Origin: a virus
Reading direction: 5' to 3' (one strand)
DNA length: 38,894 bases
Virus record (IMG/VR): IMGVR_UViG_3300005435_000014
Coordinates: 1 to 38,894 of that record
Part shown: positions 1 to 38,894 of the stretch, in pieces
Layout of the letters: each line of letters starts with the position of its first letter
Numbering within the stretch: the first letter of the stretch is position 1
Translations under genes and position numbers: made by a program
The notes under the pieces: generated by a model
The model's input: only the letters and a program-made list of their open reading frames with translations
Database searches by the model: none
Told to the model about the DNA's origin: nothing

Positions 1-60
1 CAAGAAAAACACCTATACGGGGTTCGTCGTGGAAACAGTCTCGCCGTTACCCGGTGAATT
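1..60. repeat. Terminal direct repeat, left copy
   Basis: Bases 1-60 are identical to 38835-38894. The window is therefore one full turn of a circular map of 38,834 bp plus a 60-bp overlap. An exact repeat this short fits an assembler overlap of a circularly permuted headful phage better than true long terminal repeats. The overlap lies between the cro-like and cII-like genes and covers the cII-like start. Confidence 0.9.
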
Positions 61-334
61 GGCACGCAAGAATTTAAGCGTTGCCTTACATCGGATTTCG
101 CTGACCGGCCAAAACAAGATCGCTGATGAAATCGGGGTTTCAGCGCCTACCGTCTCGCGCTTTTGCGGAGAAGGCGATCTGGAACGCGCATGCAAGGTCC
201 TGGCTGCGGCCGGCGTCAAATGCGTGCCGATTGAATATCAATGCTTTCCACGCGACACCGTTGCGGCGCTGATGCATCTGGCGCGCGAGCGCATGGACGG
301 GCTGAAAACAGTGGAGCAACTGACATGGGACTGA
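29..334 (+). CDS. CII-like transcriptional activator
   Basis: A 101-aa protein starting at GTG 29. Residues about 27-46 form a helix-turn-helix (NKIADEIGVSAPTVSRF) like that of lambda CII, preceded by a short helix with the feel of the CII N-terminus. Length and position (directly after the cro-like gene across the circle junction, before the replication genes) match lambda cII. By family knowledge CII is a DNA-binding activator of the repressor-establishment and integrase promoters; that role is inferred here. No in-frame ATG gives a full HTH, so GTG is preferred, although the upstream GGGG is only a modest ribosome site. The 3' end overlaps the next start by 10 nt. Confidence 0.72.
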   Translation: METVSPLPGELARKNLSVALHRISLTGQNKIADEIGVSAPTVSRFCGEGDLERACKVLAAAGVKCVPIEYQCFPRDTVAALMHLARERMDGLKTVEQLTWD

Positions 335-438
335 GAACGCTTATCAAGCGCGCTGTCATGCATGCCTACAACCACGGTTGGATCTCGAGCAGGACTGTCG
401 AAAAGCTGTTTTATCGGTTCGATTTGAAGGGGCAATAA
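325..438 (+). CDS. Small basic protein of 37 aa
   Basis: Starts at ATG 325 inside the end of the CII-like gene and stops directly before the ATG of the initiator gene at 439 (TAA then ATG). The sequence is basic with aromatic residues (MGLRTLIKRAVMHAYNHGWI...). It resembles the tiny proteins often seen between cII and the replication genes of Burkholderia phages, but I cannot assign a function. The tight packing on both sides supports translation. Longer upstream starts would overlap the CII-like gene heavily and are less likely. Confidence 0.55.
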   Translation: MGLRTLIKRAVMHAYNHGWISSRTVEKLFYRFDLKGQ

Positions 439-1158
439 ATGGCAGGCGACTGGATCAAGATGCGCAGCAACCTTTGGGACGATCCCCGGGTCGCCAAGTT
501 GTGTGACCTGACCGAATCAGGCGAGGCCCAAATCATCGGCGGCCTTTACTGGCTTTGGGCCACTGCGGATCAGCATTCAGAGGATGGAGCACTGCTTGGG
601 CTGACAAGTCGATCGATCGATCGTAAGACCGGCATTAAGGGATTCGGAGACGCGCTTATCTCTATTGGCTGGCTTTCCGGAGATGAAAACGGCGTAGTCA
701 TAGCTCGGTTTGAGGAGCACAACGGAGCGTCCGCAAAGACCCGTTTGCAGACTGCTCAAAGAGTAGCAAAGCACAAAGGTAACGCTCAGGTAACGCAACA
801 ATCGTTACCAATTGACGATTTAGGTAACGGTGAGACCGTTAGTACTGCGTTACCTAGAGAAGAGAAGAGAAGAGAAGAGAAGAAAGAACCTAAAACCCCA
901 TGGGCTGCGCCCGATTGGGTGCCCGCTGAAGCATGGAAAGACTTCGAGCAGATGCGAGTGAAGCGAAAAAAACCGCTTACGGATCGAGCGAGGGATCTAG
1001 CGGTATCGAAGCTCGCTGAACTCAAAAGCGCCGGCAATGATCCCGGGCAGGTTATCGAGCAGACGGTGCTGCATGCATGGGACACGTTTTACCCGATCAA
1101 GCACGACGGCAATGCAGGCGGCGGCATCAACGGAAAAGACGCTCGATACGTGAACTGA
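439..1158 (+). CDS. Lambda O-like replication initiator
   Basis: A 239-aa protein with an N-terminal winged-helix-like region (residues about 1-95, starting MAGDWIKMRSNLWDDPRV, a common opening of phage replication organisers). A hydrophilic linker rich in Arg, Glu and Lys lies near residues 135-150, and a helical C-terminal domain near 155-225. By position (after cII, before the primase-helicase) and architecture it should bind the origin and recruit the helicase, as lambda O does. The linker is encoded by an iteron cluster and a purine tract (778-890), so the origin lies inside the gene as in lambda. The C-terminal domain could also be DnaD/DnaT-like; I cannot separate these by eye. Confidence 0.68.
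   Translation: MAGDWIKMRSNLWDDPRVAKLCDLTESGEAQIIGGLYWLWATADQHSEDGALLGLTSRSIDRKTGIKGFGDALISIGWLSGDENGVVIARFEEHNGASAKTRLQTAQRVAKHKGNAQVTQQSLPIDDLGNGETVSTALPREEKRREEKKEPKTPWAAPDWVPAEAWKDFEQMRVKRKKPLTDRARDLAVSKLAELKSAGNDPGQVIEQTVLHAWDTFYPIKHDGNAGGGINGKDARYVN
778..890. other. Probable replication origin: iterons plus purine tract
   Basis: GGTAACG occurs at 778, 789 and 823. Its complement CGTTACC occurs at 803-809 and 848-854, giving five sites in 77 bp. A perfect 6-bp inverted repeat (AACGGT-GAG-ACCGTT) spans 826-840. A purine-only run of about 30 bases built on a GAGAA unit follows at about 857-887. Iterons next to an easily melted or structured purine tract inside an O-like gene is the lambda ori arrangement. 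Function is inferred from layout. Confidence 0.7.
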
Positions 1159-1166
1159 GGACAAAA

Positions 1167-2960
1167 ATGAACTGGCAAGAAATCTCTCAACGGTTGGCGC
1201 AGGAAGCGGAAACGGTCGCTGCAATGCTGCTGCCGAACGGCAAGCGTAAAGGTCCGGAATTCTGTGCCGGCAGCATTGGCGGCGAAGCGGGCGAATCACT
1301 CAAGGTTCGGATTAACGGCAACAAGGCCGGTTTGTGGAAGGACTTCGCAACGGGCGATGCCGGCGATTTGATCGACTTGTGGGCGATGACTCGGGGCTTG
1401 ACGGCCAAGGAAGCGTTCGAAGCGTGTCGCGATTATCTCGGCGTTTCGGCTCCGCAATTCACCGCCCCCACGAAAGCATTCCAACGCCCGGCGCCGCCGC
1501 CGAAGAAAAAGCCGCAGGGCGAAGTGCTCGATTACTTGACTCGAGTTCGCGGCCTGACGGTCGAGACGATTGAAAAATTCAAGGTGCATTCGACTCGGGA
1601 AGACGACGCGATCATTTTCCCGTTCATGCGTGACGGCGAGCTTGTCAACATCAAGCACTTGGCGCTGCACCGCGAGCCGAACGGCAAGAAGCGCACGTGG
1701 CAGGCGAAAGAAGCTGAGCCGTGCTTGTTCGGGTGGGACCTGATCGAGGAAGACTGTAAGGCCGTGTTGATCGTGGAAGGCGAGATCGACGCAATGAGCC
1801 TGCACCAGTACGGTTTCGATGCGCTTTCGGTCAACCAGGGCGCCGGCAACCACCAGTGGATCGACAGCGATTTCGACCGGCTCGAGCGCTTCCAGGAGAT
1901 TTTCCTCTGGTTCGATAACGACGAAGCCGGCCAGAAAGGCGCAAAGGAAGTCGCCGCTCGGCTTGGTCTCGAGCGTTGCCGGATCGTGGGGTTTCGGCTC
2001 AAGGATGCGAACGAGGCATTGCAGCAAGGCGTGACGCAAGAAGAGATCGTTGAAGCGGTCGCCGCGGCAAAGCGGATTGAACCCACCGATCTGCGCACGC
2101 CGCTGTCCTACATCGACGAAGTGCTTGCGATGTTCGAAGGCGCACCGGTATCCGAGACGGGCGCGACGCTTCCTTGGCCCTCAATGCTTGACCGCGTACG
2201 GTTGCGCCCTTCCGAGCTTTCGCTGTGGACCGGGATCAATGGCCACGGGAAGAGCGACCTGCTCGGACACGTCATGGTCGATTTGATCAAGCAGGGCGAG
2301 CGCATTTGCGTGTTCTCGGGCGAAATCAAACCGAAAGTATTGCTTCACCGGCTGACGCAGCAGGCTTGCGCCACGTCGAAACCGACACCGGGGTTTGCTC
2401 GAGCAGCGAACGAATGGCTCGACGGCGCGCTGTGGATCTTCGACAAGGTTGGGAACGCCGATATCGCGAGCCTATTTGAATCGTTCAGATATGCAGCAAA
2501 ACGCTATCGGGTAACGCATTTCGTGGTCGATTCGCTGCTGAAATGTGGAATGGCGGAAGACGACTACACCGGTCAGAAGAAATTCATCGACGCGCTTTGC
2601 GACTTCAAAAACGAATTCAACGTGCATGTCCACCTTGTGGCTCATGCGCGCAAGGGCCAAGACGAAAGCCGCGCGCCGGGGAAGATGGATATTCGCGGTG
2701 GCGCTGCGCTCTCAGACTTACCCGATAACGTGTTTTCGGTGTGGCGCAACAAGGGCAAGGAAGTGAAAGGCGAAGCCGCCGGCGAAGGCGATCGCGACGC
2801 CGAGATTCATTGCCTCAAGCAGCGCGCAACCGGACTCGAGCCTGTTCTTCGTCTCTGGTTCGACCGCTCGTGCCTGCATTTCAAGCAATCGCCGCACTGG
2901 CATCCAAAGCCGTATTTCCAATATTCCACGCTCGAGGGAGTGCTGAATCATGCCGTCTGA
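1167..2960 (+). CDS. Bifunctional primase-helicase (TOPRIM + DnaB/T7 gp4-like)
   Basis: A 597-aa protein. Residues 1-95 are a primase-like N-terminal region without an obvious four-Cys zinc ribbon. A TOPRIM domain follows with VEGEIDA (Glu204, Asp208) and FDND (Asp250, Asp252), the metal-binding residues of primases. The C-terminal RecA-like helicase has Walker A GINGHGKSDL (356-365), Walker B HFVVDS (451-456) and a later VHLVAHARKG motif. It should prime and unwind DNA at the phage fork, loaded by the upstream initiator. ATG 1167 is chosen because GAGGAC lies upstream and because earlier starts run into the previous gene. Its end overlaps the next small gene. Confidence 0.85.
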   Translation: MNWQEISQRLAQEAETVAAMLLPNGKRKGPEFCAGSIGGEAGESLKVRINGNKAGLWKDFATGDAGDLIDLWAMTRGLTAKEAFEACRDYLGVSAPQFTAPTKAFQRPAPPPKKKPQGEVLDYLTRVRGLTVETIEKFKVHSTREDDAIIFPFMRDGELVNIKHLALHREPNGKKRTWQAKEAEPCLFGWDLIEEDCKAVLIVEGEIDAMSLHQYGFDALSVNQGAGNHQWIDSDFDRLERFQEIFLWFDNDEAGQKGAKEVAARLGLERCRIVGFRLKDANEALQQGVTQEEIVEAVAAAKRIEPTDLRTPLSYIDEVLAMFEGAPVSETGATLPWPSMLDRVRLRPSELSLWTGINGHGKSDLLGHVMVDLIKQGERICVFSGEIKPKVLLHRLTQQACATSKPTPGFARAANEWLDGALWIFDKVGNADIASLFESFRYAAKRYRVTHFVVDSLLKCGMAEDDYTGQKKFIDALCDFKNEFNVHVHLVAHARKGQDESRAPGKMDIRGGAALSDLPDNVFSVWRNKGKEVKGEAAGEGDRDAEIHCLKQRATGLEPVLRLWFDRSCLHFKQSPHWHPKPYFQYSTLEGVLNHAV

Positions 2961-3108
2961 AGACTGGATCGATGTTCGAAGCTTGATACCGCGGCTATTA
3001 GTCGATTACGCCGCAGGGCGTGGGCCGCAAGATCAGCGTGAAAAAGACGCGAAAGCTTTTGAAGATTGGGAAGCCCAACCCGATCCCGAGACGGAGGACG
3101 ATCAATGA
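2950..3108 (+). CDS. Small acidic protein of 52 aa
   Basis: ATG 2950 lies inside the last codons of the primase-helicase gene, and TGA 3106-3108 overlaps the next ATG (3105), giving ATGA. The protein (MPSEDWIDVRSLIPRLL...) ends in an acidic tail. It belongs to a run of three tiny translationally coupled genes between the helicase and the RuvC-like nuclease. No family is recognised; the evidence is the coupling and spacing. Confidence 0.6.
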   Translation: MPSEDWIDVRSLIPRLLVDYAAGRGPQDQREKDAKAFEDWEAQPDPETEDDQ

Positions 3109-3176
3109 CACCCGAAGAAATCCTCTGGCTTGCCCTTGGCATCCGCGCACGCGACTGGTCGAAGGTGGGGAAATGA
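3105..3176 (+). CDS. Micro-ORF of 23 aa
   Basis: ATG 3105 overlaps the preceding stop and TGA 3174-3176 overlaps the next ATG at 3173. The product (MTPEEILWLALGIRARDWSK...) is a short amphipathic helix. The double ATGA coupling argues for real translation. It could instead serve only to carry ribosomes into the next gene. Confidence 0.4.
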   Translation: MTPEEILWLALGIRARDWSKVGK

Positions 3177-3328
3177 ACGCGCTTGCAGACCGTGATGCTC
3201 TCGCGCTCGAGCACATGACGGAAGCGCAGTTCGAGCAAAGCATGTCGCGTTGGGTTGATCTGGGCTGTCCGCTCGATCAGCCGACGCTCGACTACATCGC
3301 AGCGATTTATCGGGAGTTGAAAGCGTGA
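3173..3328 (+). CDS. Small protein of 51 aa
   Basis: Starts at ATG 3173 in the stop of the micro-ORF before it, and ends in the GTGA overlap with the RuvC-like gene. The protein is mostly helical (MNALADRDALALEHMTEAQF...). No family is recognised. Its place in a coupled chain next to replication and recombination genes suggests an accessory role in DNA metabolism, which is inference only. Confidence 0.6.
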   Translation: MNALADRDALALEHMTEAQFEQSMSRWVDLGCPLDQPTLDYIAAIYRELKA

Positions 3329-3852
3329 TCCTCGCAATCGATCCAGGAACGACGCAAAGCGGTTACTGCTACCTGAACCGTAACGGAGAAGTATGGGAAT
3401 CGGGCGTGATTCCGAACGACGACATGTTGGCTATGGTCGGTGACAGTCCAGACTTCCATCTCGCCATCGAGATGATCGCTAGCTATGGCATGGCTGTTGG
3501 CCGCGAAGTATTCGAAACGTGCGTATGGATTGGACGCTTCAAGCAGGCCGCGAAAAATCCTGATGCGGTGCGTCTTGTCTACCGCAAAGACGTGAAGTTG
3601 CACCTGTGCGGCACATCTAAGGCCAAGGACGCAAACATTCGCCAGGCGCTGCTCGACATATTCCCGGCAACGGGTGGCGGCAAGACACCACAGATCGGCA
3701 CGAAGAGCATGCCGGGGCCGCTTTACGGCGTCTCATCGCACGCATGGTCGGCTCTCGGCGTCGCGGTGACAGCGCAGAACCAACTTAACCAGATCAAGCC
3801 CATAGCGCCGGTTACGCAGCCCGTACGCGTGGCTGATCCGCTCGACGTTTAA
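3325..3852 (+). CDS. RuvC-like Holliday-junction nuclease
   Basis: A 175-aa protein with an RNase H-like fold signature: LAIDPGTTQSGY at residues 3-14 (Asp6 as first metal ligand), AIEMIASYG with Glu49, and a C-terminal SSHAWSALGVAV (His139) where RuvC enzymes carry a D/H-x-x-D-A-L helix. This matches phage RuvC-type endonucleases that resolve branched DNA before packaging. The canonical terminal Asp is not obvious in SHAWSA, so catalysis depends on an alternative acidic residue or His. GTG 3325 overlaps the previous TGA. Confidence 0.72.
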   Translation: MILAIDPGTTQSGYCYLNRNGEVWESGVIPNDDMLAMVGDSPDFHLAIEMIASYGMAVGREVFETCVWIGRFKQAAKNPDAVRLVYRKDVKLHLCGTSKAKDANIRQALLDIFPATGGGKTPQIGTKSMPGPLYGVSSHAWSALGVAVTAQNQLNQIKPIAPVTQPVRVADPLDV

Positions 3853-3867
3853 CCCAAGGAGAAGCAC

Positions 3868-4197
3868 ATGCCTCAGTTCCGCAAGAAGCCCGTTGTCGTC
3901 GAAGCGTTCCAAGTCGGATCGGACCGGTTTTATCCGGACTGGCTCCATGACGCCGTGTCAAAAAATTCCGTTATCACGCATGCCAAAAATGACGGCACGG
4001 AGGGTTGGAAGCAGCCCTTTGATCACGCGGACATCCATACGCTTGAAGGTGTAATGCGCGCTGAGCGAGGCGATTGGATTATCCAAGGGGTAGAAGGCGA
4101 GCTTTACCCATGCAAGCCGGGCATTTTTGCGGCGACGTATGAGGCGGTCGGCGAAGAGTTAAGCGACCCTGAAATCAACGCTCGCTATCCGGGATAA
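3868..4197 (+). CDS. PGDYG-motif phage protein
   Basis: A 109-aa protein with a strong ribosome site (AAGGAG) before ATG 3868. It opens FRKKPVVVEAFQ and has HTLEGVMRAERGDWIIQGVEGELYPCKPGIFAATYE at residues 57-92, the pattern of a widespread phage family with a T-x-E-G-x-M and G-D-x-I-x-x-G core. Function is unknown in the literature I recall. The family is common in tailed phages next to replication genes. Confidence 0.75.
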   Translation: MPQFRKKPVVVEAFQVGSDRFYPDWLHDAVSKNSVITHAKNDGTEGWKQPFDHADIHTLEGVMRAERGDWIIQGVEGELYPCKPGIFAATYEAVGEELSDPEINARYPG

Positions 4198-4200
4198 GCC

Positions 4201-4380
4201 ATGGCCGAAAACCGACTTTATTTCGATCCGCAACGCAACACCGTGACCGCGCTCTACAGCTCGACAGCCCACGAGATAACGAAAGCCGAAGTGCCTGCGC
4301 TCGTTGCCAAGGGCGCGGAAGTGGATCAGAGCGCACGGGATTTGAACCAGGCGCTGAAGGATGCGGAGCGCAGCAAGTAA
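4201..4380 (+). CDS. Small protein of 59 aa
   Basis: ATG 4201 follows the preceding stop by 3 nt, with a weak GGGAT-type site upstream. TAA ends at 4380. The sequence (MAENRLYFDPQRNTVTALYSS...) has a beta-strand-like first half and a charged helical tail. Homology is not recognised. Codon use is like its neighbours and the spacing is tight, so it is probably real. Confidence 0.6.
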   Translation: MAENRLYFDPQRNTVTALYSSTAHEITKAEVPALVAKGAEVDQSARDLNQALKDAERSK

Positions 4381-4447
4381 CAGAGCAGCCCGACTGGCCG
4401 ACCGTAAGCGGCCACCCTCCCGTATCAACTCACCTTCCGCGCAATGA

Positions 4448-4699
4448 ATGAGCAACAAACCGGACGTCGCGATTGATTGGTTCCGCGTAATCACGGACCT
4501 GACCCGTGATGGCTCGCTGTCGCAACTCTCCGCAATTACCTCCATTCCCCGCAGTTCTCTCGGCGCATATCGCAATGGCGTCGAGCCTTCCCACTCCATC
4601 GGCATGTGTCTCGTGCGTCATTGGTCGATCAAAACCGGCCGTGATCGTGACGAAGCGCCAACAATTCACAAATTCCTCACAATTTCCGTCCGAAATTAG
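4448..4699 (+). CDS. Helix-turn-helix DNA-binding protein, possible late regulator
   Basis: An 83-aa protein. Residues about 22-45 (GSLSQLSAITSIPRSSLGAYRNG) look like an HTH with a recognition helix at RSSLGAYRNG. A Trp-containing helix follows (IGMCLVRHWSIKTGRDRDEAP). It is the last gene before the terminase genes, where lambdoid phages place late-transcription regulators, so control of late genes is possible but unproven. A nearby ATG at 4444 is out of frame. Confidence 0.5.
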   Translation: MSNKPDVAIDWFRVITDLTRDGSLSQLSAITSIPRSSLGAYRNGVEPSHSIGMCLVRHWSIKTGRDRDEAPTIHKFLTISVRN

Positions 4700-4802
4700 C
4701 CATTCGTCCAATATCTTGGCGCTTTCGATAGCTATTCTCTATTTCAACGCAAGTTTGAAGCGCAATGCATCTAATCAATTGTAGAAACGGATCGATAGTT
4801 AA
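4700..4802 (+). promoter_or_regulatory. AT-rich gap before the terminase genes
   Basis: About 100 bases with no gene, richer in A and T than the surroundings, between the putative regulator and the small terminase. This is where a late promoter or antitermination site would be expected. I see no convincing -35/-10 pair with good spacing and no clean hairpin, so the assignment rests on position only. Confidence 0.25.
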
Positions 4803-5117
4803 ATGCCACGTCCCAAGGGATTGCCGAAAACAGGCGGACGCGTCAAAGGCCAGCAGAACCACGCGACAGCCGAGGTTAAGACTCTCGCGCGCCAGCATGG
4901 AGCAGCAATGATCGAAGTGCTTTCTGCGATTGCCAAAGACGAGACAAAGCCTGAAGCGGCCCGCGTGTCTGCTGCGCGTGAGTTGCTCGATCGTGGATAC
5001 GGAAAGTCGGTTCAACCCATCAGCGGCCCGGACGAAGGTCCGATTCAGCACGAACATTCCTACGCTCAAGACCTGACCGATGAAGAACTTGCCGATATCG
5101 TTAGCCGACGCCGCTGA
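4803..5117 (+). CDS. Terminase small subunit
   Basis: A 104-aa protein with a basic Gly-rich opening (PRPKGLPKTGGRVKGQQNH), a helical middle (residues 24-70) and an acidic end. This is a common form of phage small terminase located directly upstream of the large subunit. It should recognise the packaging site and present DNA to the motor. The gene overlaps the large terminase by 38 nt, consistent with coupling. Small terminases are weakly conserved, so the call rests largely on position. Confidence 0.7.
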   Translation: MPRPKGLPKTGGRVKGQQNHATAEVKTLARQHGAAMIEVLSAIAKDETKPEAARVSAARELLDRGYGKSVQPISGPDEGPIQHEHSYAQDLTDEELADIVSRRR

Positions 5118-6528
5118 AGAGCTGCTCGCGCGTCGATCGGCTCGTCGGAGCTTGATCGACTTCACGACCTACACGAAGCCAGACTTCGAAGTGGGCGAGC
5201 ACCACCGCATCATCGCGAACGAGCTTGAGGCTGTGGAACGCGGCGAAGTGGATCGGCTGATGATCTTCGCTCCGCCGCGTCACACGAAGTCTGAGCTGGC
5301 ATCGCGCCGCTTTCCTGCCTGGTATCTCGGCAAACATCCAAACCACCAACTGATCTGCGCCACCTATTCGGGTGACTTCGCGCTCGACTTTGGCCGCGAC
5401 GTCCGCCAGATCGTGATTGATCCGCTCTATCGCAACGTATTCCCCGGCACGACGCTCAGCAACGACTCGCGTGCGGCCAACGTATGGCGCACGAACCAGA
5501 ACGGCATTTCGGCTTATGTCGGCGTTGGCGGTCCGGTGACTGGCCGTGGGGCGCATCTGGCGATCATCGACGATCCATTCAAGAACCGCGAGGAAGCCGA
5601 TAGCGAGACCCGGCGCGAGACGGTATGGCGTTGGTACTCATCGACGCTTCGGACCCGTCTGATGCCTGGTGCTGCGATCGTATTGGTGCTTACGCGCTGG
5701 CATGAGGATGATCTCGCCGGGCGCTTGCTTGAGCAGAACAGCGGTGATTGGAAGGTTGTCGAACTGCCCGCGATCAAACACGAGAACACGGACAACGAGC
5801 AAGCGCTGTGGCCGCAGTGGTATCCGCTCGAATCTCTGCACCGCACGAAGCGCGACATCATGGCTCGCGACTGGTCAGCGCTCTATCAGCAGCGGCCGGC
5901 GCCGGATGAAGGCACGTTCTTTCAGCGCTCGTGGTTCCAGAACTGGCAGGTTCAGCCCACGAACATGGCGATCTACGGCACGAGTGACTACGCCGTGTCC
6001 GAAGGCATGGGCGACTACACCGTGCATCGCGTGTGGGGCATCGTGCCGAACGGTGACATTTACCGGTTGGACGGCTGGCGCGGACAGACCACGTCCGAAG
6101 TCTGGATCGACAAGAAGCTTGACCTGATGGCGAAGTGGAAGCCGATCGCATGGTTCGGTGAAACGGGCGTGATTCGCCGCTCGATCGAACCGATGCTGAT
6201 CCGCCGTATGCGCGAGCGCAAAGTCTTCTGCCGCGTTGAATGGCTCACACGTGGTTCCAACAAGGCAGCAAGTGCGCGCGGCATCCAGGCGCGCATGGCA
6301 ATGGGCGGCGTCTACTTCGAGCCTGGCGCCAACATCGACGAATTCCTCGCATTCCCCACTGGCAAGAACGATGACGACGTGGATACCGCGGCGCTGCTCG
6401 GTATGGCGCTCGATGACGTGCATCCGGCAATCCTCCCGGTCAAAGAGCAACGACCCGTCGTGCGTGATCGATGGGACGCAGCATTCAACCGTGAAAGCGG
6501 CGAAGTCCAAGACTGGAAGGTGGCCTGA
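5080..6528 (+). CDS. Terminase large subunit
   Basis: A 482-aa packaging motor. The ATPase domain has Walker A APPRHTKS (64-71), Walker B AIIDDP (161-166) and a coupling motif near VLVLTRW (about 201-207). The C-terminal RNase H-like nuclease has GTSDYAV with Asp303 and a late acidic DDDVDTAAL stretch. It should cut and pump DNA into the prohead through the portal. I take ATG 5080, inside the small subunit gene, because no better start lies before the conserved LIDFTTYTKP region. Confidence 0.92.
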   Translation: MKNLPISLADAAEELLARRSARRSLIDFTTYTKPDFEVGEHHRIIANELEAVERGEVDRLMIFAPPRHTKSELASRRFPAWYLGKHPNHQLICATYSGDFALDFGRDVRQIVIDPLYRNVFPGTTLSNDSRAANVWRTNQNGISAYVGVGGPVTGRGAHLAIIDDPFKNREEADSETRRETVWRWYSSTLRTRLMPGAAIVLVLTRWHEDDLAGRLLEQNSGDWKVVELPAIKHENTDNEQALWPQWYPLESLHRTKRDIMARDWSALYQQRPAPDEGTFFQRSWFQNWQVQPTNMAIYGTSDYAVSEGMGDYTVHRVWGIVPNGDIYRLDGWRGQTTSEVWIDKKLDLMAKWKPIAWFGETGVIRRSIEPMLIRRMRERKVFCRVEWLTRGSNKAASARGIQARMAMGGVYFEPGANIDEFLAFPTGKNDDDVDTAALLGMALDDVHPAILPVKEQRPVVRDRWDAAFNRESGEVQDWKVA

Positions 6529-8597
6529 TGGCGACAGTACTGCAAATGCCGGTTCAGCCCGCCGCACAGAATCCAATCCTCGCTGCTGTGACTGCGCCGG
6601 TAGACAACACGCAAGTCGCCGCGCCGGTCGATGCGCCGGATGCGTCCGTGCTGTGCCGCTGGTTCGAGGAAGCCGAGCAAATGACGATGGACGCGCGTCG
6701 TCTGTCCGAACGTGACCGCGACTATTACGACGGCAGCCAGTGGACCGAGCGCGAGCTCGCCATCCTTCGCAAGCGTGGACAGCCCGCTCTCACGATTAAT
6801 TACGTCAAGCGCAAGGTTGAGTACCTCCGAGGCTTCGAGCGCCGCATGCGCAGCGATCCAAAGGCTTTCCCGCGCAATCCTGACGACGATCAGCTGAGCG
6901 AAGCCGCGACCGACGCACTGCGCTATGTGGCAGACCGCAACGAATTCGACGTGACGCGCTCGGATGTGTATGAGGACATGCTGGTTGAAGGCTCGGGCGC
7001 TGGCGATGTGACGGTCGAACAGGGTCATGACGGCGTTGAAGTGCTGATCACGCGTGTTCCATGGGATCGCACCTTTGCAGACCCGTATAGCCGCAAGAAA
7101 GACTTCAGCGACGCCAAATACAAAGGCATCGTGGTCTGGATGGACAAGGACGAAGCGCTCGAAACGTTCCCCGACTACACCGAAGCCATCGAAGGCACGC
7201 TCGCATCAACCTCGCTGAGCGACACCTACGACGATCGGCCGAAGTTCAGCACGTGGAGCGACAACCGCCGTACGCGCGTTCGCATTATTCAGATTCAGTT
7301 CAAGTGGAAAGGCACGTGGATGATTGCCACGGTGACGAAGGGCGGCTATCTGACCGAGCCCGTCGTTTCGCCCTACATGGATCGTGAAGACAAGCCCGCG
7401 TGCTCGCTGATCATGCGCAGCGCCTATGTGGACCGTGAGAACAATCGGTACGGATGGGTGCGCGACGTGATCTCGATTCAAGACGAGATCAACAAGCGCC
7501 GCTCCAAAGCGCTGCACTTGATGAACGTGCGTCAGACGTTCGGCAATCGCCAGGCTATTGCGGACGTGGATCGTGCCAAGCGCGAGATGGCGAAACCTGA
7601 CGGCCACATCGAAGTCGAGGCAAACGGCAAGTTCGGCGAAGACTTCGGGATTCTGCCGACTGGCGACATGGCAAGCGCGCAGATGGAGTTGCTTCAGCAC
7701 GCGACAGGCGAAATGCAGTCAAGCGGGCCGAATGCAGCGATGGCCGGCAAAGACCCGCGCACGCAGTCAGGCCGCGCTATCACTGCGCAGCAGGCCGGTG
7801 GACAGATTGAAGTCGAGCCGATCATCGATGACCTGAAACAGTGGACGAAGCAGGTCTACGAGGCTGCATGGCTGCGTGTGCGTCAGTTCTGGACCGAAGA
7901 GAAATGGATTCGCGTCACGGACGATGAAAAGAACGCCAAATGGGTCGGCCTGAATCAGCCGGTCACGCTCGCCGATGCGCTGAGCCAATTGCCGCCGGAT
8001 CAGGCCGCTCAGTACGCGCAGCAAATGCAGCTTCAGCCGAATGATCCGCGCCTCGATCAGATCGTGCGCATGGATAACGACATTGCGGGTCTGGACGTCG
8101 ATATCACGCTCGACGAAGGTCCGGATGTGGCGAATAGCCAGGCCGAGCAGTTCCAACAACTGGCGCAGCTTGCACAGTCGGGCATCCCGTTCCCGCCGGA
8201 AGTGATCATCCAAGCGTCTTCACTGCGCAACAAGGACAAGCTGATCGAGATGCTGGATCAGGCCAAGCAACAGGCCGCGCAACAGCAAGCGCAGGCACAG
8301 CAGGTCGCGCAGCAGTCGCAAGCGGTCAAGGATCAGGACGTTCAAGCCGCGGCTCAGCTCAAAGGCGCACAAGCCGAGCACGCGCTCGCATTGGCTCGCA
8401 AGGAAAGCATGCCGGAGCAGCCCGAGCAGCAAGCGCAGCCGCAAGAGCAGAGCACGCCGTATCAGCAATACCTCGATTCGCTCGAGCAGTCCGCAAAGAT
8501 CGACCACATCAAGGCTCAGACGGGTCAAGCACAAGCCGCCGCGATCAAGTCGATCAGTGATTCACAACGCGCGCCTGCGCCATCTGAATACGAGTAA
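6528..8597 (+). CDS. Portal protein, P22 gp1-like
   Basis: A 689-aa protein. Residues about 45-480 follow the P22-type portal pattern (RDYYDGSQWTERELAILRKRGQPALTINYVKRKVEYLRGFERRMRSDP and the later ISIQDEINKRRSKALHLMNVRQ). Residues about 570-689 are a Gln/Ala-rich helix-forming tail, like the barrel helix of P22-group portals. It forms the ring through which DNA enters and leaves the head. The start ATG 6528 overlaps the terminase stop (TGATG). Confidence 0.9.
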   Translation: MATVLQMPVQPAAQNPILAAVTAPVDNTQVAAPVDAPDASVLCRWFEEAEQMTMDARRLSERDRDYYDGSQWTERELAILRKRGQPALTINYVKRKVEYLRGFERRMRSDPKAFPRNPDDDQLSEAATDALRYVADRNEFDVTRSDVYEDMLVEGSGAGDVTVEQGHDGVEVLITRVPWDRTFADPYSRKKDFSDAKYKGIVVWMDKDEALETFPDYTEAIEGTLASTSLSDTYDDRPKFSTWSDNRRTRVRIIQIQFKWKGTWMIATVTKGGYLTEPVVSPYMDREDKPACSLIMRSAYVDRENNRYGWVRDVISIQDEINKRRSKALHLMNVRQTFGNRQAIADVDRAKREMAKPDGHIEVEANGKFGEDFGILPTGDMASAQMELLQHATGEMQSSGPNAAMAGKDPRTQSGRAITAQQAGGQIEVEPIIDDLKQWTKQVYEAAWLRVRQFWTEEKWIRVTDDEKNAKWVGLNQPVTLADALSQLPPDQAAQYAQQMQLQPNDPRLDQIVRMDNDIAGLDVDITLDEGPDVANSQAEQFQQLAQLAQSGIPFPPEVIIQASSLRNKDKLIEMLDQAKQQAAQQQAQAQQVAQQSQAVKDQDVQAAAQLKGAQAEHALALARKESMPEQPEQQAQPQEQSTPYQQYLDSLEQSAKIDHIKAQTGQAQAAAIKSISDSQRAPAPSEYE

Positions 8598-8680
8598 CGA
8601 TTTTGTTTGACCTGCCGCCGGGGTGTCGGGCGTTAAACGTGGCCGCCGCACATATTTCGGGCGTTTGAAGGGGGCTGGAA

Positions 8681-9439
8681 ATGGCAAGTTTGGACGAAGT
8701 TCTAAGTGGAGAAGTCGCTCATGTCGATACCGCTGATGGAGCAATTGACAAGGGCACGACAGAACACACGGCTGAAACGCCAGAAGCGGCGCCTGCAGCA
8801 GTTGAAGGCGTTGAAGAAGGCGATGGTGCGCCAGCGGCGCCAGGACACGACAAGACTGTTCCGTTGAAGGCTTTGGAGGAAGAACGCAAAGGGCGTCAGG
8901 ACTGGAAGGAAAAGGCAGTTCGGTTCGAAGAGCAGTTGAAGGCTGTGCAAACGCAGATGGAGCAATTGCGCAATCAACCGGCTCAGCAACCGCAGCAACA
9001 GATCGAGATCACGCCAGAAGTCCAGCGGTTGAGCGACAAGCTTGACATTTCGGAAATGATGGCACGGGAGAAGTATCCCGATCTCGACGAGAAGTTCGAG
9101 TTGTTCAAGGCTGAAGTTGCCAAGAACCCGGCATTGCATGCAGAAGCGCTGAAGCAGAAGCATCCGTACGACTGGATGTACAAGCAAGCGGTGAAGCTGC
9201 AGGCATTGGCCGAAATTGGCGACGATCCGACCGCGTATCAACAGAAGTTGCGCGACCAGATCAAGGCCGAACTCGAAGCTGCGCAGAATCAACCTGCCGA
9301 GACTCAAACCCAACAGCCTGCAGCGCAGAACGCGGCTCTCAACCTCCCGAAATCACTTGCGACTGCTCGATCCGCAGGGCCGCGTAGCGCGCCCACGTGG
9401 ACGGGTCCCACACCGCTCGACAATATCTTGAAGAGGTAA
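8681..9439 (+). CDS. Scaffolding protein
   Basis: A 252-aa, strongly charged, Gln/Glu/Lys-rich, mostly helical protein with low-complexity ends and coiled-coil character around residues 65-105. It sits between portal and coat, the position of P22 gene 8. Such proteins guide coat assembly and leave the prohead. A strong GAAGGGGG-type ribosome site precedes ATG 8681, after an 83-nt gap. Sequence identity to known scaffolds cannot be judged by eye. Confidence 0.75.
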   Translation: MASLDEVLSGEVAHVDTADGAIDKGTTEHTAETPEAAPAAVEGVEEGDGAPAAPGHDKTVPLKALEEERKGRQDWKEKAVRFEEQLKAVQTQMEQLRNQPAQQPQQQIEITPEVQRLSDKLDISEMMAREKYPDLDEKFELFKAEVAKNPALHAEALKQKHPYDWMYKQAVKLQALAEIGDDPTAYQQKLRDQIKAELEAAQNQPAETQTQQPAAQNAALNLPKSLATARSAGPRSAPTWTGPTPLDNILKR

Positions 9440-9442
9440 GAA

Positions 9443-10579
9443 ATGGCAGATTCAACTATCCGGACTGGTTTGACGCCCACTCAGTGGGACGATCAGTTCT
9501 TCATGGAATATGTGCGGCAGAACCAGTTCTCCGCATATCAAGGCACCGACGACGGCGCCATCATCCAGCTCAAGGATGCGCTGCAACGCAAGCCGGGCGA
9601 CAGCGTCGTGTTCGCCTCGGTGCGCAAGCTACGCGGTACGGGCGTGCGCGGCAACGAAGTGCTGGAAGGCAACGAAGACGAGCTCGATACGCGTTCGCTC
9701 AAAGTGGTCGTGCAGCCGATTCGTAACGCTGTTGTGCTGACCGATTGGGACGAGCAACGCTCGGCCATCGAAATGCGCGACACGGCCAAGAGTGCGTTGA
9801 AGACGTGGATCATGGAACTGTGGCGCAACGACATCATCAACTCGCTCGGTCAAGTTGCATTGAATGGCGCCGGTTTGCCGATTCCGTTCATCAACGCAAC
9901 GGCCACGCAGCGCAACACGTGGCTTGCAGCAAACAGCGACCGCGTGCTGTTCGGCAACTCGATCAGCAACAACACGGGCGACGCCGCTGCATCGCTGGCA
10001 ACGATCAATAACACGACTGGCAAGATGACGGCCGCGACCATCACGCTTGCTAAGCGCCGCGCGCGCCTGGCGGGTTCGGTTGCGAACGCCAACGGCTTCA
10101 ACACGCCGGCCATTCGTCCGTACCAAGTGAAGGACGGTTCGGGTCAAGAGTGGTACATGATGTTCACGAACAGCTACGCCTTCCGCGATCTGCAAAACGA
10201 TCCGGTGATGGCTCAAGCAAACCGTGACGCTCGTGAGCGCGACGTTGCAACCAACCCGATCTTCACCGGCGGCGATCTCGTCTATGACGGCGTGATCATT
10301 CGCGAAATCCCCGAACTGAATCAATACCTCGCCGCTGGCGCGGGTGGCATTCAGGTCGGCCCGTCGTACATGTGTGGTGCTCAAGCGCTCGGTGCTGTGT
10401 GGGCGCAACGCACGAAGTCCACGACGGACGATCGCGATTACAACTTCCGGCATGGCGTCGGCATCCAGGAAATCCGTGGCATCTCGAAGCTGCAATTCGG
10501 TATCGGCGCGAATGATACGGATTCGCTCGTGGACGCTGGCGTCTTCACCATCTACACCGCCGCCGTTGGCGACGCATAA
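9443..10579 (+). CDS. Major capsid protein, N4-gp56-like
   Basis: A 378-aa protein beginning ADSTIRTGLTPTQWDDQFFMEYVRQNQFSAYQG, a form I associate with N4-gp56/DUF4043 major capsid proteins. Typical elements follow: an LRGTGVRGNEVLEGNED loop and VLTDWDEQRSAIEM. The C-terminal half carries the HK97-like core. This differs from P22 gp5, while the surrounding portal and tail genes look P22-like. It is preceded by scaffold and followed by a probable accessory head protein. Confidence 0.87.
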   Translation: MADSTIRTGLTPTQWDDQFFMEYVRQNQFSAYQGTDDGAIIQLKDALQRKPGDSVVFASVRKLRGTGVRGNEVLEGNEDELDTRSLKVVVQPIRNAVVLTDWDEQRSAIEMRDTAKSALKTWIMELWRNDIINSLGQVALNGAGLPIPFINATATQRNTWLAANSDRVLFGNSISNNTGDAAASLATINNTTGKMTAATITLAKRRARLAGSVANANGFNTPAIRPYQVKDGSGQEWYMMFTNSYAFRDLQNDPVMAQANRDARERDVATNPIFTGGDLVYDGVIIREIPELNQYLAAGAGGIQVGPSYMCGAQALGAVWAQRTKSTTDDRDYNFRHGVGIQEIRGISKLQFGIGANDTDSLVDAGVFTIYTAAVGDA

Positions 10580-10588
10580 GGAGCAACC

Positions 10589-10948
10589 ATGGCAACGCTT
10601 CAAGCAATTCCGCCCGCTGGCGTAACGACGAACATGGCAGGCCCCGGTCCGGGCCAATCGCCGTCCGTCGTGATCCGTCAGATCACGCTCACCGCCGCGA
10701 TGGCAATCAGCGATGTGATCCTCGGTCCTGACGTTCAGACCGGCGCAATCATCTATTCGGTCGTGAAGGTGAACGGCCCCGCCGGCAACCTCGGCACGAC
10801 GAGCAATCCGAGCGCGTTTAACACGGTTCCGTTCACGCCGTACGTGGTGACGGTGAAGGAAAAAGTCCAGTTCGTTGCAACGGCCGCCGGTGGTGCTATC
10901 GGCGACGTCGTGACGCTGATCGTTAGCTACCTGCCGCGCAACACCTAA
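10589..10948 (+). CDS. Probable head accessory (decoration) protein
   Basis: A 119-aa, beta-rich, Gly/Thr/Val-rich protein without charged helices, directly after the coat gene with a good AAGGAG site. Size, composition and position suit a capsid-decorating or stabilising protein. No specific family is recognised. A 44-nt gap with short GC-rich inverted segments follows; it has no T-tract, so I do not call a terminator. Confidence 0.5.
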   Translation: MATLQAIPPAGVTTNMAGPGPGQSPSVVIRQITLTAAMAISDVILGPDVQTGAIIYSVVKVNGPAGNLGTTSNPSAFNTVPFTPYVVTVKEKVQFVATAAGGAIGDVVTLIVSYLPRNT

Positions 10949-10992
10949 GCGGCGCGCGGGGCGGCTTAGGTCGCCTCGCCCAAGGAGAAATC

Positions 10993-11400
10993 ATGGCAAA
11001 GGCAAAGAAGCAGGAAACGGCCAAGCTGACCTATAACGGCGACCTCGATCAGGTCACGCTCGGTCAGTACACGCTGGTTCGCGGCGAAGCAACGGAAGTC
11101 GATATGGATACGGCCAAGCGGTTCGCCGATAACCCGTATTTCGATGCAACCGGCGTCAACGCTGACGATCCAGCGGCATCGGTCGCAACGGAAGACGCGC
11201 TTGCTGCTGAGCGTGCAGCACATGCCGACGAGATCGCAAAGATGCAGGCCGATTTCGCTCAGCAAGTGAAGGACAACGCTGATGCGCTGAAAAAAGGTTG
11301 GGAAGAACAGCACGCCGCAGATCAGGCAGAGATCGCCCGGTTGAATGGCTTGCTCACGCCCGCCGAGCAGCAGCCTGCCCCGCAGGATGGAGTCCAGTAA
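10993..11400 (+). CDS. Virion-region protein with coiled-coil C-terminus
   Basis: A 135-aa protein. Residues 1-55 are a short beta-rich N-terminal part opening KAKKQETAKLTYNGDLDQVTLG. Residues about 65-130 are a coiled coil (AAHADEIAKMQADFAQQVKDN...). A strong AAGGAG precedes ATG 10993. It lies between the coat and gp4-like genes, so a head-completion role is possible. No family is named with confidence. Confidence 0.5.
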   Translation: MAKAKKQETAKLTYNGDLDQVTLGQYTLVRGEATEVDMDTAKRFADNPYFDATGVNADDPAASVATEDALAAERAAHADEIAKMQADFAQQVKDNADALKKGWEEQHAADQAEIARLNGLLTPAEQQPAPQDGVQ

Positions 11401-11733
11401 ATGGCCGCCACGCAGACCGATCTCGCGACTCGCGTACTCCAAAAGCTGAAAGTGCTCGGCGTGGGTCAGTCTGCGAATGCGGATGATATCGCAGTGGCAA
11501 AACAAGCCCTCACAGAAGTGCATGCAAGCCTTCGCAAGGACGAACGAGTGCGCTGGTCCCTGCAAGAGCTTCCGGAGGCTGCAGAGGTCGCATACGTGTA
11601 CATGGCGGCCTTCTTGTGTGCCGATGACTTTGGCACGTCATTCCCGAATGGATGGGCTTACGGTCAGGGCGAAATCACGAGCCTGATCAATACGCCTAAA
11701 TCGGGCGAAACCACGCGAACGGAGTACTTCTGA
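11401..11733 (+). CDS. Head-completion (neck) protein, P22 gp4-like
   Basis: A 110-aa, mainly helical protein opening TQTDLATRVLQKLKVLGVGQ, with helices around residues 28-65, similar in layout to the P22 gp4 tail-accessory factor that binds beneath the portal. Its position after coat and before the gp10-like gene fits that role. It begins directly after the previous TAA and its stop overlaps the next ATG (TGATG). The gp4 murein-hydrolase activity cannot be inferred here. Confidence 0.55.
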   Translation: MAATQTDLATRVLQKLKVLGVGQSANADDIAVAKQALTEVHASLRKDERVRWSLQELPEAAEVAYVYMAAFLCADDFGTSFPNGWAYGQGEITSLINTPKSGETTRTEYF

Positions 11734-12116
11734 TGGACATTCGGTTCTCCGTCGCGCTGAACACGCCCGCGCAACAACGCGACTTCGAGATCAACGCGGG
11801 CGATGATTACCGGCTGATCGTGGACGTGTATGCCGACGAAGCCGATACGACCGTCGATCCGCTCACGCTTGTTGGCATGACGCTCACGTTCGAGCACGGC
11901 GGCTATCCGTCGAACACGGCAACGGCTGTCGGCAACGTCTTCACCTTCGACGACACGCCCGGTCCGTATCGCATCCCGCGCCAGTCGTTTCGCATCGTCA
12001 TGACGGATGGCAGCAACTTGCGCACGACGCTCTGTTATGGCTACGTCGTGACGCGGCGCCTACACATGCACTGCTGGGGTCTTCTCGGCAACGATTACGG
12101 CTGGTGGTATCCATGA
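11733..12116 (+). CDS. Hypothetical structural-region protein of 127 aa
   Basis: A beta-rich protein opening MDIRFSVALNTPAQQRDFEINAGDDYRL and ending in Trp/Tyr-rich residues. It lies between the gp4-like and gp10-like genes and overlaps both by stop/start coupling (TGATG and ATGA). The N-terminal strand pattern resembles small neck or baseplate-like domains, but no family is recognised. Confidence 0.55.
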   Translation: MDIRFSVALNTPAQQRDFEINAGDDYRLIVDVYADEADTTVDPLTLVGMTLTFEHGGYPSNTATAVGNVFTFDDTPGPYRIPRQSFRIVMTDGSNLRTTLCYGYVVTRRLHMHCWGLLGNDYGWWYP

Positions 12117-13510
12117 AACAGCCATTGCTCACCGGCGCATATGAAGCGCGTAGCCTCATTGCGGGCGCGCAACGGTGCGTCAACCTCTATCTTGAGCAGA
12201 ACCCTGCGGATTCGGAGTTTCCGACCACGCATCAGACCACGCCCGGTCTTGTGAAGCTCGGGACTGCGCCGACGCTTGGATGGCGCGGCCTGTTCACGGC
12301 AAGCAACGGTGAGTTGTTCGGCGTCGCGGGTAGCGCGCTTTACGTGATCAATTCGGCTAACTGGACGTTTGAGCAACTTGGCTTGCTTGCGACGAGTGCA
12401 GGCTTTGTTTCGATGAATGACAACAGCATTACGCTCGTAGTGGTCGATGGATCTCCGAACGGCGCAACCATTGATCTTGAAACGCACGAATTTAATTTCA
12501 TCTCCGATGCGGCTTTCTACGGGTCGAGCCGCGTTGACGTGATCGACGATTTCATGATCTTCAATCAGCCGACGACGCGGCAGTTCTATGTAAGCGGCGC
12601 GTTGGCTGTGACGTTTGACCCGCTCGATATCGCGTCGAAGAATGGTGCGCCGGATAAGACTGTGGCCTGCGCGGTTGTCAATCGGCGAATCTGGATATTC
12701 GGCGAGAAAACAACGGAATTCTGGTACAACGCCGGCGCTGCCGACTTCGCGTTCGTGCGCGATCCAGGCGTATTCATTGAACACGGGTGCGCGGCTGCAG
12801 CGTCGATCGCCAAATACGATACGTCGATCTATTGGGTCGCGCCGGAAGGGATGATCTTCCGTACCAGCGACACGACGGCGCTACGCATCTCGACGCACGC
12901 GCTCGAACAAGAGTTGCGCAAATATGCGACTCTCGCCGACGCGCAAGGCTATTGCTACGAGGACGAAGGTCATATTTTCTACGTGCTGACTTTCCCTGGC
13001 GCGGACAAGACATGGGTATTCGACCTCGCGACAAACCAATGGCATGAGCGCCTTTGGCTTGACGACAGCGGATTGCTGCATCGGCACCGCAGCGCCTGCT
13101 ACACGCTGTACAAGGGCATGCGTCTGGTGGGCGATTGGGAAACCGGCGACTTGTACCAGATGACGCCCGATGCGGTGGACGACGCAGGCCAAGACATGCT
13201 GCATGTCCGTTCGTGGCCAGCAGTGTCGAACGAAAAGAAGCAAATCTTCCTTGATTGCTTTATCGCTGACATGGAAGTTGGCGAGATTCCCGTCGATCAA
13301 GATGAGCCCGTTGCGCGCCTTCGCTGGTCGGATGACCGCGGTCGTTCATGGGGCAACGCGGTATCGCGCGGTATGGGGGCGCACGGCAAGTTCGGAACTA
13401 TCGTCCAGTTCAACCGCCTCGGGCAATCAGTCGAGCGCGTGTTCGAACTGTCATGGTCGGCGAAGGTAAAAACCGCGCTGAACGGCGGCTACTTGAATCC
13501 GAGGTCGTAA
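12113..13510 (+). CDS. Packaged-DNA stabilisation protein, P22 gp10-like
   Basis: A 465-aa protein beginning KQPLLTGAYEARSLIAGAQRCVNLYLE, typical of P22 gp10-type tail hubs. Repeated beta-blade-like segments follow (for example LFTASNGELFGVAGSALYVI and KTWVFDLATNQWHERLW). gp10 forms the ring between gp4 and the needle and seals packaged DNA. ATG 12113 is chosen over GTG 12104 because it makes an ATGA overlap with the previous gene. Confidence 0.82.
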   Translation: MKQPLLTGAYEARSLIAGAQRCVNLYLEQNPADSEFPTTHQTTPGLVKLGTAPTLGWRGLFTASNGELFGVAGSALYVINSANWTFEQLGLLATSAGFVSMNDNSITLVVVDGSPNGATIDLETHEFNFISDAAFYGSSRVDVIDDFMIFNQPTTRQFYVSGALAVTFDPLDIASKNGAPDKTVACAVVNRRIWIFGEKTTEFWYNAGAADFAFVRDPGVFIEHGCAAAASIAKYDTSIYWVAPEGMIFRTSDTTALRISTHALEQELRKYATLADAQGYCYEDEGHIFYVLTFPGADKTWVFDLATNQWHERLWLDDSGLLHRHRSACYTLYKGMRLVGDWETGDLYQMTPDAVDDAGQDMLHVRSWPAVSNEKKQIFLDCFIADMEVGEIPVDQDEPVARLRWSDDRGRSWGNAVSRGMGAHGKFGTIVQFNRLGQSVERVFELSWSAKVKTALNGGYLNPRS

Positions 13511-14380
13511 ATGGCGACCAACAAGATTCCGTTCCCGGTTTCCAAGCCGCTTACGCCGAGTGGCAGCGACTTTACCGAGTCATGGCGTCAATTCTTCTTG
13601 GCGCTTCGAGACATTGCCTCTACGTCAGAGAACTTCGACCCGTCTGAGTTGACGGTTCGTATCAACGAACTTTTTCTCGAGTCTCAGGCGCAAGTCGCGA
13701 TTCCAGTCTACAAGCCCTCGGTCGATGAGTTGGTCGCGCAGGTGCTCGCGAGCATGCGCGTGCCGCCGGCCGACGTGCCAAGCGACGTATTCACGCACGG
13801 CATTCAAGATGCAGGCGATCTGCACGCGCTCGCATCGTCATCGACTAATGGCTTTATGTCAGCGTCGGACAAAGCAAAGCTCGACGGAATCGGTGTTGTG
13901 CCCGCACAGGCGCTTGTCGCTGACGTAACGGCAGCCAATAGCGCGGCGGACTTCACGGTACTGACTGAGACGCTTCCAGCGAACACATCGCGTGCCGGTA
14001 TGCAACGGCGTTTTTCGATGTATGGGCTCGTCAGCAATGGCACGACCGCCGGCACGCTGCAACTTTGGGTCAAGGTCGGCACGACGAAAGTTTTTACGCA
14101 TGCGTTCACAACGCCCACGACTGCCGCAACGAACAAGGGCGTTTTCGTCGCCTTCGAGTGGTGCTTTCGCACGATCGGCGCATCCGGGACGCTGCAGGTG
14201 TCCGGAACGCTGTTTACGAATGACACGCCGGCGGTAACGCTCACGCCCGATTCGCTCGTGACGCCCGCGACGATTGATACGACGGCTGCGCAGACGTTCA
14301 CATTCGGTTTTAACTGGGTGGCGGCGAATGCATCGAACTCAGTCACCGCAAAGTCAGCTTCTCTCGTGGGGGTCGCGTAA
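13511..14380 (+). CDS. Tail/neck structural protein with SDKAKLDGI motif
   Basis: A 289-aa protein. Residues 1-75 are a helical N-terminal part. A short segment HALASSSTNGFMSASDKAKLDGI (about 100-122) is a motif often seen in phage tail fibres and needles. A beta-rich, Thr/Ala-rich C-terminal half follows. It occupies the position of P22 gene 26 (tail needle) after gp10, but the long coiled coil of gp26 is not visible, so it may be a different neck or fibre protein. It begins directly after the previous TAA. Confidence 0.55.
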   Translation: MATNKIPFPVSKPLTPSGSDFTESWRQFFLALRDIASTSENFDPSELTVRINELFLESQAQVAIPVYKPSVDELVAQVLASMRVPPADVPSDVFTHGIQDAGDLHALASSSTNGFMSASDKAKLDGIGVVPAQALVADVTAANSAADFTVLTETLPANTSRAGMQRRFSMYGLVSNGTTAGTLQLWVKVGTTKVFTHAFTTPTTAATNKGVFVAFEWCFRTIGASGTLQVSGTLFTNDTPAVTLTPDSLVTPATIDTTAAQTFTFGFNWVAANASNSVTAKSASLVGVA

Positions 14381-14598
14381 TGGCAACGACAAACATGACT
14401 GAATTTCGCTGTGTGATCTGGCGCGATCCGGTCACCAATCGCGAGGTCAAGCGCGAGTTTCAGTCGCGCACGCAAGTGGCAACGGTTACGGCCGGCATCG
14501 GCTCGTTGCTGACCCTAAGCGCCCTGAATGGATTCGGCGCATGGACACCTTTCCCGATCGTTGAAACGACCGCCTCCACCGACACCAACCCGGCGTAA
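14380..14598 (+). CDS. Small structural-region protein of 72 aa
   Basis: Starts in a TAATG overlap with the preceding stop. The sequence (ATTNMTEFRCVIWRDPVTNREVKREFQSR...) has a charged beta-hairpin start and a hydrophobic Gly-rich middle (about residues 28-50). Its place among neck genes suggests a virion or assembly role. No family is recognised. Confidence 0.5.
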   Translation: MATTNMTEFRCVIWRDPVTNREVKREFQSRTQVATVTAGIGSLLTLSALNGFGAWTPFPIVETTASTDTNPA

Positions 14599-14601
14599 AT
14601 C

Positions 14602-14925
14602 ATGGCAACCAAATACAAAGAACTGGTGAAGGCGGCAACGCTCACAGCGACGGCTACAAGCCTCTACACGGCTCCGGCGCTCACGTCTGCGTCAATCCAT
14701 GCCGCGAGCGTCAATAACCCGACAGGCGCGGCCGTGCAGGTAAATTTCTACAAGGGCGCGGTCGGCAACGCGACCACTCGCATCGCGGGGAAAAACGTCT
14801 TGGCGAATGCAACGGCGCAATTCCCCGAGCTCGTGAACCACAAGCTCGAACCTGGCACACAGATTTGGGCCGATGGCCTCGCGTGCAACGTCAATGTTTC
14901 GGGCGTCGAGTACGTACCGGAATGA
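14602..14925 (+). CDS. Conserved phage beta-sandwich-like protein of 107 aa
   Basis: The opening ATKYKELVKAATLTATATSLYTAPALTSASIHAASVNN follows a pattern common in small phage head or tail proteins, in which strands alternate with Thr/Ala turns. It ends WADGLACNVNVSGVEYVPE. It is probably a beta-sandwich virion component. Its stop overlaps the next ATG (ATGA). Confidence 0.5.
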   Translation: MATKYKELVKAATLTATATSLYTAPALTSASIHAASVNNPTGAAVQVNFYKGAVGNATTRIAGKNVLANATAQFPELVNHKLEPGTQIWADGLACNVNVSGVEYVPE

Positions 14926-15332
14926 GCGCCGATCTCGCCTTTGTGACGCGTGTGATGCGCGACCCGCGCGTGTGGCGCTCGGTGGCCGAGGATGGGCTTG
15001 ATCCGCTTACGTTCAATGCTGACGCCAATGCGCACTACTTCCAGCATGGCGAACAAGGATTCCTGATGTTTCGGCAGATCAGCACGTGCATGTTCGAGAT
15101 CCACATTGCGATGCTCAAGGGCGCGCGCGGAGTAGATCAGTTCGTTGAGGACACGATGCAACAAATGCACGAGCTCGGTGCCCGCAAGTTCCTGGCAACG
15201 CTGCCGGAATGGAATCGGGCAGGAATCGCTATCGCTGAGCGCAGCGGGTTCAAACACGAAGGCCGGGTGGCGGACGCCTACATGCGGCAAGGGAAATTGC
15301 ACGCAATGGTGCTAATGGGGAAAACATTATGA
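14922..15332 (+). CDS. P22 gp14-position protein with GNAT-like fold (DUF2824-like)
   Basis: A 136-aa protein whose pattern (HGEQGFLMFRQISTCMFEIHIAMLKGARGVDQFVEDTMQQM, then ATLPEWNRAGIAIAERSGFKHEGR) is acetyltransferase-like. The R-A/G-x-x-x-A-E-x-x-G-F-x-x-E-G stretch recalls the GNAT motif after the acetyl-CoA site. DUF2824-type proteins at this position in P22-group phages are annotated as head-assembly protein gp14. Whether it acetylates anything is unknown. ATG 14922 gives ATGA with the previous gene and is preferred over an earlier in-frame start at 14865. Confidence 0.6.
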   Translation: MSADLAFVTRVMRDPRVWRSVAEDGLDPLTFNADANAHYFQHGEQGFLMFRQISTCMFEIHIAMLKGARGVDQFVEDTMQQMHELGARKFLATLPEWNRAGIAIAERSGFKHEGRVADAYMRQGKLHAMVLMGKTL

Positions 15333-16051
15333 GTTTCATCACAAAGCCGCTCGGCAATATCGTTGGCAGCATTACGGGCCAAACACAGGCCGATGCTGCG
15401 CAATCGGCCGGCCAGCAACAACAGGCCGGTGCAGCTTCTGCAAACCAGATTCTTGAAAACCAGTTCAACCAGACGAGAACTGATCTTCAGCCATACGCAA
15501 GCTGGGGTGCGAACACAGTTCCTCAGGTGGCTGACGCGCTAACCGATCCCGCATTGCACTCGAATTTCAGTTATGCGGATTTCACGGCGCCCACAGCTGC
15601 CGAAGCTGCCGCAACACCGGGCTATCAATTCACGCTCGATCAAGGGCTCAAAGCGAACCAGAACAGCGCATCGGCTCGCGGACTTGGATCGTCGGGTGCT
15701 GCTCTTAAGGGTGCTTCGACGTTCGCCACGGGACTCGCTGACAGCACGTACGGCGACACGTACAACCGCGCGCTTCAGGGTTACACGACAAACAGAAATA
15801 ACGCGCTCAGCAATTTCACAACGAATTATGGCGTCGCAAACGACAACGTGAACCGATTGCTTGGAATCGTGAATGTCGGGGAAAACGCTGCAGCAAGGAC
15901 AGGTGCCCTTGGCGCTCAAACCGCATCGAGCATTGCGAACAACACCACGTCTGCGGCAGCGGCAGGAGCGGCTGGAACGGTGGGTGCCGCTAATGCGTAC
16001 GGAAAAGCAACTAATAATTTGATCAACCTTGCAACACTTTACGGGTCGTGA
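15329..16051 (+). CDS. DNA-ejection protein, P22 gp7-position
   Basis: A 240-aa Ala/Gln/Asn/Gly-rich protein opening SFITKPLGNIVGSITGQTQADAAQSAGQQQQAGAA. The middle has the segment SARGLGSSGAALKGASTFA, common in phage ejection proteins that share a short-armed, low-complexity helical form. P22 gp7 is ejected into the host with DNA and gp16/gp20. It lies first in the three-gene 7-20-16 block. The start overlaps the previous stop (ATGA). Confidence 0.65.
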   Translation: MSFITKPLGNIVGSITGQTQADAAQSAGQQQQAGAASANQILENQFNQTRTDLQPYASWGANTVPQVADALTDPALHSNFSYADFTAPTAAEAAATPGYQFTLDQGLKANQNSASARGLGSSGAALKGASTFATGLADSTYGDTYNRALQGYTTNRNNALSNFTTNYGVANDNVNRLLGIVNVGENAAARTGALGAQTASSIANNTTSAAAAGAAGTVGAANAYGKATNNLINLATLYGS

Positions 16052-16055
16052 TCTC

Positions 16056-17420
16056 ATGGCATTAGATCCCAATATAAGCCTTCAATCGCAAGTCCCGGAT
16101 ATTAATCCGTTGGCATCTCTTGCGCAGATTCAAACGTATAAAAACGCGCAAGCCCAAAACCAACTGATTAACCTCGGCATTCAGGACAAGCAACGCGAGG
16201 TCGGTCAAAACAAGGCGCTTAGCGATGCGTATGCGGGCAATCTTTCGCCCGATGGATCGATAAATCAGCAAGGCATTCTGAACTCTCTCGCGGGGTCAGG
16301 GTACGGCTCAGCAATTCCAGGAGTTACAAAACAATTCGCCGATGCACAAAAGGCCAAGATCGATGCGCAGAAGTCGCAAATCGAGAACGGCATTGCGCAT
16401 TTGAACGCTGTGGGGCAGGTGCTCGGCGGCGTCAATGACCAGGCCAGCTATGACGCGGCAAAAGCCACTTCCGCCAAACAATTCGGTCCTGACTCGATCG
16501 CCGATTGGCCGCAGCAATATGATCCGAACATCGTTCAGCAGCATCTTGCTCAGACGCTGAACTACAAGGATCAGCTCGCGGAGCAACATGCGAAAATCGC
16601 CGATCAAGTGGGGCTCGGTAACCAAGCAGAGACCGGCCGCCATAATCTCGCGACGGAAGACAACACCGTGCGCGGCCAGAATCTTACGGCTGCGACCGAA
16701 ACACGCGGTCAGAACCTTCGTGCGCAGGATTACGACCCGAAGACGGGCGCTGTAATCAACAAGCTCACCGGCCAATCCACAACGGTGACCGGGCCGGACG
16801 GTCAGCCTCTTCAACAGCCTTCCGCCAATCTCACCGAGACGCAAGGGGCGGCCACGGCGTTCGGCGCGCGAGCTCAAGACTCGCAACGCATCCTGCAGCA
16901 GCTCGAACAAAGCGGCGTCAACAACGGCGGCCGCATCCAGCAAGCCGTTTCCGGCATTCCGCTTGTTGGCGGCGCTCTCGGCTCTGCTGTCAACGCGCTT
17001 GGCGTCAATTCCGATGCGCAACAAAGCTATCAGCAGGCAAAGCAGAATTTCATTAGCGCGAACCTGCGCAAGGAATCAGGCGCGGCAATCTCACCGGAAG
17101 AGTTCAAGTCCGAAGAGGTGAAGTATTTCCCGCAGCCTGGCGACAGCCCCGACACCATCGCGCAGAAGTCGCGTGCTCGTGATCTGGCTATTGAAGGCCT
17201 GCGGGCTCAAGCAGGACCGGGGGCGAACCTTATCCCGGGGATCATCAACCGCGCAGATCAGACGGCCGGCACGCAGCAACAAGGAGCGGTTCAGCAGCAG
17301 CCCGCACAACAGAAGCAGCCAACGTCGCAAATCACACCAGACCTCGCGCGCGCTGAGTTGCTTCGTCGTGCTCAGTCCAATCCCGCGCTCGCCGCGCGCT
17401 TGCAAGCGATGGGGCATTAA
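16056..17420 (+). CDS. DNA-ejection protein, P22 gp20-position
   Basis: A 454-aa, Gln/Asn-rich, largely helical protein. It opens ALDPNISLQSQVPDINPLASLAQIQTYKNAQAQNQLINLG, typical of phage internal virion proteins. A long hydrophilic helical middle and a Gln-rich low-complexity stretch near residues 405-425 follow. It should travel with DNA into the cell. ATG 16056 is chosen because it lies 5 nt after the previous stop; a longer in-frame start at 16029 would overlap. Its TAA overlaps the next ATG (TAATG). Confidence 0.65.
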   Translation: MALDPNISLQSQVPDINPLASLAQIQTYKNAQAQNQLINLGIQDKQREVGQNKALSDAYAGNLSPDGSINQQGILNSLAGSGYGSAIPGVTKQFADAQKAKIDAQKSQIENGIAHLNAVGQVLGGVNDQASYDAAKATSAKQFGPDSIADWPQQYDPNIVQQHLAQTLNYKDQLAEQHAKIADQVGLGNQAETGRHNLATEDNTVRGQNLTAATETRGQNLRAQDYDPKTGAVINKLTGQSTTVTGPDGQPLQQPSANLTETQGAATAFGARAQDSQRILQQLEQSGVNNGGRIQQAVSGIPLVGGALGSAVNALGVNSDAQQSYQQAKQNFISANLRKESGAAISPEEFKSEEVKYFPQPGDSPDTIAQKSRARDLAIEGLRAQAGPGANLIPGIINRADQTAGTQQQGAVQQQPAQQKQPTSQITPDLARAELLRRAQSNPALAARLQAMGH

Positions 17421-20041
17421 TGGCCGATCTCAGCTCACTCTCTGACGACGCGCTGCTTTCGGCGCTTGGTCCCGCGCCGCAAGCAGTCCATACGCCGGCC
17501 GCGTTCATTGCGCAGCACCAAGGCACGGCGGCAGCAGCCGGGCAGCAGCTTGGCGTCGATCCGAATCTCTTGCTCGCGCAGTGGGGCTTGGAAAGCGGAT
17601 GGGGCAAGTCCACCGTTCCCGGCACAAACAACCTCGGCAACATCAAGGATTTTTCCGGCGGTGGCGTCGCAGCGCGCGACAACATGACAGGCACGACGGA
17701 CAACTATCGCCAGTACGCTACGCCCGACGCATTCGCGCAGGACCAGGCATCGCTCTTGACACGCAAATATCCGGGCGTGGTCGGCGCAGGTTCGGACGTG
17801 AGCAAATTTGCATCTGGACTGAAAGGCTATGCAGAAGATCCGCAGTATCCCCAAAAGCTCGCCGCAGTGGTCCAGACCGTGCAGCGCAACCAGCCACAAA
17901 AGCAGCAACCCGGGATGCTTGCGCGTGTCGGCGACGCAGTTGCGAGCGCGATTTCAGGCACGGCCAACGCCGCAACGCCGCACGACTTGTCCGGCATCAG
18001 CGACGAAGACCTTCTGGCGGCTTTGAATTCGCGTCAGCAGCCCGCACAACCGGCCAGTAATACGCCGCCGATACTCGATCAGGTCGGGCATCAGCTCGGG
18101 CTTACGGCGCGCGCTGTTGGTCATGGCGTGGCCGATGCGGTTGGGCTGGTCGCGAATCCCTTGAACGCTACCGTCAATGTCATTGGCAACGCTCTGGGAT
18201 TCGACCCGCACCTACAAGACGCTGACACGCTGATCAAACGCGGTGTAGATGCGATCACGCCTGACCCACGCAACAAGACGGAAGCCGTCGTGAACGATAT
18301 TTCCAGCGCTGTCGCCAATCCGGTAAATGCGCTCGGCGGTGGCATCGTGAACGGCGCCAAGACGGTAGGCGGTACGATCCTACGCGGCGCTGTCGCTGGT
18401 GGCGCCACAGCAGGCATGCAGCCGCTTCATGGCAATGACACGCTCGGTACCGAAGCCGGGCGGATCGGTGCTGGTGCAATCGGCGGCGCTGCTGGCGCTG
18501 GCGTCGGGGCGGTCGCAAGTAAAGGCGTCGATGCGCTTCTCAATGGCGCGAATGCGATTGTCAACGCGGTCAAATCGGCGTTGCCTTCCACGCAAGCAGC
18601 GTCTCGCGTCAGTGCTGACGATGTGCTGCAGCAAGCCGCGCAGCAGGCAGGAATAGACCTTTCCGCAATCCCGCAATCGATCCTAAACACGGCGCGCGGG
18701 CAGGTCTCCGATGCGCTTGCATCCAACAAGACGCTGGACGCCGCCGCGCTGCTGCGTCGCTCGGAAGGTCAGGCAGTACTCGGCAACGATGCCGGCCTCA
18801 CACTCGGCCAAGCCACGCGCGACCCGATGCAGTTCGCACGCGAGCGCAACCTGCGAGGCGTCGAGGGCGCAGGCGCGCCGCTGACCGATCGTTTCGCCGA
18901 CCAGAATCGCGGTTTGATTGGTGCTGTGAATCAACAGGGAGCCGCACAAGCGCCCGGTGAGTTCAATGCGGGGCAAAGCACCATTGCGGCGCTGCAAGCC
19001 CGTGACGCGGCTCAGCAAGCGAACGTCAGCCAGCTTTACCAGCAAGCGCGCGATCTGAACGGCGGCGATATCCCGCTCGATCACAAGGCATTCATCGATA
19101 GCGCGACAAGCGGCCTCGACAACAACCTGAAGATGGCTTTCCTGCCCGACAAGTACAAATCGATCATGGATGACATTTCGACGGGCAAAACGCCGTTGAC
19201 AGTGGGTGTCGCAGAACAGTTGAAAACGATGCTCTCCGCGTCGCAGCGTTCGGCACAAGACGGCAATGAACGTTTCGCTCTCGGCATGGTGCGCGACGCG
19301 CTCGACCAGGCGCCGCCGCTTCAGGGCAGCACGCAGTTCGGCGGGAATCAGGTAGTCGCCGCCGGCACTCCGTTGCCGCAATCGAATCTCGGCGAGCAAG
19401 CCCAAACCGCGTTCAATGCCGCGCGCGCCGCTGCTCGGGCACGATTCGGCGAGATCGACGCTAATCCGGCTCTCAAGGCTGTCGTCAACGGTGACGCAGT
19501 GCCCGACAACTTCTTCAAAAAGAACGTGATCAACGGCACGGTCGGCGATGTCAATTCGCTGCTTTCGCTGGTCCCGGATCAGGGCGCAGCGCTGCGCAAT
19601 CAGGTGATCGACCATCTCAAGCAAAAAGCCTTGACGGGCGCGAGCGATGAAGTGGGCGTGTTTTCTCAGGCGGGATACAACAAGGCGCTGAATTCGATTG
19701 GCGATGCGAAGTTGAATGCGCTATTCCAGCCGGAGCAGGTTGCGCAGTTGAAACAGATTGGACGTGTGGCAGCGAACATTCAGGCACAGCCGGCAGCGTC
19801 GGCAGTGAACAATTCGAACACGGCAGCCGCGGCAATGAACCTATTGAGCAAGGTTGGCGGTGCGCCGATCGTGAACATCGCGCGCAACTCAGTGAATCAG
19901 TTTCTTGATGAACGCGCCGTAGCGCAGGCCCTTGCTGCTCGCGTAAATGCTCAAGCCAACCCAGGTGTCTCGGGCTCGCTGAACGGGCTTCTTCCGCTCG
20001 CCGCGCCCGCTGGCGCCATTGCCGCCCAACCGAGCCGCTAA
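17420..20041 (+). CDS. Ejection protein with N-terminal muramidase-like domain, P22 gp16-position
   Basis: An 873-aa protein. Residues about 26-155 form a glucosaminidase/lysozyme-like domain: GVDPNLLLAQWGLESGWGKS with Glu58, then GTNNLGNIKDF and a NYRQYATPDAFAQDQ stretch. It probably opens peptidoglycan at entry. Two copies of a short LS-x-(L/I)SD-x-x-LL-x-AL motif occur at about residues 4-16 and 193-205. Gly/Ala-rich hydrophobic stretches near 300-370 could insert in membranes. The long helical C-terminal half is typical of ejected internal virion proteins. Confidence 0.8.
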   Translation: MADLSSLSDDALLSALGPAPQAVHTPAAFIAQHQGTAAAAGQQLGVDPNLLLAQWGLESGWGKSTVPGTNNLGNIKDFSGGGVAARDNMTGTTDNYRQYATPDAFAQDQASLLTRKYPGVVGAGSDVSKFASGLKGYAEDPQYPQKLAAVVQTVQRNQPQKQQPGMLARVGDAVASAISGTANAATPHDLSGISDEDLLAALNSRQQPAQPASNTPPILDQVGHQLGLTARAVGHGVADAVGLVANPLNATVNVIGNALGFDPHLQDADTLIKRGVDAITPDPRNKTEAVVNDISSAVANPVNALGGGIVNGAKTVGGTILRGAVAGGATAGMQPLHGNDTLGTEAGRIGAGAIGGAAGAGVGAVASKGVDALLNGANAIVNAVKSALPSTQAASRVSADDVLQQAAQQAGIDLSAIPQSILNTARGQVSDALASNKTLDAAALLRRSEGQAVLGNDAGLTLGQATRDPMQFARERNLRGVEGAGAPLTDRFADQNRGLIGAVNQQGAAQAPGEFNAGQSTIAALQARDAAQQANVSQLYQQARDLNGGDIPLDHKAFIDSATSGLDNNLKMAFLPDKYKSIMDDISTGKTPLTVGVAEQLKTMLSASQRSAQDGNERFALGMVRDALDQAPPLQGSTQFGGNQVVAAGTPLPQSNLGEQAQTAFNAARAAARARFGEIDANPALKAVVNGDAVPDNFFKKNVINGTVGDVNSLLSLVPDQGAALRNQVIDHLKQKALTGASDEVGVFSQAGYNKALNSIGDAKLNALFQPEQVAQLKQIGRVAANIQAQPAASAVNNSNTAAAAMNLLSKVGGAPIVNIARNSVNQFLDERAVAQALAARVNAQANPGVSGSLNGLLPLAAPAGAIAAQPSR

Positions 20042-20129
20042 CGTGAGAAACGCACTCCATATCGCGGCCACCGCCATGCAAGTCCAGAACTTTTCCATGA
20101 TTTCCGCCCTTTCGATTGAAGGATTATAG

Positions 20130-22628
20130 ATGGCCTCCCTAATTCCGAACGCCAAAACACAGTTTCTCGATCAAAACGGCCGGCCACTAGTAGGTGGGAA
20201 AGTCTATTTTTACTTCGTCGGGACCGAGAACAAGAAAGACACATTTCAAGACCCTGCGCTGACTATTCCTAATCCGAATCCCGTTGTGCTGGATTCTTAC
20301 GGTGAAGCGTCGATTTGGGGCGTCGGTGCATTTCGTCAGGTATTGACAGATAAAAACGGTGTGCAGATTTGGGACCAAGTTACTCAAGAGTCTGGTGAAG
20401 CGGTGGCGGGTGACTTTTTCGAAGACACCTTTGTTGCAAACGGGGCGCCGCCGTTCTCGTTTATTCCCGGAACGACGACGACGCTTACCCTAAGCCGAAA
20501 CTACGGTTCGATCGGCAACATCGACGTGCATTTCGATGCGTCGTATCAAGGCCCCGACCAAATCGCCTCGCTTTCCGGCCAGACGTTGACATTTACAGCG
20601 CCCATTCCTTTGGGGGTCTCCAACGTATATGTAAAGGGGGGGCTGACAATCCCGATTAGCAAACCTGCGTCGGGCTCTGTGACGGACGATAGCGTGGCTG
20701 CCGGGAGCAAGCTATCCAATCGCATCATCTTTGAATTCAATGTCGCTGACTACGGGCTACCGACCGACGGGACATCGGACTCTACGCCTGCTGCACGAGC
20801 CGCAATCAATGCAGCGATGGCCGTTTCAGGAATCGGCAAAGCTAAGGTCGTATTTCCTGCTGGCGTTTTCCGCTTTCTTGCAGCGTCACCTACCCTTGAT
20901 CCAGGCAACGGGAATATCGAATTCGTAGGGGCCGGCCGCGATTCCACAATCCTCATTCACGAGGAAGGGAACGCAACGGATGCCTCAGCGTTCGAAACAC
21001 GCAAGCACCTGTTTTCCCATCTGAGCGACACCACCATGAAGGGGTCTGTGGGGTTTCGTGATCTTCAAGTAAAGGGCACGTTTGCCGAGGGAGGATATGT
21101 GGAGCGCGGCGGCGTATCGATCGCGCTGAACTACTACCGTTCTATTTACATCATGAATTGCCGATTCACGAACAAGTCGCAGATGAACACGGCTTGCGAA
21201 CATATTGGCATTGTTCAGGTGATGAACAACGAGTTCGACGAATGCATGCGTGACAACGTGCGCTTCCGGTCTTCGTGGAATTGTCTTGTAATCGGCAACA
21301 CTTTTAAACACAGTGATGACGATGCGGTTGCTTTGCACCAAGCAGTGTATGTGACCGGAACCGGCAACATCCGAGAAGGCATTATTGTTGCCGATAACAC
21401 ACTTGAAGACACGTGCGGGATTCACATCCTCGGTGGTCGCGTAGTCAATGTGCACGACAACATCCTGCGCCGCGTGAAGCAGACCGTAATCAACATTGAC
21501 GCGGATGCGAACGAAGGTCCGAACCCGATATTCGCGATAAAGGTCCATCACAACCAGATTTTCGACAGTCTCGCGCGCGCGCCGTTTTCGGCACCGCAGT
21601 TTTGCGCTATTTCGGTGACGCAGTTTGCCCCCGCAGGGGACACAACGATTGCCAACACCATACCAATGCAAAACGTCACATCCGGCGGCAATGCGGGACT
21701 GGTTACGCAATTCTGGCCGTATCGAGACGAAAACAACGCTTCTTCTGGAACGTTCGGATGGCCGACATCTGTAGGGATCGATATATCTCACAACACGATC
21801 ATGCGCACACTTCCGGCAGTCGCTAAATACAGTGACTGGGGGGTTGGTCAGTGCTTTTCTGTAGGAGGCTACTCGGATGCTCCGGTCACTGATGCTGCTT
21901 TGCGCTTGAGCGCAGGGATTGCCGTTCCTGCTGATGCACGTAACTTGATTGTTGCCGGCAATACGATCATGCACACCGGTTCAGCAATTTCGTATTACGC
22001 ACCTACCACAACCTTTGCGGGACGCAACCACAAGGTCTATGGAAACATTTGCTACGACTTCAGCTTTACGGGGGTTCTTGTGAACTCGCCTGGCTCGCTG
22101 TTGAACTTCGCTGCTGACATTTACGACAACGACTTTGACGGCGACCCATTCCACATCTCTTCCAACCGCGCCCCTGCTGGCGCATGGGTAGCAGACGGCG
22201 CGGGCCCAATGGGATTCTTTGGGAACGGCATCACAGGGGTGACGTTCCGCGAGAACCGGATAAAAAACGTCTCTAACCCGATCGTCGCCTCGAATGGGGT
22301 TTCGTTTTTCATCCGGGATAACCACATAGTTTGTTCCCCCGCAGTAACCGGATTCAATGCGGCAAACAAAGGCATCGGGAATATCCCGGCCGCAGGTCCG
22401 CAGTATTGGCACGAGATTGCGAACTGCGACCCGACATCGCCCGGTTACAACCAGCAATTCAATCCTACATTGCTAGAAAGCACGTCCATTCCTACAACGG
22501 GTACGTATGTGGCCGGGCATTTCGTCCGTAACACTGCCGCTGGCGCAACCGTATTTGGTTGGCAACGACTTACGACCGGATCGGCGCATGTCGCAGGAAC
22601 GGACTGGAAAGCGGTGAACCTGTCGTGA
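20130..22628 (+). CDS. Tailspike with right-handed beta-helix
   Basis: An 832-aa protein. The N-terminal head-binding domain (about 1-115) has the pattern AKTQFLDQNGRPLVGGKVYFYFVGT with an LDSYGEASIWG loop. From about residue 200 comes a pectate-lyase-like parallel beta-helix (FNVADYGLPTDGTSDSTPAARAAI, then NVHDNILRR-type coils). A C-terminal trimer region ends in W-rich residues. Such spikes bind and often cleave host surface polysaccharide. The start follows a clear GAAGGA. The target sugar cannot be inferred. Confidence 0.9.
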   Translation: MASLIPNAKTQFLDQNGRPLVGGKVYFYFVGTENKKDTFQDPALTIPNPNPVVLDSYGEASIWGVGAFRQVLTDKNGVQIWDQVTQESGEAVAGDFFEDTFVANGAPPFSFIPGTTTTLTLSRNYGSIGNIDVHFDASYQGPDQIASLSGQTLTFTAPIPLGVSNVYVKGGLTIPISKPASGSVTDDSVAAGSKLSNRIIFEFNVADYGLPTDGTSDSTPAARAAINAAMAVSGIGKAKVVFPAGVFRFLAASPTLDPGNGNIEFVGAGRDSTILIHEEGNATDASAFETRKHLFSHLSDTTMKGSVGFRDLQVKGTFAEGGYVERGGVSIALNYYRSIYIMNCRFTNKSQMNTACEHIGIVQVMNNEFDECMRDNVRFRSSWNCLVIGNTFKHSDDDAVALHQAVYVTGTGNIREGIIVADNTLEDTCGIHILGGRVVNVHDNILRRVKQTVINIDADANEGPNPIFAIKVHHNQIFDSLARAPFSAPQFCAISVTQFAPAGDTTIANTIPMQNVTSGGNAGLVTQFWPYRDENNASSGTFGWPTSVGIDISHNTIMRTLPAVAKYSDWGVGQCFSVGGYSDAPVTDAALRLSAGIAVPADARNLIVAGNTIMHTGSAISYYAPTTTFAGRNHKVYGNICYDFSFTGVLVNSPGSLLNFAADIYDNDFDGDPFHISSNRAPAGAWVADGAGPMGFFGNGITGVTFRENRIKNVSNPIVASNGVSFFIRDNHIVCSPAVTGFNAANKGIGNIPAAGPQYWHEIANCDPTSPGYNQQFNPTLLESTSIPTTGTYVAGHFVRNTAAGATVFGWQRLTTGSAHVAGTDWKAVNLS

Positions 22629-22649
22629 CCAACCGAATAGGCCAATTCG

Positions 22650-23180
22650 ATGAGCAATGAAACCGACGCTGCGCAAAGCATGGCAGCCGCCATAGGACAA
22701 GCAACAGCGCTGGCCAGCATGGCGCAAGAGCTAAAGTCCCTAGGGCAGACCATTCAGCGACAGGACATCAGTCTTCAGGAATTGAGCCGGATTAAAGATA
22801 CGGTCACCCGCATGGAAGTGATGATGGAAGGATCAAAAAGCACCACGGCCCGCTTGTTTGAACGCACTGAAAAGATTGAATCGGATGTGGACAAGTTAGC
22901 TCAATCGCTCTCTCACATGATGACGTTGCTCGGGAAGAAAGCTGATGCCGACGCGATGGAAGAGATCGATAGGAACACAAGCGGATTCATCAATCGTGTG
23001 AAGGGTGGCTTAGCTGTGGCTGCTGTGGTTTGGGCTGTCGTTGAGGCTGGTGTGGGGTGGGCGCTTGTTCGGTTTATCGATACGACTGCCGCAAACAGTA
23101 TGGCGATTGGACTGCATACGCAGACCATCGATCGCATCGACCGTGAACTTGCTGCGTTGAAGGTCCTTAGGGGGCAATGA
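22650..23180 (+). CDS. Coiled-coil membrane protein of 176 aa
   Basis: Residues about 15-100 form a helical coiled coil (AQELKSLGQTIQRQDISLQELSRIKDTVTRME...). One transmembrane segment follows at about 117-141 (VKGGLAVAAVVWAVVEAGVGWALV) with a short C-terminal tail. It is first in the lysis region and overlaps the lysozyme start (TGATG). A membrane-anchored coiled coil here could be a spanin-like or holin-associated protein, or a virion accessory. I do not assign one. Confidence 0.6.
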   Translation: MSNETDAAQSMAAAIGQATALASMAQELKSLGQTIQRQDISLQELSRIKDTVTRMEVMMEGSKSTTARLFERTEKIESDVDKLAQSLSHMMTLLGKKADADAMEEIDRNTSGFINRVKGGLAVAAVVWAVVEAGVGWALVRFIDTTAANSMAIGLHTQTIDRIDRELAALKVLRGQ

Positions 23181-23605
23181 TGAGCAACTTTGATATGCAA
23201 ACGCTCGTATCTGAGCTGTCACGTGATGAAGGACGCAAACCGCGAATCTACGTCGATACGGTCGGCAAGACATCTGGCGGCGTCGGCCGAAATCTATCTG
23301 ATGTCCCTTTCTCGGATGAAGAAATCGATCTGATGCTGACGAACGATATCGCTCGCACGACAGCGGCGCTCGATAAGAGCCTCTCTTGGTGGCGCAACCT
23401 TGACCCCGTACGGCAACGGGTGATCGTCAACATGGCCTTTAACATGGGCGTCGCCGGTCTGATGACTTTTAAGAACACGCTCGCGGCTGTCCAAAACGGC
23501 GACTATGCCGCCGCAGCCACCGGGATGTTGCAATCGAAATGGGCCGCGCAAGTAGGTGCACGTGCGGTTCGCCTCTCCAACATGATGCGCACGGGGTCCG
23601 TATGA
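23180..23605 (+). CDS. Endolysin, GH24 T4-type lysozyme
   Basis: A 141-aa enzyme. It has the T4 pattern E-x8-D-x5-T: Glu17 (RDEGRKP), Asp26 (IYVDTVG), and Ser32 where T4 has Thr26, followed by GVGRNLSD. The C-terminal region has RQRVIVNMAFNMGVAGLMTFKNTL, typical of GH24. It cleaves peptidoglycan at lysis. There is no signal peptide, so it needs a holin. ATG 23180 is preferred over ATG 23177 because it is better spaced from GGGGG. The stop overlaps the next gene (ATGA). Confidence 0.87.
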   Translation: MSNFDMQTLVSELSRDEGRKPRIYVDTVGKTSGGVGRNLSDVPFSDEEIDLMLTNDIARTTAALDKSLSWWRNLDPVRQRVIVNMAFNMGVAGLMTFKNTLAAVQNGDYAAAATGMLQSKWAAQVGARAVRLSNMMRTGSV

Positions 23606-24303
23606 GCACATGGGGAGACGTAGCAGAGTCGGTCGCGAAGGCCGCACCGATCCTCGGGAATCTGTTGCCTGGCGTTGGCACCGTCGCGGGGCTCGGTGTT
23701 GGCGCAGTGGCCTCGATCGTAGCGTCAGCGTTGGGCGTGTCGCCTGATCCTGACTCGATCATGTCAGCGCTAAAGAATGATCCAGAAGCACTCGCCAAGG
23801 TTCGAACAGCCGAGCTGGACAATCAGGGATTGCTTGCTCAAACCGCGATGCAACGCGAGGCGAACGTCTTGGCTGCGCAGACGGCGCAGTATCAGGCCGA
23901 CGCGGCAGACCGCCAAAGCGCACGCGGATATGCACAGGCGACCGGCGATCACACAGCCCGCAACCTCGCCTACATGTACACGATCGCGCTGTTTCTTACG
24001 ATCGGCGCACACCTGACGATATGGGTAATGAAGGTGCCGGTTGATCCATTGGCTATCGGCGTGCTCAACACGCTCGAAGGCGTACTCGTCACGATGGCGA
24101 TCAAGAGTAGTGAGTTCTTTACCGGCGGCTCTCGCAGTGCCGATCAACTCGCCAACCAGTTTGCGCAGTTTGCCATCACGCCCGGAGCAGTCACGGCGCC
24201 AGCCGCATTGCCGCCCCCTCGGACCACCACGATTCAAACCCCGACCGACTCCAAGCAAACCGTAACAGTCGGTCCGACCGATAACCTCTACAAAGGATCC
24301 TGA
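23602..24303 (+). CDS. Putative holin with three hydrophobic segments
   Basis: A 233-aa protein. Residues about 15-45 are Gly/Ala-rich and hydrophobic (LGNLLPGVGTVAGLGVGAVAS). Two further hydrophobic stretches lie near 116-138 (NLAYMYTIALFLTIGAHLTIWVM) and 142-162. The layout is like the three-segment GTA-type holin family. Position right after the endolysin, with ATGA overlap, supports a lysis role. It is longer than many holins, with an extended Thr/Pro-rich C-terminal tail of unknown role. Confidence 0.6.
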   Translation: MSTWGDVAESVAKAAPILGNLLPGVGTVAGLGVGAVASIVASALGVSPDPDSIMSALKNDPEALAKVRTAELDNQGLLAQTAMQREANVLAAQTAQYQADAADRQSARGYAQATGDHTARNLAYMYTIALFLTIGAHLTIWVMKVPVDPLAIGVLNTLEGVLVTMAIKSSEFFTGGSRSADQLANQFAQFAITPGAVTAPAALPPPRTTTIQTPTDSKQTVTVGPTDNLYKGS

Positions 24304-24305
24304 TC

Positions 24306-25136
24306 ATGAAACGACTCTTCGCCTGCGCACTCGCGCTCGTCTCCGTGCTCAGCTTTGGAGCAACGCTGAACCCGGTCTCTCTGCTGAACCCGGCCGGCTC
24401 GACGGCAGGACAGGTAATCATGTCTGCAGGGCCAACAGGAGCGCCTGCGTGGCAAACCATTACGCCGGCCGGCATAGGCAGCCTCAAGGCCTCTAACAAC
24501 CTTTCCGACGTAGCCAGCGCCACGACAGCGCTTACGAATCTAGGTGGTCTGAGCACTACGGCTGCAGCCAGCACCTACTTGACGCAGGCAAACGCCACGA
24601 CTACCTACGGTGCGAAAGCGACTCCGTTATCGCAGTTCGCTGCCACCACTTCAGCGCAACTCGCCGGTGTGCTGAGCGACGAAACAGGAACTGGATTGGC
24701 CGTGTTCGGTACTTCTCCGACGATCACAACACCAAATATCACGGGCGTGGCGAGCGGCAGCAATGCGACGGCCGGAAGCGTCGGGGAATACATAACTGCG
24801 AGCGCCACCAGCGTTGCTGCTTTCGGATCAGGCACGGCCGGCAACATCACTTCCATCAGCCTGACGGCAGGGGATTGGGACGTGACGGGTCTTGCAACAG
24901 CCGTTGGCGGCACAACGGTTACATCAGTGGGCGGTGGCATTTCGACTACCTCAGCCACCTTCGGGGCGCTTGGAACGTATGTGTCTCAGGTGGCAACGGT
25001 CGGTCAGGGAATGGCTGTTACGCTTCCCGTTCGGATAAGCATCACGTCCACAACCACGGTCTACCTCGTCGCGAACTGTATCTACACTGGCACGCCTACG
25101 ATGAGTGGATTGATCCGCGCTCGCCGGGTTAGGTAG
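24306..25136 (+). CDS. Exported fibre-like protein with signal peptide
   Basis: A 276-aa protein. Residues 1-19 form a clear signal peptide (MKRLFACALALVSVLSFGA). The rest is Thr/Ser/Ala/Gly-rich, with short motifs known from tail fibres (SNNLSDVASATTALTNLG, then LSDETGTGLAVFGTSPTITTPNITG) and a fibre-like beta-rich end. The combination of fibre motifs and a signal peptide is odd for a virion part. It may be an exported structural-like protein or an annotation-level puzzle. A strong AAGGA precedes ATG 24306. Confidence 0.6.
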   Translation: MKRLFACALALVSVLSFGATLNPVSLLNPAGSTAGQVIMSAGPTGAPAWQTITPAGIGSLKASNNLSDVASATTALTNLGGLSTTAAASTYLTQANATTTYGAKATPLSQFAATTSAQLAGVLSDETGTGLAVFGTSPTITTPNITGVASGSNATAGSVGEYITASATSVAAFGSGTAGNITSISLTAGDWDVTGLATAVGGTTVTSVGGGISTTSATFGALGTYVSQVATVGQGMAVTLPVRISITSTTTVYLVANCIYTGTPTMSGLIRARRVR

Positions 25137-25137
25137 G

Positions 25138-25425
25138 TTAGTTGACCGTTGGCGGGGTCGCTAAAATACGAAAACTTGAGACAGGCACGAAGATCGGTGT
25201 ACTGTTTTTGAATGTGACGGTCGCGCCAGATGACGTTATCGCAACGCTACAGGTATGGTTTAAATCAAGGTTATTGGCGTCGAGAAGTGCAGCCGATCGA
25301 TTACCGCGACATTCCTTTGACTGGTCTAGCACGAGCAATTTGTTCCCGTTCGGAAGTTTCGCCTCAAAGTCGCCAGCAAAAACATTTGAAGCGACGAGGA
25401 TCAGAGCAAGCAAAGTAACTCTCAT
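25138..25425 (-). CDS. Small exported protein of 95 aa
   Basis: Minus strand. Residues 1-17 are a signal peptide (MRVTLLALILVASNVFA). A short Cys-containing beta-rich domain follows (one Cys before and one after a central LDANNLDLN segment). It ends 1 nt from the convergent plus-strand gene. It lies beside the GT-C-like gene in a lysogenic-conversion position, so it may be expressed in lysogens and act in the periplasm; that is inference. ATG 25425 is chosen over longer starts because it directly begins the signal peptide. Confidence 0.6.
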   Translation of the reverse strand: MRVTLLALILVASNVFAGDFEAKLPNGNKLLVLDQSKECRGNRSAALLDANNLDLNHTCSVAITSSGATVTFKNSTPIFVPVSSFRILATPPTVN

Positions 25426-25438
25426 GGCGCAGCTCACA

Positions 25439-26836
25439 TCAATTTTCGTTAGCATATTTTTGCTCCACTATAACCAATCCAATAGCGCCAAGTTGAATCA
25501 CTAAGCCAAGAAATATAGCTGTGGCATGCTTCGATATCTCCATGAACCCGTCGCCGAATACTGACGATAGGAGAGCATAGAACACGACGATACCGCCCGC
25601 AGCGATAAGAAGCGCTCCCTCGGATCTCATAGACCGGAACACCCCGACTAAAGCGGCAATCAGGGACGCCGCAACGATCAAGAAATACAGCCCGACCGGA
25701 AGTGCATCAATAGCGCGCGAAAGAGATGTTCTGTCGATTAGTTCGAACCGCAGTCCGCCGCGGACTTCGGGGGTCTCGACAATGCCAAGATAGTGGATCG
25801 TTGATGGCCGTACCTTCTCAATCGCCAGGCGCATTGGATTGAAGAACGCCGTTGGTTCCCACAGGAACAACCCGATCAGCTTTACCCGTGTCGTATTTGC
25901 TATCTCAGGACACGGCAGGTTGTTCGCCACGCCTGGGTCATACCACGAGACGCCAAGCGCTTTCTCGCAGCTTTTCGGCAAGCCAACCTTCGCGAGTGAC
26001 GCGCTTGGGTCTCGGGAATTTGGCAGCACCGCGACCATAAGCGTATCCATGATATTGGCAGTTTTGATCGCAGCCATAATGCCGGAACTCGACGAGTTGA
26101 AGACGGAAAACCCGACCGGCATCGCTACGGCAAGCGCCAAGAATATAGCTGCGATCCCGCGCGCACGCACTTTTACCCATGCTACGACCGCGAATACGGC
26201 AGCGCATAACACGGCCAGCGGCATGTATTGCGCTTTCGATAGACCAAAGAAAACCAGCGCCACGACGGAAAATGCTAACAGTTGCTTTGCCGGCACGGCA
26301 GCGCGCGTGATCAGCATGAGCGCCATTGCTGACAAGAAGCAGCCAGCCAGCATCGAGAACTCTGCGTAAAGCGTGTTAAAAAAACTCAGGTATGCGATGT
26401 CACCAAACGCCAGCAAGAAGGTCACGGATATTGCCAAGCTCTGACCGGGCGTGCGCGCCAGTGTCATCAACCATCCTGTCATTGCCAGCAGGAATGCAGC
26501 GCGCGCGAGCCCAATCCATCGCAGGTCGATCGTGTCGCCAATGTCGTGCACTTCTACAGCCAAGCCGACGAACACGTTATCGATGGTTTTCAGGCACCAC
26601 TCAGGCCGCTTGTCGCCGTCATACCTTAATGGGTTGACTGGCCGCTCGAAGTTGAACGCCGTTTTATCCTTGCCACCCGGGTAGTTTTCCCACACCCCAT
26701 AACAAGCGGACTCGCGGGCGAAATCCCAATTATTGGCGTAGGCAATCAGCGGCGACAAAGAAACGGCAAGCAGAATTTTTACAGCCGTGATGGCGAACAA
26801 CGCCCAGGCTGCAATAGCAGAAGCACGATAGTTCAT
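25439..26836 (-). CDS. Polytopic membrane protein, GT-C glycosyltransferase-like (serotype-conversion type)
   Basis: A 465-aa protein with about ten hydrophobic segments. The first (about 5-25) is followed by a periplasmic loop with NNWDF and several charged or aromatic residues. An FFNTLYAEFSM motif near residue 155 recalls Asn/Tyr/Glu motifs of GT-C enzymes. Such proteins encoded near attP of P22-like phages (GtrC type) modify O-antigen and block superinfection. No gtrA or gtrB partner is present in the window, so function is inferred. ATG 26836 lies 8 nt after the upstream stop. Confidence 0.55.
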   Translation of the reverse strand: MNYRASAIAAWALFAITAVKILLAVSLSPLIAYANNWDFARESACYGVWENYPGGKDKTAFNFERPVNPLRYDGDKRPEWCLKTIDNVFVGLAVEVHDIGDTIDLRWIGLARAAFLLAMTGWLMTLARTPGQSLAISVTFLLAFGDIAYLSFFNTLYAEFSMLAGCFLSAMALMLITRAAVPAKQLLAFSVVALVFFGLSKAQYMPLAVLCAAVFAVVAWVKVRARGIAAIFLALAVAMPVGFSVFNSSSSGIMAAIKTANIMDTLMVAVLPNSRDPSASLAKVGLPKSCEKALGVSWYDPGVANNLPCPEIANTTRVKLIGLFLWEPTAFFNPMRLAIEKVRPSTIHYLGIVETPEVRGGLRFELIDRTSLSRAIDALPVGLYFLIVAASLIAALVGVFRSMRSEGALLIAAGGIVVFYALLSSVFGDGFMEISKHATAIFLGLVIQLGAIGLVIVEQKYANEN

Positions 26837-26843
26837 TGAAAAA

Positions 26844-27092
26844 TCAGACGCGCACGATATCGTCGGGGACTTCGGCACCGAACTTGTGGGAAATCACGCC
26901 GCGCAGATCATCGGGGCTACCAGCGATAGAAGAATCCTTAGATGGCTCGTAGGGGACAAACCCCCGAACCGGATCCATTACAAGGCATTTCTCCTGGCCA
27001 TCGGCACCGCGCTTCAGAACCGGTTTAATTTTGTTATGGGCGCGCGCAGTCCAGTAATCGAGATCAGCACCTTGCAAGTCTTTCGCTTTCAT
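26844..27092 (-). CDS. NinX/DUF2591-like protein, shortened
   Basis: An 82-aa protein opening KAKDLQGADLDYWTARAHN, like the L-x-G-A-x-L-D-x-W/A-V-A-x-A start of DUF2591 (NinX) phage proteins. It has Y-x-P-S around residue 48, and ends RGVISHKFGAEVPDDI where the family has R-x-x-V-A-S-K-x-G-D-E-V. The usual middle (about 100-120 aa total in family members) appears contracted. Function is unknown. It lies between the membrane protein and the integrase block. Confidence 0.55.
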   Translation of the reverse strand: MKAKDLQGADLDYWTARAHNKIKPVLKRGADGQEKCLVMDPVRGFVPYEPSKDSSIAGSPDDLRGVISHKFGAEVPDDIVRV

Positions 27093-27120
27093 TTCATCCC
27101 CCGTGTAATTTCCCGGCAGT

Positions 27121-27360
27121 CTACCGTAACTTCAGAATCGCCCGGCACCGCGCATCGTCCTCGGGCTTCAGCATTCCCGCCTCGGTCGAGAAGTGATGCC
27201 ACCGCTCGTAGATCTGCAATGCGGTCCCACGGATTCCCTCGGCAACTGCCTCATCCTCCTGCTCGCCGGCCAGGTCCATGTACGCCTGAAGCTTTTCGGC
27301 AAGTCCGGAAGTGGCGCGGGCGTAGTCGTATGGGCTTGGCGTGTGATCGTAGAAGGGCAT
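27121..27360 (-). CDS. Hypothetical protein of 79 aa
   Basis: Minus-strand gene opening PFYDHTPSPYDYARATSGLAEKLQAYMDLAG, mostly helical, ending just upstream of the DUF2591-like gene. No family is recognised. The start ATG 27360 follows a GAGGTTG-like site. It borders the probable attP region, so it may be the last gene on the left end of the integrated prophage. Confidence 0.5.
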   Translation of the reverse strand: MPFYDHTPSPYDYARATSGLAEKLQAYMDLAGEQEDEAVAEGIRGTALQIYERWHHFSTEAGMLKPEDDARCRAILKLR

Positions 27361-27587
27361 AGCAACCTCGTGTCGATCGCGGCAGTCTAGCGTGGTGCGC
27401 CCAAAGTGCGCCCAAAGATGGCGGATGAATCCCGAAACCTACTGAAAATGGCACAAAGTGCAGTGCTGACCGGCGACAGACTTTGTGTTGAAAATCAGAT
27501 AGTTAATGCGTTCTTGTGGCTTTTCGGTAGTGGTAGGCTACCTGAAGCACCGTGCCGCACGCTGCTTTCTTCGTATCTCTGCAAGCC
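27361..27587. other. Probable attP region
   Basis: A 227-bp gap without a gene, just downstream of the integrase stop. It holds two abutting copies of GTGCGCCCAAA (27395-27405 and 27406-27416), an 8-bp inverted repeat CACAAAGT/ACTTTGTG (27452-27459 and 27480-27487) and a perfect palindrome GGTAG-G-CTACC at 27532-27542. Such sites suit integrase arm and core binding. The exact core cannot be known without an integrated copy. Confidence 0.5.
27395..27416. repeat. Tandem 11-bp direct repeat
   Basis: GTGCGCCCAAA occurs twice with no gap. It may be an arm-type integrase binding site, by analogy with tandem arm sites of other tyrosine recombinases. Confidence 0.8.
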
Positions 27588-28655
27588 TTATCCGGCAAGG
27601 CGTTCATCGATATTCAGGACCTGCGCGCCCGTCTTACCCGAACCATTGTGTGCCCAAATCGTGACCGCGTTCGCGTGCTCTGACAGGTGATCGGGCGCAA
27701 GGTGGGCGTACCTCAGAACGTGCTCATACTTCGACCAGCCACCCAATTCCATCAGCCTGTTGAGCGGCGTGCCGTTCTGCACATGCCAGCTCGCCCACGT
27801 GTGGCGCACGTCGTGGAACCGGAAGTGCGTGATGCCTGCGCGTGCCACCGCCCGATTCCACTGACCTAGATCCCACTTGAGAACCGGGTCTTTGCCGCGA
27901 ACAAACACGTGCGTTTTGTGCCGTCCGATGTTGCGCCGGATAACCTCGACAGCCTCGGGATTGAGCGGCACGCCGATGGGCTTGCGTGCCTTTGCCTGGT
28001 CCGGATGAATCCATGCTCGCCGCTTTACGAGATCGACCTGCGTCCATTCCAGCCCCAAGATGTTCGCCTGCCTGAGTCCGGTGGCAAACCCCAATATCGT
28101 GACGTCGCGCATCCAGTCGGTGCTGATCGATTGGAGCAGGCGCTGCGCTTCGTCACGCGTGATCCAACGGATTCGTTTGGTGCCGATCGTCAGTTCCTGC
28201 AACGCCGGCACCTTGTCGAGCCATTCCCACTTATCCCGCGCCGTGTTGAACATGCCTCGAATGGTCCCGAGGTAGCGGTTCTTGCTCGTGTTGCTGAGCG
28301 GCTTGGGCTTTTTCGTTCTGGCGTTCACAGTTGGCAACGCCGAAAAGACTTCATCTCGCGTGATAGAGTCCAGTTTCCTGCCACGGAAAATGTCTCTGAA
28401 GTGCCGCATGTGGATCACCTTGTTGGTGTAATCCACGGTCCCGATGTGCTCGGTAAGGAACCTCAGGCACGCTTCGTCAAATGTCCTGGATGGTTTCTCG
28501 CCGAGCTTCGAGACACGCCACAGTTCCGCCTTCAGCTTGTCGTGATATTCCTCTGCTTCTTTGCGCTCCCCTGTGCCAGCAGAGCGTCTAACTCGCGTTC
28601 CGTCTGGCTTGCGGATGTCAATGAACCACACACCCCCGCGTTTTCGGATAGACAT
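27588..28655 (-). CDS. Tyrosine integrase
   Basis: A 355-aa site-specific recombinase. An N-terminal strand-rich arm-binding part (1-50, SIRKRGGVWFIDIRKPDGTRV) is followed by a SAM-like core-binding domain (about 60-145). The catalytic domain has Arg195 (ATGLRQANIL), a Lys in KARKP (222-226), His281 and Arg284 (HDVRHTW), the LGGW motif at 304-307, and the nucleophile Tyr316 (VLRYAHL). All key residues are present. It makes the phage temperate. Its first 124 nt overlap the excisionase-like gene. Confidence 0.93.
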   Translation of the reverse strand: MSIRKRGGVWFIDIRKPDGTRVRRSAGTGERKEAEEYHDKLKAELWRVSKLGEKPSRTFDEACLRFLTEHIGTVDYTNKVIHMRHFRDIFRGRKLDSITRDEVFSALPTVNARTKKPKPLSNTSKNRYLGTIRGMFNTARDKWEWLDKVPALQELTIGTKRIRWITRDEAQRLLQSISTDWMRDVTILGFATGLRQANILGLEWTQVDLVKRRAWIHPDQAKARKPIGVPLNPEAVEVIRRNIGRHKTHVFVRGKDPVLKWDLGQWNRAVARAGITHFRFHDVRHTWASWHVQNGTPLNRLMELGGWSKYEHVLRYAHLAPDHLSEHANAVTIWAHNGSGKTGAQVLNIDERLAG

Positions 28656-28867
28656 AACTTCTCCTGTTCTGTCTGCGCCGGTCGGACGCTATTGTATTCG
28701 CACGTCAGTTCGTGCAATTTTTCCGGCCACACGCGCCATGTGGCACCGACACGAAAGAACCCGAGCGACTCTTTGTGGGCGTAGACCGTGCTGTACGAGA
28801 CGCGGAGCAGGGCGGCTGCTTCTTTAATGCCGAGCGCGCGTTCACCGATGGTCGCTAGAGACGCCAT
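28532..28867 (-). CDS. Excisionase-like HTH protein
   Basis: A 111-aa protein. Residues about 10-55 form a MerR/AlpA-like winged helix (LGIKEAAALLRVSYSTVYAHKESLGFFRVGATWRVWPEKL), typical of excisionases. The charged C-terminal half is low in complexity. The gene overlaps integrase by 124 nt, as xis does with int in lambda. It would bind attP and steer recombination toward excision. A GGGAG-type ribosome site precedes ATG 28867 inside the 18-bp repeat region. Confidence 0.72.
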   Translation of the reverse strand: MASLATIGERALGIKEAAALLRVSYSTVYAHKESLGFFRVGATWRVWPEKLHELTCEYNSVRPAQTEQEKLCLSENAGVCGSLTSASQTERELDALLAQGSAKKQRNITTS

Positions 28868-28874
28868 GCTTCAC

Positions 28875-28892
28875 TCCCAAATATACGGCTGC
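28875..28892. repeat. 18-bp direct repeat, left copy
   Basis: Identical to 29302-29319 (TCCCAAATATACGGCTGC on plus). On the minus strand it lies just upstream of the excisionase-like start and supplies part of the ribosome-site region. The two copies bracket the Cys-rich gene. Confidence 0.85.
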
Positions 28893-28921
28893 TATCGCCA
28901 AGACTGCTTCTATGTGCTGCG

Positions 28922-29290
28922 TCATGCTGTTGCTTTCTCTCGAATCATTCGGCGGTGCGCTGCTGCTCGAACTGCCCGCCGCAAGGTGGCCACTTCGTCT
29001 TCAAGCATCGGCGGCGCTTTGTGGTCTTTATGGCCGACGTGCTCCGGGCAATAGTCGATTGACTCACTGAAGCCTGCCTTCCCCGACGCGTGAAACATCC
29101 CCTGATAGCTGCTGTGCTCATCGCACATGCTCATGTCGCAGGTGAACATCGGCCCATCGATACAGCAGGTCGCATAGAACTGGTTATCTGCGACTTTGCC
29201 GGTTCGGACATAGCCGCCGATTGTCCAGCCAAGAACAAAATCACATAGCTTCGTTCCTGGCGCATCGCAGTAAAAACATTTCTCTGACAT
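28922..29290 (-). CDS. Cys-rich, zinc-ribbon-like protein
   Basis: A 122-aa protein with many Cys/His (SEKCFYCDAPGTKLC, then CC, a C-x4-C, and YCPEHVGH) that could bind two zinc ions. A charged helical tail follows. Function is unknown. ATG 29290 follows GAGGATTGAG; longer starts would run through the upstream gene. It is precisely flanked by the 18-bp direct repeats, which suggests it was gained as a cassette. Confidence 0.6.
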   Translation of the reverse strand: MSEKCFYCDAPGTKLCDFVLGWTIGGYVRTGKVADNQFYATCCIDGPMFTCDMSMCDEHSSYQGMFHASGKAGFSESIDYCPEHVGHKDHKAPPMLEDEVATLRRAVRAAAHRRMIREKATA

Positions 29291-29301
29291 CTCAATCCTC
29301 T

Positions 29302-29319
29302 TCCCAAATATACGGCTGC
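29302..29319. repeat. 18-bp direct repeat, right copy
   Basis: Second copy of the element at 28875-28892. On minus it is 12 nt upstream of the start of the Cys-rich gene. Confidence 0.85.
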
Positions 29320-29348
29320 AACCTGCAGAAAGGCGGAGACGTGCGCGG

Positions 29349-29975
29349 TCATGCCTCGAAACCATGCTTCGAAAGGTACAGTTCGCGCTCGGCTTTCTCG
29401 GCACGATCACGCCAGCGCTGCTCCGACTGTGCGATGCGGGCATGTGAGTTCCGCGTGGACTTGAGCATCTTCTGAAGCTTTTCGGCATCACCGACGCGGT
29501 TCATCATCCGAACGAGTAAGGCCATCTCACGAGTTATCGAACGCTCGTGACGCCACGCGGAAAAATCCCGGCGCCACTCTTTATCGCGCTGCGGACGCTC
29601 AAGCACATGTCCTGCACGAACAACTAATCCGCGCTTTGTGATCTCGATCAAGCCCCATCCAACAGGTAACTCGCTCACAGCGATCAGTCCCGCTGGCGCC
29701 ATAAAGTATCGAAACTCGCCCATGCCACTGGCTGGGTTCATCCGATGCGGTTTCTTGCAATCAGCCAAGAAATCGGCGCGCGAAACCTTGACCTCGACAA
29801 GCACAGAGTGCTGTTCCCATCCAGCGCAGCGAAACCCGATCGCGTCCGGAATCTCCCCTTGCCAATCTGCCTGACACTCGCTGAACGCTACCAAGCAGCC
29901 CGGACCTTTCTTGCTGTCGTGTCGCTGCAACCACTTTACGGCGATGTCGCAAAGCGACGAATGTGTGTGATCCAT
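29349..29975 (-). CDS. PD-(D/E)XK-like nuclease-fold protein
   Basis: A 208-aa protein. Residues 40-70 carry IPDAIGF (Asp44) and LVEVKVSRADF (Glu61, Lys63), the acidic-to-E-x-K spacing of PD-(D/E)XK enzymes, similar to MmcB-type proteins. The C-terminal part is a long charged coiled coil (about 140-200). It may be a DNA repair or host-takeover nuclease; activity is not proven. ATG 29975 is preferred to an upstream TTG because it is better spaced from an AGAGGA site. Confidence 0.55.
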   Translation of the reverse strand: MDHTHSSLCDIAVKWLQRHDSKKGPGCLVAFSECQADWQGEIPDAIGFRCAGWEQHSVLVEVKVSRADFLADCKKPHRMNPASGMGEFRYFMAPAGLIAVSELPVGWGLIEITKRGLVVRAGHVLERPQRDKEWRRDFSAWRHERSITREMALLVRMMNRVGDAEKLQKMLKSTRNSHARIAQSEQRWRDRAEKAERELYLSKHGFEA

Positions 29976-29999
29976 CTTCAATCCTCTTCCCGCGTAGAT

Positions 30000-30257
30000 C
30001 TATTCGGCTTGGTCTAGTTTTGCGTCATTGAGTCGAGCGACGTACCTACGGCCGTCCAGCGAAATGTTCCATATTTCACGATAATCGTCGTCGTCGATCT
30101 TCTCGATAAATCCACGCTGCACTATCTCAGCGATGGCGGCTTGACCGAAAAACTTGTTGCCGCCACGTGTCCATTGCTGTGTCTTCTTTATTCGGTATAG
30201 CAACATGGCCCCGTCATCCAGCGTCCGCAAAAGTTTGAGTACTTCAGGCCGGATCAT
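30000..30257 (-). CDS. Hypothetical protein of 85 aa, winged-helix-like
   Basis: A protein opening IRPEVLKLLRTLDDGAMLLYRI with the hallmark pattern of a small winged helix (helix, turn, GQAAIAEIVQRGFIEKI, then a wing DDYREIWNISLDGRRYV). It could bind DNA or protein. It overlaps the upstream gene (ATGA at 30254-30257). No family is named. Confidence 0.5.
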   Translation of the reverse strand: MIRPEVLKLLRTLDDGAMLLYRIKKTQQWTRGGNKFFGQAAIAEIVQRGFIEKIDDDDYREIWNISLDGRRYVARLNDAKLDQAE

Positions 30258-30622
30258 GGCTTCACCTCATCGCTTACTGGTTTCTGGGGCGGTGCTGACG
30301 ATTCGATAGCCGCATCGATAGCTTCGCGTTCCGTGTTATAGAAACGCTGCTCGTTGTGCAGGACGTGATAGTTCTCGTCTTCGTCCTGGGTCATCAACTG
30401 GTATTGCTTGATTGATCCGTCGCGATTGCATGGGACCGTGAAAGCGTCATTTGCCAGCATGAAGTCGAGCCGCGCTGTATCGTCTAACGCGTCGCGAGTG
30501 GCGGCTTGCAGGATGGCGGCTACGAGGTTCATCAGATCGCGCCCGTCAATCCGGTACTCGCCATCGATGCAACGCATGCCGTCGGCGTTCTCGATCATGT
30601 CGCTGATTTGTTCTTCGGTCAT
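30254..30622 (-). CDS. Hypothetical protein of 122 aa
   Basis: An acidic protein opening TEEQISDMIENADGMRCIDGEYRIDGRDLMNL, with a helical middle and an Asp/Glu/Asn-rich second half. ATG 30622 is chosen over an earlier in-frame start because the region before it is not protein-like and lies next to the upstream stop. Function is unknown. It overlaps the next gene by ATGA. Confidence 0.5.
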   Translation of the reverse strand: MTEEQISDMIENADGMRCIDGEYRIDGRDLMNLVAAILQAATRDALDDTARLDFMLANDAFTVPCNRDGSIKQYQLMTQDEDENYHVLHNEQRFYNTEREAIDAAIESSAPPQKPVSDEVKP

Positions 30623-30630
30623 GGTTGTCC

Positions 30631-31212
30631 TTATGCGTCTATGGTCAATTGAAGCGACCCCCACTGATCGGCCATTGCCTTCGCGATCCCTGGGTACGTT
30701 GCAGACCGCTCGCGTGCGCGGTTCGGTCCAGGTGGCATCTTGTGAATCCGGTCTGCTCTGCCGTCAACGATCTCGGTCGGCGCCAGCTTCGGAACGCCAC
30801 GCAGCCATAGGCATGTCGCTTTTGTCTCGCCGTGCCCGAACTGCCAAGGCTGGATAATCTGGTCAGGCTTCCGATACAGCCGGCTGATGATCGACACCGG
30901 CTGCTCCAGCACGAACTTCGGAATATGCGCGCTTCGGCGGATCAACTGCATCACGAACGCAACGCCGGCCGCCTGCCTGCCGTCCATCCACTTCTCTTCG
31001 AAATGCTTCGCGCCACTGACCGACGTATGCGTGCAGGGCGGATGGAAAATCGCCAGATCCCACGGGTAATCGATCACGTCGAAAATGTCTCCCTTGTAAT
31101 GCGGACCCTTGCGGCGCGTATCCTGCAAATCGCACGACAGAACCTTATGCCCCTTCGCTTCGAACGCTTCTCGAACCTCGCCTGACTCTTCGCAGCCCAC
31201 CAGCACGTTCAT
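30631..31212 (-). CDS. DNA methyltransferase-like protein (phage SAM-dependent type)
   Basis: A 193-aa protein opening NVLVGCEESGEVREAFEAKGHKVLSCDL, a SAM-binding motif I pattern. FHPPCTHTSVSGAKHF (about residues 55-70) follows in the place of the catalytic D/N-P-P-x motif, and it ends ERSATYPGIAKAMADQWG. This is a phage family often labelled DNA cytosine methyltransferase. It may protect phage DNA from host restriction. ATG 31212 is chosen as the first start before motif I. Confidence 0.7.
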   Translation of the reverse strand: MNVLVGCEESGEVREAFEAKGHKVLSCDLQDTRRKGPHYKGDIFDVIDYPWDLAIFHPPCTHTSVSGAKHFEEKWMDGRQAAGVAFVMQLIRRSAHIPKFVLEQPVSIISRLYRKPDQIIQPWQFGHGETKATCLWLRGVPKLAPTEIVDGRADRIHKMPPGPNRARERSATYPGIAKAMADQWGSLQLTIDA

Positions 31213-31228
31213 TTCCCACCTCGTATTG

Positions 31229-31453
31229 TTATTCGCTCTTCTGCGTGTTCGGCTGCTGCGAGCTGTCTGGAATATCTTCGACATCGCATAGTTGATATGT
31301 ACCGAGGTCTTGAACCTCCAATTCTTCATCTACGAAAACACCATCGCCGCGTTTCACAGCCTCCAGCGCTTCTTCCTCTGAATCCGCATCGGCGTAGTAG
31401 GTTTGATTTCCTACGACCGAAGTCGCATCAACTACAAATGTGTATCGCTTCAC
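31229..31453 (-). CDS. Small acidic protein of 74 aa
   Basis: GTG 31453 follows AGGAACAGGAA and overlaps the stop of the 26-aa micro-ORF (GTGA). The sequence (KRYTFVVDATSVVGNQTYYADADSEEEALEAV...) is a beta-strand/helix fold with an SEEEALE helix, similar in layout to small phage proteins that pair with methyltransferases. No function is assigned. Longer upstream starts would run through the direct repeat. Confidence 0.5.
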   Translation of the reverse strand: MKRYTFVVDATSVVGNQTYYADADSEEEALEAVKRGDGVFVDEELEVQDLGTYQLCDVEDIPDSSQQPNTQKSE

Positions 31454-31530
31454 TTCCTGTTCCTCACAATTTGCACATCGCCAATAACCACCCGCACATC
31501 CAACCCTGATCGCTTGTTCACCAGTTCCAT
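31450..31530 (-). pseudogene. 26-aa fragment, truncated copy of the 60-aa gene at 32589
   Basis: ATG 31530 to TGA 31450. It encodes MELVNKRSGLDVRVVIGDVQ and a short end, identical over these 20 residues to the C-terminus of the protein at 32589-32771. It lies inside the 77-bp duplication. It may be a leftover 3' end of a duplicated gene, yet its stop overlaps the next GTG, so it could still be translated and couple that gene. Confidence 0.65.
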
Positions 31531-31538
31531 GACAGCGG
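31462..31538. repeat. 77-bp direct repeat, left copy
   Basis: Matches 32598-32674 with 2 mismatches in 77. The copies bracket a 95-aa gene and the C5-methyltransferase locus, so the segment looks like a duplication-flanked cassette. Confidence 0.9.
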
Positions 31539-31539
31539 G

Positions 31540-31827
31540 TTAGGTGCCGGTTGCTTTGGTGATGGCGGCTTGAATCTTTGTTTGGACTTCGCCGAGAAAC
31601 CCACGTGAGCATCCGTCGCCGATCTCCATTGCCAACTTCAGCGCCTCTAACATTTCGGGCGCAGCAGCGATCAGGCGTGCATGCTCTTCAGCTTCTTTCC
31701 AGGTGACTTCCTTCCCATGCATCGGGTGCTTGTCGCGCTGAAGTGCCACTGCTACAACGCCATGCGTGTCACTTTCAATCGCCCATCCGCCGCCGCGCTG
31801 TTCTGGCGAAACAAACCACTTGCTCAT
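31540..31827 (-). CDS. Conserved phage protein of 95 aa with ARLIAAAPEML motif
   Basis: Residues about 51-66 (ARLIAAAPEMLEALKL) form a helix very common in small phage proteins. The front half (SKWFVSPEQRGGGWAIES...) is strand-like. Function is unknown. A good AAGGAG precedes ATG 31827. The start overlaps the stop of the alternate frame of the methyltransferase locus (ATGA). Confidence 0.65.
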   Translation of the reverse strand: MSKWFVSPEQRGGGWAIESDTHGVVAVALQRDKHPMHGKEVTWKEAEEHARLIAAAPEMLEALKLAMEIGDGCSRGFLGEVQTKIQAAITKATGT

Positions 31828-32588
31828 TTCCCACTCCTTGTTATGACTGCATCGCCCACCCGCATCGTGACGGGCAACCCTGATTGGTCATTAGCTAAGA
31901 ATCTCGAATGCTGTTGCTGCCACTGCTGGAACTTGCCCGTTTCCAACGGCATGCCAAGATTTGCCCAGCCTTCCGGCCAGAGCATCATGATTTCCCCGTG
32001 CAGAGGTGACCGCTTTTCGGTGCTGTTCTCGCGAAACCACGTTCTGAAATTGTGGCTTCCGTTGCCATGAAGCCCAGGACCGGTCGCTTCTGAGGTCAGA
32101 ACGGTCGGCGCGAATCCAGATTCGCTCTCGCCAATGGCAGGCGCCAACGTGGGCAGCTCCCAACACATCCCATCGCGCATCAAACCCGAGCGCGGCCAGG
32201 TCCCCAAGAACGGTTCCGAGTCCCCGAGAAGTGAGAGTTGGCGAGTTCTCCACGAAGACGTGTTGCGGTCGTACTTCATCCACGATGCGGGCCATTTCGC
32301 GCCAAAGTCCAGATCGCTTGCCGCCGATACCGTCTCCTTTTCCTGCGGGAGAGATGTCTTGACAAGGGAAGCCTCCAGACACCACGTCAACACGGCCTCG
32401 CCATGCGGTTCCATTAAAGGTGCGCACGTCATCCCATATCGGGAAAGGACGGAGTAGGCCTTCGTTTTGTCGAGCCACGAGAATGCCTGCGGCGTATGGT
32501 TCGAATTCAACTGCACAGACGGTTCGCCATCCGAGCAAGTGGCCGCCGAGAATTCCGCCTCCAGCGCCTGCGAAAAGAGCCAGCTCAT
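31824..32588 (-). CDS. Second long ORF over the C5-methyltransferase gene
   Basis: A 254-aa ORF in the +1 frame relative to the C5 methyltransferase. It starts 4 nt after that start and runs past its end, with its TGA overlapping the next ATG (ATGA). Residues about 111-150 (TSSWRTRQLSLLGDSEPFLGTWPRSGLMRDGMCWELPTLAP) and 201-228 (MMLWPEGWANLGMPLETGKFQQWQQQHS) match, from memory, a widely annotated phage protein type. It may be a genuine overprinted gene, a frameshift product, or a shadow of the other frame that databases carry as a protein. Confidence 0.4.
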   Translation of the reverse strand: MSWLFSQALEAEFSAATCSDGEPSVQLNSNHTPQAFSWLDKTKAYSVLSRYGMTCAPLMEPHGEAVLTWCLEASLVKTSLPQEKETVSAASDLDFGAKWPASWMKYDRNTSSWRTRQLSLLGDSEPFLGTWPRSGLMRDGMCWELPTLAPAIGESESGFAPTVLTSEATGPGLHGNGSHNFRTWFRENSTEKRSPLHGEIMMLWPEGWANLGMPLETGKFQQWQQQHSRFLANDQSGLPVTMRVGDAVITRSGK

Positions 32589-32592
32589 TCAT
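31891..32592 (-). CDS. C5-cytosine DNA methyltransferase
   Basis: A 233-aa enzyme. It has motif I LFAGAGGGILGG (6-17), motif IV GGFPCQDIS with catalytic Cys77, motif VI VENS (Glu115), motif VIII HWRERIW (153-159), and motif X GNGQVPAVA (217-225). The target-recognition region between motifs VIII and X is only about 60 aa, so it is a minimal enzyme. It probably methylates phage DNA to resist host restriction. The start ATG 32592 overlaps the previous stop (ATGA). A second reading frame covers nearly the whole gene. Confidence 0.82.
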   Translation of the reverse strand: MNELALFAGAGGGILGGHLLGWRTVCAVEFEPYAAGILVARQNEGLLRPFPIWDDVRTFNGTAWRGRVDVVSGGFPCQDISPAGKGDGIGGKRSGLWREMARIVDEVRPQHVFVENSPTLTSRGLGTVLGDLAALGFDARWDVLGAAHVGACHWRERIWIRADRSDLRSDRSWASWQRKPQFQNVVSREQHRKAVTSARGNHDALAGRLGKSWHAVGNGQVPAVAATAFEILS

Positions 32593-32771
32593 TTACCCCT
32601 CACAATTTGCACATCACCAATCACCACCCGCACATCCAACCCTGATCGCTTGTTCACCAGTTCCATGACAGCGGTAAGCAGGCGATGCGTTTTCTCCGTT
32701 GTCGGGCTATTTGCCAAGCAGTATTCGCTAAGCGCAGATTCTGCTGCGCTGGTCAAAGAGTCGCGGATCAC
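32589..32771 (-). CDS. Hypothetical protein of 60 aa
   Basis: The sequence has a helical first half and a strand-rich C-terminus (MELVNKRSGLDVRVVIGDVQ...). The last 24 residues recur at 31450-31530 as part of the 77-bp duplication. It overlaps both neighbours by ATGA. No family is recognised. Confidence 0.55.
   Translation of the reverse strand: MIRDSLTSAAESALSEYCLANSPTTEKTHRLLTAVMELVNKRSGLDVRVVIGDVQIVRGK
32598..32674. repeat. 77-bp direct repeat, right copy
   Basis: Second copy of the element at 31462-31538; this one is inside the intact 60-aa gene, so it is likely the parent copy. Confidence 0.9.
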
Positions 32772-33061
32772 GATTCATCTACGAGAGCGACGCACAGCCA
32801 ATATTCGTGCTTCTCGTTGACTCGTTTGGATGGCTGATCGTGATCGATTTCCCATGTCGTTCGATACTCAATTAGCGGGTAATCGCAATTGAAACCATTG
32901 AACCCGTAGGATGTTTCCATGCGGCCAAACTCTCCCGGCCCACCATTGAACGTCCCGTCTGGATCACTGAACGTTGAAAAGACTGTTAGTTCTTTGCTAT
33001 GACGCACCCGGATAACTGCGCAAACTTCAGCGCTTGTCGGGATTCTTTTATAGTTGCGCAT
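32768..33061 (-). CDS. Hypothetical protein of 97 aa
   Basis: A strand-rich protein with aromatic residues (AVIRVRHSKELTVFSTFSDPDGTFNGG..., TTWEIDHDQPSKRV). No family is recognised. Its stop overlaps the start of the 60-aa gene (ATGA). A hairpin at 33083-33101 lies upstream of its start. Confidence 0.55.
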   Translation of the reverse strand: MRNYKRIPTSAEVCAVIRVRHSKELTVFSTFSDPDGTFNGGPGEFGRMETSYGFNGFNCDYPLIEYRTTWEIDHDQPSKRVNEKHEYWLCVALVDES

Positions 33062-33082
33062 CTCATCCTCGTAAGTCAGTAA

Positions 33083-33101
33083 GCGTCCGTTGCGCGGACG
33101 C
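33083..33101 (-). terminator. Hairpin between the recombination genes and the accessory genes
   Basis: A perfect 7-bp stem GCGTCCG-TTGCG-CGGACGC. It lies in the 47-nt gap downstream (on minus) of the 186-aa gene. It has no T-tract, so it may only weaken or stabilise readthrough; an intrinsic terminator is not certain. Confidence 0.35.
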
Positions 33102-33108
33102 CTGGCGG

Positions 33109-33669
33109 TTATTGTTTGGCGAGGTCGGAACCGGCGAACTTGTCTTCGTCTTCTTCCTCGTCGTCTTTCTCAAACAGCGAAGGATCGACATCCGGCGGCG
33201 TCAGCGTGATCGTGCATTCCTGCTGCAACATGCGCGCGATCTTGCCGTGGTCGCCTTCAGATTGGGGCTGTGCATGCGCCTTGAGCGAGATCGTCACGGA
33301 ACCGCCTTCCAGCGGATTGATCGTGATGCCCTTGATGTCCACGTCGCTCAGCAGCACGTCTTCCTTGCCGGTCGCGCCGATCAGGAAGCGCAGAAGGTAG
33401 CCAGCGAATTCCTTGTTCCACGACGGGTTCTTCAGCAACGGAAAGCGCAGCTCGGTCATTGCATCGTGATCAAGCGTCAGCTCACCCGGCTTCGGTTGCG
33501 GTTTGCGAAACAGCACGCCACGCAATGCGGGATCAAACTCGTTGAGCAACGTGCTTGCGCCCGTGATGGCGATGCCGATCGATACGGCCGGCACGCGTTG
33601 ATTGCCGTGCTTCTCGCTGATGTTCGTGACGCTCGTGACCATTGCGGCGTGTTCGGTGAGTGCAAACAT
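33109..33669 (-). CDS. Recombination-cluster protein of 186 aa
   Basis: A protein opening FALTEHAAMVTSVTNISEKHGNQRVPAVSIGIAITG, with strand-rich middle (LSDVDIKGITINPLEGGSVTISLKAHAQ) and an acidic C-terminal tail (EKDDEEEDEDKF). An acidic tail plus a beta-rich body suggests a single-strand DNA-binding role, but the family is not recognised. ATG 33669 follows AAGGAG. It sits directly downstream of NinB, exonuclease and RecT genes. Confidence 0.55.
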   Translation of the reverse strand: MFALTEHAAMVTSVTNISEKHGNQRVPAVSIGIAITGASTLLNEFDPALRGVLFRKPQPKPGELTLDHDAMTELRFPLLKNPSWNKEFAGYLLRFLIGATGKEDVLLSDVDIKGITINPLEGGSVTISLKAHAQPQSEGDHGKIARMLQQECTITLTPPDVDPSLFEKDDEEEDEDKFAGSDLAKQ

Positions 33670-33682
33670 GGGGTATGGCTCC

Positions 33683-34075
33683 TTAAACTTCGATGTTGAG
33701 ATCGGTTGCCGCCCAGGCGCGCACAAGCTCGATCAGGTTTGAAAACTCGCCTACGCTTAAATTCTTGGTGCTGATGCCACGCTCGATGCGGGTTCCGTCT
33801 GGCAACGTCAGTTCTTCGGTACCCACAAACTTGACGCGACAGATTTCCTTCCAGACATCAACTTCGTATTGCTTGCCATCGATGACGGCCTGTTCCGAGA
33901 TGCCCTTCAGAATCGCGTGGAAGAGCTTGTTCTGGTCGGTTGATCGGATCGTCTTGTACGTATCGACGGTGACCGTCAGCGGCTTCTTATCGGCCGCCGC
34001 GGCCCCTGCGTTCTCTTTGAGGAACGCGATCAGGTCGTGCGCAGCGTCGGGATTGCGCAGCACCCACGTACGCAT
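33683..34075 (-). CDS. ninB: NinB recombination protein
   Basis: A 130-aa protein matching NinB (lambda Orf) closely: PLTVTVDTYKTIRSTDQNKLFHAILKGISEQAVIDGKQY (residues about 33-71), CRVKFVGTEELTLPDGTRIERGISTKNLSVGEFSNLIE (79-116) and a WAATDL end. NinB binds ssDNA and substitutes for RecFOR functions in lambda. It couples to the exonuclease gene by TGATG overlap. Size is normal for the family. Confidence 0.88.
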   Translation of the reverse strand: MRTWVLRNPDAAHDLIAFLKENAGAAAADKKPLTVTVDTYKTIRSTDQNKLFHAILKGISEQAVIDGKQYEVDVWKEICRVKFVGTEELTLPDGTRIERGISTKNLSVGEFSNLIELVRAWAATDLNIEV

Positions 34076-34707
34076 CAGGCAGGCTCCCCGACGAGCGCCA
34101 GAACGTTCTCTTGAACCTGCTTTTCGAACTCAACCAGGTCTTTCTCGAGTTTTTCGATGAATGCCTCGTCTCGCGCCACTCGGCGATAGAAGATCTGCTT
34201 TCCGATCTTTTCGAGTTGCGGGCAGAACATGACGAAGTCGCACCACTTGCGGCCCGTGATCCACATGCCACCTTGCATCTGGTGCATGTAGTCGGACATG
34301 TCGCCGGTGCGCCACATGTCGATGATTTTTTCGGCACTGGCAAGGCACTTGATTTCGATCAGGCCGTCGTCACCGACAAAGCCATCGGTCGAGTATCCGA
34401 ATTTGCGGTCGTCCGTCAGCACCACGCCAGACTCAGCAGCAAAGTTTCCCGTCAGCGACTCGTATTCCATGCGCGCAGCAGGCTCAAGTTCATTGCCGCG
34501 CTTCATCTGCCACGAGTTGAAAACGTCTTCGCCCGGCTCGCCGCTCACGATCTCGACGGCAACCTGTGCGGCATAGAGCGTCGATTTCGCTGTTCGCAAG
34601 CCCTTTGCAGTCTTCTCAGTGGCATCGCGGAACTTGCTGGCGGTAATCACGCCGGCGCGCGCTTGGTGCCATTCCGGCGTGCCTTGATCGCATTGAATGA
34701 GGATCAT
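34075..34707 (-). CDS. YqaJ-type (lambda Exo-like) exonuclease
   Basis: A 210-aa nuclease of the PD-(D/E)XK viral recombinase family. GTPEWHQARAGVITASKF (9-26) is the N-terminal motif. GYSTDGFVGDDGLIEIKC contains Asp108, Glu118 and Lys120, the metal site. A YMHQMQGGMWITGRKWCDFVMF stretch follows, typical of the family. It resects double-strand ends 5' to 3' and would hand ssDNA to the RecT-like partner encoded upstream. Confidence 0.88.
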   Translation of the reverse strand: MILIQCDQGTPEWHQARAGVITASKFRDATEKTAKGLRTAKSTLYAAQVAVEIVSGEPGEDVFNSWQMKRGNELEPAARMEYESLTGNFAAESGVVLTDDRKFGYSTDGFVGDDGLIEIKCLASAEKIIDMWRTGDMSDYMHQMQGGMWITGRKWCDFVMFCPQLEKIGKQIFYRRVARDEAFIEKLEKDLVEFEKQVQENVLALVGEPA

Positions 34708-34718
34708 CGCTTTCTCCT

Positions 34719-35660
34719 TTATTGGTCGTCGGAACCGGGCTCGCGCACCGGCTCCATATCGACTGTGTTGGCGTCGTTGTCCTGCTGAAGCTTCTCGCCA
34801 CGAGCCTGTACCGTTGCCTTGAACGAGTCGTAAGCACGCATATCTTTTGTCGGCTTGATAGCGGCCAATCCTTCCCGCCAGATGTCGGCCAGAGCTTTTG
34901 CATCAGTCGCTTGCGTGGCCTTGTCATTCCATGCCTTCAACAGGTCGGGCGGGCACTCTGCGCGTTGCTGCAAAGTTGGCATGCCTTCACCGCCATCGGT
35001 ATCAAGGTGATGAATCGCTTCTTCCAGGCGTTCGGTCTTCGGCCAGTATTTGTATGCCTGCTTGACGCAAGTCTTTTTCATCATTTCGCCCGGGTCCGTA
35101 TTCCACGGGCCGGGCTTGCCGCTCTTGTACGATTCGGAGCGGTCGCGAATCGCAAAGACATCTGCGGCGGCCATCGTGTGCGTCAGATATTCGCCGTCGG
35201 CTGTTTTGACCACGACATACACGCCGATCACCTCACCTCGATCCTTCGAGAACGGATTGAATTGATGCAGGGGCGGCTTGTCGAGACCATTGAGTGCGAA
35301 GGTATCGGCCGCATACACCAAGGCCGCCTGCGCCCATCTGATCGACCCGGTTTCCATCGCAAGGTCCATCAGGCCCATATAGCTGATGTCGAGACAAATC
35401 TTGTTCTTGCGCGGCACTAGATACGCTTGCTTCTTGGCCGGGTTTAGGCTGATCCCGATTGCAGCAACGTTGGTCACCGCATCGATCACTGACTGGCGAT
35501 TACCCATCGCCACCTTGAGCGCGTAGTCATTGGCGCCGATCACTTGAATAGCAAAACCTGCTTCGCGCTCGAAGTTGATCGACCGGTCTACGCTGACCGA
35601 CTCGAAGTTCGCACGGACGCCGTAAATATCGTTCGTGATCGTCGTAAGTGCGTTGCTCAC
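34719..35660 (-). CDS. RecT-family annealing protein
   Basis: A 313-aa protein from GTG 35660. It has the RecT core: NRQSVIDAVTNVAAIGISLNPAKKQAYLVPRK (about 56-87), ICLDISYMGLMDLAMETGSI and MMKKTCVKQAYKYWPKTERLEEAI. It anneals complementary ssDNA as partner of the adjacent exonuclease. The GTG is preferred because an AGGTG site precedes it and its GTGA overlaps the micro-ORF stop; longer starts would overlap two other genes. The C-terminal tail is hydrophilic. Confidence 0.87.
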   Translation of the reverse strand: MSNALTTITNDIYGVRANFESVSVDRSINFEREAGFAIQVIGANDYALKVAMGNRQSVIDAVTNVAAIGISLNPAKKQAYLVPRKNKICLDISYMGLMDLAMETGSIRWAQAALVYAADTFALNGLDKPPLHQFNPFSKDRGEVIGVYVVVKTADGEYLTHTMAAADVFAIRDRSESYKSGKPGPWNTDPGEMMKKTCVKQAYKYWPKTERLEEAIHHLDTDGGEGMPTLQQRAECPPDLLKAWNDKATQATDAKALADIWREGLAAIKPTKDMRAYDSFKATVQARGEKLQQDNDANTVDMEPVREPGSDDQ

Positions 35661-35734
35661 AGGACACCTGGGAAAGAGAGATAAATCGAAACAGCGGCGA
35701 GTAGCAGGCCGCCGAGGGCGTCGTAAATTTTCAT
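35657..35734 (-). CDS. 25-aa single-membrane-segment microprotein
   Basis: ATG 35734 to TGA 35657. The product MKIYDALGGLLLAAVSIYLS with a short end is one hydrophobic helix. It overlaps the upstream stop (ATGA at 35731-35734) and the downstream recT start (GTGA at 35657-35660). It fills exactly the gap between two real genes, which strongly suggests translation, perhaps also to couple recT. Function is unknown. Confidence 0.6.
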   Translation of the reverse strand: MKIYDALGGLLLAAVSIYLSFPGVL

Positions 35735-36090
35735 GGTGCTGCTCCGAAAAATTGGGCGATGAACGGGTCACGGGCCGGTATGTTTTCGCGCTTTGACTTG
35801 GCAAGTTGTTCCGCACGCTGTTTGCGTTCAGCGAGCGCATCACGATATGTCCTTGCGCTACTGCGCGCGCTCGGTGCGCTTCCTATCGCCCACATCTGCA
35901 CCGAGTAGGGCTTTTTGGCCTGCAAAACCGAATGCCCTGACACGTGGATCAGGCCTAACTCGCGAGCGGCAACGATTCTCTTTTGAACGGCAGAGTTCTT
36001 CAGCCCTAATACCTGTTGAAGCTGCCGCGTTGTCATCGGGCCATGCACGCGCAATGCTTCGACAAACTGATCGATGTTTTGCTGTTTCAT
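35731..36090 (-). CDS. Winged-helix DNA-binding protein
   Basis: A 119-aa protein. Residues about 7-55 form a winged helix (FVEALRVHGPMTTRQLQQVLGLKNSAVQKRIVAARELGLIHVSG), with a wing at VLQAKKPYSVQMW. A basic helical tail rich in Arg/Lys and Ala follows. It may regulate transcription. ATG 36090 overlaps the previous stop (TGATG) and follows AGGTG. Confidence 0.6.
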   Translation of the reverse strand: MKQQNIDQFVEALRVHGPMTTRQLQQVLGLKNSAVQKRIVAARELGLIHVSGHSVLQAKKPYSVQMWAIGSAPSARSSARTYRDALAERKQRAEQLAKSKRENIPARDPFIAQFFGAAP

Positions 36091-36275
36091 CACCACACCT
36101 TGAGCAAAATGACCGCATACCAGCAGGCGCCCACAGCAGCCCCGTACAGAGCCATGTAAAGCGCATCTACGATCTTGCTGCGACGCTGCGGGATGTTCAG
36201 TTTCTGGTACGGACCGAACGCTTGTTGCAGCGTCCGCGGCGTTGGTCGAGCGTGGCGAATATCGCGAGAGAACAT
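36090..36275 (-). CDS. Small membrane protein of 61 aa
   Basis: The first half is basic and hydrophilic (FSRDIRHARPTPRTLQQAFGPY...). The second half is one transmembrane helix, about residues 38-58 (ALYMALYGAAVGACWYAVILL). Orientation would be N-in by the positive-inside rule. It overlaps the winged-helix gene (TGATG) and follows the 26-aa microprotein by 1 nt. Function unknown. Confidence 0.55.
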   Translation of the reverse strand: MFSRDIRHARPTPRTLQQAFGPYQKLNIPQRRSKIVDALYMALYGAAVGACWYAVILLKVW

Positions 36276-36276
36276 G

Positions 36277-36357
36277 TCAAAACCCCACTTTGCTAATCAC
36301 TGCTACCAGGAAAGCGGCAAAGCAACACGCCGCGAAATATGCTGCCGACCGCTTCAT
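36277..36357 (-). CDS. 26-aa hydrophobic microprotein
   Basis: ATG 36357 to TGA 36277. The product MKRSAAYFAACCFAAFLVAV with a short end is a basic N-terminus plus one hydrophobic helix, like a bare signal peptide or membrane anchor. It starts 1 nt after the stop of the 173-aa exported gene (TGAAATG) and ends 1 nt before the next ATG. The exact fit suggests a real gene. Confidence 0.55.
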   Translation of the reverse strand: MKRSAAYFAACCFAAFLVAVISKVGF

Positions 36358-36358
36358 T

Positions 36359-36880
36359 TCAGTTCCCTGCGACGCGCGTGCTGGCCGGCTGATCATCAGT
36401 ACGAGAAACCATTTCCTTCGGCTTGCGCTTGCATTCGAATCCGGCATCACGCATAGCCTCGTAGACTTCCGGGCTTACCTGGCAACGCACGTTGATGGCG
36501 GCGTCGAACAACATGTCGCGAGCGTCCGGATCAACCGTTCCTTGTCGCGCAAGTTCTGCTGCGGCCACTTCAAGCACGCACGAATGGCTATCCTTGCTCG
36601 AACCGCCGCCGGCGCTAAATCCTGCGAATGCAATGCCGCCTTGAGTCGTGCTCGAACAATTCATTTGCGAGAACGAGCTGGCGTATGCGCCGAGAATCGG
36701 GGCGCTCACGTTTCGTACCGTCTCCGACACATGCGTATCCGCTGGCGTCTGCGAGAACTGAATCGTTCCTTGCGCGACAGATTGCGAAGTGCTCGACTGC
36801 TGCGCGTTCGATGTCGATTGCGCATGTGCGTGCCCGATCGCCAAAAGTGCTACCATCAATCCCGTCGTAATTCGTTTCAT
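36359..36880 (-). CDS. Exported protein of 173 aa
   Basis: Residues 1-20 form a signal peptide (MKRITTGLMVALLAIGHAHA). The mature part is Ser/Gln/Thr-rich and then contains a Gly-rich turn (GGIAFAGFSAGGGSS) between Cys residues (NCSS and SHSC), with a further Cys pair near the C-terminus, so disulfides are likely. It would act in the periplasm or envelope. Start ATG 36880 follows GAGGGAATGG. Its place in the leftward operon is unusual for an exported protein. Confidence 0.6.
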   Translation of the reverse strand: MKRITTGLMVALLAIGHAHAQSTSNAQQSSTSQSVAQGTIQFSQTPADTHVSETVRNVSAPILGAYASSFSQMNCSSTTQGGIAFAGFSAGGGSSKDSHSCVLEVAAAELARQGTVDPDARDMLFDAAINVRCQVSPEVYEAMRDAGFECKRKPKEMVSRTDDQPASTRVAGN

Positions 36881-36907
36881 GACCATTCCCTCGAATGTGT
36901 TGGCCGG

Positions 36908-36938
36908 AGCCCTTGTCTGTTCTCAGCAGACAAGGGCT
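36908..36938 (+). terminator. Strong hairpin, T-tract on the plus side
   Basis: A perfect 12-bp stem AGCCCTTGTCTG/CAGACAAGGGCT with a 7-nt loop. TTTTCTTTT follows on the plus strand only. It reads as a terminator for rightward (antisense) transcription. For the leftward genes it is a hairpin without a U-tract, between the Gly-rich gene and the 173-aa exported gene. Confidence 0.7.
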
Positions 36939-36944
36939 TTTCTT

Positions 36945-37343
36945 TTAGAACTGGTAGCTGTACGAGCCAGACACGTTGCCGAAACCATACGAGCCCGTGT
37001 TTGTCGCGACGCCCGATTTCGAATCGCCGTAGCCGCCGCCGTTCGTGTAGCCCGTGCTCGTTGACGTGCCACCCGATGCCTGATCGCTGTACGACGAGCT
37101 GTTGCCGTTGAAGCCCGTCGAAGTAAAGCCGGTCGTGCCTTGTGCCTTGCCGAAGCCTTGCGAGTACGTGGACTGCGTGCTGTAACCCGTGCCATTGACG
37201 CCTGACTCGGCTTGCGAACCGCCTGTCGTGCTCGTTGACGAACCGAAGCCGCCGTTAATGCCGAACGAGCCACCCGCATACGCGCTCGTGAAGTTGGTCA
37301 TTGCGAATGCTGCGACTGCTGCTGCGATTAAAAACTTGCTCAT
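36945..37343 (-). CDS. Exported Gly/Ser/Thr-rich repeat protein
   Basis: A 132-aa protein. Residues 1-23 are a signal peptide (MSKFLIAAAVAAFAMTNFTSAYA). The rest is low-complexity Gly/Ser/Thr/Asn/Tyr with irregular STxGY and GFG turns and a terminal YSYQF. Composition suggests an extended or beta-stacked surface protein, somewhat curli-like, though no consensus repeat is met. It ends at a strong hairpin. A GAGGGAG site precedes ATG 37343. Confidence 0.6.
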   Translation of the reverse strand: MSKFLIAAAVAAFAMTNFTSAYAGGSFGINGGFGSSTSTTGGSQAESGVNGTGYSTQSTYSQGFGKAQGTTGFTSTGFNGNSSSYSDQASGGTSTSTGYTNGGGYGDSKSGVATNTGSYGFGNVSGSYSYQF

Positions 37344-37388
37344 TTCAAAACTCCCTCGTGTGTTGCCTGAGTCGGTCAGGCGCCGGTC

Positions 37389-37493
37389 CTACAAAATCAG
37401 CGTGGCGGATGCCAGTACTGTGAAAATCAATCCGGTGACGGTGCAGAAAATTCGATTGAACAGTTCGACGTCTGCTGATTCGGCTTCGGTCAT
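37389..37493 (-). CDS. 34-aa single-membrane-segment microprotein
   Basis: ATG 37493 to TAG 37389. An acidic N-terminus (MTEAESADVELFNRI) precedes a C-terminal hydrophobic helix (TVTGLIFTVLASATLIL). It overlaps the previous stop (TGATG). Size and layout resemble small phage inner-membrane proteins. Function unknown. Confidence 0.55.
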   Translation of the reverse strand: MTEAESADVELFNRIFCTVTGLIFTVLASATLIL

Positions 37494-37867
37494 CAGTGAC
37501 GATCGCCAGACTTGAGTGCGTCCAGTGCATTGATCTCAGCGCGGGCCTGATCGAACGAGCTGCGTACCAGTAAGCCTTCGATCATTCCGAGCAGCATTGG
37601 CACGAACGTCACGTCGCGGGTAATCAGGCCTTCGCGGATCGCCATCAGGCAGTTGCGAAACGACGGCGTCGTCAGCGCTTCAAGCGACAGTTCCAGGTCA
37701 TCGAACGAGAGATCGGCCATGCGCTTGATTTGCAACTCATTGACGCGGGCATGGATCAGTTCGACGCGGCGTTCGGCCTGGTACTGCGCTTCGTCCAGCG
37801 CGTCCAGCTCGCGATCGAAGATCGTGTCGCCGATGCGCGTTACGTTGATGGGGGTGACGGTGCTCAT
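37493..37867 (-). CDS. First gene of the PL operon, 124 aa
   Basis: A helical, charged protein opening STVTPINVTRIGDTIFDRELDALDEAQYQAERRVELIHARVNELQ (coiled-coil-like), then LSFDDLELSLEALTTPSFRNCLMAIREGLI. It is the first gene after PL, where lambda places N or host-takeover genes. There is no Arg-rich N-peptide, so antitermination is not supported. ATG 37867 is about 28 nt after the predicted transcription start. Confidence 0.55.
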   Translation of the reverse strand: MSTVTPINVTRIGDTIFDRELDALDEAQYQAERRVELIHARVNELQIKRMADLSFDDLELSLEALTTPSFRNCLMAIREGLITRDVTFVPMLLGMIEGLLVRSSFDQARAEINALDALKSGDRH

Positions 37868-37901
37868 TTCGCGTCTCACTGTTTGTTGGGTCAGTGAGGT
37901 A

Positions 37902-37930
37902 ACTATACCTAGCAGGTAGATGCTAGTCAA
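37902..37930 (-). promoter_or_regulatory. PL promoter (sigma70-like)
   Basis: On minus: TTGACT (complement of 37925-37930), 17-nt spacer, TATAGT (complement of 37902-37907). This is near-consensus. One operator overlaps the -10 and another starts at the edge of the -35, so the repressor should shut it. It would drive the leftward operon starting at 37867. Confidence 0.85.
37905..37919. promoter_or_regulatory. Operator OL1
   Basis: ATACC-TAGCA-GGTAG, one mismatch from the palindrome ATACC-N5-GGTAT; overlaps the PL -10. Confidence 0.75.
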
Positions 37931-37944
37931 TACCCCCGAGGTAT
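37930..37944. promoter_or_regulatory. Operator OL2
   Basis: ATACC-CCCGA-GGTAT, a perfect ATACC/GGTAT palindrome next to the PL -35; its centre is 25 bp from OL1. Confidence 0.85.
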
Positions 37945-37951
37945 ATTTTTT

Positions 37952-37983
37952 AAACAACAAAAAGCCCGCTCCTCGGCGGGCTT
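37952..37983 (-). terminator. Intrinsic terminator of the repressor transcript
   Basis: On minus: an 8-bp GC-rich stem AAGCCCGC/GCGGGCTT with a 6-nt loop, followed by TTTTTGTTG. It ends leftward transcription coming from the cI-like gene just before the PL region, keeping the two leftward transcription units separate. Confidence 0.85.
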
Positions 37984-38075
37984 CTCGACTGCTTATCTTT
38001 TGGATGGCCTCAGGTTCTTCTTGGCCCCAAGTTTGATGGGGAACTGCAATACGACTGCGCTGATAGGCGGGCCTC

Positions 38076-38459
38076 TTATCCGGCCTTCCTGATTTCCGAG
38101 TCTTGGGTCGCCTCCCACGTCTCTACGGTGTCTCGTATGAATCGGCCAATTCGGTCCTTTTCTAATTTTGGCAGTGCATCGAATCTGCTGCGTTCAATCT
38201 GAAACGGCCAGTACGCGGGTTTCGCCTCGACGACGTTACCTTCGTCGGTCTGCAACTTATCGAGCCAGCCACGCGGCAGCAAACATGCTTCTTCGGCCTT
38301 TCTCGCTGTCTTATCGCCAATGCGCTTTATAGGCGTCTTTCCTATGTAGTTCTGCAGCAACGCATAACTCATATCCATCTTCCGCGCCAACGCCGCAACG
38401 CTGCCTTCTTTTTGGGCGATCTCTCTCAAGTTCTTCAGCCGAATTTCGTTGATATCCAT
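38076..38459 (-). CDS. CI-like repressor without peptidase domain
   Basis: A 127-aa protein. Residues about 4-46 carry an HTH (LREIAQKEGSVAALARKMDMSYALLQNYIGK), followed by GWLDK and a short helical C-terminal part. It faces the cro-like gene across operators, so it is the immunity repressor. It has no S24/LexA-type self-cleavage domain and is about half the length of lambda CI. ATG 38459 is chosen; longer starts would run through the operators. Confidence 0.8.
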   Translation of the reverse strand: MDINEIRLKNLREIAQKEGSVAALARKMDMSYALLQNYIGKTPIKRIGDKTARKAEEACLLPRGWLDKLQTDEGNVVEAKPAYWPFQIERSRFDALPKLEKDRIGRFIRDTVETWEATQDSEIRKAG

Positions 38460-38495
38460 CCCCGAATGATGCGGCGGCTTACCAGTTGGGTAAAT

Positions 38496-38510
38496 CTCCC
38501 TCGTGGGTAT
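38496..38510. promoter_or_regulatory. Operator OR-side site 1 (degenerate)
   Basis: On plus CTCCC-TCGTG-GGTAT. One half-site is perfect and the other matches weakly; it lies just upstream of the repressor gene, so it may tune repressor expression. Confidence 0.6.
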
Positions 38511-38518
38511 ATTTTCGC

Positions 38519-38548
38519 TTGCAAATAGATACCCACGAGGTATATGAT
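38519..38548 (+). promoter_or_regulatory. PR promoter
   Basis: TTGCAA (38519-38524), 18-nt spacer, TATGAT (38543-38548). A perfect operator fills the spacer, so the repressor would block RNA polymerase. It drives cro and the rightward early genes. Confidence 0.7.
38529..38543. promoter_or_regulatory. Operator OR-side site 2
   Basis: ATACC-CACGA-GGTAT, a perfect ATACC/GGTAT palindrome between the -35 and -10 of PR. Confidence 0.85.
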
Positions 38549-38587
38549 CTGTATCAAGCAGTTCTAGTTGACTCACAGGGACCTCAA

Positions 38588-38830
38588 ATGGATTTCAAAA
38601 CGTTCTATCGAAGCTTGTCGGCCGAAGATCGAGCACGTTTCGCTGAACTGGCTGGAACAAGCGCCAAATACATCGACGTGCATTTGATGTTTCGCCGAAA
38701 GATGCCTAAGGCAGCTCTGATGCAGGGCTTGGCAGACGCGTGCGCAGCATTCAACGCACCGATTTCCAAGGCCGACATCTTGGCTTTCTTCTATCGCGAT
38801 GAGCCGGCGGAACAGCCGGCCACTGCATAA
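38588..38830 (+). CDS. Cro-like repressor
   Basis: An 80-aa helical DNA-binding protein (FKTFYRSLSAEDRARFAELAGTSAKYIDVHLMFRRKMPK, HTH about residues 14-35), divergent from the CI-like gene with shared operators between. By analogy with Cro it would repress the repressor promoter and favour lytic growth. An AGGGA ribosome site precedes ATG 38588. An in-frame upstream ATG (38486) would place the operators inside the gene and is rejected. Confidence 0.72.
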   Translation: MDFKTFYRSLSAEDRARFAELAGTSAKYIDVHLMFRRKMPKAALMQGLADACAAFNAPISKADILAFFYRDEPAEQPATA

Positions 38831-38834
38831 CCAA

Positions 38835-38894
38835 CAAGAAAAACACCTATACGGGGTTCGTCGTGGAAACAGTCTCGCCGTTACCCGGTGAATT
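38835..38894. repeat. Terminal direct repeat, right copy
   Basis: Identical to 1-60; closes the circle. Confidence 0.9.

Follow-up and report, generated by a model that had tools for sequence, protein, structure and literature searches.

Two overlapping frames of a phage C5-methyltransferase gene look like two subunits of one enzyme

Here, we report that a C5-methyltransferase gene in the window, i.e., the entire IMG/VR virus contig IMGVR_UViG_3300005435_000014 (38,894 nt), carries a second conserved gene in its +1 frame. We refer to the methyltransferase frame as A and to the +1 frame as B. Both frames are conserved and constrained as proteins across homologs, A is without a small domain, and in some homologs motif X has moved to B. 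These findings support a model, which we regard as very likely, of a two-chain C5-methyltransferase in which the recognition subunit B is overprinted on the catalytic subunit A. We also consider it probable that phage C5-methyltransferases of a large, widespread class encode a swappable recognition subunit over their own catalytic subunit, and that the first ~160 residues of this subunit are a domain invented by overprinting, so that one DNA would be selected as two interacting proteins over almost its full length. The original prediction for this locus had left the choice between conserved overprinting, a programmed frameshift and a shadow ORF. Conserved overprinting is now strongly supported by a second frame that is open and constrained across homologs; the original prediction did not contain the reading of A and B as apparent subunits of a single enzyme.

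Both ORFs are found on the minus strand where they had been predicted (Table 1). The sequence also confirms that B starts 4 nt downstream of A, counted from ATG to ATG, that the TGA stop of B and the ATG of the next gene form an ATGA overlap, and that motif X of A shares DNA with the KFQQWQQQH segment of B (31908 to 31934). The phage-protein patterns that the original prediction pointed out in B are real, in that B belongs to the family phrog_1008, as do 87 of 87 aligned B homologs. The claim that A carries every main motif holds for motifs I to VIII and X, but not for motif IX, which is missing together with an A-coded recognition domain. Profile matches in the window place genes for RecT and a YqaJ/RecE-type protein in the neighborhood of the A/B pair.

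Table 1. Features of the A/B locus, in positions of the window
Feature	Position	Strand	Evidence
Frame A: C5-methyltransferase catalytic chain, motifs I-VIII and X, 233 aa	31891..32592	-	Pfam PF00145 3e-30; phrog_363 4e-59; AlphaFold model vs M.HhaI
Frame B: overlapping +1-frame gene, proposed target-recognition subunit, 254 aa	31824..32588	-	phrog_1008 2e-12; open and constrained in homologs
GAGGGG, resembles a ribosome-binding site and could serve both starts	32596..32601	-	Sequence; spacer in homologs
Overlapping starts ATGAATGA: A from 32592, B from 32588	32585..32592	-	Sequence; pattern [A/G/T]TGAATG in 88/114 homologs
A motif I (ALFAGAGGG)	32554..32580	-	Sequence
A motif IV with catalytic Cys (GGFPCQD)	32356..32376	-	Sequence
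A motif VI (FVENSP)	32239..32256	-	Most of B SSWRTRQLSL (32229-32258) in same DNA
B motif GTWPRSGLMRDG	32169..32204	-	Sequence
A motif VIII (RERIW)	32116..32130	-	Near this point, B replaces A as the constrained frame
B proposed target-recognition region (FAPTVLTSEATG...)	32010..32114	-	Homolog substitutions on B third codon positions, 100/100 pairs
A stretch between motifs VIII and X: hypervariable, hydrophilic, without recognition domain	31993..32109	-	Low confidence in model
B motif-IX-like segment (SPLHGEIMMLWPEGWANL); family consensus LNPxWVEWLMGWPxGWT	31956..32009	-	Sequence and profile alignment
A motif X (AVGNGQVP)	31927..31950	-	Sequence
Next gene, phrog_1273 (unknown function), joined to B by ATGA stop/start overlap	31540..31827	-	

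Comparison of homologous sequences indicates that B is a real conserved gene and not a shadow ORF, i.e., a frame that is open merely from the base composition and codon bias of A. In the window alone, the open +1 frame is mildly unusual (2.3 stops expected, P=0.046), and a shadow ORF could be argued from this value. However, in 114 non-redundant homologs (below 90% DNA identity), B contains 6 stops, vs 489 expected from shuffling the synonymous codons gene by gene, and the third frame of the same homologs shows no deficit (1341 stops observed vs 1224 expected). Homologs were recruited with an A query (80 viral and 21 bacterial loci) and with a B query (68 loci). In the non-redundant set of 84 homologs recruited through A only, B has 0 stops in codons 10 to 160 vs 250 expected and 2 stops after codon 160 vs 96 expected, and the third frame has 979 vs 885. 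GC bias fails to explain the open frame because the GC3 of the homologs is mostly 0.4 to 0.6, and often 0.38 to 0.50; among plasmids, one from Leptospira (GC3 0.46) and one from Acinetobacter (GC3 0.41) have an open B too. In ordinary bacterial C5-methyltransferases, by contrast, +1 stops occur at expectation with essentially no match to B, and in the control phage gene RecT, +1 stops amount to 726 vs 678 expected. The original prediction had named frequent stops in B across close homologs, or constraint in A only, as the marks of a shadow ORF; instead, such stops are almost absent and B is constrained. Based on the synonymous shuffles, the third frame, the ordinary C5-methylase controls and the B-frame substitution pattern described below, we reject a shadow ORF caused by GC content or codon bias as hardly credible.

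Constraint was computed in both frames across homologous DNA, as the original prediction had proposed, and both A and B are constrained as proteins. At 35 to 70% identity of A, the identity of third bases at four-fold sites of A is 55% vs 29% after shuffling, and every block lies above the shuffle. Base conservation at third positions is much stronger in A than in the control phage gene: at 60 to 70% amino acid identity, four-fold third-base identity in A is 0.58, with 0.30 in shuffled sequences, and the corresponding values in RecT are 0.40 and 0.36. In the same range, residue identity in the B frame is 0.46 vs 0.29 shuffled, as compared to 0.29 vs 0.27 for RecT. Because protein-guided alignments placed the recognition region badly, positional bias was redone on ungapped DNA alignments. 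In close pairs, differences within motifs I to VIII fall mostly at third positions of A, while those between motifs VIII and X fall at first positions of A, which are the third positions of B. In the recognition region at 80 to 90% identity, there are 0.333, 0.069 and 0.052 changes per codon at the third, first and second positions of B, respectively, with the same bias in 100 of 100 pairs. Thus, along the gene the constrained frame is first A, then B and then A again: A dominates over most of motifs I to VIII, B takes over in the recognition region and the motif-IX-like segment and still dominates in the first ten codons of the last block, and over motif X the dominant frame is once more A. 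Among the mycobacteriophage homologs, one group of five phages has 40, 14 and 8 recognition-region differences at the first, second and third positions of A, which is the B pattern; a second group has too few recognition-region differences to tell. Here, B is open from about codon 25 and must, therefore, start later. When the synonymous divergence of A was compared with that of flanking genes in the same contig pairs, A was lower in 49 of 68, a comparison that is too noisy because phages are mosaic. Two natural knockouts count against the two-chain model, but as single cases they prove little: in a prophage-like locus of Microvirga sp. BT688 (L154, 3001-3744), a TAG that is silent in B follows directly after the catalytic PC of A and B is intact, and in another locus (L093), the stop lies in B and A is uninterrupted. 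Altogether, as in an overprinted gene pair, the second frame is open beyond the expectation from codon bias in diverged homologs and is under protein-level constraint.

A is a C5-methyltransferase by its match to Pfam DNA_methylase and by the presence of motifs I, IV (PC), VI, VIII and X. In a superposition of its AlphaFold model on M.HhaI, 177 residues align at 2.5 Å, spanning HhaI residues 11 to 319 with the C-terminus of the large domain included; the middle of the model is unstructured. The sequence profile (HMM) match of A reaches HhaI residues 15 to 181 only. Because A superposes on the large domain of M.HhaI and the profile ends at residue 181, A equals this large domain. On its own, A is thus a C5-methyltransferase "large domain" that lacks the DNA-recognition domain. 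A recognition domain and motif IX are absent from its own chain, and the region between motifs VIII and X is hypervariable in A and constrained in frame B.

No match of B worth reporting was found in Pfam, NCBIfam or the PDB, and it has no detectable known domain; the label of phrog_1008 in the library is "DNA methyltransferase". The AlphaFold model of B (mean pLDDT 57, pTM 0.22) is too poor for a structure search and gives no fold support for a recognition domain. The C-terminal half of B contains WPTPTAxD-like units and the LNPxWVEWLMGWPxGWT segment. The best profile alignment of this IX-like segment is to motif IX of ordinary C5-methyltransferases; the alignment is short, with a profile probability of 1.6%. 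Its score of 16.3 compares with 9.1 +/- 1.6 for column shuffles, 1 of 200 of which scored as high, a modest signal that is not strong alone. In 344 of 393 pairs in which the DNA for motifs I to VIII is 90 to 99% identical, the recognition regions are unalignable, as would be the case for swapped specificity domains. More importantly, in several loci (L288/L420/L421/L423, L457, L431 and L298), A ends after motif VIII and motif X closes the B ORF. In these forms, which comprise at least four lineages, B carries motif X (RLKAIGNGQxP) downstream of its recognition and IX-like parts. Because motif X belongs to the catalytic domain, a B chain carrying motif X must join A. This is the strongest argument for B as a subunit and not an unrelated protein. 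Three more distant bacterial C5-methylases (L526, L549 and L552) have a partial B-like frame, and in L526 the segment reads HPIFYERLMGYPDGWT, which is closer to the classic motif IX; these loci may show how the overlap arose.

We suggest that chain A, in frame 0, would provide the large catalytic domain with motifs I to VIII and X, AdoMet binding and the Pro-Cys catalytic loop, and would carry a variable linker in place of the small domain. Chain B, in frame +1 and from its own ATG 4 nt inside A, would supply the small-domain functions through its C-terminal half, i.e., a swappable target-recognition region and the motif-IX-like segment, and its N-terminal half would be the part overprinted on motifs I to VIII. 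Both chains would be translated from a single mRNA, probably with a shared ribosome-binding site, and would assemble into the active methylase. In this model, we infer that B is translated, binds A and recognizes DNA.

The organization of the start sites bears on how the two frames are used. In most homologs, the start junction is [A/G/T]TGAATGAGYTGG. In the 88 loci with this junction, A starts with ATG in 56, GTG in 23 and TTG in 9, while the ATG of B is constant; across homologs, this ATG, which lies 4 nt inside A, is almost invariant. Where a ribosome-binding-site-like sequence was found, it mostly lies 4 to 5 nt before the start of A and 8 to 9 nt before the ATG of B. In some loci, the first possible start of A lies downstream of the ATG of B. 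This pattern fits two independent initiations from one site, as judged from the sequences, and not a frameshift. Ribosomal frameshifting would join motifs I to VIII of A to the recognition region of B, and lead back to motif X, to generate one chain in which the ATG of B is unused. The switch of the constrained frame at motif VIII, and again before motif X, is what such a mechanism would leave, and a few loci with homopolymer runs fuse the N-terminal half of A to the C-terminal half of B (L110, L131). However, B has its own near-invariant ATG next to a variable A start, and is stop-free and constrained through its first half, upstream of any such shift. Moreover, A reaches motif X in most relatives, and where it ends early, it ends at different places without a shared sequence; in five loci of this split form, no shared slippery site was seen by eye near the end of A. 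A programmed frameshift is, therefore, not needed, and we regard it as very improbable. In L110/L112, L130, L277, L289, L131 and L552, poly-G or poly-C runs re-phase the halves, joining either the N-terminal half of A to the C-terminal half of B or that of B to that of A; these could be phase variation, sequencing errors or assembly errors.

B might alternatively be a real overprinted protein with a separate job, e.g., in anti-restriction or regulation, and A a complete methylase with an unusually short recognition region. The lack of a detectable known domain in B is compatible with this idea, as are the ATGA overlap of B with the next gene in the window and the constraint on the N-terminal half of B, given that the previously known split methylases need a C-terminal part only. 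By contrast, A lacks motif IX and behaves as the passive frame in the recognition region, and B carries motif X in four or more lineages. The original prediction had also asked whether B ever occurs without A. When viral contigs were scanned for DNA encoding the WxEWLMGxP pattern of B, without use of A, a methylase was nearly always encoded in the A frame at that very position (80 loci analyzed among the matches listed), and in nearly every readable case among these matches the B motifs lay over or beside a methylase; the exceptions were contig edges, rearranged frames and the form with motif X on B. We consider a separate function of B unlikely and favor the two-subunit model.

The two genes of M.EcoHK31I, the closest characterized case as compared by description, overlap in different frames, and its small chain, with 176 aa, is shorter than B. 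As in M.EcoHK31I, motifs I to VIII and X are on the large chain here; however, the recognition region is constrained in B and not on the large chain, and, with its start 4 nt after that of A, B covers almost the whole of A. C5-methyltransferases that are naturally split are already known, i.e., M.AquI and M.EcoHK31I (PMC3404938). M.EcoHK31I (YGGCCR) has motifs I to VIII and X on the large chain, on which its recognition domain is also predicted, and motif IX on a small second chain (PMC3404938); both proteins are required, according to the title of Lee et al. 1995 cited therein. M.AquI (CYCGRG) has motifs I to VIII on one chain and the distal variable region with motifs IX and X on the other (PMC3404938). 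This distribution is the same as in the L288, L298, L431 and L457 forms, whereas the window and most relatives keep motif X on A; B also differs from the M.AquI arrangement in overlapping the full catalytic part of A. Phage DNA methylase genes of the ShiLan type also conceal a protein in a different frame, in this case an out-of-frame HNH that entered as a mobile homing-endonuclease insertion (PMC11855218). At the A/B locus, double coding extends over the whole methylase gene, diverged homologs conserve the pair, and domain searches found no HNH domain in B; an HNH insertion of the ShiLan type is, therefore, excluded. In the open-access literature searched, no description was found of a phage-wide, gene-length overlap of this type.

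The standard arrangement is present in 288 of about 410 loci with recognizable parts. Named phages with homologs include those of the hosts Pseudomonas, Salmonella, Vibrio, Klebsiella, Acinetobacter, Stenotrophomonas, Microcystis, Synechococcus, Sulfitobacter and Mycobacterium. In a sample of 398 species, all of one bacterial phylum, 10 have a match to B at 1e-10. Usually one frame is annotated per record: B is the annotated CDS in Pseudomonas phage PP083311 and A in most other records, and the B-like phrog_1008 and the A-like phrog_363 carry the same label, "DNA methyltransferase", in the library. Because annotation programs usually drop overlapping frames, the recognition half would be absent from annotation, and many phage "cytosine methyltransferases" are probably annotated with half the enzyme missing. 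If our model is true, phage and prophage entries for "DNA cytosine methyltransferase" without a recognition domain would have their other half in the overlapping frame, and the annotated gene cloned alone is predicted to be inactive. The locus would then be a rare natural double-coding gene, with hundreds of homologs, whose products should interact, and it suggests a route for swapping specificity inside a double-coding region.

The surroundings of the pair show two further features. A neighboring gene (30631 to 31329, minus strand) matches phrog_757, which is also labeled "DNA methyltransferase", and has no Pfam match. A 77-nt direct repeat (31462 to 31538 and 32598 to 32674; 97% identical, 1136 nt apart) brackets the A/B pair and the small gene at 31540 to 31827, a layout that recombination would leave if it had inserted or duplicated this cassette.
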